Shown here: one piece after another, positions 1-64,000 of the stretch
Layout: each line of letters begins with the position of its first letter
How positions within the stretch are numbered: the first letter of the stretch is position 1
DNA from: Pantoea sp. At-9b
GTDB lineage: Bacteria; Pseudomonadota; Gammaproteobacteria; Enterobacterales; Enterobacteriaceae
Assembly (NCBI RefSeq): GCF_000175935.2
Contig: NC_014837.1
Location: 2,666,001 to 2,730,000, forward strand
Direction of reading: 5' to 3'
Length of the DNA stretch: 64,000 bases
Made by a program: the position numbers and the translations under genes
The notes under the pieces: generated by a model
Databases searched by the model: none
Told to the model about the DNA's origin: nothing
Seen by the model: the letters and a program-made list of their open reading frames with translations, nothing else

Positions 1-105
1 GTGGTGAATCTCCGCCAGCCAGCCTTGTTCCGGCCAGTGGCTGATGCGTTGCACATGATCCACCAGCATGCTGCCCGCGGCTAAGATGCCCCTGCGCTCC
101 GTCAT
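1..105 (-). CDS. PfkB-family carbohydrate kinase, N-terminal fragment (runs off window)
   Basis: Only the first 35 codons are in the window. The N-terminus contains a GSMLVDHVQRI stretch, typical of the first strand of ribokinase/PfkB sugar kinases, where the small residues start the nucleotide-fold core and the Asp contacts the sugar. The ATG follows the aldolase stop with a 1-bp gap, so the two genes are translationally close and probably belong to one operon with the upstream isomerase and importer. A kinase next to a ketose-phosphate aldolase fits phosphorylation of a ketose before cleavage. The substrate cannot be read from this fragment, and the catalytic GAGD motif lies outside the window. 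Confidence 0.6.
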   Translation of the reverse strand, partial: MTERRGILAAGSMLVDHVQRISHWPEQGWLAEIHH

Positions 106-106
106 C

Positions 107-967
107 TCAGGCCCTCCCGGCGCTGCCGAACACCTGCATCTGTTGTGCCACCACGTTGCTGATATCACGTTCCACCGCCATCAGCAGTTCGGCAAAGGCA
201 TCATAACGCGCCTCACGTTGGGCAATCTGGCTCTCAATCGCGCCCAGCGCCGCCTGCGACATACCGGTATAGAAGTTGATTTTGTGGATGCCAAGGCTGA
301 TGGCATGACGGAAATCCGCGTCACTGATACCGGAACCCCCGTGCAGCACCAGTGGCACGCGAGCTGCATCACGGATCGCCGCCAGCCGGTCGAAATCGAG
401 TTTCGGCTCGCCTTTGTACTTACCGTGTGCATTGCCGATCGCCACCGCCAGACAATCAATGCCGGTCGTGCGGACAAACTCGGCCGCCAGCTGTGGATCG
501 GTAAATTTGTCGCTATCGGCTTCACCAAACAGCGCGCCTCCTTCGTCACCGCCCACCGCGCCCAGTTCCGCCTCCACTGATACGCCAAGCGCGTGACAAA
601 TTTTCACCACTTCCTGGGTCTGACGCACGTTCTCGTCATAGCTGAGGGTGGAACCATCAAACATAACGGAGGTGAAGCCCAGACGAATGGCCTGCATCAC
701 CGCCTCGAAGTGCAGGCCGTGGTCAAGGTTCAGCACCACCGGAATCGCGTGTAGCGCGGCTTCGGTACGAATAGCCGCAATCAGATGTTCGAGGCTGACA
801 TACTTAAAATGCACCTCGGCGATGTTGATAATAAACGGGGAACGCTGCTGTTCTGCCGCATGAAACAGCGCGCGCAGAAAGTGGGTATCGAGCACGTTAA
901 ACGCGCCAAGGGCATAACCATTTTGTTGCGCATGGGCCAGCCCCTGCGCCAGTGAAATCAGTGCCAT
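107..967 (-). CDS. class II ketose-(bis)phosphate aldolase
   Basis: The protein is 286 aa, the usual size for the FbaA/GatY/KbaY zinc aldolases that split a ketose phosphate into DHAP and an aldehyde. The family landmarks are in place: LDHG with catalytic Asp82 and zinc ligand His83, the NAHGKYKG segment with His181, LHGGSG with His209, and the phosphate-binding KINFYTG stretch near residue 235. It follows the D-lyxose isomerase by 11 bp and precedes a PfkB kinase by 1 bp, so all three probably act on one imported sugar. The substrate is not determined: tagatose bisphosphate, fructose bisphosphate or a ketose 1-phosphate are all possible. Confidence 0.88.
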   Translation of the reverse strand: MALISLAQGLAHAQQNGYALGAFNVLDTHFLRALFHAAEQQRSPFIINIAEVHFKYVSLEHLIAAIRTEAALHAIPVVLNLDHGLHFEAVMQAIRLGFTSVMFDGSTLSYDENVRQTQEVVKICHALGVSVEAELGAVGGDEGGALFGEADSDKFTDPQLAAEFVRTTGIDCLAVAIGNAHGKYKGEPKLDFDRLAAIRDAARVPLVLHGGSGISDADFRHAISLGIHKINFYTGMSQAALGAIESQIAQREARYDAFAELLMAVERDISNVVAQQMQVFGSAGRA

Positions 968-978
968 AAGATGCTCCT

Positions 979-1665
979 TCAGGCCAGCCAGCGGGCATAT
1001 TCGTTACACAGCAACCAACGCGGATCTTCATCCTCATCAATCGGGTTAAAACGGGCTAGCGGAGTGAGAAAGACGTTGTCGTGTTCGTCGTCGTTAGGCA
1101 TGGAGACTTCGCCCACCAGCACATCGCCGTAGCCCTCTTCGCCCCAGAAGCTATGCCAGATACCCGGCACCAGGGTGACGCTTTCGCCGGGCGACAGGCG
1201 CAGTTGCGAACCGGCGGCATGCGTCTGACAGAGGCCATCCAGCGTGACCTTCACCGGCGTATTCGCCAACTGCTGGCCGTCACGGTTGTGCAGCGTGACA
1301 ATCAGATTGCCCCCGCCCCGATTGATGATGTCTTCCATCTTTTGCGGGTGGTAATGCATCGGCGTCACCTGTCCCTCGCGGACATGCATGATTTTTTCCG
1401 CATAGGGTTTGCTCCACGGCTTGCCGCCGCGTGAACCGTTACGCAGGGTGAACAGGGTTAACCCGGTCTGAAAGAAATCCTCGGCACCAAAGCTGGTGAC
1501 ATCCCAGCCCAGATGCAGGGCCAGCAGTTCATCGGCGGCGGATCGATCCAGCGTGCGCCACTGGCTGAGACCGTAATCAGCCCAGCCTGGCAGGTGTACA
1601 TCCTGGCGCATAAAGAATTCGCGGGTCAGTTGTAGAATGGCATTCACTTCCGAACGTTGCATCAC
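979..1665 (-). CDS. D-lyxose/D-mannose ketol-isomerase (cupin type)
   Basis: The 228-aa protein closely matches what I remember of the enterobacterial D-lyxose isomerase (about 227 aa in E. coli O157), which converts D-lyxose to D-xylulose and D-mannose to D-fructose. Visible matches are the LGWDVTSFG, LTLFTLRNGS, EKIMHVREGQVTPMHYH and EDIINRGGGNL segments. Metal ligands are expected at His104, His106, Glu111 and His171 (in PGIWHSFWGE) on a cupin barrel. The start could be either of two adjacent ATGs (1665 or 1662); the second aligns better with the remembered homologue. It lies between the periplasmic binding protein and the aldolase, and supplies the clearest clue to the operon's substrate. 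Confidence 0.88.
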   Translation of the reverse strand: MMQRSEVNAILQLTREFFMRQDVHLPGWADYGLSQWRTLDRSAADELLALHLGWDVTSFGAEDFFQTGLTLFTLRNGSRGGKPWSKPYAEKIMHVREGQVTPMHYHPQKMEDIINRGGGNLIVTLHNRDGQQLANTPVKVTLDGLCQTHAAGSQLRLSPGESVTLVPGIWHSFWGEEGYGDVLVGEVSMPNDDEHDNVFLTPLARFNPIDEDEDPRWLLCNEYARWLA

Positions 1666-1720
1666 TGCGTCTCCGGTCAGTGGGAAGTTGGGGCGGCCAA
1701 AAGCACGCCGCCCGGGTCGG

Positions 1721-2659
1721 TTATTTCACCGTCCAGCCTTTGTAGCTGCCGACGTTGTTACGATCGATCATCGTCACCGGGATCAGTACCGGTTTGTCCG
1801 GCGCAGCTTTGCCTTGCAGGATGTCATAGCCGATCTCCACCGCTTTCGCCGCCATTACCTGCGGGTCCTGCGCCGGAGTGGCGACAAACAGCGAACCTTT
1901 ACGTTTCAGCGCCTCTTCACCGTCTGGACTACCATCGACGCCGACAATAAAGAATTCACTACGCTGCGCCTGTTTAGCCGCCAGATCCGCGCCAATGGCG
2001 GTAGGATCGTTAATCGCGAATACCGCATCAATTTTCGGGTTCGCTGACAGCAGGCCGGTCATCACCTCCAGCCCACCTTCACGGCTGCCTTTGGCGTTTT
2101 GGTTTGATGACAGAATCTTGATATCAGGATGGGTTTTGAACTCCGTCTCGCAGCCTTCAACACGGTTCTGCACGGCGGAAACCGGCGGCCCGTTGATGAT
2201 CACCACGTTGCCTTTGTTTTTCAGGCGATCGGAGATGTATTTACAGGCCATGGCCCCGGCCTGGGTGTTATCAGAGGTAATCGTGGCATCGGCACCTTCA
2301 GCGGCCACGTCCACCGCCACCACCACGATACCGGCATCACGCGCACGTTTCACCGCCGGGGCAATGCCTTTGGAATCAGCGGCGTTAAGGATAATCATGT
2401 CTACTTTGGCAGCAATAAAGTTATCAATCTGCGCCACCTGCTGACCGAGATCGTAACCGCTGGACACCAGCGTCACCTTCACGTCGTCACCGGCCAGCTT
2501 ACGCGCTTCCAGTGCAGCCCCTTTGGTGATCTGCACGAAGAACGGGTTGGCGAGATCGCCGACAGTCACACCAATGGCTTTTAACTCTTTGGCCTGGACC
2601 AGCGGCGCACTGAGAAGCGTGGCCGCCAGCAGTCCGGTAAGGATCGGATTAAAACGCAT
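1721..2659 (-). CDS. periplasmic sugar-binding protein of ribose-type ABC importer
   Basis: The 312-aa protein has a clear Sec signal peptide (residues 1-23, ending PLVQA before KE). A type I periplasmic-binding fold of the RbsB family follows: VTVGDLANPFF at the start of the first lobe, the DNTQAG segment, AINDPTAIGADLA and FIVGVDGSPD. It should deliver the sugar to the permease and ATPase encoded upstream. Unlike the usual order it is the third importer gene, and it is separated from the permease gene by a 200-bp spacer that carries a hairpin repeat. A D-lyxose isomerase directly downstream suggests a pentose or hexose ligand, but the ligand itself is not shown by the sequence. Confidence 0.85.
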   Translation of the reverse strand: MRFNPILTGLLAATLLSAPLVQAKELKAIGVTVGDLANPFFVQITKGAALEARKLAGDDVKVTLVSSGYDLGQQVAQIDNFIAAKVDMIILNAADSKGIAPAVKRARDAGIVVVAVDVAAEGADATITSDNTQAGAMACKYISDRLKNKGNVVIINGPPVSAVQNRVEGCETEFKTHPDIKILSSNQNAKGSREGGLEVMTGLLSANPKIDAVFAINDPTAIGADLAAKQAQRSEFFIVGVDGSPDGEEALKRKGSLFVATPAQDPQVMAAKAVEIGYDILQGKAAPDKPVLIPVTMIDRNNVGSYKGWTVK

Positions 2660-2705
2660 AGTCGATGTTCTCCTGCTTTTTGGTTTTGTATTGTTGCTGC
2701 CTTTG

Positions 2706-2852
2706 CCCTAACCCTAACCCTCTCCCGCAAGCGGGAGAGGGAACCGAACGAGCATATGGCATATATCTCCCTCTCTCTTATGGGAGAGGGAACCGAACGA
2801 GCATATGGCACATCTCCCTCTCCCTTATGGGAGAGGGTCGGGGTGAGGGTTA
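2706..2852. repeat. triple-hairpin intergenic repeat, copy A
   Basis: Three short stem-loops of the type CTCTCCC(loop)GGGAGAG are separated by two copies of a spacer containing CGAACGAGCATATGGCA. The whole is framed by CCCTAACC on the left and GGGTGAGGGTT on the right. It sits inside the sugar operon between the permease gene and the binding-protein gene. Related copies lie at 9813-9954 and 34605-34743. The middle stem is imperfect here (CTCTCTCT paired with GGGAGAG). Confidence 0.85.
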
Positions 2853-2862
2853 CAGGCCGCAT

Positions 2863-3846
2863 CTACCCTACGTGATGCCTTGTGCGGTACTTATCGATCA
2901 GCACGGCGATAATGATCACCCCGCCTTTAATCACCAATTGCCAGAAGTACGACACGCCCATCAGCGTCATGCCGTTATTCAGCGTGGCGATAATCAGCGC
3001 ACCAATCAGCGTGCCGGTAATGGTGCCGATACCACCGACAAAACTGGTGCCACCGAGGATCACCGCGGCGATGGCATCCAGCTCATAACCGACACCGAGG
3101 TTGCCGTTGGCGCTGTAGAGACGTGAGGCGCTCATCAGGCCACCTAATCCAGACAGCAGGCCGCTTACTGCGTAGACAAACACCAGCACCGCCCCGACCT
3201 TGATGCCGGTCAGTCTGGCTGCCTGCATGTTGCCGCCCACCGCATAGATATGTACCCCCAGCGTGGTACGGCGCAGGATGAACCAGCACAACGCAATCAC
3301 CGCAAAGGCGATCACGATCAGCCATGGGATCGGCCCGATATAGCCGTTGCCAATCCACTCAAAGTTGATGTCAGAGTTGATCACCGTGGTGCCATCCGCC
3401 AGCAGGTATGCCGCGCCGCGCAGGGCGGTATAGGTGCCGAGGGTGACGATAAACGGCGGCAGTCCCGCCCAGGCCACCAACAGGCCGTTAAACAGCCCCA
3501 TCATCAACCCCGCGCCCAGCGCCGCCGGAATGGTCAGGCTGGCAAAAGCCGGGTCGAGCGAGACCACCATCGCCACCACCGCGGTGGTGCCGAGCATCGA
3601 CCCTACCGATAAATCAATGCCTCCGGTCAGAATGACAAAGGTCATCCCCGCCGCCAGCACGATGTTGATCGACGCCTGCCGGGTAATGTTCAGCAGGTTG
3701 GCCTCGGTAAAAAAATTAGGTGCGACAAAACCAAACACCGCGACAATCAGAATCAAAATCGGCAGGATGCCAACGGTCTGCAACAGATCCGCCATCAGTG
3801 CACGTTTCAACGTTGGGTTTTTCATCCGGGTGGTTTCACTGGTCAT
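2863..3846 (-). CDS. ribose-type ABC sugar permease
   Basis: This hydrophobic protein of about 327 aa belongs to the RbsC/BPD_transp_2 family. It contains the family signatures VILTGGIDLSVGS, GLPPFIVTLGT, AVGGNMQAARLTGIKV and AIAAVILGGTSFVGG. An in-frame start exists 18 bp further upstream, but I chose 3846 because GAGGAG stands 6 nt before that ATG, whereas the longer form has no ribosome site. The start lies 10 bp after the ATPase stop, so the two are co-transcribed. It forms the membrane channel for the sugar bound by the 1721-2659 product. Confidence 0.88.
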   Translation of the reverse strand: MTSETTRMKNPTLKRALMADLLQTVGILPILILIVAVFGFVAPNFFTEANLLNITRQASINIVLAAGMTFVILTGGIDLSVGSMLGTTAVVAMVVSLDPAFASLTIPAALGAGLMMGLFNGLLVAWAGLPPFIVTLGTYTALRGAAYLLADGTTVINSDINFEWIGNGYIGPIPWLIVIAFAVIALCWFILRRTTLGVHIYAVGGNMQAARLTGIKVGAVLVFVYAVSGLLSGLGGLMSASRLYSANGNLGVGYELDAIAAVILGGTSFVGGIGTITGTLIGALIIATLNNGMTLMGVSYFWQLVIKGGVIIIAVLIDKYRTRHHVG

Positions 3847-3856
3847 CCTCGTCTCC

Positions 3857-5362
3857 TCACACATGGGCCGGCTGAGCGCCGGTGGCCAGCGTCATAATGT
3901 TTTCCTGGCTGATCTCGTTACCGCTTAATTCACCGGCAATGGTGCCTTCTCGCATCACATAAACCCGGTCGCTCATCCCCACCACTTCCGGCAGCTCACT
4001 GGAGATCATCAGAATCGCCACGCCCTGCTGCGCCAGTTGGCTCATCATGCGATAGATCTCACTCTTGGCACCGACGTCGACACCACGCGTCGGTTCATCG
4101 AGGATCAGGATGCGCGGCGCAATGGCCACCCAACGTGACACCAGCAACTTCTGCTGGTTGCCGCCGGAGAGACCACCGGCGCGCACCTGCGCATGGGGAA
4201 CCCGGATGTTGAGGGTCTGGATCGCCTCGCTGGCAATCTTCTGCCCCTTGCGGCGATTGAGCAGGCCGTAACTGGCATCACGCTCCAGCGTCGCCATAAC
4301 GATGTTTTCCTGCGCCGCCAGCTCCAGAAACAACCCCTGTTCTTTGCGATTTTCAGTAAGAAAACCAATGCCGTGGGCAATCGCTTCACGCGGCGAATGA
4401 ATTTTCACCTCTTCGCCATCGATCCAAATCTCCCCGCCACTCGGTTTGTGTACGCCAAAAATCAGCTGGGCCAACTCGCTGCGCCCGGCCCCTACCAGTC
4501 CGGCGAGGCCGACAATTTCACCGGCTCGTACCGCCAGACTACTGGGGTAGACTTTTTTGCCATCGCTGAGATGATTGACCGCGAGACGAATGGCACCGAA
4601 GGGAATGGTGCGATCTTTGTTAAACAGGTCGCTGAGAGGACGCCCGACCATCATGCGCACCAGTTCACTGGCGTTCAGTTGGTCACGCGTCAGGCTGCCA
4701 ACGTACTGACCATCGCGCAGTACGCTGACACGATCGGAGAGTTCATACACCTCCGCCATGCGGTGGCTGATATAGATAATCGCCATGCCTTCGCTGCGCA
4801 GACGCTTAATCAGTGCAAACAACTGTTCGGTTTCACGATTGGAGAGCGCGGCAGTCGGTTCATCCATCACCAGGATACGGCTGTTGCGATGCAGCGCCCG
4901 GGCGATCTCCACTTGCTGCTGCTCAGCAATGCTCAGGCGGCTCACCAGGTCAGTCGCGTTAAACTGTGCGCCGAGGCGATCAATCACCTGCTGCGCCTCT
5001 TCGGCCATTTGGCGACGTTTGACCAGGCCCGCGCGGGTGATTTCGCTGCCGAGGAAGATGTTCTCCGCCACCGTCAGATTCGGTGCCAGGTTGATCTCCT
5101 GATAAATCAGGGTGATGCCTGCCGCCAGGGCTTCTTTTGGCCCTTTAATCGCGTAAGGTTGCCCATCAATCAGAATCTCCCCGCTGCTGGCGGTGTAAGC
5201 CCCGGCGAGGATCTTCATCAGGGTGCTTTTCCCTGCGCCATTTTCGCCCATCAGCGCATGCACTTCGCCTGGCCAGACCGTCAGATCCACCCCTTTCAAC
5301 GCATAAAAGCTGCCAAAGCGGCGGGTGATTGCCCGCATTTCCAGAATCGGTGTGGCCGTCAT
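3857..5362 (-). CDS. ribose-type ABC importer ATPase, two nucleotide-binding domains
   Basis: The 501-aa protein has tandem ABC domains like RbsA/MglA. Domain 1 has a canonical Walker A (GENGAGKST), a signature region ([10 protein letters not shown]) and Walker B ([11 protein letters not shown]). Domain 2 has a degenerate Walker A (GLVGAGRSE), a canonical LSGGNQQK signature and Walker B ([15 protein letters not shown]), the usual asymmetry of this family. AGGAG stands 8 nt before the ATG. It is the first gene of the minus-strand sugar operon, and its promoter must lie in the 144 bp shared with the divergent histidine kinase. Confidence 0.9.
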
Positions 5363-5409
5363 CGTTGCGCTCCTGCTGGCAAAGGGTGCAGCGAGTTAAT
5401 CAGCGACAG

Positions 5410-5438
5410 ATAAATGGAAAATGTCAGTCGCCATTTAT
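5410..5438. promoter_or_regulatory. inverted repeat in divergent promoter region, possible operator
   Basis: ATAAATGG and CCATTTAT form a perfect 8-bp inverted repeat with a 13-bp spacer. It lies midway in the 144-bp gap between the sugar operon and the divergent histidine kinase, where a regulator could control either direction. No matching regulator gene is adjacent, and I do not recognise the motif as a named binding site. Confidence 0.35.
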
Positions 5439-5506
5439 ATTTGTCATATTTCGCCGCAGGCCCACTTCTATACTCGCGCTGAGTGGAGCGGGTTGGAGGG
5501 CGCAAC

Positions 5507-8071
5507 ATGAGTCGGAGTCTGGGCGCACGGGGTCGCCTGCTGTTGTTTAACCTGCTGGTGGTGTGCGTCACGCTGGCGGTAGGCCTGGTGGCAATTAGCG
5601 GATTTCGCCACGCCGGTCACATTCAGGAACAGGCGCAGGCGCAAACGCTGGCGGATATGAACGGCAGCCTGGCACTGGCCCGTGATACCGCCAATGTGGC
5701 GACAGCGGCGGTGCGCCTGTCACAAGTGGTTGGCGCACTCGAATACCAAAGCGAATCGGCGCAGCTACAACAAACCCAACAGGCGTTGCAGCAGTCGCTG
5801 AATTTATTGGCCAGCGCACCGCTGGCCGGACAGCAACCGGCGCTGTTGCAACGGATTCGTGAACGCAGTCAGATGCTGGAACAGAGCATCAATCAGCTGT
5901 TGTTAAAAGGTCACGAGCGCCATCTGCAACGCAATGTGATGCTCAGTGGGCTGTGGCAATCGCAGTTGCTGCTCAACCATATTCATAGTCTGGTGACGAC
6001 CCAGCCCTTGTCGCTCGATCTGCGCCAGCAAACCGCGCGTCTGTTGACGGTCGCGATCCAATCCACCGCGCCCCAGGCGGCGGTGCGCCAACTGAATTCA
6101 CTCAACGCGGCCTGGTCTGCCGTGCCATTGCAGGGTGTACTGGCCGACAAAGTGCAGCAACTGGTGAGTACCCAACAAAGTTTACTGCCGGTCGCCAGCC
6201 AACTTGAACAGAGTGATATCGCCATTGCCTACGCCACCTATCGCATTAAAGCGCTGGTGGCGATGCTGAATGATGACATCACCCACTATGTGCAACAGGT
6301 GGCGCAACAGAATGAAGCGCGTAGCCAGGCGACGCATCAGGAGCTGGATTCCATCATCGGTTTTATCGTGCTGTTTATGTTGCTGGCTCTGCTGATCACC
6401 GGTTATGCCGGTTATTACATTTATCGCAACCTGGGCTCCAGTCTCACTGCTATCGCCCACGCCATGACACGCCTGGCACAAGGGGAGAAAAGCGTCAACG
6501 TCCCCGGACTGACACGACGCGATGAGCTGGGGGATCTGGCGCGCGCCTTCAATGTCTTCGCCCGCAATACCGCCTCGCTGGCACACACGTCGCGACTGTT
6601 AAAAGAGAAAAGCAACCAACTGGAATCGACCTTTCTGGCGATGCGCGATGGTTTTGCCCTGTTCGACAACGGCGGCGAACTGGTGGTCTGGAATGCGCAA
6701 TATGCGCAGCTGTTAGGGATTGCCCCCCGTGAACTGCATCGCGGCCTGCATTACCAGCAATTGCTAAAGCGGCTGGAAATTGAACTGCATGGGCTGGGAG
6801 AAGCGCAGGAGGTGCGGCTGGCGGATGGCCGCACTCTGGAACTGCGCTTCAGTCCAGTGCCACGGCGCGGCATGGTCAACACCGTGCTGGAACGCACCAC
6901 CCGCAAAGCGCTGGAGGAAGCGCTGCTGCATAGCCAGAAGATGAAAGCAGTCGGTCAGCTCACCGGTGGACTGGCACATGATTTCAATAATCTGCTGGCG
7001 GTGATTATCGGCAGCCTGGCCCTGACCGTCGATCAACTGCCGCCCGGCACCCTTGCCAGCCGGATTGAACGCGCCCGCCAGGCAGCTGACCGCGCGGCGC
7101 AACTGACACAGCGGCTGTTGGCCTTTTCACGTAAACAGGCGCTCTACCCGCGTGCCGTGTCCGTGGTGGAGTTGGTGGATAACCTGCAAGGGTTGTTGCA
7201 GCACTCACTGCTGCCCGGCCAGCATTTGGTGATCGAGGCACCGCGCCCCGGCTGGCCCGCATGGATCGACGCCGGACAGTTGGAAAACGCGTTGATGAAT
7301 CTGGTGGTCAACGCCCGAGATGCCATGGAGAAGCAGAGCGGCGCAATCCGCCTGCGCATCTGGCATCAGCACCGTGATGAAGGCGATCGCGTCAGCATTG
7401 AAGTGATCGATCACGGTTGCGGCATGTCCGCCGAGGTGCGTAGCCAGGTGTTTGAACCCTTCTTCACCACCAAAGCGTTGGGCAGTGGCAGCGGGCTGGG
7501 CTTGTCAATGGTGTATGGCTTTGTGCGGCAATCCGGCGGGCAGATCGAACTGGAGACCGCGCCCGGCCAGGGCACCACGGTACGCCTATTGTTACCCCGC
7601 GCGCCGGAAGTGACGCCATCTGCCCCTGCCCCCCTCCCCGCCATCCTGAGCGACAGCGCCGATCGGCTGGTATTGGTGCTCGACGATGAACCGGCAGTAC
7701 GCCAGACACTGTGCGAACATCTGCATCAGTTGGGTTATTTAACACTGGAGTGTAGCGAGGGTGAAAGCGCGCTGGCGCTGCTGCGCCAGACGCCTGACAT
7801 AGAGTTGCTGATCAGCGATCTGATGCTACCGGGTAGCCTGAATGGTGCCGATGTGATTCGTCAGGCCCAGCAGCAGTATCCCCACCTCGCCACGTTGCTG
7901 ATTAGCGGGCAGGATCTGCGCCAGACACCGGTGATGTTGCCGTTGTGCGAGCGGCTGGCGAAGCCCTGGCAGCAAACACAGCTGGTGCAGGCGCTGGAAC
8001 GCGCCTGGCAACGCAGTGAACGGCTTAATCGCGCGCGGCGGGCTGCCACAACGGCACCGCTTTCCCACTGA
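5507..8071 (+). CDS. membrane hybrid sensor histidine kinase with C-terminal receiver
   Basis: The product is about 854 aa from the ATG at 5507, which follows GGAGGG; a GTG 24 bp upstream is in frame but has no site. Domains in order: a first membrane helix (about 12-35), a periplasmic region rich in Gln/Leu heptads (about 36-280), a second helix (about 285-310), HAMP, a PAS-like segment (LAMRDGFALFDN), a dimerisation domain with the H-box GLAHDFNNLL, an ATPase domain (NLVVNARDAM, IDHGCGM, GSGSGLGLSM) and a receiver with phospho-acceptor Asp in LLISDLMLPG. There is no HPt domain and no response regulator nearby, so its output is unknown. Its divergence from the sugar operon suggests, but does not prove, sugar sensing. 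Its last 47 bp overlap the end of phnE on the other strand. Confidence 0.88.
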   Translation: MSRSLGARGRLLLFNLLVVCVTLAVGLVAISGFRHAGHIQEQAQAQTLADMNGSLALARDTANVATAAVRLSQVVGALEYQSESAQLQQTQQALQQSLNLLASAPLAGQQPALLQRIRERSQMLEQSINQLLLKGHERHLQRNVMLSGLWQSQLLLNHIHSLVTTQPLSLDLRQQTARLLTVAIQSTAPQAAVRQLNSLNAAWSAVPLQGVLADKVQQLVSTQQSLLPVASQLEQSDIAIAYATYRIKALVAMLNDDITHYVQQVAQQNEARSQATHQELDSIIGFIVLFMLLALLITGYAGYYIYRNLGSSLTAIAHAMTRLAQGEKSVNVPGLTRRDELGDLARAFNVFARNTASLAHTSRLLKEKSNQLESTFLAMRDGFALFDNGGELVVWNAQYAQLLGIAPRELHRGLHYQQLLKRLEIELHGLGEAQEVRLADGRTLELRFSPVPRRGMVNTVLERTTRKALEEALLHSQKMKAVGQLTGGLAHDFNNLLAVIIGSLALTVDQLPPGTLASRIERARQAADRAAQLTQRLLAFSRKQALYPRAVSVVELVDNLQGLLQHSLLPGQHLVIEAPRPGWPAWIDAGQLENALMNLVVNARDAMEKQSGAIRLRIWHQHRDEGDRVSIEVIDHGCGMSAEVRSQVFEPFFTTKALGSGSGLGLSMVYGFVRQSGGQIELETAPGQGTTVRLLLPRAPEVTPSAPAPLPAILSDSADRLVLVLDDEPAVRQTLCEHLHQLGYLTLECSEGESALALLRQTPDIELLISDLMLPGSLNGADVIRQAQQQYPHLATLLISGQDLRQTPVMLPLCERLAKPWQQTQLVQALERAWQRSERLNRARRAATTAPLSH

Positions 8072-8909
8072 TATAGCGTTTACGCAGACGGCTGGAGATA
8101 ACATCCATGATCATCACGATGGCGGCGAGGATAATCGTAATAAACATCACCACGTCCCAGTTCCACAGGCGCATGTTCTCGGCATACACCAGGCCAACGC
8201 CACCCGCGCCGACAAAACCCAGCACCGCCGCCGAACGGGTGTTGGATTCAATCTGATACAGACTGAGCGCGAGAAAGGTAGGGAACGATTGGGTAAAAAT
8301 GCCGAAGCGATGCTTCTGCAAACTGTTGGCCCCGACTGCACTGAGACCGCGGCTGGGCGAGCGTTCTACCGCTTCATGACCTTCCGCATAGAGTTTGCCG
8401 AGCAGACCGATATCCTGCATCACAATCGCCAGTACCCCGGCCAGCGGCCCCATTCCTACGGCACGCACAAAGATCAGGCCCCAAATCGCCATATCGATGC
8501 CACGCAATATATCCAGCAGACGGCGTACCAGCAGCGAAATCGGTCGGGTGATAGGATCGTGCATCACATTACGCGCCGCCAGGAAGGAGATCGGTAATGC
8601 CAGCAATGTGGCGGTGAGGGTTCCGGCAAAGACAATTGCCAGCGTGATGCCAATCTGTGACAGGTAGTAACCAAACGGCCAGTTGGCGAAATCCTGCCAG
8701 ACAAACATGCGCAGGAAATAACGTCCCAGCTGCTGGCAGCCAATCAGCAGGCGACTCCATTCGATACCAAAGAAGGCAAAGAAAAACACGTAATAAAGCA
8801 CTACCGCCAGCGCGATGAGCGCGATGCGGCGCAGGTAGCGATTTTGCGCCGCAAACAATGCCGGGTGTTGCTGCTTCAGCTTAGCGATATCCGGGGCCAG
8901 GGCAATCAT
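8025..8909 (-). CDS. phnE: phosphonate ABC permease PhnE, second copy
   Basis: The 294-aa inner-membrane protein has the family pattern of a long N-terminal region, several hydrophobic helices and the cytoplasmic coupling region (RGLSAVGANSLQKHRFG, then SNTRSAAVLGFVGAGGVG). It should form half of the channel for phosphonates captured by PhnD. The start overlaps the preceding phnE by 4 bp (ATGA), so they are translationally coupled. The 3' end runs 47 bp into the end of the convergent histidine kinase gene with no terminator between them. Its sequence differs clearly from the other PhnE, which fits a heterodimeric channel. Confidence 0.9.
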   Translation of the reverse strand: MIALAPDIAKLKQQHPALFAAQNRYLRRIALIALAVVLYYVFFFAFFGIEWSRLLIGCQQLGRYFLRMFVWQDFANWPFGYYLSQIGITLAIVFAGTLTATLLALPISFLAARNVMHDPITRPISLLVRRLLDILRGIDMAIWGLIFVRAVGMGPLAGVLAIVMQDIGLLGKLYAEGHEAVERSPSRGLSAVGANSLQKHRFGIFTQSFPTFLALSLYQIESNTRSAAVLGFVGAGGVGLVYAENMRLWNWDVVMFITIILAAIVMIMDVISSRLRKRYISGKAVPLWQPAARD

Positions 8910-9769
8910 GCACGTTCTCCTTCCACCACGCGGCGGCGTAACCAGCCGGAGAGCGTATCCAGCAGCGACACCACCACAATGATCAGCAACAGCGTGATGC
9001 TGACCTGATCGTAACGATCCAGTTTGATATTGGTCATCAGCTCTTGGCCGATGCCCCCCGCGCCGACCAGACCAAGAATGGTCGAGGAGCGGAAGTTGAT
9101 CTCCAGACGCATAAAGCTGTAGGAGAGAAAGGTCGGTTTGACCTGCGGCCAGAAGGCAAAACGCATCCGCTGCAATTTGTTGGCACCGCAGGCAGCGAGG
9201 CCGCGTACCGGTTTGTCTGAGGCGCTTTCAATCGCTTCGTAAAACAATTTGGTCAGGCTGCCGATCGTGTGCAACGCCAGCGCGAGAAAGCCGGGTATTG
9301 CGCCGATGCCAAACGCCATGACAAACATCACCGCCCACGCCAGTTCCGGCATGGTGCGCAGAAAGGCGACAAAGGCACGGATAGCAACGCGTGCACTCTT
9401 CGGCGTCTGCGTATTATCGGCGGCGAAAAACGCCAGCACCGCAGCGATACCCACCCCCAACAGCGTAGAGGAAACCGCCAGTTGCAGCGTTTCCCAGATC
9501 AGCGGTAGCTGGATATGCAGGCGGTAGCCCCAGTAAGCGAGAGAACCTTCAGTTTTGACATCGGCAAACAGCAGCGGCAAATGCAGCACTGGCATGGTTT
9601 CGCCGATGTAGTCAAAGAAATGCGGCAGCGACTGCCAGACCGTCACCAGGTTGAATTCTGCGATATTGCCCGCAGCGAGATACAGCGCCACCAGCAGCAG
9701 CGACCACAGCAGCGTGTCACGCTTTTGCTGGCGTCGGATGCGTTGGTAGTAGTGTTCGAAGTCGGTCAA
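8906..9769 (-). CDS. phnE: phosphonate ABC permease PhnE, first copy
   Basis: The 287-aa integral membrane protein contains the PhnE/BPD_transp_1 signature (RSSTILGLVGAGGIGQEL) and the coupling segment RGLAACGANKLQRMRF. Helices are visible near residues 20-40, 80-110, 130-155 and 245-265. It follows phnD across a 199-bp gap filled with a triple-hairpin repeat, and overlaps the second phnE by 4 bp. Two permease genes in one locus are common outside E. coli, where a single phnE is present (and frameshifted in K-12). Both copies here are intact. Confidence 0.9.
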   Translation of the reverse strand: MTDFEHYYQRIRRQQKRDTLLWSLLLVALYLAAGNIAEFNLVTVWQSLPHFFDYIGETMPVLHLPLLFADVKTEGSLAYWGYRLHIQLPLIWETLQLAVSSTLLGVGIAAVLAFFAADNTQTPKSARVAIRAFVAFLRTMPELAWAVMFVMAFGIGAIPGFLALALHTIGSLTKLFYEAIESASDKPVRGLAACGANKLQRMRFAFWPQVKPTFLSYSFMRLEINFRSSTILGLVGAGGIGQELMTNIKLDRYDQVSITLLLIIVVVSLLDTLSGWLRRRVVEGERA

Positions 9770-9812
9770 AGGGGAAGGTCCTGTGGTTGTGTGGGGTGTG
9801 AGGTGCGGTCTG

Positions 9813-9954
9813 TGACCCTCACCCTAACCCTCTCCCGCAAGCGGGAGAGGGAACAGATCGAGTATATGGCACATCTCCCTTATGGGAGAGGGAACAGATC
9901 GAGCATATTGCACATCTCCCTCTCCCTTATGGGAGAGGGCCGGGGTGAGGGTCA
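9813..9954. repeat. triple-hairpin intergenic repeat, copy B
   Basis: This has the same build as copy A: three CTCTCCC/GGGAGAG stem-loops joined by two spacers containing GAACAGATCGAGTATATGG or GAACAGATCGAGCATATTG. Here the whole unit is bounded by a perfect outer inverted repeat, GTGACCCTCACC on the left and GGTGAGGGTCAC on the right, so it can fold as one large structure. It lies in the phn operon between phnD and the first phnE, a position where such hairpins can stabilise the upstream binding-protein message. Confidence 0.88.
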
Positions 9955-9968
9955 CAAACCGCAGAGGT

Positions 9969-10898
9969 CTACCCGCGACTACCCTTCATCAAATCACGTT
10001 TCATATCGATGATGTTCTGATAATCCGCTACAGTTGCTGCACCAATATGCTGCTCACCGCCCACTGCTTTAACAAAGCAGCTATGATCTTCTTTATCCAG
10101 TTTCTTGATGGTATCCACCACTTTCTGTTTAAAGTCAGCGGGCAGATTGTTGCTCACCAGGATCGGGCCATTCGGGATCAGCGGCGACTGCCAGATGATG
10201 CGAATCTGCTTCATCAGATCCGGGTGGTCCATACGAATCAGACGGCCAAAGGCACCCGAGGTGTAACCGCTGTTGTAATCACCCACCAGTGAGGTCCAGG
10301 TCACTGCGCCATCAAACTGGCCATTCAGCACGCCGAGAATGTCCTGCTCGTGACCACCAGAAAACGTCACGTTAGAGAAGGTGCCCTGGTATTTGTCATC
10401 GACCGTACCGCCGAACTCTTTCTTAAACGCCTGGTTTGGCATCAGGAAGCCCGAGGTGGAGTCCGGGTCAGCCATACCAAACGATTTGCCTTTCAGATCT
10501 TCCAGTTTTTTGTACGGGCTGTCGGCCTTCACAATGACCACTGAGTGGTAACCTTTCGAACCGTCTTTGTCATCCACCACAATACCGACGATATCCACGG
10601 CTTTCGGATTTTGCAGGTAGACCGAGGCATATGAAGCGGGTGACATGCTCAATACCAGGTCAATCTTGTTACCCAGCAGTCCCTGAATCACGCCTGAATA
10701 GTCAGACGAGTTACGCAGTTGCGTGTCGACATTCAGTTCTTTGTCGAAGAAGGTTTTCACGCACTGGTTGTCGCCAATCTGCTGGGTGGCGTTCTGACCG
10801 CCCAGAATCCCGAGGTTAAGCTGTTTTGGTGCATCCGCTGCGTTAACGCCAAAAGCCATCAGAGCGCCAGTCAGTAAAGCTAAAGAAGTCAGTTTCAT
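9969..10898 (-). CDS. phnD: phosphonate-binding periplasmic protein PhnD
   Basis: The 309-aa protein has a Sec signal peptide (about 20 residues, ending VNAADAP) and a type II periplasmic-binding fold. Recognisable PhnD landmarks are LNLGILGGQNAT at the mature N-terminus, SDYSGVIQGLLGNKIDL, a DPDSTSGFLMPNQ substrate-loop segment and SPLIPNGPILVSNNLP. It captures organophosphonates for the PhnC/PhnE importer. It sits 26 bp downstream of phnC, and its 3' end is followed closely by the triple-hairpin repeat. Confidence 0.93.
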   Translation of the reverse strand: MKLTSLALLTGALMAFGVNAADAPKQLNLGILGGQNATQQIGDNQCVKTFFDKELNVDTQLRNSSDYSGVIQGLLGNKIDLVLSMSPASYASVYLQNPKAVDIVGIVVDDKDGSKGYHSVVIVKADSPYKKLEDLKGKSFGMADPDSTSGFLMPNQAFKKEFGGTVDDKYQGTFSNVTFSGGHEQDILGVLNGQFDGAVTWTSLVGDYNSGYTSGAFGRLIRMDHPDLMKQIRIIWQSPLIPNGPILVSNNLPADFKQKVVDTIKKLDKEDHSCFVKAVGGEQHIGAATVADYQNIIDMKRDLMKGSRG

Positions 10899-10924
10899 TG
10901 GTGGTTATTCTCTTGCCGTGGGAG

Positions 10925-11743
10925 TTAGTGGAGCTGGTTAATTTCGTCGCCGTACAGCTCGTGCAGCAGGCCGTCGGTCAACTGCGAAGGATGTCCGTCA
11001 AACAGCACTTTGCCGCGCTGGATACCGATCACGCGGGTGCAGTAATTTTTCACCAGTTCAATCGAGTGCAGGTTCACCATTACGCTGATGCCCTGTTCGC
11101 TGACCTGGCGCAGCACGTCCATGATGCGTTTGGTGTTTTTCGGATCAAGTGAAGCCACCGGCTCATCGGCCAGCAGGATTTTCGGGTTCTGCATCAACGC
11201 ACGGCAGATCGCCACACGCTGCATCTGGCCACCAGACAGGTTCTCAGCACGTTGCAGTGCCTGCGGCAGCATGTTCATCCACTGCAACAGTTCGATAGCC
11301 TGAGCACGGTCGGTTTCGGAAAACACTTTGAAGAAGGATTTCAGCGTTGAGGTCTGGCTGAGGCGGCCAAGCAATACGTTGGTCAACACATCGAGACGCG
11401 GTACCAGGCAAAAGTCCTGGAAGATCATGCCGCATTCGCTGCGCCATTCACGCATCTGGCGGCTGTTGAGTTTCACCACATCGCGCTGCTCGGCGCTAAT
11501 AATCGCCCCTTCGGACGCACTGATGGTGCCGTTCAGCATATGTAACAATGTCGATTTGCCTGCGCCAGAGCGACCAATCACCGCTACCAGTTCCCCCGCA
11601 TGCAGATCGAAACTGACATTATCCAGCACGCGATTTTCGCCGTATGCCTTGCACAGTCCCTGCACCGACAGCACCTTATGGCCCTGCTGAATGTGCGGAA
11701 CATAAGGATTGTCGATCACGGTCTTCAGTAATGCCTGTGCCAT
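10925..11743 (-). CDS. phnC: phosphonate ABC importer ATPase PhnC
   Basis: The 272-aa ATPase has Walker [10 protein letters not shown], a NLSGGQMQR signature, Walker [13 protein letters not shown] and the H-loop VNLHS. It powers phosphonate import through the two PhnE subunits. A purine-rich site (GGAGCGGAAT) stands directly before the ATG. It is the first gene of the phnCDEE unit; a four-repeat Pho box ends about 56 bp upstream. In E. coli phnC heads the single phn operon, whereas here it is transcriptionally separated from the phnF-N block by a 660-bp repeat element. Confidence 0.93.
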
Positions 11744-11798
11744 ATTCCGCTCCGTTTCATCTGAGGTGTGAATTGCCCGCTTATTACGGCCAAAGGCG

Positions 11799-11838
11799 AT
11801 GAAGACTTGATGACAGCTAAATGATCAAACGGTGACAG
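11799..11838 (-). promoter_or_regulatory. PhoB box upstream of phnC (four half-sites)
   Basis: Read on the minus strand, four 7-bp units occur at exact 11-bp steps: CTGTCAC, TGATCAT, CTGTCAT and TCTTCAT (plus-strand starts 11832, 11821, 11810 and 11799). The PhoB consensus is CTGTCAT with 4-bp AT-rich spacers; units one and three match at 6/7 and 7/7. The phnC ATG is 56 bp downstream. This predicts induction of the importer under phosphate limitation. Confidence 0.82.
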
Positions 11839-11860
11839 CGGTTTGGCGGCGAGGATGTTT

Positions 11861-12517
11861 CGGCAGCGGGTTGCACCGAGAAGGTTCCGCTCGCTGGTGC
11901 GGACTGACATCGAGAAGGTTCCGCCCGCCAGGCATTGGGGAGTTTCAGTTGTAACGTGCAGGCGGACGGGCAAAGGTCCGAGGGCGCGGACCTTTGCAAT
12001 CCGCGCCTTGCGGCGTCCTCGCGCAGCGCTTCGCGCTGTTCCCTCGCTTATCACTCAGGCCGCACGGACCGCGCGGATTCGCCATCCATGGCTCATTCCG
12101 CTCTCTCGCCGCATCCATGCGGCTCGTCCTGGCCTTCCCTCTGCGCTCGGCGCTGCGGATGCCGCCCACCCCACCGTCTGAAAGACCGCAGAAAAAAAAG
12201 CAAAAAGCGAAAAGAAACAAACAAAAAGATAACGGCAGCTACAGCGGCAGGTGGGGCGCCATCCGGACTCGCTGAGCGAATGAAGGCTGCCAGGATGAGC
12301 CGCATGGATGCGGCGAAAAGCGGCGTTGAGCAGGAGCGAATCGCCGCCGGTCCGTCGGCAGTTGTAGCGGCGCGATTTATCGCGCAAAAAACACCGCGAA
12401 GCGGCGAGGGAGGCTGGCGCGAGGCCCGGGATTGCAAAGGGTCCGGCCTGGCACCCTTTGCTCGGTCGCCGCACCGGCGAACTGAAACTACATCAGCTTA
12501 TGGCGAACGAAACCCGC
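11861..12517. repeat. large palindromic non-coding element, copy 1
   Basis: This roughly 650-bp element recurs at 27488-28200 and 46504-47192. The left arm (11941-12175) and right arm (12251-12489) are imperfect inverted repeats of one another around an A-rich centre; both arms carry GCCGCATCCATGCGGC or its complement. A 10-bp perfect stem (11971-11996) uses different bases from the other copies but still pairs. A REP motif (12364-12385) is embedded in the right arm. Open frames run through it because of its GC content, but they are not shared between copies, so I treat it as non-coding. It separates the end of phnN from the phnC promoter. Confidence 0.88.
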
Positions 12518-12526
12518 ACGATAGTA

Positions 12527-12558
12527 CAAAAACTACGCGCGATAAATCGCGCCGCTAC
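12527..12558 (-). terminator. REP hairpin acting as terminator after phnN
   Basis: On the minus strand GTAGCGG is followed by the stem-loop GCGCGATTTATCGCGC and, three bases later, a run of five T. The TAG in GTAGCGG is the phnN stop codon itself, so the REP sequence abuts the gene exactly. The GC-rich stem plus T-run resembles an intrinsic terminator ending the phnF-N unit. Confidence 0.6.
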
Positions 12559-13079
12559 AGCCACTCACGCAGCTGGGCGAGCGTCTCCACCAACGCCCCA
12601 TCGTTATTCAACGGGAAGCTGTGCGCAGGCAAGGGTTCGGCGGCGCGCGCCAGACGTCGGGCAATCTCCGCCTCGCTTTCCCGCCCCCGCTGACGCAAAC
12701 GCGTCGCCAGTATTTCCGGCGACACCTGCAACACCAGCGGCAGCAACTGGCTGCCGTAGCGCTGCTGCGCCACCGGCAGATGCAAACGCGAACCGTTCAC
12801 CAACACATTCAGCCCGCGATCCAGCCACTGATCGATCTCCGTCCCGAGGCCATACGACAGCCCGTGCGCCTGCCAGCTCAACGCGAACAACCCGAGCGCG
12901 TCACGCCGCCGGAATTCGGCCTCGCTCAGCGCCACATGGTTTTCACCGCCCGCATCCGCCGGGCGGGTAATATAGCGATGGGCGATCACCAGCCGATCTG
13001 GCGGCGCTTCGCGCAGTGCGTTGAGCAGGCTGTCTTTACCCGAGCCGGATGGCCCGGTCAGCCAGATCAGGCGCGCCAT
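12555..13079 (-). CDS. phnN: ribose 1,5-bisphosphate phosphokinase PhnN
   Basis: The 174-aa protein has a guanylate-kinase-like P-loop (GPSGSGKDS, residues 9-17) and the HRYITRPA and GENHVALSEAEF segments of PhnN. It converts ribose 1,5-bisphosphate to PRPP, the step that recycles the ribose released by the C-P lyase pathway into nucleotide metabolism. It overlaps the end of phnM by 1 bp and is the last gene of the minus-strand phnF-N unit. The phnO and phnP genes that follow in E. coli are absent; a terminator-like REP and then a large repeat element follow instead. Confidence 0.92.
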   Translation of the reverse strand: MARLIWLTGPSGSGKDSLLNALREAPPDRLVIAHRYITRPADAGGENHVALSEAEFRRRDALGLFALSWQAHGLSYGLGTEIDQWLDRGLNVLVNGSRLHLPVAQQRYGSQLLPLVLQVSPEILATRLRQRGRESEAEIARRLARAAEPLPAHSFPLNNDGALVETLAQLREWL

Positions 13080-14215
13080 CAGAACACCAACCTGCCCTGT
13101 GACCAGACATGCCGGATATGCGGATGGCCGTGATCGGTATGCGCCAGCACCAGATCGGCACGCAGTCCTTCAGCGATAATGCCGCGATCGCGTAAACCAA
13201 TCGCATGTGCCGGATTACGTGTCACCAACGCCATCGCCTGCGGCAGATCCAGCGTGTTGCGTTCATCTGCCACTAAACGGAACACCGCGTCCAGCAGGCT
13301 GGCCGGATAGTAATCGGAGGAAAGAATATCCAGCAAACCGGCGCTCGCCAGCTCCCAGGCTGCAACGTTGCCGGAGTGCGAACCGCCACGCACAATATTG
13401 GGCGCGCCCATCAGGACCTGCATCCCGCAGGCACGCGAGGCTGCCGCCGCTTCCAGCGTGGTGGGGAACTCGGCGATAGCGCTGCCGACCTCATGTGACT
13501 CGGCAACATGCGCGGCAGTCGCATCGTCATGGCTGGCAATCGGGATACCTCGCGCCCGGCACATGGCAGCAATCGCGTTACGGTTCGGTTGGGACCATTC
13601 GGCTGCCAGCGCCAGTTGCTCACGCTCAAACTCATCCATCTGCTGATCATTCAGCTGATACTTGCCCTGATAGTAATCACGGTACTTCTCCAGCGACGCG
13701 TACTGACGCTGCCCTGGCGAGTGATCCATCAGTGACACCAGCGACAATTCTGGCGTGGTGACCAACGCTTCAAACAACGACAGCGTGGTGTGGTAAGGCA
13801 GTTCACAGCGCAGATGCAGCTGGTGATCAACGCGGTTCAGCCCTTTGCGGTTGCTGTCGCGGATGGCATCGATCATTTTGTTGAGGTTATCGAGGCGATG
13901 CCCGCCGTCACGCACGTCGCCGACGCCAATCGCATCCAGCACCGTGGTGATGCCGCTGGCGACCATCAGCGCGTCATGGCTGCTCATCGCTGAATGGGCT
14001 GGCCAGTCCACTTTCGGACGCGGCGTAAAGAATTTATCGAGGTTGTCGGTGTGCAGTTCCACCAGCCCCGGCAACAAATATGCCTGCTCGCCATCCAACG
14101 CGCCGGGCTGCTGGCTGTTGCTGTCGCTAAAGCTGGCGATACGCCCATCTCGAATTTCGAGCGATCCCGACACCAGTTCATCTTCCAGTACCAGTCGGAC
14201 ATTATTCACGATCAT
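13079..14215 (-). CDS. phnM: alpha-D-ribose 1-methylphosphonate 5-triphosphate diphosphatase PhnM
   Basis: The 378-aa amidohydrolase-fold protein removes pyrophosphate from the nucleoside-derived triphosphate intermediate before C-P bond cleavage. Matching features are the N-terminal composite sheet ([21 protein letters not shown]), [21 protein letters not shown] with metal-binding His, [11 protein letters not shown], the [12 protein letters not shown] segment and [11 protein letters not shown]. The start overlaps the end of phnL by 4 bp. It is the usual length and shows no damage. Confidence 0.94.
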
Positions 14216-14916
14216 GCTTCTACTCCTGTTTGTACCGGCTGCATGACGTGCAAGCGATCGGCCACCCGGCTGCGCACCGCTTCGTCATGAAAAATACCCA
14301 CGATGGCCGCGCCACGCGCCCGTGCCTGTTCAATCAGTTCCACCACGGCAGCACTGTTGGCGCTGTCCAGCGAGGCGGTCGGTTCATCCAGCAGCAGCAC
14401 CGGATAGTCGGCGATAAAGCCACGCGCGATATTGACGCGTTGTTGCTCCCCGCCAGAAAACGTGGAGGGTGCCAGCGACCACAACCGTTGCGGCACATGC
14501 AGACGTGTCAGCAACTCTTTGGCGCGCTTTTCGCAGAAGGCGCGTTCCACGCCGCGCTCCAGCAGTGGCTGCATCACGATTTCCAGCGTCGGTACCCGCG
14601 GGATGACGCGCAAAAACTGGCTGACCCAGCCGACGGTATCGCGGCGAATGGCAAGGATCTGGCGTGCCGGAGCCTGAGCCATATCGATCCACGCCCCCTC
14701 GTGTTGCAGCCAGATATGGCCGCTGTTGGCCTGATAGTTGCCGTACAGCGCCCGTAACAGCGTTGATTTTCCGCTACCGGAGCGGCCATGCAGCACCACA
14801 CACTCCCCGGCGTTAACCTCAAGGTTGGCATCATGCAACACCGGCAGCGCCACGCCGCTCTGGTTATGCAGCACAAAGGTCTTACACAGCTTCTCCACGC
14901 GCAGTTGCGTATTCAT
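14212..14916 (-). CDS. phnL: C-P lyase system ABC-like ATPase PhnL
   Basis: The roughly 234-aa protein has Walker [10 protein letters not shown], signature FSGGEQQR and Walker [12 protein letters not shown]. PhnL is an ABC-ATPase homologue in the phn operon that associates with the C-P lyase core rather than with a membrane transporter. I chose the ATG at 14916 ([10 protein letters not shown]) because GGAG stands 6 nt before it; a longer in-frame start at 14931 overlaps the phnK stop but lacks a site. The segment [21 protein letters not shown] matches E. coli PhnL closely as remembered. Confidence 0.93.
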
Positions 14917-14930
14917 GGTTAACTCCGCCA

Positions 14931-15692
14931 TTAATTGAGCACCGAAGAGACCAGCAGTTGGGTATAAGGATGGTGTGGATCGTCCAGCACCCGATCGGTG
15001 AGGCCACTTTCCACCACCCTGCCCTGTTTCATCACCAGCAGACGATGCGCCAGCAACCGCGCCACGCCGAGATCATGGGTCACGATCACCACCGCCAGAT
15101 TGAGTTCGCGTACCAGCGTGCGCAGCAGGTCAAGCAGACGTGCCTGCACCGACACATCCAGCCCGCCGGTCGGTTCATCCATAAACACCAGCGTCGGCTG
15201 CGTCACCAGGTTGCGCGCAATCTGCAAGCGCTGTTGCATCCCGCCGGAGAAGGTGGTCGGCAGGTCATCAATACGCCCAGCCGGGATCTCCACATCCTGC
15301 AACCAGCGCATCGCTTCAGCACGAATGTTGCCGTAGTGGCGCTGGCCGACCGCCATCAGCCGCTCGCCGATATTGCCCCCCGCCGTCACCTGCGGGCGCA
15401 GGCCATCAAGGGGATGTTGATGTACCACCCCCCATTCGGTGCGTAACAGACGGCGTCGCTCGCTCTCGCTTAACTGATACAGATCCTGATCGCGATAGAT
15501 AATGTTGCCCTGCTGCGGTGCCAGGCGGGCTGACAGGCTGCGCAGCAAGGTGGTTTTACCGGAACCGGATTCGCCCACAATCCCCAGCACTTCGCCGGGA
15601 TAGAGTTCAAAACTCACCTCTTCAAACCCCTTGCCGGGTGCATAGAGGTGGGTAAGGTTATTGACCGCAAGCAGCGGCTGTTCACTGTGCAT
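14931..15692 (-). CDS. phnK: C-P lyase system ABC-like ATPase PhnK
   Basis: The 253-aa protein (E. coli 252) has Walker [10 protein letters not shown], the phnK-specific [14 protein letters not shown] segment, signature FSGGMQQR and Walker [13 protein letters not shown]. In the E. coli enzyme PhnK docks on the PhnJ subunits of the core complex. A longer open frame exists, but the ATG at 15692 has AGGA upstream, gives the family length, and produces an 11-bp overlap with phnJ that implies translational coupling. Confidence 0.94.
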
Positions 15693-16530
15693 GCTGTTGT
15701 TCCTGCTGCTGGTGGCAAAAATCGGTATCGGAGCAGACGAACATGCGCGTACCGGCATCATCCATCACCACCTCATCAAGGTAGCTGTGGCGGGAACCGC
15801 ACAGCGCACAGGGTTGATCCCACTGTTGCACGCTGAACGGATGATCGTCGAAGTCGAGGCTTTCCACTTTGGTATACGGCGGCAGCGCATAGATGCGTTT
15901 CTCACGCCCGGCACCAAACAGTTGCAGTGCTGGCATCATATGCATCTTGGGGTTGTCGAATTTGGGGATCGGCGACGGGTCCATCACGTAGCGATCGTTG
16001 ACCTTCACCGGGTATGCGTAGGTGGTGGCGATATGGCCGTAGCGGGCGATATCCTCATACAGTTTGACCTGCATGATGCCGTACTCCTCCAACGCATGCA
16101 TGGTACGGGTCTCGGTTTCACGCGGTTCGATAAAGCGCAGTGGCTCGGGGATCGGCACCTGGAAAATCAGGATTTGATCTTCCTCCAGAGGCGTCTCCGG
16201 GATGCGGTGACGCGTCTGAATTAGGGTCGCATCATGGGTGCGCTCCGTGGTGGCCGCACCGCTGACCCGCTGGAAGAAGCGACGAATCGATACCGCGTTG
16301 GTGGTATCGTCGGCCCCCTGGTCAATCACCTTCAGCACATCCTGATCGCCAATGATGCTGGCGGTGATCTGAATGCCGCCCGTGCCCCAGCCGTAAGGCA
16401 TCGGCATTTCGCGCCCGGCAAAGGGCACCTGATAACCTGGGATCGCCACCGCTTTCAGGATGGCGCGGCGGATAGTGCGTTTGGTCTGCTCATCCAGATA
16501 GCCGCTGTTATAGCCGCTCAGTTCACTCAT
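15682..16530 (-). CDS. phnJ: alpha-D-ribose 1-methylphosphonate 5-phosphate C-P lyase PhnJ
   Basis: The 282-aa radical-SAM subunit cleaves the carbon-phosphorus bond. With the ATG at 16530 (AGGAG, 7-nt spacing) the cysteines fall at 241, 244, 266 and 272, the same numbers as in E. coli: CxxC plus the third Cys bind the 4Fe-4S cluster, and Cys272 is the thiyl-radical residue. Other diagnostic runs are MPMPYGWGTGGIQ, DDTTNAVSIR, IPEPLRFIEPRETETRTMH and MDPSPIPKFDNPK. It overlaps phnI at one end and phnK at the other, so the core genes are tightly coupled. Confidence 0.96.
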   Translation of the reverse strand: MSELSGYNSGYLDEQTKRTIRRAILKAVAIPGYQVPFAGREMPMPYGWGTGGIQITASIIGDQDVLKVIDQGADDTTNAVSIRRFFQRVSGAATTERTHDATLIQTRHRIPETPLEEDQILIFQVPIPEPLRFIEPRETETRTMHALEEYGIMQVKLYEDIARYGHIATTYAYPVKVNDRYVMDPSPIPKFDNPKMHMMPALQLFGAGREKRIYALPPYTKVESLDFDDHPFSVQQWDQPCALCGSRHSYLDEVVMDDAGTRMFVCSDTDFCHQQQEQQHAQ

Positions 16531-17599
16531 CATTCTGCTCCTGATACTGTTGGCGCAGCCGCTTGAGCAACTCCAGCTCCGCCTGAAAATCGACGTAGTG
16601 CGGCAACTTCAGGTGCGAAACAAAGCCTGCGGCTTCCACATTGTCGGCATGGGCCAGCACAAACTCTTCGTCCTGTGCCGGGCTGGTGATGCGCTCCTGG
16701 TACTCACGGGTTTGTAGCGCACGATCCACCAGCGCCATCGCCATCGCCTTGCGTTCGGCACGGCCAAACACCAGGCCGTAGCCACGGGTGAAGTGCGGTG
16801 CGCTGTCGCCCTGGGTGGTAAAGCCGTTGACCATCTCGCACTCGGTTAGCAGGATTTCCCCGATCTCAATCTCAAAGCCCAGTTCCTCCGGGCAGATGGA
16901 AACGCTGAGATAACCGGTGCGGATCTCACCGGCGAACGGGTGGTTACGGCCATAGCCACGCTGGGTAGAATAGCCAAGCGCCAGCAAGAAGCCTTCGTCA
17001 CCGCGTACCAGTTGTTGCAGGCGTGCCGCACGTGATGCCGGGAAGGTCGGTGGTTCACGGGTGATATCGCAGGGCTCGCTGCCATCATCCACTTCGTGCG
17101 CCGCCAGCCCTTCCGCCGTCATCATGCTGAACATGTGCGGGCAATGCTCAGGTAGCGCCTGATCATCACGCGGTGCCGTCGGGGTTTCACCATTTGCCAG
17201 CAGGGTAAAATCCAGCAGACGATGGCTATAGTCATAGGTCGGGCCAAGCACCTGGCCGCCTGGCAGATCTTTGTACACCGCGGAGATGCGGCGTTCGATA
17301 CGCATGGCGTCCGTAGCCAGCGCCAGACTGTCAGCCAGACGTGGCAGCGTGGTGCGATAGGCGCGGAGCAGGAAAATCGCTTCGACTAAATCGCCGCTGG
17401 CCTGTTTGATCGCCAGCGCCGCCAGCTGGGGATCATAGATGCCACCTTCGGTCATCACGCGGTCCACCGCCAGACCGAGCTGCGCGGCCAGCTGGTCACA
17501 ATGCAGTTCTGCCAGTGCGCGATCGCCACGTCGCAGGTCGGCCTGAAGTTCATGGGCGCTGGCAATCGCCTTTTCGCCCCCTTTCACCGCCACGTACAT
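16523..17599 (-). CDS. phnI: C-P lyase core subunit PhnI
   Basis: The 358-aa protein, with PhnG, PhnH and PhnL, attaches phosphonate to the ribose of ATP, displacing adenine. Conserved runs include MYVAVKGGEKAI at the N-terminus, DRVMTEGGIYD, GPTYDYSHRLLDFTLLANGE, STQRGYGRNHPFAGEIR and HADNVEAAGFVSHLKLPHYVDFQAELELLKRL. The ATG at 17599 shares its A with the phnH stop (TGATG) and has GGAGG 7 nt upstream, so I prefer it to the slightly longer reading. Full length. Confidence 0.95.
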   Translation of the reverse strand: MYVAVKGGEKAIASAHELQADLRRGDRALAELHCDQLAAQLGLAVDRVMTEGGIYDPQLAALAIKQASGDLVEAIFLLRAYRTTLPRLADSLALATDAMRIERRISAVYKDLPGGQVLGPTYDYSHRLLDFTLLANGETPTAPRDDQALPEHCPHMFSMMTAEGLAAHEVDDGSEPCDITREPPTFPASRAARLQQLVRGDEGFLLALGYSTQRGYGRNHPFAGEIRTGYLSVSICPEELGFEIEIGEILLTECEMVNGFTTQGDSAPHFTRGYGLVFGRAERKAMAMALVDRALQTREYQERITSPAQDEEFVLAHADNVEAAGFVSHLKLPHYVDFQAELELLKRLRQQYQEQNDE

Positions 17600-18174
17600 C
17601 AGCACACCTCCACATCGGTGGTACGCGGCAGTGCCATCATCGCTTCGCCGCAGGTGAAGATCAGATCGACGCCCTGCGGGAACGGATGTGGACGTTCGCG
17701 CAGGTAATGCAGGATCGCTTCCGGCAATTGCGGCGCAATGGCGCGCGATTCACGCAGGCCAGGGCCGGAGAGGCGTAGCGTCAGGCCGCCATTCAGCGCC
17801 GGGACTTCCACAATCAGCGTGGTGCTTTTTTCAGGGGACAGATTGTCTCCGGCGGCGAACTGAGCCGGATCGGGATTGGCACTGGCATGGGTCAGGGCAA
17901 AAGGCGCATCGCGCTCGCTGACAATCGGCACACCGGTATGAAAACGCAGGTTATTGCGCAGCAGTTCATTATCTACCTTGCCATCCAGCCACAATGCACT
18001 CTCCTGGTCGACCAGCGTCAGCAGCACTGCCGTTGCCGCCGGTGACAGATCGCCCCAGCCCTGCGTCAGCGGTAAGGCCACCATCACACCCGGCTCGCTC
18101 ATCGCTTTCAGAATGCGGCGAAAAGCGCGCTGAGCGTCTGCCACCGGATGGTTAAAACTTGCCAGTAATGTCAT
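17599..18174 (-). CDS. phnH: C-P lyase core subunit PhnH
   Basis: The 191-aa protein is a core C-P lyase subunit that pairs with PhnG and PhnI in the complex. Recognisable parts are the N-terminal FNHPVADAQRAFRRILKAMSEPG, the central TLVDQESALWLD, and LSGPGLRESRAIAPQLPEA. It starts 1 bp into the phnG stop and ends in a TGATG overlap with phnI. Its size matches the E. coli protein (about 194 aa). Confidence 0.94.
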   Translation of the reverse strand: MTLLASFNHPVADAQRAFRRILKAMSEPGVMVALPLTQGWGDLSPAATAVLLTLVDQESALWLDGKVDNELLRNNLRFHTGVPIVSERDAPFALTHASANPDPAQFAAGDNLSPEKSTTLIVEVPALNGGLTLRLSGPGLRESRAIAPQLPEAILHYLRERPHPFPQGVDLIFTCGEAMMALPRTTDVEVC

Positions 18175-18620
18175 CAGTTATCTCCGCGAACCAGCGTAAA
18201 GAAATCCACTTTGGAGCTGGCGATTTCACGTGCGCGCAGCTGACGCTGTTCTTCACGCAGGGCCGCCAGCGGGGCAATCACTTTTTCTTCAATCAGCGCC
18301 TGGGTTTCCGGCTGCTGTAATAAGGCATCGATCAATGCGCAGCGCTCGGCATGGGCTTTGTCACGGCCCAGCACATAGCTAAATCCAAGGGTGCCATCGT
18401 GCAGCTTCACCACCGCGCGCGTCACCGTGGCATCGCCCATCACGAAGCGTTTGCCGCTGCCACCCATGCGGGCCTGCAAACGGGTCAGACCGGTTTCTGC
18501 CGGACGGACGCATTCAAAACTCGGGGCGAGACGCAGCGGCTGCCAGTGCGCTTCCAGCACGCTGGCATCACTGTGGGCCAGCACCGAGAGCCAGTTCTGG
18601 CGGGCTGTTGGTTGTTTCAT
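18174..18620 (-). CDS. phnG: C-P lyase core subunit PhnG
   Basis: The 148-aa protein (E. coli 150) is the small helical core subunit of C-P lyase. Diagnostic segments are RQNWLSVLAHSD near the start, RPAETGLTRLQARMGGSGKRFVMGDATVTRA, and the C-terminal KVDFFTLVRGDN. Its ATG overlaps the phnF stop as TAATG. As the first structural gene after the repressor it should be expressed with the rest of the phnF-N unit. Confidence 0.94.
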   Translation of the reverse strand: MKQPTARQNWLSVLAHSDASVLEAHWQPLRLAPSFECVRPAETGLTRLQARMGGSGKRFVMGDATVTRAVVKLHDGTLGFSYVLGRDKAHAERCALIDALLQQPETQALIEEKVIAPLAALREEQRQLRAREIASSKVDFFTLVRGDN

Positions 18621-19339
18621 TAGTGCTCCAGAGTCAGTTCAATCATGTCGCCACGCGTCAGGCTGACGGAGTACTCCGCCACCTGACCGTCGCTGTTTTT
18701 GTTCAGGGTGCGCACGCACAACACCGGCGACTGCAAGGCAATCTCCAGTTGTTGACACTCTTTGGCCTGTGCACGGCGGGTGCTGATACGGGTTTGTGAA
18801 CGGGTCAGTTGCAATCCGAGATGCTGTTGCAGGTGGTCATGCAGCGATCCGCTGTGGAACTGCTGTAACGCGGGCCACCAGCTCAGTTCGGACAGATAGT
18901 GATTAATCACGCAGACCGGCACACCATTGACGCGACGCAGAGTTCGCAGGTGGATCACGTTGTCGCCTTCATTGACGCCAAGCGCGGTTGCCACATCGTG
19001 GCTGGCCGGGCGCAGCACCGCCAACAGACGTTCGCTGGTAGGATGGCTGCCCTGCTCCAGCAGGTTCTGACTGAAGCGTGCCTGTGCATGCAACGGGTAG
19101 TCGTAAGGACGCATCAGTACCAGGATGCCCACGCCATGACGCCGTTGCAGCAACCCTTTATTCACCAGTTCGTCCACTGCGCGACGCAGCGTGTGGCGGT
19201 TGACTTCATAATGTGCGGCCAGCTGTTGTTCGGAAGGCAAGTAATCGCCGCAGCGATATTGTTGCTGCAACGCCTGCTCCAGTTGAGCGGCGACTGCCTG
19301 ATACACAGTGGTCGGATGTCTGGATATCTCCATCACCAT
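18620..19339 (-). CDS. phnF: GntR/HutC-family regulator PhnF
   Basis: The 239-aa regulator has an N-terminal winged-helix domain (YQAVAAQLEQALQQQYRCGDYLPSEQQLAAHYEVNRHTLRRAVDELVNKG) and a UTRA ligand-binding domain. Segments such as GVGILVLMRPYDYPLHAQARFSQNL, RTLRRVNGVPVC and SQTRISTRRAQAKECQQLEI match E. coli PhnF. I start at the ATG at 19339, 5 nt after GAGG; the next upstream in-frame start is a TTG. It probably responds to a phosphonate-pathway ligand and heads the phnF-N transcription unit behind a Pho box. Confidence 0.93.
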   Translation of the reverse strand: MVMEISRHPTTVYQAVAAQLEQALQQQYRCGDYLPSEQQLAAHYEVNRHTLRRAVDELVNKGLLQRRHGVGILVLMRPYDYPLHAQARFSQNLLEQGSHPTSERLLAVLRPASHDVATALGVNEGDNVIHLRTLRRVNGVPVCVINHYLSELSWWPALQQFHSGSLHDHLQQHLGLQLTRSQTRISTRRAQAKECQQLEIALQSPVLCVRTLNKNSDGQVAEYSVSLTRGDMIELTLEH

Positions 19340-19414
19340 CAATACCTCGCTGGCGAGTGTTGAGGAAACGCAGCAAGAGGCGCTGCGGGATGGCGACTAC
19401 CTTGGCTGAGGCAA

Positions 19415-19443
19415 ATGACAAAGCCGTGACGGCTCAATGACGT
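19415..19443 (-). promoter_or_regulatory. PhoB box upstream of phnF (three half-sites)
   Basis: On the minus strand three 7-bp units recur every 11 bp: ACGTCAT, CCGTCAC and TTGTCAT (plus-strand starts 19437, 19426 and 19415). Matches to CTGTCAT/C are 5/7, 6/7 and 6/7, with 4-bp spacers. The phnF ATG is about 75 bp downstream. This places the phnF-N unit under PhoB independently of phnC. Confidence 0.75.
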
Positions 19444-19614
19444 GCTGATGAATTTGCTTTTGGGCAGCAAAACGTGACTGCCATAGCAGGTGTTTTAATA
19501 AAAAATTTTTAACTGTTTCCTTTGTGACGGCGCTCAACAATTTTTCTGCCTTTTTCACAACATTAACGCTTCCCTTGCGTAATGCAGCTTTTCAGACTTC
19601 TGCTAACTTAAATC

Positions 19615-21813
19615 ATGATCCCTCCTTGTTACGCGACTTTTAAAATGATTAATACAATCAAACTGTCAGACGGTTTCCGCCGCAATTTTGTGCGTGAAGT
19701 GATTTTGCCGTTAACGGCCATTCTGTTGCTGACCTTTGCCGGTGCGGGTGCGGGCCTGTTTTGGGGTACCCGGCTGACCAATAACGAAGCACAAGAACAG
19801 CAGCAACGGATGATTGAGGCCTCCTTCGAACAAAGCCTGACGGAGCACCTGCGTCAACTGCGCAGCCTGACACGGTGGGCACCGTTAGCCAGCCAACTGG
19901 ATTTGCCGCAACCCGACCAACGTTGGCTGGATGAGAATGTCGGCAGTTGGTTATATCAAATGTTCGATCATGAACTGGTGCTGATATTGGGGCGCGATAA
20001 TCAACTGGTGGACGTGTGGCGCAACGGCCAGTGGATGCCGGATCGTCATGTGGAGCCGCAGGTGCAGGCGATGTTGAACAGCGCACTGCTAAACGCCAGC
20101 GACAGTAACCACCCGCCTGAGGACCGGGCCGATTTTGTGCGTATTGGCGATCGTGCCGCTTCGCTGGCGGTGGGAGATATCAACGGAGATGCCCATCAGC
20201 CGGGACGCTATCGGCTGGTCAGCGTTAAATATCTCGACGACCACTATCTGTACGGGTTAGCGAATCGCAGCCAACTGCGTCAACTACATTTCAGCGGCAA
20301 CGCGCCGCAGCCGAATAACAAGGCACATTATCTGCTCAACTCACAACAGGGCGAACCGGTGGGGTATATCAGCTGGGAGCCGGATCGGCCTGGCGCACAG
20401 ATGTTGCGCACCATCGGCCCTTCTACCCTGTTGTCGGTGGTGATGATTACCCTGGTGTGCCTGTTTATGGTCCGACGTATCTGGACCTCGTCGCTCAGTC
20501 TGTCCCAGTCGCTGCTCAGGCTGGGAGCCAGCGAAGCGCAGGCGCAACATCTGGCATTTCACGATGTGTTGACCGGTCTGCCTAATCGTTCAATGGTGGA
20601 GGATCGCCTTTCCCAGGCGCTAGCGATGGCCGCCCGCTATGACCACCGCGTTGCCTTACTGCTTATCGACCTCGATCGTTTCAAGACCATCAATGATACC
20701 TATGGTCACCATGCCGGAGATGAACTGATTATTCAGGTCGGGCACCGCTTAACCAGTATCGTGCGCGCCAGTGATACCGTGGGCCGCATTGGTGGTGACG
20801 AATTTATTATCGTGATGCCAGATGTAGACAATATTGGGCAAGTCCAGTCGCTGGCAAAACGCATCATCAGCGCCCTCAGCGAGCCTTATCAGTTGTTTGG
20901 CAGTGAAGCCTGGATTGGTGCCAGCATCGGCCTGGCGCTGGCACCCAAGGATGGACTGGATCGTCAGGAGTTAATGCGCAAAGCCGATATCGCCCTGTAC
21001 GAAGCGAAAAATAGCGGACGCGGTCAGTTTCGTCAGTTTGAACGGGTGATGGACGAGTCACTGCGTACCCGCCAGCAAATTGCCGCCGATCTACGCCAGG
21101 CGCTGCTGCATTTTGACGGACTGGCGGTGTGGTATCAGCCGTTGATGGAGATCAGCGGCCAGCGCGTCGATGGTGTCGAAGCGCTGTTACGCTGGCAACA
21201 CCCGGAGCGGGGCGAAGTGCCGCCGGGCGAATTTATCGCTATCGCCGAAGAAACCGGGCTGATCATCCCGCTGGGGGAATGGGTGCTGCGCGAGGCCTGT
21301 AAAACCTCGTTGCGCCTGCCGCAGTTGATTGTGGCGGTTAACGTCTCACCGGTGCAGTTTCGCGCCAGCGGTTTTGTCGAGCGTATGATTGAAATTGTGC
21401 AGTCCGAAGGGGCCGACCCCCAACGCCTGGAGCTGGAAATTACCGAAGGCGTATTGATTGAAGATGAGCATGAAGCGCGTAATAACATCATCGCGTTACG
21501 CAGCGCCGGTTTCCGCATTGCGTTGGATGATTTTGGCACCGGCTATTCCAGCCTCAACTACCTCAGTACCTTCCCGGTCGACAAAATCAAAATCGACCGT
21601 TCGTTTACCCAATCGTTAGGGGTGGCGCAGAATTCAGCGGCCATCATTGAATCGGTGGTGCGGTTGGGCCACGCCATGGGACTGATGGTGACCGCCGAAG
21701 GGGTGGAAACCGAAGGTCAGATGAGCGCCCTTGCCGACGCTGGCTGCAACCAGTTGCAGGGGTATTTGTTTAGCCAGGCGGTGCCGTTTGAGGAGCTGGA
21801 AAGGATGGTTTAA
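19615..21813 (+). CDS. membrane GGDEF-EAL cyclic-di-GMP protein with periplasmic sensor
   Basis: The 732-aa protein has a membrane helix near residues 28-48, a periplasmic region of about 200 residues resembling CHASE4, a second helix near 260-280, then GGDEF and EAL domains. The cyclase motif is intact (RIGGDEF), and an RxxD product-inhibition site (RASD) lies exactly five residues before it. The EAL half keeps EALLRWQHP, ITEGVLIEDE, DDFGTGYSSLNYL and KIDRSFT, so both activities could be present. Neither candidate ATG (19615 or 19645) has a strong ribosome site. It is divergent from phnF, separated by 275 bp, and a 22-bp-armed hairpin follows the stop. Confidence 0.9.
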   Translation: MIPPCYATFKMINTIKLSDGFRRNFVREVILPLTAILLLTFAGAGAGLFWGTRLTNNEAQEQQQRMIEASFEQSLTEHLRQLRSLTRWAPLASQLDLPQPDQRWLDENVGSWLYQMFDHELVLILGRDNQLVDVWRNGQWMPDRHVEPQVQAMLNSALLNASDSNHPPEDRADFVRIGDRAASLAVGDINGDAHQPGRYRLVSVKYLDDHYLYGLANRSQLRQLHFSGNAPQPNNKAHYLLNSQQGEPVGYISWEPDRPGAQMLRTIGPSTLLSVVMITLVCLFMVRRIWTSSLSLSQSLLRLGASEAQAQHLAFHDVLTGLPNRSMVEDRLSQALAMAARYDHRVALLLIDLDRFKTINDTYGHHAGDELIIQVGHRLTSIVRASDTVGRIGGDEFIIVMPDVDNIGQVQSLAKRIISALSEPYQLFGSEAWIGASIGLALAPKDGLDRQELMRKADIALYEAKNSGRGQFRQFERVMDESLRTRQQIAADLRQALLHFDGLAVWYQPLMEISGQRVDGVEALLRWQHPERGEVPPGEFIAIAEETGLIIPLGEWVLREACKTSLRLPQLIVAVNVSPVQFRASGFVERMIEIVQSEGADPQRLELEITEGVLIEDEHEARNNIIALRSAGFRIALDDFGTGYSSLNYLSTFPVDKIKIDRSFTQSLGVAQNSAAIIESVVRLGHAMGLMVTAEGVETEGQMSALADAGCNQLQGYLFSQAVPFEELERMV

Positions 21814-21819
21814 AACATT

Positions 21820-21876
21820 GCGCGAAAAATCGCGCCGCTACGGATACGTGTACTGTAGCGGCGCGATTTTTCGCGC
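21820..21876. terminator. REP pair forming a long hairpin between convergent genes
   Basis: Two perfect 22-bp inverted arms (21820-21841 and 21855-21876) around a 13-bp loop carry the REP core GTAGCGGCGCGATTTTTCGC. The pair lies between the GGDEF-EAL gene and the convergent SDR gene. The fold could terminate transcription from both sides. Confidence 0.75.
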
Positions 21877-21885
21877 GTCTTAATC

Positions 21886-22728
21886 TTATTGCGGGAAATC
21901 GGTATCAATCGACGTCTGCTTCCACGCCTCAATCTGCGCCAGCCGCTCTTTTAATTTATTGGTCACTGCGTCATAACCCCACGCCCCCATCACCAGATGG
22001 CGCGGTGGGTTGGCGTTTTCAGTGATGGCGATCATCGCACTGGCGGCGCGGGCCGGGTCACCCGCCTGGGTGCCGCTGTATTCAGAGGTGGCCTTCATCC
22101 GTGCTGCCGCCGTGTCGGCGTATTCCGGCAATTTACTTGGCGTCTGATGCAGCGAACGACCTGCCCAGTCGGTGCGGAACGGTCCGGGTTCAACGCAGGT
22201 GACGTGGATGCCCAGAGGGGCAGTTTCCAGCGCCAGCGAATCGGACCAGCCTTCCACCGCGTGTTTACTGGCAGAGTAATAACCGGAGCTGGCAAAGCCG
22301 ATAAATCCGGCCACGGAGGTAATGTTGATAATATGGCCGCTGCGCGCTTTGCGCATCGTGGGCAGAACGGCTCGCGTCAGGGCGAACAGGCCGAACACGT
22401 TGGCATCAAACTGCGCGCGGATTTCCTGCTCCTCGCCCTCTTCGACCGAGCTTTGATAGCCATAACCCGCGTTATTTACCAGCACATCGAGGGTACCAAA
22501 GGTCGCCAGTGCCTTACCTACCGCAGCATCAATGCTTGCCTGCTGTGTCACATCTAACGCCAGCGCCAGGGCGTTGCTGTGGCCCTCGACCAAATCCTGC
22601 ACTTTTGCCGGATCGCGCGCCGTTACCACGGTGTTGAATCCTCTTGCAATCGCCTGCTGCGCCAGTTCCCGGCCAAAGCCCGTGGAGCAGCCGGAAATAA
22701 ACCATACCGGACGTTTTGCTGTTGCCAT
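21886..22728 (-). CDS. short-chain dehydrogenase/reductase
   Basis: The roughly 280-aa classical SDR has the nucleotide motif SGCSTGFGREL near the N-terminus, the NNAGYGYQ motif, catalytic Ser in NITSVAGF, and the YSASK active-site pair (YYSASKHAVEGWSDSLA). FRTDWAGRS lies in the substrate loop. I chose the ATG at 22728, preceded by GGAGAG at 7 nt; a longer reading to 22806 adds an unrelated N-terminus. The substrate is unknown. It stands alone downstream of the hydantoinase genes, about 100 bp away. Confidence 0.85.
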   Translation of the reverse strand: MATAKRPVWFISGCSTGFGRELAQQAIARGFNTVVTARDPAKVQDLVEGHSNALALALDVTQQASIDAAVGKALATFGTLDVLVNNAGYGYQSSVEEGEEQEIRAQFDANVFGLFALTRAVLPTMRKARSGHIINITSVAGFIGFASSGYYSASKHAVEGWSDSLALETAPLGIHVTCVEPGPFRTDWAGRSLHQTPSKLPEYADTAAARMKATSEYSGTQAGDPARAASAMIAITENANPPRHLVMGAWGYDAVTNKLKERLAQIEAWKQTSIDTDFPQ

Positions 22729-22831
22729 GCTGAGACTCTCCTGAAATGAGCCAAGCCCGATGACGATGCCATCGGGCAAAGAGACTAAGCCTGGCAGGAA
22801 CGCCATAAAGGATTTAGCGCGTTGTGCGCCA

Positions 22832-24799
22832 TCACACCTTCATCGCCGGATAGCGCTGACGTAAATTGGCAAAGATGGCGTGCATCTGTGGCGCGATGTC
22901 GGTGGCTGCCCCTGCCGCCACCGCTTTGAACACTTGCTGCTTAAGAAAATGACGCCAGCCAACCGGCGCAGCGGCCAAAAACGTGGTCAACAGTTGATAA
23001 CGTTCTGGCGTCCACAGCGCTTCAAAAGCATCGCGCGCGGCGCCGTGATCAAAGTGCGCGCTGGCCTGCTGACCCATTTCACTACGCAAGCGTGCGGTAG
23101 CCGCGTGATCAATCTGGTTATCGACAATCACCACGCCATAGGCGGCGCGGGCAGCCGCGTGACTGACAAAGCCACAGCGCACATCGTTGAGTACCGCCTG
23201 TTCATCCCGCTGCACCGGCAGGCCATACCCTCCCGCTCCCGGACCACGCACTTCAACAATGTCGCCCGGCTGGCAGCGGATCACATCAGTATTGCCATGC
23301 TCGATCACCTCGCCGTCACGCAGGGTGCGGAAATGAGACAAACCACCAGGCAGCCCGCCCAACACCCCTGCCGAGGCAAACACCGAACGGTTGCGGTTGC
23401 GCGCAGTGACCAGCGTATCCGGTGCGAAGATCTCGAACACCATCTCGGTAGCCAGCCCGCCGCGAAAACGTCCGGCCCCGGCGCTGTCAGCCGTCAGGCC
23501 GTAGCGATGGAAATGGATCGGCACTTCTGCTTCGTTTATCTCAATCGGCGTATTTTTCAGAAAGGCCGATAGCCCCCCGGACCCATCCGGACCATCATGG
23601 CGCGGCGTGCCGCCCGCACCACCGCCCACCGGCCCGAGTGACGCCACCACGCTACGATTGGCGGCATCGCTGGTGCGGATATTCATGATCGAGTTACCGC
23701 CCGGCGAGTTGGCAGGCAGGCGATCCGGTATCGCCTGTGAAAACACGCCAATGGTAGCAATCTGCGATAGTGCGCAGGTCAGCGAGCGCATCCCGACCGC
23801 CGCTGGCGCTTCACAGTTCATCACCGTCCCCGGCGGCAGTATGGCACGCGTCGGGCGCAGCGTACCGGCATTGAGCAGCAGGTTACGATCCAGTGTCGAG
23901 AGCACATAAGTGACGCCGACCAGCGCCAGCGGGTGACGCTCACGTCCGCCGGTTGGCATATTCAACGAAGAAGCCAGCTGTGGGTCGCTGCCGGTGTAAT
24001 CCAGCTCCAGCGTCTCTCCCTGCACGCGCAGGGTGATCGCCACGCGACACGGGTAGCCGCCGTCGCCGTCTTCATCAGCAAAGTCAGCATAGAAATATTC
24101 ACCGTCGGGAATGGTGGCGATAATGCTGCGCGCCTGCCGCTCGGCGTAATCAAGAATGCCTTCGATGCCCTGAAGAAAATCCTCGACGCCAAAGCGGGCA
24201 ATGATCTCGTGGATTTTACGCTCCCCAACGTTGACGGAGGCGAGTTGTGCTTTGAAATCCCCCCAGTTTTGATCCGGCACGCGCACGTTAAGGCGCATAA
24301 TACGCGCCACTTCTTCATTCAGTTCGCCATTACGCACGATTTTCAGCGGTGGAATACGGATGCCTTCCTGCACGATGTCGGTCAGGGAACGCGACAGCGA
24401 CGCGGGCACGGCTCCGCCAACATCGGTGTTGTGGATATGCCCGACGACAAAGCAGACGATAGCGCCCTGATGAAACACCGGCTTCCAGATATGGATATCC
24501 GGCGAGTGGGTGGCAACGTTGCCAGCGTAGGAATCGTTGGTAATGCAGATATCCCCCTCGTCGTAGTGGTCGATCAACGCCAGCACCGGGGCATAATCAA
24601 TGCCGCTGTACCAGGGGGCACCGAAGCTACGCGGCGAGGCAAACGCCAGCCCATCGCGGCTGACAATCTGGCAGGAGAAATCTTCGGTTTCTTTGACAAA
24701 GGTGGAGTGCGCCGTGCGCATCAGGGTGAACGCCATTGCATCAGCCGCTGCTGCACAGTAGTTAGCGAGGATTTGCAGGTTACGTCCGTCAATCGCCAT
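22832..24799 (-). CDS. hydantoinase/oxoprolinase B subunit (HyuB family)
   Basis: The 655-aa protein belongs to the HyuB family, which with HyuA forms ATP-dependent N-methylhydantoinase, 5-oxoprolinase or acetone-carboxylase-type enzymes. Typical segments are AMAFTLMRTAHSTFVKETEDFSC near the start, NDSYAGNVATHSPDI, HIHNTDVGGAVP, LDYTGSDPQ and the Gly-rich GRFRGGLATEMVFE and GDIVEVRGPGAGGYG regions. It starts 1 bp after the hyuA stop. There is no adjacent transporter or regulator, so the natural substrate (hydantoin, oxoproline or another cyclic amide) cannot be decided. Confidence 0.88.
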   Translation of the reverse strand: MAIDGRNLQILANYCAAAADAMAFTLMRTAHSTFVKETEDFSCQIVSRDGLAFASPRSFGAPWYSGIDYAPVLALIDHYDEGDICITNDSYAGNVATHSPDIHIWKPVFHQGAIVCFVVGHIHNTDVGGAVPASLSRSLTDIVQEGIRIPPLKIVRNGELNEEVARIMRLNVRVPDQNWGDFKAQLASVNVGERKIHEIIARFGVEDFLQGIEGILDYAERQARSIIATIPDGEYFYADFADEDGDGGYPCRVAITLRVQGETLELDYTGSDPQLASSLNMPTGGRERHPLALVGVTYVLSTLDRNLLLNAGTLRPTRAILPPGTVMNCEAPAAVGMRSLTCALSQIATIGVFSQAIPDRLPANSPGGNSIMNIRTSDAANRSVVASLGPVGGGAGGTPRHDGPDGSGGLSAFLKNTPIEINEAEVPIHFHRYGLTADSAGAGRFRGGLATEMVFEIFAPDTLVTARNRNRSVFASAGVLGGLPGGLSHFRTLRDGEVIEHGNTDVIRCQPGDIVEVRGPGAGGYGLPVQRDEQAVLNDVRCGFVSHAAARAAYGVVIVDNQIDHAATARLRSEMGQQASAHFDHGAARDAFEALWTPERYQLLTTFLAAAPVGWRHFLKQQVFKAVAAGAATDIAPQMHAIFANLRQRYPAMKV

Positions 24800-24800
24800 C

Positions 24801-26846
24801 TCAGTTCACCTCCAGCGGGGTAATCAATAAATTGCCAAATTCATCCACCCGGACCTGCATCTGCGGCGGCACGCAGGTCGTGCAGTCGTCCTGCGCGATG
24901 ATCACCGGGCCAGATAGCTGATGGCCTGCCCCCAGGCTGGCACGTAGCACCACATCGACCTGATGCTGTGCGCCATCGATCCAGGCACTGACCTGCTTCG
25001 CCACCGCCACCGGCCCCTCAGCAGCGGCCAGTCGATTCAGCGTCGGCTTGGGTGTCGGTGAGGCAATGACCAGACGCAGGTTAATAATCTGCACCGGTGC
25101 ACTGGCATCACAATGACCAAACAGCTGCTGATGCTGACGGTCAAAGGCATCATGCAGAGCTTTGACGTTGGCCTGGGTCAGCCAGGACGCCTCCAGCGCT
25201 ACCTCAATTTCGAACGATTGCCCGCGATAGCGCATATCCGCGCTGTAGTGCAGGGTGAATGGCATCCCGGCTCCGTGTTGCTCACTGAGCCAGCCGCATG
25301 CGCGCTGACTTAACGCGTCGGCTTCGGTCGCCAGTTTATCCGCCAGCGAGCTATCGAGGTCGCTGTAGAGGGTGCGGATAAAGTCGTTACGGATATCCGC
25401 CACCAGGCCACCCAGCGCCGATAACACCCCTGGCGTCGGCGGCACGATGACCCCTTTCATATTCAATTCACGCGCAAGGAAGCAGCCCATCATCGGACCC
25501 GCACCACCAAACGCGAGGAACCAGAATTCACGCGGATCGAGACCAAAACGCGACAACAAACCGCTGGTATCGCTGTACATGCTGGAGATCGCCAGTTCGA
25601 TGGCGGTTTCCGCCGTCTCCTCCACGGAAATATTGAGCTTATTCGCCAGTGGCTGCCACGCCGCACGCGCCGCAGCAACATCGACCTGTACCGCGTTATA
25701 GCCCAAATCGCCGTGGCCGATCATGCCGCAGGCGGCAAAGGCATCGGTGGCGGTTGGTTGCGTCCCGCCGCGTTGGAAACAGACCGGCCCCGGCAGTGAA
25801 CCCGCGCTGTCCGGCCCCATTTGCAGTACGCCCTGATTATCGATCCATGCCAGCGAACCGCCGCCCTGTCCCACGGACGTCACCGCCACGGACGGGATAT
25901 AGATAGGAAAATCACCGATGATTTCGCCGTTCCCCTGCGCCACCTGGCCATCGATAATCACCGCCACATCAGCGCTGGTACCGCCAATATCCAGACTGAG
26001 GATTTTGTCGAATCCACAGGCGCTGGCGAGGAAGCTGGCACCGATCACGCCGGAGGCGGTACCGGACAGCACCATCTGCACGCACTCGCTTTTCGCCTGC
26101 TCCACCCCCATCACCCCACCGTTGGATTTAGTGATGCGCGGCGGCGGCACCACACCCATGGTTTTCAGCGCACGTTCAAAGGATTCGAGGTAGTTGATCA
26201 CCATGGGTTGCACATAAGCATTGATGGTGGCGGTGATGGTGCGTTCATACTCGCGGATAATGGGCCAGATATCGGCCGAACAGGAGGTCAGGAGTTCCGG
26301 TGCCTGTTCATTGATAATGGCTTTGACGGCGGCTTCATTGTGGCGGTTGCGATAGCTGTGCAGCAACGCCACCACAATCCCCTGGCACCCCGCCGCTTTC
26401 GCCCCGGCGATCGCCTCAAGTACCGTTTGGCGATCCACTGCCTGCAACACCTCGCCGTGGCGGTCGGTACGTTCTTTGATGGCGAAAACCCGGTCACGGG
26501 AAATCAACGGGGCGGGTCGGCGTGAGAACAGATCGTGGATGTGCGGAATCTTCAGCCGCGCCAGTTCCAGCACATCGCAAAACCCGTCCGTGGCAAACAG
26601 CGCCAGTTTGACTCCGCGCCGTTGGATCACCGCGTTGATGCCCACCGTGGTGCCGTGCGTAAAGTAATCGATGTGCTGCGGCGCGATACCGTCACGCTGC
26701 TCCAACTGTGCCAATCCGGTAAGAATCTCACTGCCGGGCTGATCCGGCCTTGAGAGGACTTTTAAGGTGTGAATCTGATTGGTTTGCTCATTCAGGACGG
26801 CAAAATCAGTGAAGGAGCCGCCAATATCTACGCCAACACGATACAT
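24801..26846 (-). CDS. hydantoinase/oxoprolinase A subunit (HyuA family)
   Basis: The 681-aa protein has the actin-like ATPase-type N-terminus VGVDIGGSFTDFAVL, the THGTTVGINAVIQRRGVKLALFAT segment, ILSLDIGGTSADVAVI and FGGAGPMMGCFLARELNMKG of the HyuA family. It pairs with the B subunit encoded directly downstream to hydrolyse cyclic amide bonds at the expense of ATP. GGAT stands 7 nt before the ATG. A GNAT gene ends 15 bp upstream and probably shares the transcript. Confidence 0.88.
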   Translation of the reverse strand: MYRVGVDIGGSFTDFAVLNEQTNQIHTLKVLSRPDQPGSEILTGLAQLEQRDGIAPQHIDYFTHGTTVGINAVIQRRGVKLALFATDGFCDVLELARLKIPHIHDLFSRRPAPLISRDRVFAIKERTDRHGEVLQAVDRQTVLEAIAGAKAAGCQGIVVALLHSYRNRHNEAAVKAIINEQAPELLTSCSADIWPIIREYERTITATINAYVQPMVINYLESFERALKTMGVVPPPRITKSNGGVMGVEQAKSECVQMVLSGTASGVIGASFLASACGFDKILSLDIGGTSADVAVIIDGQVAQGNGEIIGDFPIYIPSVAVTSVGQGGGSLAWIDNQGVLQMGPDSAGSLPGPVCFQRGGTQPTATDAFAACGMIGHGDLGYNAVQVDVAAARAAWQPLANKLNISVEETAETAIELAISSMYSDTSGLLSRFGLDPREFWFLAFGGAGPMMGCFLARELNMKGVIVPPTPGVLSALGGLVADIRNDFIRTLYSDLDSSLADKLATEADALSQRACGWLSEQHGAGMPFTLHYSADMRYRGQSFEIEVALEASWLTQANVKALHDAFDRQHQQLFGHCDASAPVQIINLRLVIASPTPKPTLNRLAAAEGPVAVAKQVSAWIDGAQHQVDVVLRASLGAGHQLSGPVIIAQDDCTTCVPPQMQVRVDEFGNLLITPLEVN

Positions 26847-26861
26847 GGTTTTTATCCGTTA

Positions 26862-27308
26862 TCAGGAGAGAGGAAATTCCATCAGCTTGTGCGGGTCCTG
26901 CACCACGCGCCAGCCAAGGCGCTGATACAGCTGATGGGCATCATTGGTCGAAAGCATCCAGCGGTGTACGGTTAGCAATTCCGGGTGCGCCCGCACACAG
27001 GTTGCCAGCCAACTGCCAAGACCGTGACCACGCCAGTTTTCATCGATGATCACATCACACAGCCAGCCAAATCGGGTGTAGTCAGTGATCAGCCGGGCAA
27101 ACCCGATTTGCTGATTCTGTTGGTACAAACCAAACGGCAGTGACCCCGCGATAGCACGCTCGGTTTTCGCGCGTGGTTGGCCCTTGGCCCAGTAAGAACG
27201 TTCGGCCAGTTGATAATGAATCCAGTCAACATCAAGGCGCTGACGTTCGGTAGAGATGATGAAGTCATCGCGCTGCCACAGATGATCGGCAAGGGTTAAA
27301 GCGGTCAT
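26862..27308 (-). CDS. GNAT-family N-acetyltransferase
   Basis: The 148-aa acetyltransferase has the acetyl-CoA motif A in DVIIDENWRGHGLGSWLATCV and a C-terminal LGWRVVQDPHKLMEF segment. GGAG stands 5 nt before the ATG at 27308; a longer in-frame start lacks a site. It is the first gene before hyuA (15-bp gap), so it may acetylate a product or intermediate of that pathway, which is an inference. The large repeat element copy 2 lies about 180 bp upstream of its start. Confidence 0.78.
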   Translation of the reverse strand: MTALTLADHLWQRDDFIISTERQRLDVDWIHYQLAERSYWAKGQPRAKTERAIAGSLPFGLYQQNQQIGFARLITDYTRFGWLCDVIIDENWRGHGLGSWLATCVRAHPELLTVHRWMLSTNDAHQLYQRLGWRVVQDPHKLMEFPLS

Positions 27309-27487
27309 GGCAACTCCTTGTAAAGGGATAAATTGAGTGTAAGGGTGGATGAGCAAGCGTAGCGGCTGAAGCCGAAGCCTGAACAGCTAAGATAAAGGGA
27401 ATTTTGGGCGGTGGAGAAATTTTATGCTGTGGGGGTGGGATCCAGACCGGGTTGGGGCGGTGGCGAGAGGCGCTCGCCGGGCGCTGG

Positions 27488-28200
27488 CGGCAGCGGGTTG
27501 ACACCGGGAAGGTTTGGCCCGCTGGCTCTGAGAAGGTTCCGCCCGCCAGGCATTGGGGAGTTTCAGTTGTAACGTGCAGGCGGACGGGTTAAGGCCCGAA
27601 GGCGCGGGCCTTAACAATCCGCGCCCTGCGGCGTCCTCGCGCAGCGCTACGCGCTGTTCCCTCGCTTATCACTCAGGCCGCACGGACCGCGCGGATTCGC
27701 CATCCATGGCTCATTCCGCTCTCTCGCCGCATCCATGCGGCTCGCCCTGGCCTTCCCTCTGCGCTCGGCGCTGTGGATGCCGCCCACCCCACCACCTGAA
27801 AGACCGCAGGAAAAAACAAAAAGCTAAAAATAAAAATCAAAAGCGAGAAGAAAAAAACAGATAAATAAAAAGCGTGCAGCGGTGGGTGGGGCGCCATCCG
27901 GACTCGCTGAGCGAATGAAGGCTGCCAGGATGAGCCGCATGGATGCGGCGAAAGGCGGCGTTGAGCAGGAGCGAATCGCCGCCGGTCCGTCGGCAGTTGT
28001 AGCGGCGCGATTTATCGCGCAAAAAACACCGCGTAGCGGCGAGGGAGGCTGGCGCGAGGCCCGGGATTGCAAAGGGTGCGGCCAGGCACCCTTTGCTCGG
28101 TCGCCGCACCGGCGAGCTGAAACTGCATCAGCCTGAGGCGAACGAAACCCGCTCAGTGCGAACGAAATCACACCTGTGGCGAACGAAATAAGCTCAGTGC
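27488..28200. repeat. large palindromic non-coding element, copy 2
   Basis: The second copy of the family has arms at about 27559-27794 and 27886-28124, flanking an A-rich centre. The 10-bp stem at 27589-27614 (TTAAGGCCCG with CGGGCCTTAA) pairs perfectly with bases different from copy 1. A REP motif (27999-28020) interrupts the right arm at the same place as in copy 1. The right end carries three direct repeats of GCGAACGAAA at about 20-bp steps. It lies between the GNAT gene and the Lrp-type regulator, in the same orientation as the other copies. Confidence 0.88.
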
Positions 28201-28222
28201 AACTGCCCGCTATAAAGCGGAA

Positions 28223-28735
28223 TCACACCCCAAATTCCACCGAATTCTGCTTCGCAATCAGCGACCTCAACGGCACGCTACTCTTCATAATCGGTGACTT
28301 AATCACGATATAACTGAAATACTTATCGATGCCGATTTGTGCATCCAGCATCTTCTCAATCACTTCCTGGTAATGTTCAATGCTGCGGGTAATAAAACGC
28401 AGCAAATAGTCATAACCGCCGGTAATCAGATGGCACTCCATCAGTTCGTCCACATCGCGCACGGCGCTTTCAAACTTCATAAAATCTTCGCGGCGATGAC
28501 CAGACAGGGTGACTTCGGTAAACACCGTCACTGAGTCGGTAATTTTGGTGAGGTTGATGTGTGCTTCATAACCGGTGATAAAACCAGCCTGCTCCAGACG
28601 TTTCACCCGTTGCAGGCAAGGGCTGGGGGAAAGTCCAACGGCGTCGGCCAGATTGACGTTGCTGATACGGCCATCTTTTTGTAGTTGCACCAGGATATTG
28701 ATATCGATGCGATCGAGTTTCATTAAGCCGTTCAT
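28223..28735 (-). CDS. Lrp/AsnC-family transcriptional regulator
   Basis: The roughly 170-aa protein has an N-terminal helix-turn-helix (LDRIDINILVQLQKDGRISNVNLADAVGLSPSPCLQRVKRLEQAGFI) and a C-terminal RAM ligand-binding domain with the GxYDYLL-type segment (ITGGYDYLLRFI). The ATG at 28735 follows GAGGGG. It lies 141 bp downstream of the aminotransferase and in the same orientation, so it is a candidate local regulator of the amino-compound genes. Regulators of this family sense amino acids; the effector here is unknown. Confidence 0.88.
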   Translation of the reverse strand: MNGLMKLDRIDINILVQLQKDGRISNVNLADAVGLSPSPCLQRVKRLEQAGFITGYEAHINLTKITDSVTVFTEVTLSGHRREDFMKFESAVRDVDELMECHLITGGYDYLLRFITRSIEHYQEVIEKMLDAQIGIDKYFSYIVIKSPIMKSSVPLRSLIAKQNSVEFGV

Positions 28736-28876
28736 AGCACCCCTCATTGTTGACCAACCGTGCAGGTTATCCCGATGGTATATCACGCTTTAATGTGGCT
28801 GCGCCAGCACTGACGCATGCCACGTTTTTCGGGAAACCTGTAAATAATTCCAGCAATATCAATGAGGAAGCCGGAT

Positions 28877-30193
28877 TTATCCGAGTCGGCCACTGGCGCG
28901 TGCCAGCGCGATATCAAAGATATGCAGCGCTTCTTCCAGCTGTGAATCGGTGGTAACCAGCGGTGCCAGGAAGCGGATGGTACTGCGGTGCAGACCACAT
29001 TTGATCAACAGCAGGCCTTCCTGACAGGCGCAATCGAGGATCTTTTGCGTCATCGCCGCATCAGGACGTTTGGTCTCAAAATCGATGATTTCTACCGCCT
29101 GCATAAAGCCCACGCCACGCACATCACCGATGCAGGCGTATTTTTCCGCCAGTTGATGCAGGTGCGCATTGAGTTTCTCGCCCAGCTGATTGCTGCGCGC
29201 CAGCAGGTTGTCGTGTTCCATCAGGTCGAGCACCGCCAGCGCTGCCGCACAGCCCAGCGCATTGCCACCGTAAGTGCCGCCCAGCCCGCCAGGTAATGGC
29301 GCGTCCATGATCGCCGCTTTCCCCACCACACCAGAAATCGGCAAGCCGCCGCCGAGGCTTTTTGCCACGGTGATCAGGTCCGGGGTAATCTCCGAATGCT
29401 GGAAAGCGAACATTTTACCGGTGCGACCAAAACCGGTCTGCACTTCATCACAGATCAACAGAATGCCGTGTTTTTCCGTGACCCGGCGCAGCGCCTGCAT
29501 AAAATTAGCCCCTGCTGGCAGGAAACCGCCATCGCCCTGCACCGGTTCAATGATAATCGCCGCTACACGTTCCGGTGCAATCTGCACCGCGAACAACTGG
29601 TCCAGCGCTTGCAGACAGTCGTCATCGCTCACGCCGTAAAATGCGTTGGGGAACGGCAGGCGATACACTTCGCCCGGGAAGGGGCCGAAATTCTGTTTAT
29701 ATGGCTGACTCATACCGGTCAGGGTACAACCCAGCAAGGTGCGGCCATGAAATGCGCCATCAAAGGCGATGATGCCAGAGCGCTGCGTATGTGCGCGGGC
29801 GATTTTCACCGCATTTTCTACCGCTTCCGCACCGCTGGTGAAAAACACGCTCTTAAATGGCTGACCATTGCCGACCAGTTGGTTCAGGCGCTGCGCCAGT
29901 TCGATATACCCCGGATACGCCACCACCTGGAAACAGGCATGCGAAACCAGACCGAGCTGTTTGGTGACCGCATTCACCACGGCCGGATGGTTATGGCCGA
30001 CGTTCAACACGCCGATACCACCAACGAAATCGAGGTAACGGTTCCCCTCAACATCCCATACCTCGCTACCTTTCGCCCGTTCGATCACCAGCGGATGTGC
30101 GGTGACCACGCCACGCGGCACATGCTGCTCACGTGCATCCAGTAACAGGCTGTTATCGGAATATGTTTGCTGTTCCGCCATGACATTCTGCAT
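28877..30193 (-). CDS. gabT: class III aminotransferase, 4-aminobutyrate transaminase-like
   Basis: The 438-aa PLP enzyme of the GabT/PuuE type transfers the amino group of a terminal-amine substrate such as GABA to 2-oxoglutarate. The family features are GGIGVLNVGHNHP, TSGAEAVENAVKIAR, the GAFHGRT motif, IIEPVQGDGGF, CDEVQTGFGRTGK and the PLP-lysine region TVAKSLGGGLP. GAGGG stands 6 nt before the ATG. A succinate-semialdehyde dehydrogenase lies at the far end of the same gene block, which supports a GABA-like route. Other omega-amino substrates are possible. Confidence 0.85.
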   Translation of the reverse strand: MQNVMAEQQTYSDNSLLLDAREQHVPRGVVTAHPLVIERAKGSEVWDVEGNRYLDFVGGIGVLNVGHNHPAVVNAVTKQLGLVSHACFQVVAYPGYIELAQRLNQLVGNGQPFKSVFFTSGAEAVENAVKIARAHTQRSGIIAFDGAFHGRTLLGCTLTGMSQPYKQNFGPFPGEVYRLPFPNAFYGVSDDDCLQALDQLFAVQIAPERVAAIIIEPVQGDGGFLPAGANFMQALRRVTEKHGILLICDEVQTGFGRTGKMFAFQHSEITPDLITVAKSLGGGLPISGVVGKAAIMDAPLPGGLGGTYGGNALGCAAALAVLDLMEHDNLLARSNQLGEKLNAHLHQLAEKYACIGDVRGVGFMQAVEIIDFETKRPDAAMTQKILDCACQEGLLLIKCGLHRSTIRFLAPLVTTDSQLEEALHIFDIALARASGRLG

Positions 30194-30306
30194 TTTTAAC
30201 CCTCATCCACGTAACGTTCTGTTGGCTCAAGTATCGCAACCCGTTGGTTTCTCACGCTGCCGTAATTGCCGGGGCAGCGGCATTTCCTGTCAAAATCGTC
30301 TGCCAT

Positions 30307-31446
30307 TCAGCAGGGAAATTCTGTACTCAGCGCATGGCGGGCAATGGCGGTTAACGCCTGAATGCCATGCGGGATCAGTCCATCATTAAAGTCGTAGGCG
30401 GAATGGTGCAGCGGCTGACTCGGCGCGGAACCAATCCACAGATAAGCCCCCGGTTTCGCCTGCAACATAAAGGCGAAATCTTCCGAGGTGAGTGCCGGTT
30501 GTCTGGCTTGCTGTGCCGTCATCCCCGCCTGTTGCACCGCCGCCAGTGCGAGCTGCGCTTCGGGCGCGCTGTTCACCGTCGCCGGGTAATAACGCAGATA
30601 GTTGACCTCAGCATGCAAACCGTGCGCGGCGGTGACGTGCTGCGCCATTGCGCGCAGCCGTGTTTCGATAATGTCCTGCGCTGTCGGGCTGAAGGTACGG
30701 ACGGTGCCGGTAATGCTGGCTTCCGCCGGGATCATGTTGTGCGAGAAACCGCCCTGCATCCGCGTTACGCTCAGCAGCGCCGGTTCACAGGGGTCCAGGG
30801 CGCGCGCCACCAGGGTGTTAAGCGCCACCACCAGTTCACTGGTCGCCAGCAACGTGTCACGTGTCAGATGCGGCTGGGCAGCATGGCCGCCGCCACCTTG
30901 CACGGTGATATCAAAACGATCTGCCGCTGCCATAATCGGCCCCGGACGGGTCTGCACCTCACCCAGCGGCAGTTCTGGCCAATTGTGCAGCGCATACACC
31001 GCATCACAAGGAAAGCGGCTGAACAGGCCGTCATCAATCATCGCTTTGGCCCCGGCCAGTCCCTCTTCCGCAGGCTGGAAGATAAACACCAGCGTGCCGG
31101 CGAAATCCGGCTGTTGCGCCAGTTGGATGGCCGCCCCCAATAGCATCACCGTGTGTCCATCATGGCCACAGGCATGGCAGATGCCATCGTGGGTACTTTT
31201 CCACGGCTGGCTGCCGTTATCCTGCATCGGTAGCGCATCCATATCGGCCCGCAAGCCAATCACCCGTGATCCCGATCCACGTTGCAACACCCCAACCACG
31301 CCGGTGCCGCCGAGGCCACGATGCACCTCAATACCCTGCTCTGCGAGGACCCGCGCCACGATGTCACTGGTGCGGGTTTCCTGGTATCCCAGCTCCGGAT
31401 GGGCGTGCAGATCCCGTCGCAGTGCGACTAATTGTTCCAGTTGCAT
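30307..31446 (-). CDS. M20D amidohydrolase (hippurate-hydrolase/aminoacylase type)
   Basis: The 379-aa metallopeptidase-fold amidohydrolase has RRDLHAHPELGYQETRTS, the LRADMDALPMQ motif, the metal-binding CHACGHDGH, QPAEEGLAGAKAM with catalytic Glu, and GGGGHAAQPHLTRD in the dimerisation domain. Such enzymes release amino acids from N-acyl or similar amide conjugates in the cytoplasm. Its ATG lies 1 bp beyond the stop of the upstream dehydrogenase, so the two are coupled. The context suggests deacylation of an imported N-substituted amino compound, but the substrate is not visible. Confidence 0.87.
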   Translation of the reverse strand: MQLEQLVALRRDLHAHPELGYQETRTSDIVARVLAEQGIEVHRGLGGTGVVGVLQRGSGSRVIGLRADMDALPMQDNGSQPWKSTHDGICHACGHDGHTVMLLGAAIQLAQQPDFAGTLVFIFQPAEEGLAGAKAMIDDGLFSRFPCDAVYALHNWPELPLGEVQTRPGPIMAAADRFDITVQGGGGHAAQPHLTRDTLLATSELVVALNTLVARALDPCEPALLSVTRMQGGFSHNMIPAEASITGTVRTFSPTAQDIIETRLRAMAQHVTAAHGLHAEVNYLRYYPATVNSAPEAQLALAAVQQAGMTAQQARQPALTSEDFAFMLQAKPGAYLWIGSAPSQPLHHSAYDFNDGLIPHGIQALTAIARHALSTEFPC

Positions 31447-31447
31447 T

Positions 31448-32374
31448 TCAGTATCCCCGGTTGCGATCGATCACGCCGACCATCGGTTCACCGCGCTGAT
31501 AGCGGCGCAGATTCTCCAGCAGTGCCGTGACGGCGCTGTCAGTTTGCGTCTGACTGGCGATGTGCGGTGTCAGCCAGATGGCCGGATGATGCCAGAACGG
31601 ATGCCCGGCAGGCAGCGGCTCAGGATCGGTAACATCAATCACCGCCGCGCTGAGCTGACCACTCGCCAGTGCCGCCAGTAAATGGTCGTCGTTAAGTTGT
31701 GGCCCACGCCCGACCTGCACCAGCCCCGCTCCCGGCGGCAGTTGCGCGAAAAGTTCGGCGTTCAACAGCCCGCGTGTGTTGTCGGTGAGCGGCAGCAAGC
31801 ACACCAGAATGTCGCTCCAGGCGAGGAACTCCGCCAGTTGTTCACTGCCGTGCCAGCAGCGCACGCCGTCGATGTCACGTGGCGTGCGGCTCCAGCCCGC
31901 GCAATTAAAGCCAAGTGAAACCAGCTGTTTCAGCGAGGCCTGGCCCAGCTCTCCCAGCCCCATCACCCCGACACGGCGTTCGCCTGCGGTATAGATGCGG
32001 TGGGTTTGCCATAACTGATCACGCTGCTGCTGAAAATAACGTGGCATGTCGCGATGCAGGCCCAGCACAGCAAAAGTGACGTACTCGACCATGCCCTGAG
32101 TCAAACCGGGTTCGATCATCCTCACCACCGGCAGATCTGGCGGTAGCTTACTGAGGTCAAACTGGTCCGCCCCGGCACCGACCGACATCAACGCTTGCAG
32201 GTTGGGAAAGGTCGCCATCACATCCTCTGGCGGCTGCCAGGCCACCAGCACTTCCACCTGTTCCGCTTCGCCGATGTCCGGCCAGATATGCAGCTGAATA
32301 TCTGGCGCATGTTGCGCCAGCCAGCGTTGCCAGTGCGCACCGCGCACCGGATCAGATTTGTAGACGATATGCAT
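31448..32374 (-). CDS. D-2-hydroxyacid dehydrogenase, GhrA-like
   Basis: The 308-aa NAD(P)-dependent dehydrogenase resembles glyoxylate/hydroxypyruvate reductase A. It has the nucleotide motif GVMGLGELGQ, the catalytic Arg in LVQVGRGPQLND, Glu in DVTDPEPLPAGHPFW and His in WLTPHIAS. A much longer open frame extends upstream, but the ATG at 32374 overlaps the GNAT stop as TGATG and gives the family length. It is a likely reducer of a 2-oxo acid formed by the neighbouring oxidoreductases, which is an inference. Confidence 0.85.
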   Translation of the reverse strand: MHIVYKSDPVRGAHWQRWLAQHAPDIQLHIWPDIGEAEQVEVLVAWQPPEDVMATFPNLQALMSVGAGADQFDLSKLPPDLPVVRMIEPGLTQGMVEYVTFAVLGLHRDMPRYFQQQRDQLWQTHRIYTAGERRVGVMGLGELGQASLKQLVSLGFNCAGWSRTPRDIDGVRCWHGSEQLAEFLAWSDILVCLLPLTDNTRGLLNAELFAQLPPGAGLVQVGRGPQLNDDHLLAALASGQLSAAVIDVTDPEPLPAGHPFWHHPAIWLTPHIASQTQTDSAVTALLENLRRYQRGEPMVGVIDRNRGY

Positions 32375-33222
32375 CAGGCCATCGCCTGGGTCATTAACCC
32401 AAACGCCTGCATGCCACCGACCTGCGGTGACCACGGCGTTCCCCGTACCATGGTGGTCGGGGCATCGACCTGCGCCAGCCCCAGCGTCTCCAGCCAGGCG
32501 GCCAGCGGCTGTGCACCATCGGTATCGATACGCACAAACTCCCCGCTTAACCCCTGCATCAGCGCGGATACCAGTGCCTGTGCCACCGGCAGGTTCAGCG
32601 CAATCACCGGGCCAATCGCCCAGCCATGACCAAAGCGGCGCAGGCTGGCAAAACCATGAATAGCCTGCTGCGCATCCTCCAGGATCACCGTCTGATGGTC
32701 GGCAAGCAGGGTGTCGATCACCCGAGGACGCCACATGCCATGTGCCTGCTGATCCAGCTCGGTCAGCACGCTGGCATCCGCAGGAACGGCATTCCGCAGC
32801 GTCAACCCGGTTGGGATGTTGACCGTTGGCACAGCTGCCAGCGCGCGCGTCTGGTGTTGCTGGATATGACCGGTCACGTTGAAACCCAGTTTGGCGTACA
32901 GACCTTTACCCATTTCGGTCGCATGCAGCCGCACGTTGTAACCCGGGAATTTTTCCAACAACGCCAGCATCAGCTGCTTGCCGACGCCACGCCCCTGGAA
33001 CTGGTCATTAACAATGACCAACCCGATCGTCGCGGCCTGCTCGCCCCAGCGCCAGCCAATGGCGCTGCCCAGATAAGCGCCGTTCTCTTCGGCAACCACG
33101 CCGTCACCCAATGTCACCGCCTGCAACCAATCCTCACGACGGTGCGGCCACTTCAGGTGTTGCGTCATGGCAAAACCTTGTTCGATGTCGTCTGCCGTCA
33201 TCGCGCGTAATGTGATACTCAT
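32374..33222 (-). CDS. GNAT acetyltransferase with C-terminal extra domain
   Basis: The 282-aa protein has an N-terminal GNAT domain (residues about 1-125), with the acetyl-CoA loop NDQFQGRGVGKQLMLALLEKF. A second domain (about 140-275) resembles the C-terminal GNAT-like part (acetyltransferase 18) of proteins such as YitH. It overlaps the GhrA-like gene by 1 bp in TGATG, and follows the FAD oxidoreductase by 10 bp. The physiological acceptor is unknown. Its place between an oxidoreductase and a dehydrogenase suggests an amine or amino-acid acceptor. Confidence 0.78.
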   Translation of the reverse strand: MSITLRAMTADDIEQGFAMTQHLKWPHRREDWLQAVTLGDGVVAEENGAYLGSAIGWRWGEQAATIGLVIVNDQFQGRGVGKQLMLALLEKFPGYNVRLHATEMGKGLYAKLGFNVTGHIQQHQTRALAAVPTVNIPTGLTLRNAVPADASVLTELDQQAHGMWRPRVIDTLLADHQTVILEDAQQAIHGFASLRRFGHGWAIGPVIALNLPVAQALVSALMQGLSGEFVRIDTDGAQPLAAWLETLGLAQVDAPTTMVRGTPWSPQVGGMQAFGLMTQAMA

Positions 33223-33232
33223 GCTGTGCTCC

Positions 33233-34564
33233 TTACATCATGCCTGGCGCGTCAAGGCCGCTGCCATCAACCAGACGGGAATAGCGATAAGGGGTCGGAT
33301 CCACCACTGGCGTCGTGTCAGTGGCAAGATCGGCTGCCAGCCGACCGGCCCCCGGACCGATACCAAAACCGTGTGCGCTGTAGCCCGCCGACAGCACCAA
33401 CCCGGGCAATTTCGCCACGGTAGAGATCACCGGAATAGCATCCGGTGTGCTGTCGATCATGCCGCCCCAGGCCTGTGCCAGCTTCAGGTTGGCAAGTGCC
33501 GGGTACTCTTTCCGCATCGCCGCCAACCCTTCCTGCACCAGGCTGGCATCCGCTGCCGGGTCGAGAATGCGCACCCGCTCAAACGGTGACTGGCGATCGA
33601 ATTCCCAGCCACCCAAGGCTTCCGGACCTGTCAGGAACGGCTTGATACCTAAATTGAATTTAAGGTTTTTGCGGCGACTTTTGAAGGTCGGATAGAACTG
33701 ACGTGCGTAACGGATGCCCTGCGCGCCAGGTTCCAGACGACCACGCCCCGAGACCGAGACCGTGTAGCTGCCATCGATTTGCGGACGACAGGCAAAGCCA
33801 GGGGTATACAACGGCATGGCAATCGCCTGCTCAATGGGTTGGGTACGGAAAGCGGTGCCAATCACATTGCCCAGCGGCAGATCGATACCATGGCGGCGGC
33901 AGAACATCGACGTCCAGGCACCTGCGGCACAAATCACCCGGCTGGTTTTGATCAAACCACGTTCGGTCCAGACACCGCTCACCACACCACCGGCAATATC
34001 CAGCCCACGCACCGCACATTGCTGAAACACCTGCGCGCCGAGGCGCTGGGCACCGATCACCAGACCGGCAGAAGCCAGACGTGGTTCGGCGTGACCATCG
34101 GTCGGCGATGAAACACCTCCCAGCCATTGCGTGGTGCTGCCCGGCGTCATCGCTTTGGCCTGTTCGGCGCTGAGCATATCGCTGCGGACACCATACTGCT
34201 TCGCCATCTGGCCCCATTTCTCCCAGGCAGCGATATCGTCTTCATTGCGGGTGGCATACACCAGGCCGCTGCGGCGGAAACCGAGTTCTTCACCGGTCTC
34301 AGCATTGAGTTCACCCCAGCGTTGCAGGGCATAAATGATCAGCGGTAGTTCGCGCTCGTCGCGATTCTGCTGACGGCACCAGCCCCAGTTACGGCTGGAC
34401 TGTTCAGCACCGACCAGCCCTTTTTCCACCAACACCACTTTTAACCCCTGTTTTGCCAGCTCCCAGGTGGCGGCTGAACCGGCGATACCGGCACCGATCA
34501 CCACCACATCGGCGGACTCAGGGAAATTTGCACTGTCCTGGACATAACGAATCGGCGCAGGCAT
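33233..34564 (-). CDS. FAD-dependent amino-acid/amine oxidoreductase (DAO family)
   Basis: The 443-aa protein has the dinucleotide motif VVVIGAGIAGSAATWELAKQG at residues about 20-40, an acidic strand end (VVLVEKG), the SSRNWGWCRQQNRD segment and a C-terminal GYSAHGFGIGPGAGRLAADL that closes the FAD site. It belongs to the DadA/glycine-oxidase-like group, which oxidises secondary or D-amino acids. It starts the segment with GNAT, dehydrogenase and amidohydrolase genes, and follows the peptide-type importer across a 190-bp gap holding a triple-hairpin repeat. Confidence 0.84.
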   Translation of the reverse strand: MPAPIRYVQDSANFPESADVVVIGAGIAGSAATWELAKQGLKVVLVEKGLVGAEQSSRNWGWCRQQNRDERELPLIIYALQRWGELNAETGEELGFRRSGLVYATRNEDDIAAWEKWGQMAKQYGVRSDMLSAEQAKAMTPGSTTQWLGGVSSPTDGHAEPRLASAGLVIGAQRLGAQVFQQCAVRGLDIAGGVVSGVWTERGLIKTSRVICAAGAWTSMFCRRHGIDLPLGNVIGTAFRTQPIEQAIAMPLYTPGFACRPQIDGSYTVSVSGRGRLEPGAQGIRYARQFYPTFKSRRKNLKFNLGIKPFLTGPEALGGWEFDRQSPFERVRILDPAADASLVQEGLAAMRKEYPALANLKLAQAWGGMIDSTPDAIPVISTVAKLPGLVLSAGYSAHGFGIGPGAGRLAADLATDTTPVVDPTPYRYSRLVDGSGLDAPGMM

Positions 34565-34604
34565 AACTTAACGACCTCTTTTGGTTTGGGTTGGTGAGCG
34601 TTTT

Positions 34605-34743
34605 CCCTCACCCTAACCCTCTCCCGCAAGCGGGAGAGGGAACAGATCGAGCATATGGCACATCTCCCTTATGGGAGAGGGAACAGATCGAGCATATGGC
34701 ACATCTCCCTCTCCCTTATGGGAGAGGGCCGGGGTGAGGGTTA
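34605..34743. repeat. triple-hairpin intergenic repeat, copy C
   Basis: The third copy has three CTCTCCC/GGGAGAG stems, two spacers containing GAACAGATCGAGCATATGG, and outer CCCTCACCC/GGGTGAGGG arms. It is nearly identical to copy B and lies between the importer ATPase gene and the FAD oxidoreductase gene, again within a same-direction gene series. Confidence 0.88.
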
Positions 34744-34753
34744 CAGCCCGCAC

Positions 34754-36418
34754 CTACTCCGCCTTCAATACCTCTTCGTGCTCATCCAGCCACCCCTGAC
34801 GTAACTCGGGAACGGCACGTTTCAGGCGCTCGAAATACAACTCGCTGGTCGGTTTGTCATAATCGGCCCGGGCGATCTGAGTGACGATGCGGCCGCTTTT
34901 CATCACCACGATATCGTCGCAAACCGCGCGTACCGCGTGCATGTCATGGCTGATAAACAGCACTGACAGCCCGAGTTCGCGCCGCAGCTCACTGATCAGA
35001 TCCAGTACCGCCGCCGCCACCACGGTATCGAGCGCGGACGTCACTTCATCGCACAGAATCAGATCCGGCTCGGCAGCCAGCGCACGCGCCAGGTTAACGC
35101 GTTGCTTCTGCCCACCCGATAACGCCCACGGGCGTCGCCACAACACACTGCGCGGCAGCTTGACCAGGTCGAGCAGTTGGTGCAGCCGCTGTTCGCGCGC
35201 CGCACCGCTCAGGCCGTGAAACAGCGCCAGCGGTCGTGACAGGATGCGTTCGACGCTGTGTGCCGGATTGAGCGCCGTGTCGGCCATCTGGAAGACGTAT
35301 TGAATCCGGCGCAACTCGTTATCAGGCCGTTGGTGCATATCGCCGTTGATGTAATGGCCGTTAAACAGGATATGCCCCTGGCTCGGGGCATTCAGCCCGG
35401 CAATGGCATGCGCCAGCGTGGTTTTGCCGGAACCGGATTCACCAATGATGCCGATCGCCTGCCCTTTCCACAGCTTCAGGTTGATGTCTTCAAGGATGCG
35501 GATTTTCGGCTGCCCCTCTTTGTCGCGTGGACCATAACCGGCGCAGAGATCACGCACTTCCAGCAGTGGTTGCATCTCCGCCGTGGCGCAGCTCCAACTA
35601 CTGGGACGTTCGGTCTGGCGCGCGGCAGCCATCAACAACTGGGTGTATTCCGCCTGGGGCGCACCAATCAAGCGTTCAGTGCTGCCATACTCGGCCATTT
35701 TGCCCTGCAACAGCACCAGGATACGGTCGGCCATTTGCGCCACCACGGCCAGATCGTGACTGACGTAGATGGCGGTCACGCCACGCTGGGCCACTACGCG
35801 ACGAAATGCCTTCAGCACTTCGACCTGGGTGGTCACATCCAGCGCCGTGGTCGGTTCGTCGAGGATCACCACGTCAGGGTCGCCAATCAACGCCATCGCC
35901 GTCATCAGGCGTTGCAGCTGGCCGCCAGAGACCTGATGCGGGAAGCGGTCACCAATGGTTTCCGGGTTCGGCAACGCCAGCTCGCGAAACAGCGCAATCG
36001 CCTTCTCTTTTGCCGCTTTACGTTTCATGGTGCCGTGGATCACCACCGGTTCAATCACCTGGTCAAGAATGCGCATGCCGGGGTTAAACGACGCCGCCGC
36101 ACTCTGGGCGATATAGGCCACTTTGTTACCGCGAAACTCACGCAATTGCCCTGGCGACAGGCCACGCACATCAGTGCCAGCGACATGGATCATGCCGTCG
36201 GCAATGCGGCAGCCGTGGCGGGCATAGCCCATCAGCGCCATGGCGATGGTGGTTTTACCCGAGCCGGATTCACCAATCAGCGCCAGTACTTCCCCTTTCT
36301 GCACGGTAAAACGAATATCAGAAACCAGATCGATCTCTTCGCCTTTGTCGGTCTGCGCGGTGACGCGCAGGTTCTCAACGGCAATCACGGGCATGGCGGT
36401 ATGGGGTGTCACGTTCAT
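34754..36418 (-). CDS. peptide-type ABC importer ATPase, fused double domain
   Basis: The 554-aa protein fuses two OppD/OppF-type ATPase domains. Domain 1 has [17 protein letters not shown] and VVILDEPTTALD; domain 2 has [17 protein letters not shown] and LILCDEVTSALD. In the second Walker B the usual EP pair is EV, with the catalytic Glu kept. The start overlaps the DppC-like permease by 4 bp. It energises import of a small peptide, opine or amine conjugate by the Dpp-type system encoded upstream. Confidence 0.88.
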   Translation of the reverse strand: MNVTPHTAMPVIAVENLRVTAQTDKGEEIDLVSDIRFTVQKGEVLALIGESGSGKTTIAMALMGYARHGCRIADGMIHVAGTDVRGLSPGQLREFRGNKVAYIAQSAAASFNPGMRILDQVIEPVVIHGTMKRKAAKEKAIALFRELALPNPETIGDRFPHQVSGGQLQRLMTAMALIGDPDVVILDEPTTALDVTTQVEVLKAFRRVVAQRGVTAIYVSHDLAVVAQMADRILVLLQGKMAEYGSTERLIGAPQAEYTQLLMAAARQTERPSSWSCATAEMQPLLEVRDLCAGYGPRDKEGQPKIRILEDINLKLWKGQAIGIIGESGSGKTTLAHAIAGLNAPSQGHILFNGHYINGDMHQRPDNELRRIQYVFQMADTALNPAHSVERILSRPLALFHGLSGAAREQRLHQLLDLVKLPRSVLWRRPWALSGGQKQRVNLARALAAEPDLILCDEVTSALDTVVAAAVLDLISELRRELGLSVLFISHDMHAVRAVCDDIVVMKSGRIVTQIARADYDKPTSELYFERLKRAVPELRQGWLDEHEEVLKAE

Positions 36419-37266
36419 GCTCCCTCCTTCGCAAGGGTCAGTGGCCGCATCGCTTGCAGGCTGTCGATAAACAAGTTGGCACCGATGGTCAGGCTGGCGA
36501 TGGCAACTGCGGGCATCAGCACCGCCGGAGATCCATCAAACAAGCCCTGAATGTTTTCGCGTACCAGCGTGCCCCAGTCGGCATAGGGGGGTTGCACGCC
36601 GAGACCGAGGAAGCTCAGGCCGCTCAACAACAACACGATATAGACGAAGCGCAGACCGAAGTCGGTCAGCATCGGGTGCACCATATTCGGCAGGATGTCG
36701 TGGATCGCCACATACCAGCGACTTTCTCCACGTAATTTTGAGGCGCGGACGTAATCCATATTGCGCAGGCTGCTGGCCATCGCGAAGGCAATACGGAAGG
36801 CACCCGGCCAGTAAGTGAAGATGGCGGTGAGGATCAGCATCGGCAGCGAGGAACCGAACACCGCGACGATCATCAGCGACAGCACTTTACCCGGCAGCAC
36901 CAGCAGCGCATCGTTAACCCGCCCCAGCACCTCTTCCAGCCAACGCCCGGTGACCGCCGCCAACAGCGCCAGCAGCGTACCAATCAGACTGGCTCCGAGT
37001 GCAGCGGTCAGCGCCAGGCCGATGGAGAACTTCGCGCCATATAAAATACGGCTCAGAATGTCGCGTCCGAGATAGTCGGTACCGAGCCAGTTATCTGCCG
37101 TCATACCGCCGAGCATCGGGCCGCCACCAATATCGTCGACACTGTGCGGTGCCAGCTGGGTACCGAAGATCGCCATCAACACCCAGAACAGCGAGATCAG
37201 CAGGCCGAAGCGACCAGAGATCGTTAGCGACTGAAAAAAGCGCCAGGGAAGTAGCAAGCTATTCAT
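36415..37266 (-). CDS. peptide-type ABC permease, DppC-like
   Basis: The roughly 283-aa inner-membrane protein has the OppC_N-like first helix (ISGRFGLLISLFWVLMAIFG), GTDYLGRDILSRILYG and the coupling segment YVRASKLRGESRWYVAIHDILPNM. The ATG at 37266 overlaps the DppB-like stop as TGATG and has GGAG 6 nt before it; a longer start 12 bp upstream has no site. With the adjacent DppB-like protein it forms the channel. Confidence 0.88.
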   Translation of the reverse strand: MNSLLLPWRFFQSLTISGRFGLLISLFWVLMAIFGTQLAPHSVDDIGGGPMLGGMTADNWLGTDYLGRDILSRILYGAKFSIGLALTAALGASLIGTLLALLAAVTGRWLEEVLGRVNDALLVLPGKVLSLMIVAVFGSSLPMLILTAIFTYWPGAFRIAFAMASSLRNMDYVRASKLRGESRWYVAIHDILPNMVHPMLTDFGLRFVYIVLLLSGLSFLGLGVQPPYADWGTLVRENIQGLFDGSPAVLMPAVAIASLTIGANLFIDSLQAMRPLTLAKEGA

Positions 37267-38219
37267 CAGCTTCTCCATTTCGGGTTAAAGGCGATGGTCA
37301 GGATGTCAGCCGCCAGCAGCAACAGCAGGTAACAGGCGGCAAACAACATGACGCAGAACTGCACCACCGGCAGATCACGGTTGCTCACTGCATCCACCAG
37401 GGCACTGGCAAGGCCGGGATAGCTGAAAATGGTTTCGATAATGATCACGCCGCCAAACAGATACGACAGGCTGAGCGAGATAGAGTTAGCAATCGGTCCG
37501 ACGGCATTAGGCAGCGCGTGGCGCAGTACCGCCCGCAACGGCGACACCCCTTTCAGGCGCGCCATTTCCAGATACGGACTGTCGAGCTGGTTGATGATGG
37601 CGGCGCGGGTCATACGCGCCATTTGCGCCACCAGCACGCAGCACAGCGTCAGCACTGGCAAGGCATAGGATTTCAGGTAGCTGAGCAGATCCATGTTCGG
37701 GCTGCCGAATGACATCGCCGACACCCAATGCAACTTGACGGCAAAAATCAGTACCGCCACGGTGGCGACGAGAAACTCCGGCACCGCCACAGTAGCCATG
37801 GTGCTGACCACCAGGAATCGATCGATCAGCGAACCCCGGTTCATCGCCGCGGCGATACCAATCACCAGCGCCAGCGGAACACAGATCAATGTGGTAATCG
37901 CCGCCAGTTCAAAGGTGGCTGGAATGCGTTGCGCCACCAGCTGTGCCACCGGTAAATGGCTGGCAAAAGAGATGCCAAAGTCGCCATGCAGCATCCCACC
38001 CAGCCAGCTGAAATAACGCACCAGCAGCGGCTGATCCAGCCCCAACTGCTGGCGTAACGCCGCCACCGTTTCCGGTGTGGCGTTTTGCCCCAGAATCATC
38101 TGCGCCGCGTCACCGGGCAGCAGGCTGGTGATAAAAAACACCACCGCCGAGACGATAAGCAAGGTCAGGATGCCCGCGCCTGCGCGGCGGGCAATCAGGA
38201 ACATCATGTATCGGTTCAT
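37266..38219 (-). CDS. peptide-type ABC permease, DppB-like
   Basis: The 317-aa protein has the DppB-type N-terminus (ARRAGAGILTLLIVSAVVFFITSLLPGD), GLDQPLLVRYFSWLGGMLHGDFG, and the coupling segment YLEMARLKGVSPLRAVLRHALPNA. Six helices are visible. It starts 27 bp after the binding-protein gene and overlaps the DppC-like gene by 1 bp. It provides the other half of the channel. Confidence 0.88.
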   Translation of the reverse strand: MNRYMMFLIARRAGAGILTLLIVSAVVFFITSLLPGDAAQMILGQNATPETVAALRQQLGLDQPLLVRYFSWLGGMLHGDFGISFASHLPVAQLVAQRIPATFELAAITTLICVPLALVIGIAAAMNRGSLIDRFLVVSTMATVAVPEFLVATVAVLIFAVKLHWVSAMSFGSPNMDLLSYLKSYALPVLTLCCVLVAQMARMTRAAIINQLDSPYLEMARLKGVSPLRAVLRHALPNAVGPIANSISLSLSYLFGGVIIIETIFSYPGLASALVDAVSNRDLPVVQFCVMLFAACYLLLLLAADILTIAFNPKWRS

Positions 38220-38246
38220 CGGCGTGCTCCTCTTACGGTTTAGGGA

Positions 38247-39851
38247 TCAGGCAGACAGCCAGGCGAACTCATGGAAGCGGTAGCCCATCATCATGCCTGA
38301 CGGCCAGGCTTCCACCCCTTTCACCTTCTTGCTGTAACCATCGGTTGAGCTGATAAAGGTCGGGATGATGGTGCCGCAGTGGTCGTAGATCAGCGTCTGC
38401 ATATCGCCATACATCTGCTTACGCTTCGCCTGATCACGTTCGCCACGGGCGGCTACCACCAGTTGGTCAAACTGATCGTTCTTCCAGCCGGATTCGTTGT
38501 TGGAGGCGCTGGAGAGATAGAACTGCGAGAACAGCATATCCAGCGTCGGACGCGGGTTGATCGAGCCATAACCGACTGGGTCTTTGGTCCAGTGGGTAGA
38601 CCAGTAACCGTCGTAGGGTACGCGACGCACTTTGAAGTTCACGCCAGTGTTACGCGCCACCTGCTGAATCAACTGACCACCTTCCACCGCCCCTTCAATG
38701 TTTGGCGTGGTGATGATCTCGACATTGGCTCCCGCCATGCCGGCTTTTTTGAAGTGGAATTTGGCTTTTTCCACATCCAGCGGACGCGGCTTGAGATCCG
38801 CGTTGTAGAACGGATGCCACGGCGGCACCGGGGTATCGTTTGCCACATCGCCGTAGCCCTGCAATACGGTTTTCACCACCATCTCACGCGGTTGCAGGTA
38901 CTTCATGCCCAGCACGAAATCTTCGCTACTGCCCGGCTTCACGTCGGTGCGTACAATGAGGTTGGTGTACATGCCGGATTTGCTCTCCAGCACCGCGAAA
39001 TCTGAGGTGGCTTTGATACGTTTACAGTCAGCGGCGCTCAGGGTGGAGATGATGTGCAGGTCGCCTGACATCAGGGCATTGACGCGTGCGGCCTGGTCGG
39101 TGACACCCAGCAGTTCCACTTCGTCGAGATGCGGCAGGCCTGGCTTGAAGTAATTGGGGTTCTTCACCCCGACGGAACGCACGCCGGGGGTGAACTCTTT
39201 CAGTTTGAACGGGCCGGTGCCGATACCTTTGCTGAAGTCTTTGGTGCCATCCTGCACGATCAGGAACGGGGCCGCCGCCAGCATATAAGGTACGTCAAAG
39301 TTGGCCTGGCTCAGTACCAGCTGGACTTCATTATCATTGACGGCGGTGAAGGTTTTAAATTGATCCGCCAGCTTGAAGGCGTTGGAGGCCACGGCCGGAT
39401 CTTTGTGGCGGCTCAGGGAGTAGATCACGTCTTGCGCCGTCAGCGGTTTGCCGTCGTGGAAGGTGACGCCTTTGCGCAGTTTGATCTGCCAGATGACGCC
39501 ATCGCCTGATTCCACCGATTCGGCCAGCGCCGGTTGTACCAGCAGGTTTTTATCCAGCTCGGTCAGGCCACTGTAGAACATAAACTGACGGGTGTAGTCG
39601 CCGCTGTTGTTGCCTTTAGCGGGGTCGAGGGTATCGGTCGCCGAGGCGTTGGACATCGCCGCGCGCAGTTTCCCTCCTTTAACCGGCGTTTCCGCCGCCA
39701 GACCGATCTGAGGAAAACCGATCAGACCGGTGCTCATCACCGCACCGGCGGACAACAACTTCATCAGGCTACGACGGGACAGCGACCCTTCGGTCAGCGC
39801 GCGCGTCAGGGCCGGATTTACAGCGTCAGATTCTTTCTTAAATTTACTCAT
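38247..39851 (-). CDS. peptide-type ABC binding protein with Tat-like signal
   Basis: The roughly 534-aa family 5 extracellular solute-binding protein (DppA/OppA type) contains TLDPAKGNNSGDYTRQFMFYSGL, WQIKLRKGVTFHDGKPLTAQDV and IGTGPFKLKEF. The N-terminus is unusual: a long polar region, then SRRSLMK at residues 25-31 and a hydrophobic stretch ending GLAAE near 53. This is a twin-arginine signal rather than a Sec signal. The ATG at 39851 has GAGG 8 nt upstream and is preferred to a GTG six bases earlier. It presumably binds the peptide-like or amine-conjugate substrate of this locus. Confidence 0.87.
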   Translation of the reverse strand: MSKFKKESDAVNPALTRALTEGSLSRRSLMKLLSAGAVMSTGLIGFPQIGLAAETPVKGGKLRAAMSNASATDTLDPAKGNNSGDYTRQFMFYSGLTELDKNLLVQPALAESVESGDGVIWQIKLRKGVTFHDGKPLTAQDVIYSLSRHKDPAVASNAFKLADQFKTFTAVNDNEVQLVLSQANFDVPYMLAAAPFLIVQDGTKDFSKGIGTGPFKLKEFTPGVRSVGVKNPNYFKPGLPHLDEVELLGVTDQAARVNALMSGDLHIISTLSAADCKRIKATSDFAVLESKSGMYTNLIVRTDVKPGSSEDFVLGMKYLQPREMVVKTVLQGYGDVANDTPVPPWHPFYNADLKPRPLDVEKAKFHFKKAGMAGANVEIITTPNIEGAVEGGQLIQQVARNTGVNFKVRRVPYDGYWSTHWTKDPVGYGSINPRPTLDMLFSQFYLSSASNNESGWKNDQFDQLVVAARGERDQAKRKQMYGDMQTLIYDHCGTIIPTFISSTDGYSKKVKGVEAWPSGMMMGYRFHEFAWLSA

Positions 39852-39920
39852 CTGCACACCCTCAATATGAAATGTTGTTTAATTCGATCATCGTCACTGA
39901 CACCCCGCACCTCCTGGCAT

Positions 39921-39982
39921 TGCGCAATAAATTGCGCCGCTACGGTTGGTGCCATGCTTTGTAGCTGCGCGATTTATCGCGC
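39921..39982. repeat. REP pair (inverted) between two catabolic genes
   Basis: Two REP units face each other: the left arm 39921-39943 reads GTAGCGGCGCAATTTATTGC on the minus strand, and the right arm 39961-39982 reads GTAGCTGCGCGATTTATCGC on the plus strand. The base changes keep each arm's own small hairpin. The pair fills the gap between the PuuB-like oxidoreductase and the binding protein. Confidence 0.75.
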
Positions 39983-39989
39983 CAGACGA

Positions 39990-41267
39990 TCAGGAGAGCC
40001 GATCCTTAGCTTTGTAATACAAGCCCGCGAGAGGCAAAAACCAGGGTTTCCCGTGGTAACCGGGTAGCGCAGGCCAGGCCTCACGCTGCCAGGGGTTTTC
40101 ATCGCTTTTTTCCGCCAATACATCGGCCATCACCCGCCCCATCCAGGTTGACATCTGTGTGCCATGCCCGCTGTAGCCGAGGGAATAGAACACGCCGTCG
40201 TGCTCACCGGCACGCGGCAACCGGTCGGCGGTCATATCGACCATGCCGCCCCAGCAGTAATCAATGCGCGCGCGACCCAGTTGCGGGAACAGCGCGGTCA
40301 TCGCGGCGCGTAACACTTCACCGCTGCGCGAATCCGACGTCGGATTGCTGACGGCAAAGCGGGCACGGCCACCAAACACCAGGCGACGATCCGCCGTGGT
40401 GCGGAAGTAGTTGCCGATATTCAGCGACGTCACATAAGTACGATCTTTGGGCAGCACCTGACTGAGCAGCTCGTCGCCCAGCGGTTCCGTCACCACGATA
40501 AAACTGCCCACCGGCACGATACGGCGCTGGAACCAGGGGAACGGCCCCTCATTGGAGACGCCGGTCGCCATCAGCACTTTGTCGGCGACGATCTCGCCTT
40601 TGGCGGTGGTGACGCGATGGCGATAGCCATCAAGCCGGGTCAATCCGGTCACTGCATGGTGTGGGAAAATCTTCGCCCCACTGCGCGCTGCCGCTTCCGC
40701 CAGACCGACCCCGAATTTACCCATATGCATCTGGCCGCCGCGTTTTTGCAGCAGGCCACCGTGAAAGGCATCGCTGCCGACTTCACGGCGAATCTCATCT
40801 TTGCTGATTAGCTCGATTTCCGGGTCCACGGTATCGCGCATCAGCTGCCAGGCACTGCGTAAGCCCGGAAAATGCGTGGCTTTGCTGGCAAGTTTCAGCT
40901 TGCCGCACAGACGGAAATCGCAATCGATCTGTTCTTCCCGCACCAGCTGTTCGACGTAACTCACCGCCCCGTCAAAGGCTCGGTAGAAGCGGCTGGCCTG
41001 CTCCAGTCCCTGACTGGCGACCAGCGAGGCAAAGTTTTGTGATACGCCGGTATTACAGTGACCACCGTTACGCGCCGAGGCCTGGCTCATGATGTCGCCG
41101 CTCTCCAGCAGCACGACATCAATGCCGCTGCGTGCCAGGTTGAGCGCCGCCGAAACGCCGGTAAAACCGCCACCAATCACCACCACCGAGGCAGTCGTGG
41201 GCAGCGCACCCGTTGCTGCGCCACGGAATTGCGGTGCGGTCGCCTGCCAGAAAGATTCGAGTTTCAT
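39990..41267 (-). CDS. FAD-dependent amine oxidoreductase, PuuB-like
   Basis: The roughly 425-aa protein is of the DAO superfamily and resembles gamma-glutamylputrescine oxidase (PuuB). It has VVVIGGGFTGVSAALNLARSGIDVVLLESG, the SARNGGHCNTGVSQ segment typical of PuuB/OrdL proteins, and GYSGHGTQMSTWMGRVMAD near the C-terminus. The ATG at 41267 follows GGAGGG. It lies 17 bp from the HAD gene, with an aldehyde dehydrogenase next upstream, so an amine-to-aldehyde-to-acid sequence is likely. Confidence 0.86.
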   Translation of the reverse strand: MKLESFWQATAPQFRGAATGALPTTASVVVIGGGFTGVSAALNLARSGIDVVLLESGDIMSQASARNGGHCNTGVSQNFASLVASQGLEQASRFYRAFDGAVSYVEQLVREEQIDCDFRLCGKLKLASKATHFPGLRSAWQLMRDTVDPEIELISKDEIRREVGSDAFHGGLLQKRGGQMHMGKFGVGLAEAAARSGAKIFPHHAVTGLTRLDGYRHRVTTAKGEIVADKVLMATGVSNEGPFPWFQRRIVPVGSFIVVTEPLGDELLSQVLPKDRTYVTSLNIGNYFRTTADRRLVFGGRARFAVSNPTSDSRSGEVLRAAMTALFPQLGRARIDYCWGGMVDMTADRLPRAGEHDGVFYSLGYSGHGTQMSTWMGRVMADVLAEKSDENPWQREAWPALPGYHGKPWFLPLAGLYYKAKDRLS

Positions 41268-41284
41268 TGCGCTGCCCTCCGGGC

Positions 41285-41953
41285 TTAGAGTCCAACCACA
41301 GCGGGCAGTCCGCCGATATCTTTGATCTCGGTGTAGCCGTAAGCCGGGTTGCCAAAATCGTGTCCACGGTTGACCCATACTTTGTTGGTGATGCCCATGT
41401 CGTAGCAGGTCATCAGGTCATAACGCAGGCTGGAGGAGACGTGCAGGATCTCGTCCGGACGGCAATCGAGTTTCTCCAGCATGTATTCGAAGCCCTTCAT
41501 CTGCGGCTTGTAGGCACCGACCTCTTCTGCGGTGATCGCCATATGAATCGGCGCACCAAGACGCGGAATATGGTGTGGCAGCAGGTCTTTCATTGAGTTA
41601 GAGAGCAGCACCAGCGGGAACTCTTGTGCCACTTTTGCCAGACCGGCCGGGACATCAGGATGCGGCCCCCAGGTGGCGCAGTCGGTATAGATAAAGTCAC
41701 TGTCGGCCTTGTCCCACTGCACGCCCCATTTTTTGCAGGTACGTTGCAGGGCGTTGCTCACCACGTCGTAATACGGCTGCCACGCGCCCAGCACTTCATC
41801 CATGCGGTAACGGGCGAAATCGGTGGTAAAAGCCAACATCGCTTCCGGCGCAACACGCGCACTGAAGCAACGCTCAGCCGCACCGGCCATATCGAAGTTG
41901 ATCAGGGTGCCGTAGCAATCAAAGGTGATGTATTTCGGTTTAAACAGTGCCAT
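41285..41953 (-). CDS. type II haloacid dehalogenase-like hydrolase
   Basis: The 222-aa HAD protein has nucleophile Asp in the N-terminal YITFDCYGTLINF, the second motif VLLSNS, Lys in GAYKPQ, and HVSSSLRYDLMTC near the fourth motif. This pattern matches type II L-2-haloacid dehalogenases. Such genes also occur with amine oxidoreductase and aldehyde dehydrogenase genes, where they may act on other substrates, so dehalogenation is not established. It sits 31 bp after the aldehyde dehydrogenase. Confidence 0.82.
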   Translation of the reverse strand: MALFKPKYITFDCYGTLINFDMAGAAERCFSARVAPEAMLAFTTDFARYRMDEVLGAWQPYYDVVSNALQRTCKKWGVQWDKADSDFIYTDCATWGPHPDVPAGLAKVAQEFPLVLLSNSMKDLLPHHIPRLGAPIHMAITAEEVGAYKPQMKGFEYMLEKLDCRPDEILHVSSSLRYDLMTCYDMGITNKVWVNRGHDFGNPAYGYTEIKDIGGLPAVVGL

Positions 41954-41984
41954 GACGCGACCTCGTCGTTGTCTGATACGGAAA

Positions 41985-43454
41985 TTAAAAATCGATTAAT
42001 ACGCTTTTCTGACGCTGGCAGGCCTGAAATGCCTGACGCCCCAGATCTTTGCCAATGCCGGAGCCAAGGAAGCCACCGGTTGGGATAATAAAATCGCCGG
42101 AACGGCCATAGCGGTTGATCCACACGGTGCCGGATTCAATCGCCCGCATCGCCCGCATGGCGCGTGGCAGGCTCAGGGTATGCACCCCGGCGCACAGGCC
42201 GTAGGTTTCATGCGCCGCCAGCTGTAGCCCTTCCTCTTCGTCATCGAATTCCTGCACGGTCAGAACCGGGCCAAAAATTTCCTGCTGTACTGCCGGGTTG
42301 TCCGCTGCCACGCCGCATAACAAGGTGGGCTGCCAGAACCAGCCTTCATCGGTGTCAGCAAAACGTTCACCGCCCACCAGCACTTCAGCCCCTTCGGCTT
42401 TGGCTGCGGCAATCACTGAGGCCACTTTTTTCCCCTGACGATCGTCAATCAGTGGCGCATAGCGACTGTCATCCTGCCAGGTCACGCCCGGACGTGGTTG
42501 CTGGCACAGCGCCACCAGGCGCTCCAGCAGCGGCTGGGCAATAGCGCGTTGCACAATCAGGCGCGTACCGGCCACACAGGCCTGGCCGCCGTTGGCGGTG
42601 AAGCCACGCAAAATACGTTGCGCCAGTACCTCGATATCGCCCGCATCGTCGAACACCAGTTGCGGGCTTTTACCACCTAATTCGAGGGTGACAGGCTTCA
42701 TGCCATGCTGCGCCGCGTCGCTCATGATGCGTGCGCCAGTGACGGTGGAACCGGTAAAGGAGACTTTGCGTACCAGCGGATGCGTGACCAGCGCACTGCC
42801 GGTTACCGCCCCGCTGCCCTGCACAATATTGAGGATGCCGGCCGGTAACCCTGCCTGCACGGCCAGTTCAGCCATACGCACGGTGGAAAATGGCGTCAGT
42901 TCAGAAGGTTTCAGCACCACGGCATTACCTGCCGCCAGCGCCGGTCCGCATTTCCATGACGCCATCGACAGTGGGAAATTCCACGGCGTGATCGCACCGA
43001 TCACGCCATAGGGTTCAGAGATCAGCATGCCGAGGCTGCTCTCTTTGGTCGGGAACAGGTCACCGCTGTATTTGTCGGCGCACTCGGCATAGAAACGAAT
43101 AGCTTCAGCGGTGAACGGAATTTCGTGCTGCACCACGTCGCTGATCGGACGGGTGGAACCCAGTGCTTCCAGTTGCGCCAGCAGCAGGTCGCCTTCGATC
43201 AGGTCGGCCCAGCGGCGCAATACCTTGCCGCGTTCACGCGGTGGGCAGCTACGCCAGCCACTGGCGGTCAGTGCGCGATGGGCAACCGTCACCGCCCGAT
43301 CCACGTCCTCTGCCGTGGCCTCGCTCAGCGTGGCGTAGACTTTGCCATCCGATGGGCGCTTAACGGCAAAAGGCGCGCCCTGGGTGTGTTGATGCTGGCC
43401 ATCAATATAATGTCCGGCGGGCAATGAAACTTTTTCAGGGTCGAAACTTAACAT
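41985..43454 (-). CDS. aldehyde dehydrogenase, PuuC-like
   Basis: The roughly 489-aa NAD(P)-dependent enzyme has PWNFPLSMASWKCGPALAAGN, LELGGKSPQLVF with catalytic Glu, NGGQACVAGTR with catalytic Cys, and EIFGPVLTVQEF. AAGGA stands 7 nt before the ATG at 43454; the longer frame has no site. It is the first gene behind a sigma-54-type promoter and is followed by the HAD and PuuB-like genes. It probably oxidises the aldehyde that the oxidoreductase produces. Confidence 0.88.
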   Translation of the reverse strand: MLSFDPEKVSLPAGHYIDGQHQHTQGAPFAVKRPSDGKVYATLSEATAEDVDRAVTVAHRALTASGWRSCPPRERGKVLRRWADLIEGDLLLAQLEALGSTRPISDVVQHEIPFTAEAIRFYAECADKYSGDLFPTKESSLGMLISEPYGVIGAITPWNFPLSMASWKCGPALAAGNAVVLKPSELTPFSTVRMAELAVQAGLPAGILNIVQGSGAVTGSALVTHPLVRKVSFTGSTVTGARIMSDAAQHGMKPVTLELGGKSPQLVFDDAGDIEVLAQRILRGFTANGGQACVAGTRLIVQRAIAQPLLERLVALCQQPRPGVTWQDDSRYAPLIDDRQGKKVASVIAAAKAEGAEVLVGGERFADTDEGWFWQPTLLCGVAADNPAVQQEIFGPVLTVQEFDDEEEGLQLAAHETYGLCAGVHTLSLPRAMRAMRAIESGTVWINRYGRSGDFIIPTGGFLGSGIGKDLGRQAFQACQRQKSVLIDF

Positions 43455-43536
43455 GGAAAAATCCTTATTTGTTACACCCGTCATTAGCGTGCTAATTAAA
43501 CTTTCTTGCCACACTTATGTGTGCTGTTAATAAGCT

Positions 43537-43555
43537 AATGCAGAAAGTATGCCAG
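43537..43555 (-). promoter_or_regulatory. sigma-54-type promoter for aldehyde dehydrogenase operon
   Basis: The minus-strand sequence CTGGCATACTTTCTGCATT has the required GG and GC pairs separated by exactly 10 bp, with TGGCA at -24 and TGCA at -12. The expected transcript start is about 75 bp before the ATG. It indicates RpoN-dependent expression with an activator bound upstream. Confidence 0.65.
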
Positions 43556-43691
43556 CCCGGCAAAAAATAATAATGCGTAAAAAACAGCCCAAAAAAATTT
43601 TCTGCCGTATTGATGAGGGAAATTTTGCGGAATTGCCGAAGCATTAAACAGATGATTTAGCTCACAAATTATGCGCATCTCTTTGGTGCAC

Positions 43692-43708
43692 TGCGCATGA
43701 AACTTGCA
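43692..43708. promoter_or_regulatory. NtrC-like activator site
   Basis: TGCGC and TTGCA flank 7 bp, matching 8 of 10 positions of the NtrC palindrome TGCAC-N7-GTGCA. It lies about 140 bp upstream of the sigma-54 promoter at 43537-43555, a usual distance for an enhancer. A second, less regular TGCGCA/GGTGCA pair (43672-43690, with a 2-bp longer spacer) adjoins it. Confidence 0.45.
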
Positions 43709-43748
43709 CTAAAACGGCGAATGGCCGCAAAAACATGACATTACGCAC

Positions 43749-43787
43749 AAAATAAAAAAACGCCTGTTACCAAAGGTAACAGGCGTT
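43749..43787 (-). terminator. intrinsic terminator after gabD
   Basis: A perfect 13-bp stem (AACGCCTGTTACC with its complement) and a 3-nt loop are followed on the minus strand by TTTTTTTATTT. It stands 26 bp beyond the succinate-semialdehyde dehydrogenase stop. Confidence 0.92.
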
Positions 43788-43812
43788 GCGCTGACCATTT
43801 GTTAATTTTTAA

Positions 43813-45270
43813 TCAGAGACTGCCAATATGGAAAGTTTTCTGCTCCAGATACTCTTCAATTCCGTAGCGCGAACCTTCGCGTCCTAATCCGGATAATTTA
43901 ATTCCGCCGAATGGTGCGGCGTCTAAAGAAATTGCACCGGTATTAAATCCGACCATCCCAAATTCCAGCGACTCGGCAACGCGCCAGGCCCGGCGAATAT
44001 TTTCGGTGAAGAAATAAGCGCCAAGCCCATAGGGCGTATCATTCGCCATGGCGATCGCTTCGTCTTCTTCGTCAAAAATAAACAACGGTGCGACCGGACC
44101 AAAGGTTTCTTCATGGGCAATGCGCATCTTGCTAGTGACATTGCCTAACACCGTTGGCTGCACAAAGGTGCCATTAGGCTGGCTGATACCACCACTCAGC
44201 AAGGTTGCGCCCTGACTGAGGGCATCATCAATATGGCTGTTCACCTTCTCGACGGCACAATCGTTGATCAACGGGCCGATGGTGCTTTGTGCATCAAAGC
44301 CATCACCCACTTTCAGGGTGGCTACGGCCTCCAGCAGACGGAGGCTAAAACGTTCATAGATACCACGTTGCACCAGAATGCGGTTGGCGCAGACGCAGGT
44401 CTGACCGGCGTTGCGGAACTTACTCGCCATCACCCCCGCCACCGCAATGTCCAAATCGGCATCATCAAAGATGATCAGCGGCGCGTTACCGCCCAGTTCA
44501 AGACTCAGACGTTTGATGCTGTCGGCACTTTGCTGCATTAACAGCTGTCCGACACGGGTTGAACCGGTAAAGGAGATTTTGCGCACCGTGCGGCTGGCGG
44601 TCAGCGTGCTGCCAATCTCAGTCGGCAGTCCCGTCAGCACCTGTAGCACCCCACTCGGGAAGCCAGCGCGTTCCGCCAGTACCGCCAGTGCCAGCGCCGA
44701 GAGCGGTGTCAGTTCCGAAGGTTTAACAATGATCGGACAACCTGCTGCCAGCGCCGGGGCCACTTTGCGGGTGATCATCGCAATCGGGAAGTTCCACGGC
44801 GTAATCGCCGCCGCCACTCCGACTGGCTGCTTCAGCACCAGAATGCGACGATCTTCACTCGGGGCCGGAATGGTATCGCCATAGATACGACGGGCTTCTT
44901 CGGCAAACCATTTCACAAAGCTGGCACCGTACAGTACTTCGCCTTTGGCTTCGGCCAGCGGTTTGCCCTGCTCGGCAGTCATGATGATCGCCAGATCATC
45001 GGCGTGGTCCAGAATCAGCTGATGCCATTTTTCCAGCAGCGCCGCACGGGTCGCGTTTGGGGTCTTGCCCCAGCTGATACGCACTGACTCGGCATAATCT
45101 ATCGCCTGCTCCGTTTCAGCAGCACCCAATGCCGGGATGGTGGCCAGCGTTGTCTGGGTCGAAGGATCAATCACCGGCAGCGTTGCCCCGGCCAGCGCAT
45201 CCTGCCAGCGACCGCCAAACAACGCCTGCTGGCGCAGTAAATCTGCATCTTTCAGTTGAATACGCGACAT
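43813..45270 (-). CDS. gabD: succinate-semialdehyde dehydrogenase, GabD-like
   Basis: The 485-aa enzyme (E. coli GabD 482) oxidises succinate semialdehyde to succinate, completing a GABA-type route with the aminotransferase encoded at 28877. Features are TPWNFPIAMITRKVAPALAAGC, LELGGNAPLIIFDDADLD, NAGQTCVCANR with catalytic Cys, and PFGGIKLSGLGREGS. The ATG at 45270 has AGGGGA upstream. It stands as its own unit with a strong terminator 26 bp downstream, 150 bp after cbl. Confidence 0.88.
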   Translation of the reverse strand: MSRIQLKDADLLRQQALFGGRWQDALAGATLPVIDPSTQTTLATIPALGAAETEQAIDYAESVRISWGKTPNATRAALLEKWHQLILDHADDLAIIMTAEQGKPLAEAKGEVLYGASFVKWFAEEARRIYGDTIPAPSEDRRILVLKQPVGVAAAITPWNFPIAMITRKVAPALAAGCPIIVKPSELTPLSALALAVLAERAGFPSGVLQVLTGLPTEIGSTLTASRTVRKISFTGSTRVGQLLMQQSADSIKRLSLELGGNAPLIIFDDADLDIAVAGVMASKFRNAGQTCVCANRILVQRGIYERFSLRLLEAVATLKVGDGFDAQSTIGPLINDCAVEKVNSHIDDALSQGATLLSGGISQPNGTFVQPTVLGNVTSKMRIAHEETFGPVAPLFIFDEEDEAIAMANDTPYGLGAYFFTENIRRAWRVAESLEFGMVGFNTGAISLDAAPFGGIKLSGLGREGSRYGIEEYLEQKTFHIGSL

Positions 45271-45419
45271 GCTTTTCCCCTGTGTCTGTGTCATTTCACT
45301 GTAACGCGGCGACACAGCGCAGGATGTTTTTCTACGACGGGGAAAAAACCGAGGTACGCGTTTTGCGACGGGAAAAGAAATTTTATGCTGTGCGGCCCGG
45401 ATGAGCCGCAGCAGGAAGA

Positions 45420-46379
45420 TTAGATCTGGAAATCGATCGCCGGTTCGTCGCCGGTTTCGTAGGAGAGTGCCTGGCGTTTGATCTCTTCCAGCGACAGGTT
45501 CGCGTTACACAATTCGAGGAACTGCCAGACATAATTGCGTTGCAGCTGACCGCGCTTCAAACCAAGCCATACCGTATTGGCATCGAACAGATGACCTGCA
45601 TCGATTTTTACCAGATCCTCGCCATCGTAGATGTCGCAAGCCTGGTCAGCGAGGATACCGACACCCAGTCCCAGTTCGACATAGGTTTTTACCACATCAG
45701 AATCCTGGGCGCTGAGCACGATATCCGGCTTTAATCCGGCAGCCTGGAAAGCACGATCGACACGCGAACGTCCGGTGATGCCCTGCCGATAGGTGATCAG
45801 TGGGTAACGCCCCAGCTGACCGAGGGAAACCGGTTCACTCTGCAACAGTTCATGATCGTGCGGCACCAGCAGTGAGTGATGCCAACTGAACCACGGGAAG
45901 GCCGCCAGACTGGCGTTGTTCACCAATTGCTCACTGGCGATACCGATATCCGCTTCACCCGCCAGCAGCATGGCAACAATTTCCTGCGGCGATCCCTGGT
46001 TCAGCTCCAGTCGCACATTGGGATAGAGCTGGCGGAAGGCTTTAATCACCCGTGGCAGGCTGTAACGCGCCTGCGTGTGGGTGGTGGCGATGGTCAGCAC
46101 CCCGCTGGTTTCATTGGTAAACACATCCGCGAGGCGACGCACTTTGCCCGCTTCATCAAGGATACGTTCAGCAATGGTTAGCAGCGCTTTACCGGGTTCG
46201 GTCATTCCCAGCAGACGTTTGCCGCGGCGGATGAAAATTTCAACGCCCAGTTCATCTTCCAGATCGCGTATATGACGGCTCACCCCGGATTGCGAGGTAA
46301 AGAGCGTATTCGCCACTTCGGTCAGGTTGAACTCGCAACGGGCTGCTTCACGTATAATTTTAAGTTGCTGGAAATTCAC
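45420..46379 (-). CDS. cbl: LysR-type regulator Cbl
   Basis: The 319-aa regulator matches remembered E. coli Cbl over nearly its whole length: MNFQQLKIIREAAR, TSQSGVSRHIRDLEDELGVEIF, TIATTHTQARYSLP, SWHHSLLVPHDH, YRQGITGRSRVD and the C-terminal FDANTVWLGLKRGQLQRNYVW. Cbl activates genes for sulfonate and other organic sulfur use under sulfate limitation. The start codon is GTG, with AAGGAG 8 nt upstream. In E. coli cbl directly follows nac; here the same order is kept, but an 870-bp gap containing the large repeat separates them. Confidence 0.93.
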   Translation of the reverse strand: MNFQQLKIIREAARCEFNLTEVANTLFTSQSGVSRHIRDLEDELGVEIFIRRGKRLLGMTEPGKALLTIAERILDEAGKVRRLADVFTNETSGVLTIATTHTQARYSLPRVIKAFRQLYPNVRLELNQGSPQEIVAMLLAGEADIGIASEQLVNNASLAAFPWFSWHHSLLVPHDHELLQSEPVSLGQLGRYPLITYRQGITGRSRVDRAFQAAGLKPDIVLSAQDSDVVKTYVELGLGVGILADQACDIYDGEDLVKIDAGHLFDANTVWLGLKRGQLQRNYVWQFLELCNANLSLEEIKRQALSYETGDEPAIDFQI

Positions 46380-46503
46380 ACCCTTTTCTCCTTATTCCTG
46401 CCCCTGTTTCATCCATGTTATGAAGTTGCTGGCAGTACAACAAATAATAAAAAACGGTTTGTTATGCGGAATGGTAATAAGGATTGAGTTGTGCCCGCCT
46501 GCT

Positions 46504-47192
46504 GGCAGCAGCGGGCTGACCCGTCCGCCAGCAGCGGTTTAGCTCTGAGAAGGTTCCGCCCGCCAGGCATTAGGCAGTTTCAGCTGCAACGTGCAGGCGG
46601 ACGGGTTAAGGCCCGAAGGCGCGGGCCTTAACAATCCGCGCCCTGCGGCGTCCTCGCGCAGCGCATAGCGCTGTCCCCTCGCTTATCACTCAGGCCATAC
46701 GGACCGCGCGGATTCGCCATCCATGGCTCATTCCGCTCTCTCGCCGCATCCATGCGGCTCGCCCTGGCCTTCCCTCTGCACTCGGCGCTGCGGATGCCGC
46801 CCACCCCACCGCCCGCAATCCCGCAGGAATAAACAAAAAGCTAAAAATAAAAATCAAAAGCGAAAAGAATAAAACAGATAAGTAAAAGGCGTGCAGCAAG
46901 CGTGGGGCGCCATCCGGACTCGCTGAGCGAATGAAGGCTGCCAGGATGAGCCGCATGGATGCGGCGAAAGGCGGCGTTGAGCAGGAGCGAATCGACGCCG
47001 GTCCGTCGGCAGCGTGAATGAGCGAAGGCACCGCGAAGCGGCGCGGGAGGCTGGCGCGAGGCCCGGGATTGCAAAGGGTGCGGCCAGGCACCCTTTGCTC
47101 GGTCGCCGCACCGGCGAACTGCAACTGCATCAGCCTGAGGCGAACGAAACCCGCTCAGAGCGAACGAAATCACCTCAGGGCGAACGAACAAT
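46504..47192. repeat. large palindromic non-coding element, copy 3
   Basis: This copy has arms at about 46573-46810 and 46902-47128 around an A-rich centre (46811-46901). It lacks the REP insertion found in copies 1 and 2: positions 47013-47028 instead carry a sequence that pairs with the left arm at 46677-46694, so this looks like the unmodified form. The 10-bp stem is at 46606-46631. Three GCGAACGAA repeats mark the right end. It lies between the end of nac and the cbl promoter. Confidence 0.88.
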
Positions 47193-47250
47193 CAGAAAAG
47201 TACGCACAAGCACGTGTCGGGCGCAGCCTGACCGACCGCCCCGGTCGCAA

Positions 47251-48168
47251 TCAGCTCACCAGCATCAATTCGCGATCTTCCACCATCGGCTTATTGAGCA
47301 GCGACAGCAGAATATTTTTCACCGCCTGAGCCGACGGAGACAACGGCAGGCGTGCTGAAACATTCAGCGACAATGGCAGGTTCAGTGACGGGCTATTGAT
47401 ACGCGCCATCCACGCATGGGTGGAACTCACCAGCGCACGCGCAGCCGATTCCGGCAGTACGGTTACACCCATACCGCTCGATACCGCCGCCGTCAGCGTC
47501 GAAATCGATTCAATCTCACCGATAATGCGTGCACTCAGGCGACGCAGGGAGAAGGCTTCATCCACACGTTTACGCACGGCGCTGTAGTCACGTGGCAGGA
47601 ACAGGTTCATCTGTGCTACCTCGGCCAGATCTACCGTCGCGCCCGGGCAGTCAGTGGCACCGACCAGATAGAGTTCTTCTTTCATCAGCGGAATGCTGTT
47701 GATACCTGCTGTCGGGGCGCGGTCATACAGCACCGCCATATCCAACTGACCGTTCATCACTTTTTCATTCAGTGAGGTGCCACTATTTTCATGCAGATAG
47801 ACCAACACATCCGGGTACTGCTCGCGCACGGTTTGCAGCAGCGGCATGGTCAGCGATGAGGCTGCGGTACCCGGTGCCAGACCAATCGACACCTGGCCAT
47901 TCAGCGCCTGACCGGCATTGATCACTGCCGTCTGTGCCTGTTCACACTGACGCAGGATGGTGCGTGCGTGGGCATAAAGAATTTTACCGGCTTCAGTCGG
48001 CGTTACGCCGCGCTTGGTACGGATCAGCAGTTGCTGATCAAGTTCGTTCTCCAGCGTTGCCACCTGCTGGCTAAGCGCGGGCTGCGCAATATGCAACACT
48101 TCTGCTGCCTGAGTCAGGCTGCCGATATCGACGATTTTTACAAAGTATTTCAGTCGTCTTAAGTTCAT
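47251..48168 (-). CDS. nac: nitrogen assimilation regulator Nac (LysR type)
   Basis: The 305-aa regulator has the same length as E. coli Nac and closely matches it as remembered: RRLKYFVKIVDIGSLTQAAE, VLHIAQPALSQQVATLE, LIRTKRGVTPTEAGKILY, FLPRDYSAVRKRVDEAFSLRRL, and GEIESISTLTAAVSSGMGVTVLPESAAR. Nac couples sigma-70 operons for nitrogen-source use to the NtrC system, because it is itself made only from a sigma-54/NtrC promoter. GGAGG stands 4 nt before the ATG. A sigma-54 promoter and a perfect NtrC site lie upstream. The catabolic genes in this window are plausible Nac targets. Confidence 0.95.
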   Translation of the reverse strand: MNLRRLKYFVKIVDIGSLTQAAEVLHIAQPALSQQVATLENELDQQLLIRTKRGVTPTEAGKILYAHARTILRQCEQAQTAVINAGQALNGQVSIGLAPGTAASSLTMPLLQTVREQYPDVLVYLHENSGTSLNEKVMNGQLDMAVLYDRAPTAGINSIPLMKEELYLVGATDCPGATVDLAEVAQMNLFLPRDYSAVRKRVDEAFSLRRLSARIIGEIESISTLTAAVSSGMGVTVLPESAARALVSSTHAWMARINSPSLNLPLSLNVSARLPLSPSAQAVKNILLSLLNKPMVEDRELMLVS

Positions 48169-48243
48169 TTTGCCTCCGTCACGGATCCCCGAATGCCCAA
48201 TTATGATTGGAGCTCTTAGCCTGCTGGCTTGTGTAATAAAGAT

Positions 48244-48259
48244 TGCAATATGCAGGCCA
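48244..48259 (-). promoter_or_regulatory. sigma-54 promoter of nac
   Basis: The minus-strand sequence TGGCCTGCATATTGCA has TGGC at -24 and a full TTGCA at -12, with GG and GC spaced by exactly 10 bp. The ATG is 76 bp downstream. It agrees with the known sigma-54 control of nac. Confidence 0.85.
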
Positions 48260-48388
48260 GGTTTTATCAGTTCACGAAAAAGCTTTACCAGATTTTTCCT
48301 AACGGCGCGGAAAATAAGCGTTTCTGATTACCCCATAAGAGTTAATAAGCGTAAAGCATGGCACGGATTGTTGAAAGAATGCGCGGAA

Positions 48389-48405
48389 TGCACTGGCATG
48401 GTGCA
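48389..48405. promoter_or_regulatory. NtrC binding site upstream of nac
   Basis: TGCACTGGCATGGTGCA is a perfect match to the 17-bp NtrC palindrome TGCAC-N7-GTGCA. It lies about 130 bp upstream of the sigma-54 promoter, the arrangement described for nac in enteric bacteria. Confidence 0.88.
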
Positions 48406-48593
48406 TAAAATGCGAGGCAGGTGTGCAAAAAAGTGATGACCCGACGACTCCTTTTAGTGCAGTGAAAGGCGTCAGCATGCACAAAGACGGGCAGAATCAG
48501 GGAGTTAAATGAAGGAATTATGACAACACCAGCAGTAAAACTTATCGGTACTGGCCGGATGATACGCTAAGGCATTCGCGCTGTAGCAAGGCA

Positions 48594-48654
48594 GCGGCTC
48601 ACGCTTATCCCTGGGAGCATAGATCACTATGTGACCAGGGTAAGCGAGAGCCGC
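48594..48654. terminator. long hairpin downstream of sugar importer operon
   Basis: Two 20-21-bp arms (48594-48614 and 48635-48654) pair with one mismatch and one bulge, and the loop holds a smaller CATAGATCACTATG palindrome. REP-like GTAGC motifs flank it. It lies 33 bp beyond the permease stop and may end the importer transcript and shield the nac promoter. There is no T-run, so termination is a guess. Confidence 0.5.
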
Positions 48655-48686
48655 CAACGCCGCTACGGCACGAAGGACGACGCGTA

Positions 48687-49718
48687 TCAGCGTTTTTTGC
48701 GGTTGCGATGCATATCGATTGAAACCGCCGCTACAATAATGATGCCTTTGATAATATCTTGCACGTAAGCATCCACGCCGACGAAGGTAAAGCCACTTTT
48801 AATCAGACCGAGGATCACTGCACCGATCAACGTACCGGTAATACGCCCTACGCCCCCCATCAGGCTGCTACCCCCGATAACCGCTGCGGCGATGGCATCC
48901 AGTTCGTAGGCCAGACCCATACTGGACTGTCCGCTACTAACGCGCGCCGCCAGTACCACTCCAGCCAGGCCAGACAACGCACCGGCAATGGTGTAGACGA
49001 TGATCAGGTACTTATTCACGTTGATGCCTGACACTTTGGCAGAGGTCATGTTGCCGCCAATCGCGTAAACATATTTGCCGTAGCGGGTATGTTTCAGCGC
49101 GATATGGAACAGAAACGCCACCACCAGGAAGATGATAACCGGCATGGCACCCTGACCAATTGAGGTGAATCCATCTGACAGGAAGCTGATCGGGTTACCC
49201 TGGGTGTAGTACTGCGCCAGACCACGAGCGGATACCATCATCCCGAGCGTCGCAATAAACGGCGGGATGCCGGTGCGGGTGATCAACACCCCGTTGACCA
49301 GGCCACACAGCAGCCCGACCCCAATTCCTGCGACAATCGGAATCGCGGCAGGCAGGTTAACCAGTGAAGGATACATCGGCGTCAGGCTATCGGAGGTTTG
49401 CGCCAGACTGGCCGCCACTACCGCCGTCAGTGCAATCACCGACCCTGAGGAAAGGTCGATGCCGGTGGTGATAATGACCTGAGTCACCCCCACCGCGATA
49501 ATACCGATAATCGCCACCTGCAACACAATCAGCACCAGACGGTTGGTGTTCATCAGGAAGGACTGGTCGCGCACATACCAACCTGCAATTTCGAAAATCA
49601 GGGCAATGCCCAGCATCACGACAAAAATACCGGTGTCTTTGGGCAATTTGTGACGCAAATTGCCGAAGAACGAAGTCTGCTCAGTGGCCTGGGGGGCCGT
49701 CACTTTAATGTTGCTCAT
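48687..49718 (-). CDS. ribose-type ABC sugar permease (second importer)
   Basis: The roughly 343-aa RbsC-family membrane protein contains VIITTGIDLSSGSVIAL, RTGIPPFIATLGMM, AIGGNMTSAKVSGINV and AIAAAVIGGSSLMGGVGRITG. The ATG at 49718 is preferred to a GTG 18 bp upstream. It lies 14 bp after the ATPase gene. It is distinct in sequence from the permease at 2863 and belongs to a separate operon of ATPase, permease and binding protein without catabolic genes. The sugar is unknown. Confidence 0.88.
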   Translation of the reverse strand: MSNIKVTAPQATEQTSFFGNLRHKLPKDTGIFVVMLGIALIFEIAGWYVRDQSFLMNTNRLVLIVLQVAIIGIIAVGVTQVIITTGIDLSSGSVIALTAVVAASLAQTSDSLTPMYPSLVNLPAAIPIVAGIGVGLLCGLVNGVLITRTGIPPFIATLGMMVSARGLAQYYTQGNPISFLSDGFTSIGQGAMPVIIFLVVAFLFHIALKHTRYGKYVYAIGGNMTSAKVSGINVNKYLIIVYTIAGALSGLAGVVLAARVSSGQSSMGLAYELDAIAAAVIGGSSLMGGVGRITGTLIGAVILGLIKSGFTFVGVDAYVQDIIKGIIIVAAVSIDMHRNRKKR

Positions 49719-49732
49719 GGTCGTCTCACGCC

Positions 49733-51217
49733 TCACTCGGATGCCAGCGACAAAATGGTTTCCTGGTCGGCTTCTTCTTTATCGAGGATGCCGGTTATAC
49801 GTCCTGCGTGCATCACCATCACGCGGTCACTCATGCCGAGGATTTCCGGCAATTCTGACGACACCATAATGATGGCGACGCCACGGTTAGCCAGTTCACT
49901 GATCAGACGATAAATCTCTGCTTTCGCGCCGACGTCGATACCGCGCGTCGGTTCGTCGAGAATCAGGATCTTCGGCTGCGCCAACAGCCAGCGGGCAATC
50001 AGCACCTTCTGCTGGTTCCCCCCGCTGAGGTTGTTGATGATTTGGTCCATCGTCGGCGTTTTGATGTTCAGCTTGCGGATCTGCTCCATGCAGTCCTGCG
50101 CCATTTTCATATGGCTGACGAAGCCGCTTTTGCCGATGTAATCCGGCATGTTGACGATGCTCATGTTCTCCAGCACCGACAGCACCAGGAATAGCCCGGA
50201 CTTTTTGCGGTCTTCGGTCAGGAACGCCATGCCCTTCTCAATCGCCGTGGAGGGAGAATCAATCTTCACCGGTACGCCGTCGATCAGCACTTCGCCGCTG
50301 TCGAAACTTTCCATACCGAACAGACTTTCCATCACCTCACTGCGTCCGGCACCCACCAACCCGGCGACGCCGAGGATTTCGCCTTTGCGCAGGGTGAAAT
50401 TGATATCCTGAAAGCGACCTTTACTGTTGAGGTTGCGGACAGTCAGCACCTCTTCACCAATCGCGTTGTTGAATTTCGGGAACAACTGGGTCAGTTCACG
50501 TCCCACCATCTGGGTAATCAGCGACTGACGGGTAAATTGGGTGGTGCTGTTGCTGCCCACCCAGGCACCATCACGGAAGATGCTGATCTCGTCAGTAATA
50601 GAGAAAATCTCATCCATTTTGTGACTGATATAGATGATGGCTTTCCCCTGTTCACGCAGGTCACGAATGATGGTAAACAGATGCGAGACTTCGGTTTCCG
50701 TCAGTGCGGAAGTTGGTTCGTCCATAATCACGATGTCCGAGTTCCACGACACCGCTTTAGCAATCTCCACCATTTGCTGCGCCGCGATGCTCAGCTCACC
50801 GACCATCCGGTCGGCTTTCAGGCGGATATTCAGTTTGTTCAGCAGCTGTTGCGTCTGCTTATTGAGTAAGGCGTGATCGACAAAGCCGTATTTCATCGGT
50901 TCGCGACCCAACCAGATGTTCTCGGCCACGGTCATGTAAGGCACCAGATTCAATTCCTGGTGGATCATGGAAATCCCGGAGCGCAACGCGTCCATCGTGT
51001 CCTGAAACTGCACTGGCTCCCCTTTAATGCGGATGGTGCCCTTATCGGGACGATACATCCCGATAAGGCATTTCATTAAAGTGGATTTGCCCGCGCCATT
51101 TTCGCCCATCAGGGCATGTACCGACCCCGGTTTCACTCGCAGTGAGACGTTGTCGAGTGCCTTCACTCCAGGGAAGAACTTGCTGATGCCTTCGGCTTCA
51201 AGCGCAAAAGCGGTCAT
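49733..51217 (-). CDS. ribose/galactose-type ABC importer ATPase (second importer)
   Basis: The 494-aa tandem ATPase is MglA/RbsA-like. Domain 1 has GENGAGKST, the signature region [10 protein letters not shown] and [15 protein letters not shown]; domain 2 has degenerate GLVGAGRSE with LSGGNQQK and [16 protein letters not shown]. It lies 33 bp after the binding-protein gene. The set resembles galactose, ribose or myo-inositol importers, and I cannot separate these from sequence alone. Confidence 0.88.
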
Positions 51218-51250
51218 ACATCACCTCCGTACGGCTTTGTCGGGATCGGT

Positions 51251-52174
51251 TTATTTCTGATTACGGTTTTCGAACTGTGCCATGTTGTCTTTGGTGATCA
51301 GCTGGTACGGGATGTTGATGACTTTCTCAACTTTCTCGCCGTTAACCAGTTTGATGGCCGTCTGCACTGCGCCTTCACCCTGACCTTTTGCATCCTGGAA
51401 TACGGTGGCAACCATTTTGCCGTTCTTCAGCATTTGCAGCGCGTCAGGGGTGCCGTCAACGCCAGCAATCAGGATGTGGTTCGGGTTTTTGCCCAGCGCC
51501 TGCAGAGCACCGATCGCCATTTCATCGTTGTTGGAGGCAATGGCCTGGATATCATCACCGGCCGTCAACCAGTTACTCACCACGTCGACAGCATCGTTAC
51601 GCATAAATTTGGCGGTCTGCTTCTGCACCACTTTGATGCCCGGATATTTCGCCACTACCGCTTCAACACCTTTGGTGCGGTCGCGGGTCGATTCGTTGGC
51701 CAGGTCACCCATCAGAATCGCGACGTTACCTTTACCGTTCATGGCTTTCGCCAGTGCTTCCATTTGCAGGCGACCCGCCAGCTCGGAATCAGAGCCGACA
51801 TAAGCCATTTTGTCGGTCAGCTCGCCTGCTGGTTTACGGTTAACGAAGATCAGCGGGATACCCGCTTTGCTGGCCGCATCCATCACGGGTTTCACCGCAT
51901 TGGTATCGACCGGGTTCACGATGATGGCGTCCACGCCCTGTCCGATAAAGTTTTGCACCTGTTGCAGCTGCTGTGATACGTCGCCTTTCGCGTCTTCAAC
52001 CTGCCCTTTGACGTTGTCTTTGGTCATCTCTTTCTGCATCGCGGTACGCAGGATGGTCAGAAAGTTGTCATCAAACAACGCCATAGAGACGCCAACCTGG
52101 ATATCTTTTGCCATTACAGCGGCAGGTAACATGCAAGCTAACAGGGAAGTCACTAACGCTTTTTTAATGTTCAT
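51251..52174 (-). CDS. periplasmic sugar-binding protein (second importer)
   Basis: The 307-aa protein has a Sec signal peptide (residues 1-22, ending AAVMA before KDIQ) and a type I periplasmic-binding domain: VGVSMALFDDNFLT, DAIIVNPVDTNAVKP, FVNRKPAGELTDKMAYVGSDS, NNDEMAIGALQAL and IAGVDGTPDAL. It is the first gene of the second importer operon. The VGVSMA...DNFLT opening recalls myo-inositol-binding proteins, but this is a weak clue. Confidence 0.85.
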   Translation of the reverse strand: MNIKKALVTSLLACMLPAAVMAKDIQVGVSMALFDDNFLTILRTAMQKEMTKDNVKGQVEDAKGDVSQQLQQVQNFIGQGVDAIIVNPVDTNAVKPVMDAASKAGIPLIFVNRKPAGELTDKMAYVGSDSELAGRLQMEALAKAMNGKGNVAILMGDLANESTRDRTKGVEAVVAKYPGIKVVQKQTAKFMRNDAVDVVSNWLTAGDDIQAIASNNDEMAIGALQALGKNPNHILIAGVDGTPDALQMLKNGKMVATVFQDAKGQGEGAVQTAIKLVNGEKVEKVINIPYQLITKDNMAQFENRNQK

Positions 52175-52634
52175 AGGTAACCCTTCTTTATCGTTAACAT
52201 GCGCAGGTTGGCTGATACCTCGAATGAAAAAATTCTTTTACATTCACTCAACGTCGCTGGCGTTTTTTATCTGGTTGTAGAGGTAAGGCTTCTGGTTTAA
52301 CGTTATCGGTTGCTAACAACTCCTTTTTGTAACTTGTTCCTTATCAACAAGTTATTTTCAAAACAGCGTTTCGGGTTGTAAAAGTTGTTCCGCCCGTGAT
52401 GATAAGCAGTTCATTTATTCCATCTCGACGCCATTTGAAATTTTCATCATAAAAGCACTGAAACGCTTGTTTTAAAATCGGCAAATAACAAAACTTTGAC
52501 ACGCCTCTAACATCTGCGAGGAATTGCGTTTAAAGTGAGATCTTGCTGGCAGTTTGAATTGTGGTCATTCAAGGCAGAAAAACGGCAATCCGCTGCTTTT
52601 CCGCGCACTTAAACCAAAAGTGTGCAGGAGGGCT
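52175..52634. other. AT-rich intergenic region upstream of sugar importer
   Basis: These 460 bp hold no convincing gene. They are AT-rich and contain several short inverted motifs, for example GTTA/TAAC around 52304-52319 and CTGAAACGCTTG near 52458, which could be regulator sites for the importer. The promoter of that operon must lie here. I could not assign a specific operator. Confidence 0.4.
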
Positions 52635-52663
52635 TTGACAACGGGGATCGGCATCGCTAATAT
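52635..52663 (+). promoter_or_regulatory. sigma-70 promoter of tRNA-Asn
   Basis: A perfect TTGACA (52635-52640) and TAATAT (52658-52663) are spaced by 17 bp. The -10 ends 18 bp before the mature tRNA, and a GC-rich discriminator follows, as is usual for stable-RNA promoters. Confidence 0.85.
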
Positions 52664-52681
52664 GCGCCTCGTTCCAACGAT

Positions 52682-52757
52682 TCCTCTGTAGTTCAGTCGG
52701 TAGAACGGCGGACTGTTAATCCGTATGTCACTGGTTCGAGTCCAGTCAGAGGAGCCA
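52682..52757 (+). tRNA. asn tRNA: tRNA-Asn (anticodon GTT)
   Basis: The 76-nt gene has a fully paired acceptor stem (TCCTCTG with CAGAGGA), the D-loop AGTTCAGTCGGTAGAA, anticodon GTT in ACTGTTAAT, the T-loop GGTTCGAGTCC, an encoded CCA end and discriminator G. It appears identical to the E. coli gene as I remember it. It has its own promoter and terminator. tRNA-Asn genes also stand near nac and cbl in E. coli, so this part of the gene order is conserved. It marks the edge of the AT-rich effector region that follows. Confidence 0.98.
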
Positions 52758-52764
52758 TATTTAA

Positions 52765-52796
52765 GAAGCCCGCTCAGGGAAACCTGAGCGGGCTTC
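52765..52796 (+). terminator. terminator of tRNA-Asn
   Basis: A 14-bp perfect stem (GAAGCCCGCTCAGG with its complement) and a GAAA tetraloop start 8 bp after the CCA end. Only short T runs follow. Confidence 0.82.
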
Positions 52797-52845
52797 GTTC
52801 GTTATGGACATAACATCGCTGGGACAGTCCGCAACGTTGATAACG

Positions 52846-54417
52846 TTAATCTGTCGGCCGCGCTTCAATATACAAACGGCCAGTCAAACCCGGACGCGTT
52901 TTCTGATTGATGGGAATGGTGAAGAAAATACCCTCCCCATGTTCTAATTTTGTCGTCGTGGCATTAACCCCCGGTTTACCTGGATTATCATCCTGATAGC
53001 CATATTTGATGCGCCAACCTCCAAGCACATCCTCGTCGGGAAATGCCTCAATCAAGATCAGTTCTCGCATGATGTACCCACCTTCATAATGGCGTTTCAT
53101 AAAAAGCATGCCATCAACCACATAATCAGGTACAAGCACTTTAAGATCGAGTGCGAAACTGACAGAACCAGAAGCTTTTACGCTTTTAGTCGGATCGAGG
53201 AAAATCGAGAAAAGGTACGGGCTTTGCTCGCGGTCGGGCGGACGGTTCTCTCCGGGTTTACCCGGAAACAGTTGGTCATAGGTACGAAAGATGGCTGAAT
53301 GTTCTCTGATTTCACGGCGGGTCATTTGCCACTGACAACCGCGTACACTGACCGCAACTTCAAATTGATAAGAAGCTTTTACTTCCTTACCTGCCTTGAG
53401 ATCGGTCATCACCTCTGCCGGTAACGTAATGTCATCAATATCCAGCCTGCCGTCCACCCTTAATGAACCGAAGAGAAAACGAACAAGATTCTGATACCCC
53501 TCTTCCGAATTCACAATGCCGTAGTAACCAGAGTGACTACGATGTACATAGGCACGCGGCGAGCCCACATCTTTGCCATCGACGCCCGGTCCATGCGTCG
53601 TGGCATTATCAATACGCACCAGCCCGTCACTCGCTTCCCCTGCCCCCCAGGCTGAGATCCCTTTAAACACCGTATAATCTCGCGAATCCGTACCTATAAG
53701 ATTGAAAATGCGATCGGGGGGAAAGTTTGATACGACTGACACATCATCACTTTGTGGCAAGTCAAGATATGCTGCCATGCGTTCCCGGTTAAAATTATTC
53801 GCATCACCAAAGGAAAGCCAGCCAGGTACATTACGCACGATGCGCATATCAATACCGTTATGCGGCGTTGCATAGGTAAACAGCTTAGCGACTAATGCAC
53901 GTGCCTCAGCCGTACTTAACCGGGTATTTTGTAAAAACGCCCGACACACCAATCCCCCCATCGAATGGGCGACTAAGTACACTTTGAAATCAGCCGGATC
54001 AACTTGATTTTTTGCGCAAACCTTATCTCTCAGGCGCAAAATTAACTCACCTAATCCTGTAGCGAAATGCTCAATAGGTGGCGTGTTTCCGGTGCCAAAA
54101 TCCTGACTCGCCTCGTCATAATATCGGTAGATAATAATACTTTTGTAGGGGATCACGCTGTCTGGTCGATCGGACGCAACCAGATCCTCGCCTTCTTCGA
54201 ACACGTCGGAATAACCGTGCTCAGACATCAGACGCACCAGAGGGGATTCAAAATAAAAGCGTTTAACGTCACCTGTCCAGGCCATCCGCGATTTCGTCGA
54301 ACCAAGGTTAAACCCCATATAAGGGTCTGCAACAGTCTCCTCTATTTCATCCTGGGTTGCGGCGAAACCTCTGACATAGATGATGGGATGGTATGACTGT
54401 AATTGTTTCGTTGCCAT
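52846..54417 (-). CDS. alpha/beta-hydrolase, probable T6SS lipase effector (Tle-like)
   Basis: The 523-aa protein has a lipase-type N-terminal half. The nucleophile elbow AHSMGG places Ser152 after a VYLVA strand, and the start IIYVRGFAATQDE is oxyanion-like. A downstream Asp in ASDGLVRID and His in YVHRSHSGYY are candidates for the triad. There is no signal peptide. The C-terminal 180 residues look like a beta-rich domain of unknown role. Large cytosolic lipases of this build near VgrG and Rhs genes are often type VI phospholipase effectors; that role is inferred. It follows the DUF2272 gene by 10 bp and ends beside tRNA-Asn. No separate immunity lipoprotein is seen. Confidence 0.7.
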   Translation of the reverse strand: MATKQLQSYHPIIYVRGFAATQDEIEETVADPYMGFNLGSTKSRMAWTGDVKRFYFESPLVRLMSEHGYSDVFEEGEDLVASDRPDSVIPYKSIIIYRYYDEASQDFGTGNTPPIEHFATGLGELILRLRDKVCAKNQVDPADFKVYLVAHSMGGLVCRAFLQNTRLSTAEARALVAKLFTYATPHNGIDMRIVRNVPGWLSFGDANNFNRERMAAYLDLPQSDDVSVVSNFPPDRIFNLIGTDSRDYTVFKGISAWGAGEASDGLVRIDNATTHGPGVDGKDVGSPRAYVHRSHSGYYGIVNSEEGYQNLVRFLFGSLRVDGRLDIDDITLPAEVMTDLKAGKEVKASYQFEVAVSVRGCQWQMTRREIREHSAIFRTYDQLFPGKPGENRPPDREQSPYLFSIFLDPTKSVKASGSVSFALDLKVLVPDYVVDGMLFMKRHYEGGYIMRELILIEAFPDEDVLGGWRIKYGYQDDNPGKPGVNATTTKLEHGEGIFFTIPINQKTRPGLTGRLYIEARPTD

Positions 54418-54427
54418 TTAATCATCC

Positions 54428-55060
54428 TCACAGGTTGCACTGTAATAAAGCGAGCCACGGCAGGAAGTTTTTACCATCAACGCGATCTAATAAAATCCCT
54501 GCATCAGAAAGAGGTAATTTTTTCTGGTTGACTGAATTACTCACATTCCCACCAATGGTTAATACATAGCCATGTTCACGATTGACATCGACAACAATAT
54601 CACCATGCGATGGATAGTGACCGTCGGCTTTATAAGCCAGCTCAGCTTGCTCAAAACTATAGTTCGTTGCATATTCCCGGCCTGAACAAATAATATCACC
54701 TACGGACGGTACGGCTGAATCTGGAGCCACTGCATAGTAAGCACTCGGAATATTATTTTTTTTAGCCTTGCGCGAAAACTCAATATAATGACAATGTGCT
54801 TGCGCATATTTGAAAGTCTCTCCTGCGCCTGCAGTCCTGATGATAAAAGAAATAAATGCAGCGGACCATGCCGGGTTATAGGGATGGCCTTTTTTATCTA
54901 TTAGGGTCGTGCGACCGTCAATATCATAAACAGGAATTGATTTCCAATAATCTCCGACACGATTATAGACAGCATTATCGCTCTCTTTTAGTTGGCCGAA
55001 ATGGAATATGGCATATTCATCTTTACATATTGACAATAAACTGGCAATGAACTCGGACAT
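54428..55060 (-). CDS. DUF2272-domain protein, possible peptidoglycan-directed partner
   Basis: The 210-aa protein resembles DUF2272. It has PAWSAAFISFIIRTAGAG, AQAHCHYIEFSR, SVGDIICSGR, a HGDIVVDV segment and HGYVLTIGGNVSNSVNQ. The arrangement recalls a CHAP/NlpC-P60 fold in which the usual catalytic Cys of WCAAFV is Ser here, as is common in this family. There is no signal peptide. Composition is AT-rich compared with the genes before the tRNA, which suggests transfer. It lies 10 bp upstream of the lipase gene. It could be an effector, an accessory or an immunity-type protein. Confidence 0.6.
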   Translation of the reverse strand: MSEFIASLLSICKDEYAIFHFGQLKESDNAVYNRVGDYWKSIPVYDIDGRTTLIDKKGHPYNPAWSAAFISFIIRTAGAGETFKYAQAHCHYIEFSRKAKKNNIPSAYYAVAPDSAVPSVGDIICSGREYATNYSFEQAELAYKADGHYPSHGDIVVDVNREHGYVLTIGGNVSNSVNQKKLPLSDAGILLDRVDGKNFLPWLALLQCNL

Positions 55061-55462
55061 ATATACCCCACAGGTTGATAAAAAACTTATGATTTCAGAT
55101 GAAATAGTATTTCTATTCTGTTTCTATAGTTATTTACTGCAATGGGTTTTCAAAATACGATATTTACAACAATCTCAATAGTAGCAATCCCTCCGAAACT
55201 CTCTAGAACAACGGCATTATTATTAGTCAGCCCCGGTTTCTTTTCCAACCGTGACAACGGCACGCCTGTAAATTTCAACACGTTGAAATGCAACAACAAA
55301 CATTTATCTTTGCAAGATTTTACGCTGCAAGACGTGAAGCTAACAAACAATTCTAAAATTAATTCATTAATATGAGAAAGTTTTCACCTTAATATATTAT
55401 TCAAACCTACTGTGCAAAAAACAGTTTGCCACACGTTTTTTCTACTGTTCACTTCTTTAAGT

Positions 55463-55481
55463 GATAATGATAATCATTACT
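55463..55481. promoter_or_regulatory. Fur box
   Basis: GATAATGATAATCATTACT matches 17 of 19 positions of the Fur consensus and contains two overlapping 7-1-7 units offset by 6 bp. No gene starts close by on either strand. The nearest are the DUF2272 gene (start 400 bp away, minus strand) and a possible short plus-strand transcript. Confidence 0.7.
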
Positions 55482-55708
55482 ATAAATCCGCTCAGTAACT
55501 CTTTCATACTCGCAGCCATGCGTGGTTGCTGGAAAGCAAACTTGTCAGCGCTTGAGCGTTTTTACACAGAACTGTTCCGCTTCCTCAGTGGAACAGTTTT
55601 CGCGAGGTCTCTGTAAGAATGGGGATTTCAACCAATATGATGGAAAAACATATTATTCGCGGTGTGATTTATCACGTGCTGTTCGGTGATGTACCCTGTC
55701 AGCAAAAC

Positions 55709-55730
55709 GCGCGATAAATCGCACCGCTAC
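55709..55730 (-). repeat. REP unit near XRE gene end
   Basis: The minus-strand GTAGCGGTGCGATTTATCGC matches the REP core seen at 12537, 21855 and 39961. A degenerate inverted partner lies at about 55658-55680. It stands 18 bp beyond the stop of the XRE regulator. Confidence 0.7.
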
Positions 55731-55747
55731 GGAACGCAGGCTCTGTA

Positions 55748-56050
55748 TCACAACAGAAAACCGTAATGTGATCCGTCTGGCAACTCAACATCAACACGCA
55801 GCTTGCCGCCTGCCGCTTCTACATAACGTTTTAATGTGGACAGCTTCACATCCCGCCCTGGCTTCTCCATTTCCGCCACGGTCGGTTGCTTCACCCCAAG
55901 GGATTTCGCCATTTCCACCTGGGTTTTATCCACCTTCTCACGCAGTTCTGCGAGGTGGATATGCAAAAGCGTCTCGGTGGCAATCTTCTCCGCCTTTGCC
56001 ACGACTGACGGTTTTTCATCAGCCAGTAATTGTTCCAGCGTGCGCCCCAT
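55748..56050 (-). CDS. XRE-family HTH regulator, antitoxin-like
   Basis: The 100-aa protein has a helical N-terminus and a central Xre HTH (HLAELREKVDKTQVEMAKSLGVKQPTVAEMEKPGRDVKLSTLKRYVEAAGG), ending in a short beta tail (KLRVDVELPDGSHYGFLL). This build is typical of HigA-type antitoxins, in which a RelE/HigB toxin gene would stand directly upstream. No such toxin frame is visible in 56051-56314, so it is either solitary or the remains of a pair. AAGGAG stands 6 nt before the ATG. Confidence 0.82.
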   Translation of the reverse strand: MGRTLEQLLADEKPSVVAKAEKIATETLLHIHLAELREKVDKTQVEMAKSLGVKQPTVAEMEKPGRDVKLSTLKRYVEAAGGKLRVDVELPDGSHYGFLL

Positions 56051-56314
56051 ACATCACTCCTTCTCTGTCAGTTGCTGGAGATGTGAGTCTAAGGATCTGA
56101 CCTTAAACTGCACGATTTAATAACATGCTCCAACGTAAAATATAGTACATAGCCTATAATCTCTGCAAGATTGCTAGCTGTATAGAGCACAAGAGTTAAT
56201 GTAAAGAAGAGCAGTAGTGATAAATGCTGGAAAAGAGTTTCGGGATTTTGATGCGATAAAGGAAGGTGTTGAGGTGAGAGCGAAATCAGCGAGGTTCTGG
56301 ATAGGTGTAAGGAC

Positions 56315-56339
56315 AAAAGCCGGAAGGGTTTCTTCCGGC
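56315..56339 (-). terminator. terminator after the Rhs immunity gene
   Basis: GCCGGAAG pairs with CTTCCGGC over a 5-nt loop and is followed by TTTTG on the minus strand. It starts 6 bp beyond the stop of the 115-aa gene and would end the vgrG-eag-rhs-immunity transcript. Confidence 0.8.
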
Positions 56340-56345
56340 ATATTA

Positions 56346-56693
56346 TTACAAGGTTATAAAAGCATCATTCTTCAAGTAATAATTCAACCCCGCAATAAAA
56401 TCATCTATCACCGGATTACTTTTCTGACTTAATATATTGCGAAGCACATCTTCAAATTGCTCCCCATAGAAAAACAACTCAAGATCGTTATCTAAGACAT
56501 AATCTGGGAAAATTTCTTCATCATTGTCATCAATAACTGGGTACTTATCCAAATAACAGATAAGTTCTGCAGTTGCTTTTTCAGTATAATCTTTTGTATA
56601 TACACAAAAGTTGTCTTTCTTATAGTTATTAATAGCAATGGCAATAATGAGGCTATTTAAATCATAGGGTTTTTTATATTCTAACTCTTTCAT
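56346..56693 (-). CDS. probable immunity protein for the Rhs toxin
   Basis: The 115-aa acidic, AT-rich gene product contains a run of acidic residues (DDNDEEIFPDYVLDNDLELFFYGEQ) and faintly resembles small acidic DUF7716-type proteins; I do not recognise it with confidence. The ATG at 56693 overlaps the rhs stop as ATGA and has AAGG upstream. A small acidic gene directly after an Rhs toxin is the standard place for its cognate immunity protein, and acidity suits binding a basic nuclease. The pairing is inferred from position only. Confidence 0.7.
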   Translation of the reverse strand: MKELEYKKPYDLNSLIIAIAINNYKKDNFCVYTKDYTEKATAELICYLDKYPVIDDNDEEIFPDYVLDNDLELFFYGEQFEDVLRNILSQKSNPVIDDFIAGLNYYLKNDAFITL

Positions 56694-59600
56694 ATGCAAC
56701 CACCTTTTTTGACTTTAGGACTACCGGTTTTTCCATCTAATTTTCCACGGCGCCCAGGTTCACCACCACCCCACATTTCACGTCCTCCCTTACCTGTTGG
56801 ATGATAGAGAGAATGATTATCCGCATGGTCTGCGCGGTCAACCAATGTTAATCGACCATAGTCTTCATGATGGTGCCACGTTAACCCTGGAGGACTCGAT
56901 GCTTTATTAGGATTTTTCATCCAATCCGATAACTCTGGATATCTTCCTAACATATCTCGTCTAAAGGTCGCATCAGTGTTCATCCTGTTAATAAACTCAG
57001 TGTTCGCTCTGTTAAACTGTACACCATCGCTAGAATATATATGTTCGGCGTTAATCGTATGCTCCTGGAATACATTATATTGCCCATTATTCAACCGGGT
57101 TGCTAAACCTAATGGATCGATGCCAGTCAGTACATCAGGAGCATATTGATACAAATTCAACCCACCCATCAACCCTATCGGGTCCAACTGGGTGTAACGC
57201 CCGCCGCACGGGTCATAGTACCGAAAAGTGTTATAGTGCAGACCGGTTTCGCGGTCAAGGTACTGCCCCTGAAAGCGCAGGTTCTGCGGCACTTCCCAGT
57301 CAACGCCGGTGCTTTCCCGCGTCGTGCGCCCCCAGGCGGCAAATGCGCCCTGCCAGACGGTATCGCCACGGATATCCGTCACCCGGTCTGGCAGGCCATT
57401 GATCTCGGTGTGATACCAGTAAACCTCAGCGTGCTGCTGATAGCTGTCGACGCGTGCAATCGGTTCGTAGCTGTTTTCCGCATACACATACTGCACGGCG
57501 GCCTCGGGTTTGCTGTCGCTATGCTCCCCGACCATCTGCATCCCGGACCACGCGTAATGCGTGCATTCCGGTTGTGCAACATGACGTCGCCAAACCTGTT
57601 TGCCGATGCGGCGGCCCAATGCATCGTACTGATACTGCGCGCGGGTGTATTCGGCATCCCCTTCAATCAACACCTCACGTATGCGGTGTTCATCGTCATA
57701 GCTAAAACGCTGCACGACACCACGCTGGCTATCATGTCGTTCGCTCATACGACCGAAACCGTCGTACTCCCAGCGGATGCCCTCCAGACGCTTCAACAGG
57801 TTATCCCACACCGGGTGCAGATCCTCGCTGGTACGGTTATCCGCCGCGTCATACCAGAAGCGTTCCTCGCCGCCCGGCTGAATGCTACGCGTCATTCTAC
57901 CCGCTGCATCGTAACCCCATAATGACTGGCTATATTTTTCTGCCGGGCTGGAAGGTGCGCCGTCAGTGACAATCTGGCGAATGATCTGATCGGCGCGGTC
58001 CCACTGGTAGCGCCGTTCCGACACCAGTCGCTGGCGCAGATTATCGACGCTGCGCCGTTGGGTGATGCGCCCGGCAATGTCGTACTGCGTCTCCAGTTCC
58101 AGTTCACCCTGGGTGCGATGCGTTTCGCGATGCAGACGGTCACGCTGATAACTCGCCAGCGAATGCGTGCGGCCTCCCGACGTTAGCCGCATCTCCAGCA
58201 GATGGCCGGTGCCGTAACGCAGGAACTGCATTTCCCGCCCGTCGGGATAGACCGATGCGCTCAGGTTGCCCAACGCATCATACCGATGGTGATATGCGCC
58301 AGAATGGTTCTGCTCGCTGACCAGTCTGCCCAACGTGTCACGCTGAAAAACCACCACCTCCGCATCCGTCGGTTCACACTCGTTGATGATGGCCTGCCGC
58401 CATGCATCGTAGGGGAAGCGATGGATCTCGGTGCTTAGAGCGTGGTAGTGATATTCGGTGCGATGCTGTGCCGTTTCGCGTGCCACCATCCTGCCCAGCA
58501 CATCGTATTCGTAATTCACCACCAGCGGTGCCAGCTGGCTGTCGCGCACCGGGTGACGGATCAAGGTCTCCACCTGCTGCACACCGTTGTACTGGTATTC
58601 GGTTTTACGCCCGGCGTAATCCTGCTGCTGCATCAACAGCCCGGCGGGCGTGTAGTCAAAGCGCCACTGCTGTCGGTTGCCGTTGGTCAGTGTCACCAGC
58701 CGTCCGGCGCGGTTGAAGTCATAGCGTGTCACCTGTCCGGCGGGATCAATCGCCTCAATTACCTGCCCGCGCGCATTAAGCGTTACCTTGCGCTCCAGCA
58801 TGCCATCGATGTTCTGACCGCACAGCAACCCGGCTTTGTTGTATTTAAACAGGGTTTCCCGCCCATCGGCGCGCACATAGCTGTGCAGGCGTCCCGCTGC
58901 GCTCCACTGGTAGCGGTCAGTGTTGCCCAAGGCATCGGTGGTGCTGAGCAGTTTTCCGCAGGCGTCGTACTGGCGCTGGCTTTGGTAGCCCGAGCAATCC
59001 TCTTCACGGATCAACTGCCCGCGCATGTCCCACCAGAATTGATGGCTGTTTTCCAGCGCATCGATACGTCGCGTCAGATCACCCTGTTCATTCCACTCGA
59101 AACGGGTAACGCCACCTGCGGGATCGGTCAGCGCGACGACATCACCAGCCAGGTTGTACTCGTACTGCCACTGCGCGCCATCCGGTAACACTTCCTTGAG
59201 TGGCAACGCGTACAGCGGATGCCAGGTGGTGATACGGGTGCGATCCAGCGGATCACGCTCCATCGTCAGATTGCCGCGTTCATCCCAGGCGTATTCCCAG
59301 CGTGCGCCACCCGGCTGCGTCATCGCCAGCAACTGCTCGCTATCGCCACCCCAATTAAACGACCAGTGTCCACCGTGGGCATCGGTCCATGCGGTGATGC
59401 GGCTCAGTGCATCCCAGTGGTGCTCGCTGCTAACGCCTTCATCATTGCTGACACGCGCAACCCGCTGCTGCTCGTCCGTCTCAATGCGCCAGCTCTCCAG
59501 CACTTCACCCTGCTCATCACAGACCTGATAAGCATGCACGCGCCAGTGCCGCGAGTTGATTGCAGGCCGCCACTGATACTGGATCTTCAACCCGGTAGCA

Positions 59601-61213
59601 TAGCTATGCCACGCCAGCATATCGCTTGCCTGATCCCAGCCGTAACGACGGGTGACGATAGCGTCGGCATCCGTCACCGTCGTCAATTGCCCCTGCTGGT
59701 TATACCCGTAGGAAACCAGCAGATGACGTGCTCCCGCCGCGATCTGATAAACCGCGCTCAGGCGTCCCAAATGCGTGCCATATTCCAGTTCCACATCCAG
59801 CGCATCGTTATCGCTGGAGATGCGTACCAGTTTGCCGTCATCGTTCCAGCTGAAATGCTGCACGTTTTCATGGCGGTCATAGATACGATGGATACGCCAT
59901 TCACCAGGCCGTGTCGGATCCGGCTCAAACAACTGATGCTCACCTTCACTGGTCTGCATCACCATCGCGCCGTTCGGGCTGCAAAACAGCTTCAGCCCCT
60001 CGCCCTGGAAATCAATCACATCGCCAGGATGAACTTCCCCCATGCCCAGCTCACGGCCAGCCATGTCCTGGTAGATCAGTTGATTATCCGGCAAGCGCCA
60101 GAGACGCACTTCAAACGGTAGCATCCAGCCAGTACCGAGCATCCCGGTAGCCAGATTGCGACTGTGATAGATGCGCTGCCAGTAGAGCGGCATGCGATCC
60201 GGCAGCACAAAATCGAGATCCTCTTCGCGTGCCAGGATTTTCGCCCCGGTCGCGATATTCACCGGGTGTAACGTCTGGACAGCGGCTTCGATGACGATAT
60301 CGCCACCGATGGGACAGACGATATCTTTCGCCAGCCCGCGTAAAATCAGGCGGCTGAAGCCAAAGCGGTATAGCTCCGGCAGGATACCCACCAGTGCACC
60401 ACCGATCAGGTTACCCGCCATGTATGCCCAAATGTTTTTACCGCTATGGATATCGCGCACCGTGATGGTATCGCCACCGATGCGCACGCGCGGGTTTTCA
60501 CTCAGTTTAATTTCTGCTTCACAGGTACTTTTGTGACCGTTACGTGCGGCGGGCTGATTGTTGATCAGCACCTTTTTCGATCCCTGCGCAATAAAATTGC
60601 TGCTGGTGACCATATGACCTTTGGTGCAGGCCACGGTATCGAGCGGTAACGGTGTCGCATAGGGGCTGGCGCTTTCCACCACCGGTTGCATCAGGCTGGT
60701 CCAGACGTTTTTGCCCCACTCTTTTACATCATCCATTGAGAGATGGCTGGCGCGCTCTGCGACTGCCATCAGCGCGGCACCGGGGTTGAGCGCGGTGTTC
60801 ATCGCGGCCGCGACACCGGTCAGCGCCAGCATGCCTACCGCCGCCCAGTCGATACCATTGTCAGCCGCTGCAGGCGCGTTGAGATAATCACGCGATACGC
60901 TGCCCGCTGCACGCGCTGCCAGCTTACCTTTGATATGCACGTTGCCGGACCCGCTGACAATAAACGCATCCGGCGGCCCAGGGTCGATAAGGCTGTCGAC
61001 CAGCGATGCCGCCGCGTTGCCGATGTTCTCCAGACCGCCACTGAACACCAGCGTCGCAATGGCCACACCACCCAGCAGCGCACCGACGCCGGTCCCGGCG
61101 GCAAGAACGATCCCGGCGACAATCGCCCCCTCCACCAGGCCACCGACAAAATCCGCCAGTGCCGAGCTGTGTACCAGCGGATCGCCGATACGCGCCGCGA
61201 GATAATCACTCAT
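56690..61213 (-). CDS. rhs: T6SS Rhs effector with PAAR domain and HNH/WHH nuclease tip
   Basis: The 1507-aa polymorphic toxin starts with a pre-PAAR/PAAR arrangement (RIGDPLVHSSALADFVGG, two glycine-rich membrane segments at about 25-75, then VACTKGHMVTSS...IGGDTITVRD). YD/Rhs repeats follow over about 330-1270, then the conserved core end YLDRETGLHYNTFRYYDP and DPLGLA at 1366-1371. The variable tip (1372-1507) carries TWHHHEDYGRLTLVD at 1445 onward, then more His residues and HPTGKGGR, a pattern of the HNH/endonuclease VII 'WHH' nucleases. The DNA coding for the tip is much more AT-rich than the core. The gene lies 2 bp after the Eag chaperone gene and overlaps the immunity gene by 4 bp. 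Confidence 0.9.
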   Translation of the reverse strand: MSDYLAARIGDPLVHSSALADFVGGLVEGAIVAGIVLAAGTGVGALLGGVAIATLVFSGGLENIGNAAASLVDSLIDPGPPDAFIVSGSGNVHIKGKLAARAAGSVSRDYLNAPAAADNGIDWAAVGMLALTGVAAAMNTALNPGAALMAVAERASHLSMDDVKEWGKNVWTSLMQPVVESASPYATPLPLDTVACTKGHMVTSSNFIAQGSKKVLINNQPAARNGHKSTCEAEIKLSENPRVRIGGDTITVRDIHSGKNIWAYMAGNLIGGALVGILPELYRFGFSRLILRGLAKDIVCPIGGDIVIEAAVQTLHPVNIATGAKILAREEDLDFVLPDRMPLYWQRIYHSRNLATGMLGTGWMLPFEVRLWRLPDNQLIYQDMAGRELGMGEVHPGDVIDFQGEGLKLFCSPNGAMVMQTSEGEHQLFEPDPTRPGEWRIHRIYDRHENVQHFSWNDDGKLVRISSDNDALDVELEYGTHLGRLSAVYQIAAGARHLLVSYGYNQQGQLTTVTDADAIVTRRYGWDQASDMLAWHSYATGLKIQYQWRPAINSRHWRVHAYQVCDEQGEVLESWRIETDEQQRVARVSNDEGVSSEHHWDALSRITAWTDAHGGHWSFNWGGDSEQLLAMTQPGGARWEYAWDERGNLTMERDPLDRTRITTWHPLYALPLKEVLPDGAQWQYEYNLAGDVVALTDPAGGVTRFEWNEQGDLTRRIDALENSHQFWWDMRGQLIREEDCSGYQSQRQYDACGKLLSTTDALGNTDRYQWSAAGRLHSYVRADGRETLFKYNKAGLLCGQNIDGMLERKVTLNARGQVIEAIDPAGQVTRYDFNRAGRLVTLTNGNRQQWRFDYTPAGLLMQQQDYAGRKTEYQYNGVQQVETLIRHPVRDSQLAPLVVNYEYDVLGRMVARETAQHRTEYHYHALSTEIHRFPYDAWRQAIINECEPTDAEVVVFQRDTLGRLVSEQNHSGAYHHRYDALGNLSASVYPDGREMQFLRYGTGHLLEMRLTSGGRTHSLASYQRDRLHRETHRTQGELELETQYDIAGRITQRRSVDNLRQRLVSERRYQWDRADQIIRQIVTDGAPSSPAEKYSQSLWGYDAAGRMTRSIQPGGEERFWYDAADNRTSEDLHPVWDNLLKRLEGIRWEYDGFGRMSERHDSQRGVVQRFSYDDEHRIREVLIEGDAEYTRAQYQYDALGRRIGKQVWRRHVAQPECTHYAWSGMQMVGEHSDSKPEAAVQYVYAENSYEPIARVDSYQQHAEVYWYHTEINGLPDRVTDIRGDTVWQGAFAAWGRTTRESTGVDWEVPQNLRFQGQYLDRETGLHYNTFRYYDPCGGRYTQLDPIGLMGGLNLYQYAPDVLTGIDPLGLATRLNNGQYNVFQEHTINAEHIYSSDGVQFNRANTEFINRMNTDATFRRDMLGRYPELSDWMKNPNKASSPPGLTWHHHEDYGRLTLVDRADHADNHSLYHPTGKGGREMWGGGEPGRRGKLDGKTGSPKVKKGGCI

Positions 61214-61215
61214 CC

Positions 61216-61629
61216 TCAGCCCCCCGGTTGCAAACCCGCTTTGATCGCGGTCCAGAAGGCATCGGCATCCGCATCAAACGGCTGCATGCGGCTGAGGGTA
61301 AACGCCAGCAAATGGTCATCCACCCGCGCCACGGCGAGTTTTTCATACACCATCAGATGTTGATTTTCGAAACGCAGCGCCACCTCGCGGGCTGGTATAC
61401 CGGCAATGTCGCTATCAGCAACCTCACCCAGCACCACCTTTTTCATATTGCGTTTAATTTTGCCCAGTTGCTGGCTGAGGTATTTCTCCTCATCTCCCGC
61501 CGGGATATCCCATGCCCGGGTGATCACCAATGTCGCATCGGCGAATTTCAGCACATTGATGCTGTGATCCTGAACTGCGGCAGGCAGGTTAAGTACGCCT
61601 TCAGAAAGCGCAAAAGGGACGGTTTTCAT
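61216..61629 (-). CDS. Eag-type chaperone (DUF1795/DcrB-like)
   Basis: The 137-aa protein of the DUF1795 family opens with a beta-rich NLPAAVQDHSINVLKF and contains ISSUE-free matches such as LVITRAWDIPAGDEEKYL, IPAREVALRFENQHLMVYEKLAVARVDDHLLAFTLS. EagR/EagT chaperones bind the pre-PAAR membrane helices of Rhs effectors and hold them for loading on VgrG. The position between vgrG (4-bp overlap) and rhs (2-bp gap), and the pair of membrane segments in the Rhs N-terminus, fit exactly. Confidence 0.87.
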   Translation of the reverse strand: MKTVPFALSEGVLNLPAAVQDHSINVLKFADATLVITRAWDIPAGDEEKYLSQQLGKIKRNMKKVVLGEVADSDIAGIPAREVALRFENQHLMVYEKLAVARVDDHLLAFTLSRMQPFDADADAFWTAIKAGLQPGG

Positions 61630-63548
61630 GCGTTATCTTTTCCTTGATTAAATGCCGCTTTAACGGCGTCCTGGATTTGCGCCGGGGTGGGTTCCACTGC
61701 GGGTAATGCACCGGGTTGTTTCAGGTTCAGATCCAGCGTACCGCCAGTGTTAATCTGTCCGGTGCCGGAAGCATCGATATTAAAATTCACGCATTGCAAT
61801 GTGACCTGACCGTTGGCGCCTAATTCCAGCACCGATTGGCCCGCCACCAGACGAATGCCGCTGTCGGACGCCTGCACAATCGCCCCCTGCACACGCTGGA
61901 TAAAACCACCGCCCACCAGTTGGGAATGGGCCAGTTGCGTCGCCTCGGTGTGGCTGCCCGACACCGTGCCGTTGTAGTCCTGGGTGACACTGACGGTACG
62001 CGACCCCCCAACGCTGTGGGTTTCGTCGTTTTTAACGTTGGTATCCATGTTCTTCTGCGCCTGGATCCACAACTGCTCCTGCCCGGACTTATCCTCGAAG
62101 CGCAGTGCATTGGCGGTTTCTGCGGTGCCATCTTTGGTACGGCTGAGGAAACCCATCTGCGTCGCCGCCGCTGGCAGTGCCCAGGGCGGCATACTCGCCT
62201 CGTTATACACGCGGCCAATGATCAGCGGGCGATCCGGGTCACCATTGATAAAATCCACCACCACTTCGTCGCCAACACGCGGGATCTGCACACCACCAAA
62301 TCCCTGGCCCGCCCAGGCGCTGGAAACACGCACCCAGCACGAGCTGGTATCGTCGCCTTTTGCCAGCCGGTCCCAGTGAAACTTCACCTTGACCCGGCCA
62401 TAACGGTCGGTCCAGATCGATTCCCCCTGCGGCCCCACCACTTTCGCCGTCTGTGGACCGTGAGTTTTTGGCCATGGCGCACGGGGTGGCGCACGGAAAG
62501 TGATCGAGGTCGGCAGAACGGTAAAGTTGATGTTATGCGAGGCGGTAATATCACCGCTGGCGTAGCTGTTTTCCTCGAAGCTATAGTCGGCACTGGTGGT
62601 GAGATAGTTGCCGTTATCACTGAAATGCGGCGCATCGAGCAGGCCAAAGGTGTAACCCGGCGCAATGCCGGTCGCCGTCCCCGTGCCACTGACGCTGTGA
62701 TGCTCCACTTCCCAGACTTCCTGGCGGATGCGGGTGTAAAACTCGCCGTGGCTGTGATCAACAAAATGGCCCGGCCAGTCGTAGACATCCACCGTGCCCG
62801 GCGTGGGCGCAACCGGGTTCTGCCGCGCCTGTAACATCCAGGCATTCGGTTTGCGGAAGTCATAGTCATCCGTGCTGTACATCCCCGGCGTCACGCTCTC
62901 GGCCAGCGACCACTGGCTGATCCCCTCTTCCGTTGTGCTGCCGCCGGAAGGGGCCACGTGGTAGGGAATGGTGGCATAGCCACTGAACGGCTGGTGCTGA
63001 TCGGCAGCATCGCACAATACCAGCGTATGCTTATCGGATTCATGGCGGAACCAGTAGTAGATCCCCTCCAGCTCCATCAGACGGCTGATAAAATCGAAGC
63101 TGCTCTCCTGGTACTGCACGCAGTATTCCCACACCCGGTAGCTGCTGGCGAGTTTTGATTCGACGTTGACGTTGTACTCTTTCAGCAACGTCTGCACGAT
63201 TTGCGGCACGGTCTGGCTCTGGAAAATACGCAGGTTACGATCACGTTTCATCGGCCACACATCCGGCTCGACGGTCAGGGCATAAACCGCGTAGCGCGTG
63301 CCGTTCAGCTCCTCACTGCGCACGGCCACGCGGGTGATTTTGCCGTTGAGGTAACGTGGCGTGAGCAGGTTCTGGGTCGGCAGCGTAAAGGTCACCGATT
63401 TGCCCAGCAGAGCATGGCGATCGATGCGGGCATCGGTCGACAACAAATCCGCCTGGAGGGTGAATGATTCCGACAGGGCTTCACGCCCGCTGAGTTTCCA
63501 GAACAGCAGGCCCTCCGTGGGCAGCTGGACGGTGATGCGTGAGAACAT
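61626..63548 (-). CDS. vgrG: type VI secretion spike protein VgrG (TssI)
   Basis: The 640-aa protein has a gp27-like N-terminal part (LLFWKLSGREALSESFTLQADLLS, QYQESSFDFISRLMELEGIYYWFRHE), a gp5 OB-fold (TDRYGRVKVKFHWDR, SCWVRVSSAWAGQGFGGVQIPRVGDEVVVDF, GDPDRPLIIGRVYN) and a C-terminal beta-helix. It has no toxic extension; the tail ends in a short helix (TPAQIQDAVKAAFNQGK) that may serve as an adaptor for the PAAR-Rhs cargo. The trimer forms the spike tip. No other core T6SS genes are inside the window. Confidence 0.95.
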   Translation of the reverse strand: MFSRITVQLPTEGLLFWKLSGREALSESFTLQADLLSTDARIDRHALLGKSVTFTLPTQNLLTPRYLNGKITRVAVRSEELNGTRYAVYALTVEPDVWPMKRDRNLRIFQSQTVPQIVQTLLKEYNVNVESKLASSYRVWEYCVQYQESSFDFISRLMELEGIYYWFRHESDKHTLVLCDAADQHQPFSGYATIPYHVAPSGGSTTEEGISQWSLAESVTPGMYSTDDYDFRKPNAWMLQARQNPVAPTPGTVDVYDWPGHFVDHSHGEFYTRIRQEVWEVEHHSVSGTGTATGIAPGYTFGLLDAPHFSDNGNYLTTSADYSFEENSYASGDITASHNINFTVLPTSITFRAPPRAPWPKTHGPQTAKVVGPQGESIWTDRYGRVKVKFHWDRLAKGDDTSSCWVRVSSAWAGQGFGGVQIPRVGDEVVVDFINGDPDRPLIIGRVYNEASMPPWALPAAATQMGFLSRTKDGTAETANALRFEDKSGQEQLWIQAQKNMDTNVKNDETHSVGGSRTVSVTQDYNGTVSGSHTEATQLAHSQLVGGGFIQRVQGAIVQASDSGIRLVAGQSVLELGANGQVTLQCVNFNIDASGTGQINTGGTLDLNLKQPGALPAVEPTPAQIQDAVKAAFNQGKDNA

Positions 63549-63568
63549 AAGTAAATCCCGGAAAATAA

Positions 63569-64000
63569 TTAACTGTGAGGATCGAGCAACCAGACACCTT
63601 CCGCGCTGATGGTGAGTGTCTGTTCACGTGCGCCGCTATGGCTGCTGATCGAGAAGGTGTAGTTGCCCGGTGCCAGTTGCAGCGCGGCAAAACCATTCGC
63701 CGCAGGCACCAGCGCCTGCTGTTTGCCGTTGACCTGCACCTGCTCACCCGGTTGCAGACGGATGTAGACCTGTGCCACCGGTGCCGGGGGCGGTGCGGGT
63801 TCCACGTTACGCTGTGCCATCTGGACGTCGGCCTGGGCTGCCGGTTTTTCAGCCGGGGCCGGTGCCGGGGTCACGGGTGGAGCCACAGGGGTGGTTTGCG
63901 CCTGCACGGGTGCGTCATCACTGCCGCCGGCCATCAGTAAACCCACGCCCAACCCGACCAACACCCCCGCAGCCACCAGGCCTGGCAGCGCAAAGCGGTG
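63569..64000 (-). CDS. C-terminal part of membrane protein with Pro-rich linker and PEGA-like tail (runs off window)
   Basis: The last 143 codons of a gene that continues beyond the window. In order: a hydrophobic helix (PGLVAAGVLVGLGVGLLMAGG), a Pro/Ala-rich linker (about 60 residues) and a small beta domain (VYIRLQPGEQVQVNGKQQAL, LAPGNYTFSISS) resembling PEGA. The frame stays open to position 64000, so the internal GTG is not the true start. It ends 20 bp before vgrG. T6SS-linked serine/threonine kinases (PpkA type) have such tails, but the kinase part is not visible and this identity is only a guess. Confidence 0.6.
   Translation of the reverse strand, partial: HRFALPGLVAAGVLVGLGVGLLMAGGSDDAPVQAQTTPVAPPVTPAPAPAEKPAAQADVQMAQRNVEPAPPPAPVAQVYIRLQPGEQVQVNGKQQALVPAANGFAALQLAPGNYTFSISSHSGAREQTLTISAEGVWLLDPHS

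Follow-up and report, generated by a model that had tools for sequence, protein, structure and literature searches.

The 64-kb stretch of DNA analysed here (the window) contains three imperfect palindromes of ~650 bp on the same strand and in the same orientation (11861-12517, 27488-28200 and 46504-47192), and raises the question of what such an element is: one very large hairpin, a mobile element, a structured RNA or another kind of site. An earlier note on this sequence had described the copies as sharing near-identical stretches and their arms as imperfect reverse complements, and both descriptions are borne out. The copies are 92-94% identical over 300 nt in the left part and 87-97% identical over 145 nt in the right part, and inverted-repeat local alignment of the two halves of each copy gave scores of 114, 80 and 96 for copies 1, 2 and 3 (179/251, 94/123 and 194/278 identical columns), far above the maxima of 33, 29 and 31 obtained from 200 dinucleotide shuffles per copy. 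The quoted sequence landmarks are present as well, except that the right end of copy 3 reads CTGCAACTG, not CTGAAACT. Minimum free energy (MFE) folding of the full copies yielded a single dominant hairpin at -348 to -383 kcal/mol.

Our best reading, which we hold at a probability of about 55%, is that each giant palindrome consists of two homologous structured units of ~250 nt (L and R), placed divergently around an A-rich spacer, and that these are dispersed RNA units of the TwoAYGGAY type acting as putative CsrA-binding decoys, with expression and CsrA binding being what we infer rather than observe. The features of the three copies are listed below; the bit scores of cores are those of model R1, which was built from 18 L units without those of this genome, G041, G006 and G033.

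11912-12176, minus strand: left unit (L) of copy 1, sense from centre to outside, 93% to the L arm of copy 3
12058-12134, minus strand: core of the copy 1 L unit, a three-way junction with two GGA-loop hairpins (R1, 85.7 bits, E = 3.3 × 10−20)
12177-12250, no strand: A-rich centre of copy 1, flanked by both arms
12251-12517, plus strand: right unit (R) of copy 1, 89% to the R arm of copy 3; core 12288-12361, 40.7 bits (R1)
27525-27796, minus strand: left unit (L) of copy 2, 95% to the L arm of copy 3; core 27676-27752, 83.9 bits (R1)
27797-27885, no strand: A-rich centre of copy 2
27886-28156, plus strand: right unit (R) of copy 2, 91% to the R arm of copy 3; core 27923-27996, 43.1 bits (R1)
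28126-28190, plus strand: outer tandem units of copy 2 around GCGAACGAAA, by eye
46504-46575, plus strand: left outer units of copy 3 (GGTTCCGCCCGC...), by eye
46542-46820, minus strand: left unit (L) of copy 3; core 46693-46769, 85.1 bits (R1); TwoAYGGAY match, 37.8 bits
46821-46894, no strand: A-rich centre of copy 3
46895-47160, plus strand: right unit (R) of copy 3; core 46939-47012, 36.4 bits, E = 2.8 × 10−7 (R1)
47125-47190, plus strand: outer tandem units of ~20 nt of copy 3 (GCGAACGAAA...), by eye

Two back-to-back units in each palindrome

The L and R arms align as homologues in inverted orientation, yet form separate families across species. If the long hairpin were what is preserved, an L arm should match its own R arm better than those of other clades. 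In 29 elements, the Watson-Crick match between arms was 60.6% within the same element vs. 58.6% between arms of other clades, and 68.1% vs. 66.5% when G-U was counted. The L arm thus matches its own R arm barely better than the R arms of other clades, which indicates that selection acts mainly to preserve something other than the large hairpin. Selection on one giant hairpin of RNA or DNA in its entirety could account for the very low MFE of the full element and for the slightly higher match within elements, but the difference is small, cross-clade pairs reach 66.8%, and partnerless solo and tandem units exist, so that we consider it very improbable. Among the options that the earlier note had offered, structured RNA is thus the best supported, as two back-to-back units with strongly covarying local hairpins; the single hairpin that it had envisaged is not.

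Besides L|R pairs, there are solo R units (10/10 loci in G004 and 5/6 in G046 under the BLAST threshold applied) and arrays in which L units occupy one side and R units the opposite one (L059, L062, L063, L065, L121, L122 and L123; L053 denotes the same place as L121, and L057 the same place as L123). Three divergent unit pairs stand in tandem with a period of about 550 bp at G145:C1:1431555-1432927, and in another genus (G129) L179 carries, at about 1455-2643, an almost perfect pair of ~275-bp inverted arms, separated by a centre of ~640 bp that contains an open frame of 138 aa. Under the two-unit reading, the palindrome as a whole would simply follow from the divergent arrangement of its units. 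It counts against this reading that RNA transcribed through both units could fold into the long hairpin and so mask the local hairpins.

In the unit core, a closing stem encloses two hairpins, both of which bear GGA in the loop. Outside the core lies a strong 11-bp outer hairpin, which covaries most, followed by tandem tails. In a hand-chosen set of 23 L units from 22 genomes, with the structure derived from the same kind of sequences, 97.3% of 914 cells were paired. Changes on both sides were found at 14/40 pairs (76 cells), a level that 0/500 shuffles attained and that compares with at most 4 pairs in slid controls; further pair types, of which there were 23, were no more numerous than in shuffles, 90/500 of which reach that count. 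The outer stem that encloses both hairpins has covariation support, with both-side changes in helices 2-5 and one-side changes only in helix 1. For R units the evidence comes from the fitted model, and automatic folds misplaced their helices; in the model-fitted alignment, one inner pair of the R-like units is mostly A-A, and other mismatches occupy 62/1009 cells.

From 100 loci we obtained 166 matches, of which 150 were aligned and 108 were distinct. GGA is present in both loops of 106/108 distinct units and of 0 on the opposite strand in this model-fitted alignment, a count that leans upward because the model consensus holds GGA and some loci were fetched by a pattern with the first GGA loop; the stems take many sequences. 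CA(N)GGANG motifs number 1.5-2.9 per unit, vs. 0-0.27 on the opposite strand and about 0.3 in shuffles, and plain GGA in R units is no richer than in shuffles (6.5 vs. 7.3 and 7.6 vs. 7.5).

As to coding potential, the earlier note had seen no shared reading frame. Internal open reading frames do vary in length and in frame, although one minus-strand open frame is common to five or more copies in this genome (L001, L003, L004, L007 and L011). Despite this frame, a coding sequence is disfavoured, because the stems covary as hairpins and the frames differ in other copies.

Family assignment and distribution

No Rfam family except tRNA reaches its gathering score in the 64-kb window. In a scan by E-value threshold, the L unit of copy 3 matched TwoAYGGAY (RF01731) with 37.8 bits (E = 2.8 × 10−4), below the gathering score of 43, and 0/12 loci of the window family (type I) in this genome reach that score. 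A second, diverged family of giant palindromes with the same core occupies five chromosomal places (C1:1910841, 1957588, 2453766, 2546953 and 2925203) and two on C2 (180023 and 387602), some as half copies; in this family 4/6 scanned loci attain the gathering score, at 43.0-49.8 bits. Among six relatives scanned, L121 (47.9 bits), L062 (46.1), L168 (43.0) and L183 (37.7) matched TwoAYGGAY, and L116 and L180 gave no match at E ≤ 5. All RF01731 matches run in the centre-to-outside sense, and the alignment has the same two GGA loops. The core is thus very probably of the TwoAYGGAY kind, which gives a family to an element that had gone unrecognised, the second palindrome family scoring at or above gathering and the window family below it. 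A match to MIR7723 (38.6 bits, with gathering set at 200) extends over the palindrome itself and was taken as spurious.

Model R1 found three L cores (84-86 bits) and three R cores (36-43 bits) in the window, the next best match having E = 4.8. Its search of this genome, in which 150 of 2545 first-look candidates were scored, returned 33 matches, every one within a locus of one of the two palindrome families: type I accounts for 12 L and 11 R, and the second family for 10. The whole-genome count that the earlier note had suggested gave 11 full copies and one partial copy of type I in this genome; the window spans C1:2666001-2730000 of its 4.37-Mb chromosome. Within the genus, 56/60 genomes match (this one included), and within the family 38/246 do (this genome and two genus-mates included), many over only 30-150 nt. 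Relatives found by pattern include Pantoea, Tatumella, Izhakiella, Winslowiella, Enterobacter, Serratia, Symbiopectobacterium and Erwinia (among 80 of 94 stretches). With R1 at 1 × 10−5 and strict filters, the figures were 25/198 family genomes (this one included) and 23/154 genera. The E. coli genomes gave no match.

A plain REP or ERIC is ruled out by size and anatomy: by eye, the ends of the three window copies bear no GTAG or CGTC tag, and the length is 650 bp. A GTAG-tagged REP (GTAGCGGCGCGATTTATCGCGC) does lie inside the right units of copies 1 (12364-12385) and 2 (27999-28020), is absent from copy 3, and recurs in three further copies of this genome (L008, L009 and the partial L012). 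The window also holds a different 148-nt intergenic repeat rich in CCCTCTCCC/GGGAGAGGG (2714-2861, 9816-9963 and 34605-34752; one copy is 66% alike), and a RyhB RNA match (L158 4463-4528, 86.3 bits) lies near one copy of the palindrome in this genome. In G059, the outer hairpin of the right units at L132, L133 and L134 has an insertion sequence within it or next to it; by eye these are of two unlike kinds, one IS110-like and two IS3-like, the latter in the loop of that hairpin. REPs are known to attract insertion sequences (available part of PMC1525189).

Strand, genomic sites and neighbouring genes

A DNA hairpin should give equal numbers of G-T and A-C. Read from centre to outside, the stems of the 23 L units hold G-T and A-C at 16:0, and the model-fitted alignment gives 23:0 in 43 L-like units and 49:4 in 65 others. 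With Watson-Crick-only folding, for which 229 distinct arms were thinned to 41, 17, 73 and 15 per group, the bias was weaker, at 40:19 overall, clear in L (19:4) and not clear in R (21:15). Both arms lean to G-U alike though they lie on opposite strands, as expected of an RNA per unit and not of a DNA cruciform, and the units probably work as RNA.

A site of DNA structure (a cruciform, or a nucleoid- or replication-related site) at which polarity matters would fit the location of the L unit on the leading strand in 12/12 copies of this genome (dnaA at 891, dif-like site at 2124712). Since eight of these copies have convergent genes on either side, the orientation of L is not imposed by gene direction. 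Among the right-arm matches listed, the same polarity was found by eye in G006 (12/12), G041 (13/15) and G031 (1/1); it is mixed in G029 (5/8), G004 (8/10), G046 (4/6), G059 (7/14) and G053 (2/3), and reversed or mostly so in G042 (1/4), G016 (0/4), G050 (0/5), G043 (0/2) and G003 (0/2). These counts leave out opposite-arm matches, plasmid contigs, one contig-end copy and one short match in G059, as well as G018, G044 and the fragmented G048; in G006, G041 and G059, which gave no dif match, the terminus was assumed to lie opposite dnaA. A general replication polarity is thus not borne out beyond this genome, G006 and G041: leading-strand polarity is a feature of the clade and not of the element. 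Given the mixed or reversed polarity of other genomes, the location of two of the three G029 exceptions within inverted orthologous segments and the unequal G-T and A-C counts, we regard a DNA-structure site as highly unlikely. Polarity may have flipped between clades, G016, G050, G042, G043 and G003 being mostly opposite to this genome (by eye, matches listed). At L145 (G004) and L166 (this genome), the same gene pair flanks right units in opposite directions.

The three window copies lie between co-oriented genes, as the earlier note had said, but this does not hold genome-wide, where 8/12 copies stand between convergent genes, 4/12 between co-directional and 0/12 between divergent ones, placing the copies at gene 3' ends. 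Across 72 type I loci from this and ten further genomes, picked from matches and in many cases mutually orthologous and hence not independent, 45 are convergent, 24 co-directional (12 each way), 2 divergent and 1 unclassified, the two divergent ones having been scored by an ORF caller with overlapping calls. By eye, elements often start within a few bases of a stop codon. A two-way terminator or mRNA 3' stabiliser that separates neighbouring genes, in a role like that of REP/BIME, would explain both the abutting of stop codons and the predominance of convergent genes (45/71 classifiable loci, many orthologous). Against it, terminator-like sites numbered 2 vs. 1.5 expected, one copy follows a complete terminator and is not needed as one there, and the GGA loops on one strand are left unexplained; we consider such a role rather unlikely.

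That last copy (C1:112142) also bears on mobility. Its flanks are about 55 bp apart in G041 and G006, with an intrinsic terminator between them, and the element begins directly after the T-run of that terminator; no target duplication is visible by eye at this single empty site. Where copy 2 lies in this genome, G041 and G006 have two GTAG-type REPs in place of the element, and where copy 3 lies both have an element. The empty site and the REP pair indicate that gains or losses do occur. For 11/12 copies in this genome, the site is shared with one or more other genomes, and each of these copies has a partner in which both flanking proteins match. A copy nevertheless resembles, on average, the other copies of its own genome more closely than the one at the orthologous site (67/90 ordered comparisons for R and 57/66 for L). 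In trees, arms from one genome or close clade mostly cluster together; as exceptions, some G029 arms are placed among those of this genome, and G041, G006 and G033 are mixed, as are G004 and G046. This likeness within a genome at shared sites is compatible with gene conversion; we consider it less likely that elements re-inserted repeatedly at the same sites.

The mobile-element option of the earlier note therefore finds some support, in one clean empty site after a T-run and in the variable arrays. A non-autonomous element, the hairpins of which serve its own movement through a single-strand DNA or RNA intermediate and the copies of which have no cell function, would also be compatible with the solo units and with the one orientation relative to replication in 12/12 copies. 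The sharing of 11/12 sites, one with elements only 79-82% alike, implies that most copies are old, however, and the G-U bias of the same sense in oppositely placed arms would not arise from a single DNA strand; with no target duplication seen, we think this explanation unlikely.

Possible CsrA binding and comparison with known systems

CsrA is encoded in this genome, and the Rfam scans of the window and of selected loci found no CsrB/Rsm match. By consensus, the paired GGA hairpins look like CsrA sites. For TwoAYGGAY, CsrA binding has been predicted on the same GGA-hairpin ground (available part of PMC4333381). Judged from sequence, the odds that the units bind CsrA are about even. The earlier note had placed the element just upstream of a promoter, but we found no sigma70-like promoter in 46350-47300, the region of copy 3, and transcripts may therefore originate in the flanking genes and run through into the element. 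Read-through from either side would read the second arm in its centre-to-outside sense, and read-through or processed 3'-end transcripts would contain the units, the paired GGA hairpins of which may bind a CsrA dimer; the many dispersed copies could then act as a CsrA decoy (sponge) or as 3'-UTR docking sites. A precedent exists in E. coli, where read-through of a first terminator gives rise to sRNAs that interact in vitro with Hfq and CsrA (available part of PMC8144298).

More tentatively, CsrA might be titrated genome-wide by ~30 TwoAYGGAY-type decoys (33 matches) at gene 3' ends, kept for long at their sites and homogenised by gene conversion, such that total dose and read-through release tune the Csr switch. 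A global regulator would then be titrated by dispersed, homogenised 3'-end elements and not by one or two sponge genes. For TwoAYGGAY, the literature searched offers a motif-based guess at CsrA binding and no tested function; this genus, with dozens of natural units per genome, known sites, covariation and an empty site, makes that guess directly testable. A class of giant palindromes would, moreover, be explained as back-to-back RNA units. Titles and abstract openings on Pantoea/Erwinia palindromes, MITEs, stem-loop families, inverted repeats at convergent genes, CsrA decoys and concerted evolution yielded no description of these palindromes.

Among known systems, the CsrA-sponge RNAs CsrB, CsrC and RsmXYZ presumably share with the units repeated CAGGA-type motifs in hairpin loops; the units differ in having two to three sites each and in being dispersed by the dozen. 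REP/BIME and ERIC sequences are likewise intergenic and palindromic and lie mostly between convergent or co-directional genes (for REPs, available part of PMC3733652), but REP units measure 20-40 bp, vs. 650 bp here with a three-way junction and GGA loops, and GTAG-type REPs occur as separate items inside some palindrome copies. TwoAYGGAY (RF01731, clan CL00106) has the same two neighbouring GGA-loop hairpins inside an outer stem, with up to 49.8 bits in the second family of this genome. The window family differs in scoring 37.8 bits, below the gathering score of 43, in units that extend to ~250 nt with further hairpins, and in divergent pairs and arrays, which go unmentioned in the available parts of PMC2864571 and PMC4333381. 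We place the units as a probable novel variant within TwoAYGGAY, itself an RNA family of putative function, suspected of CsrA capture.
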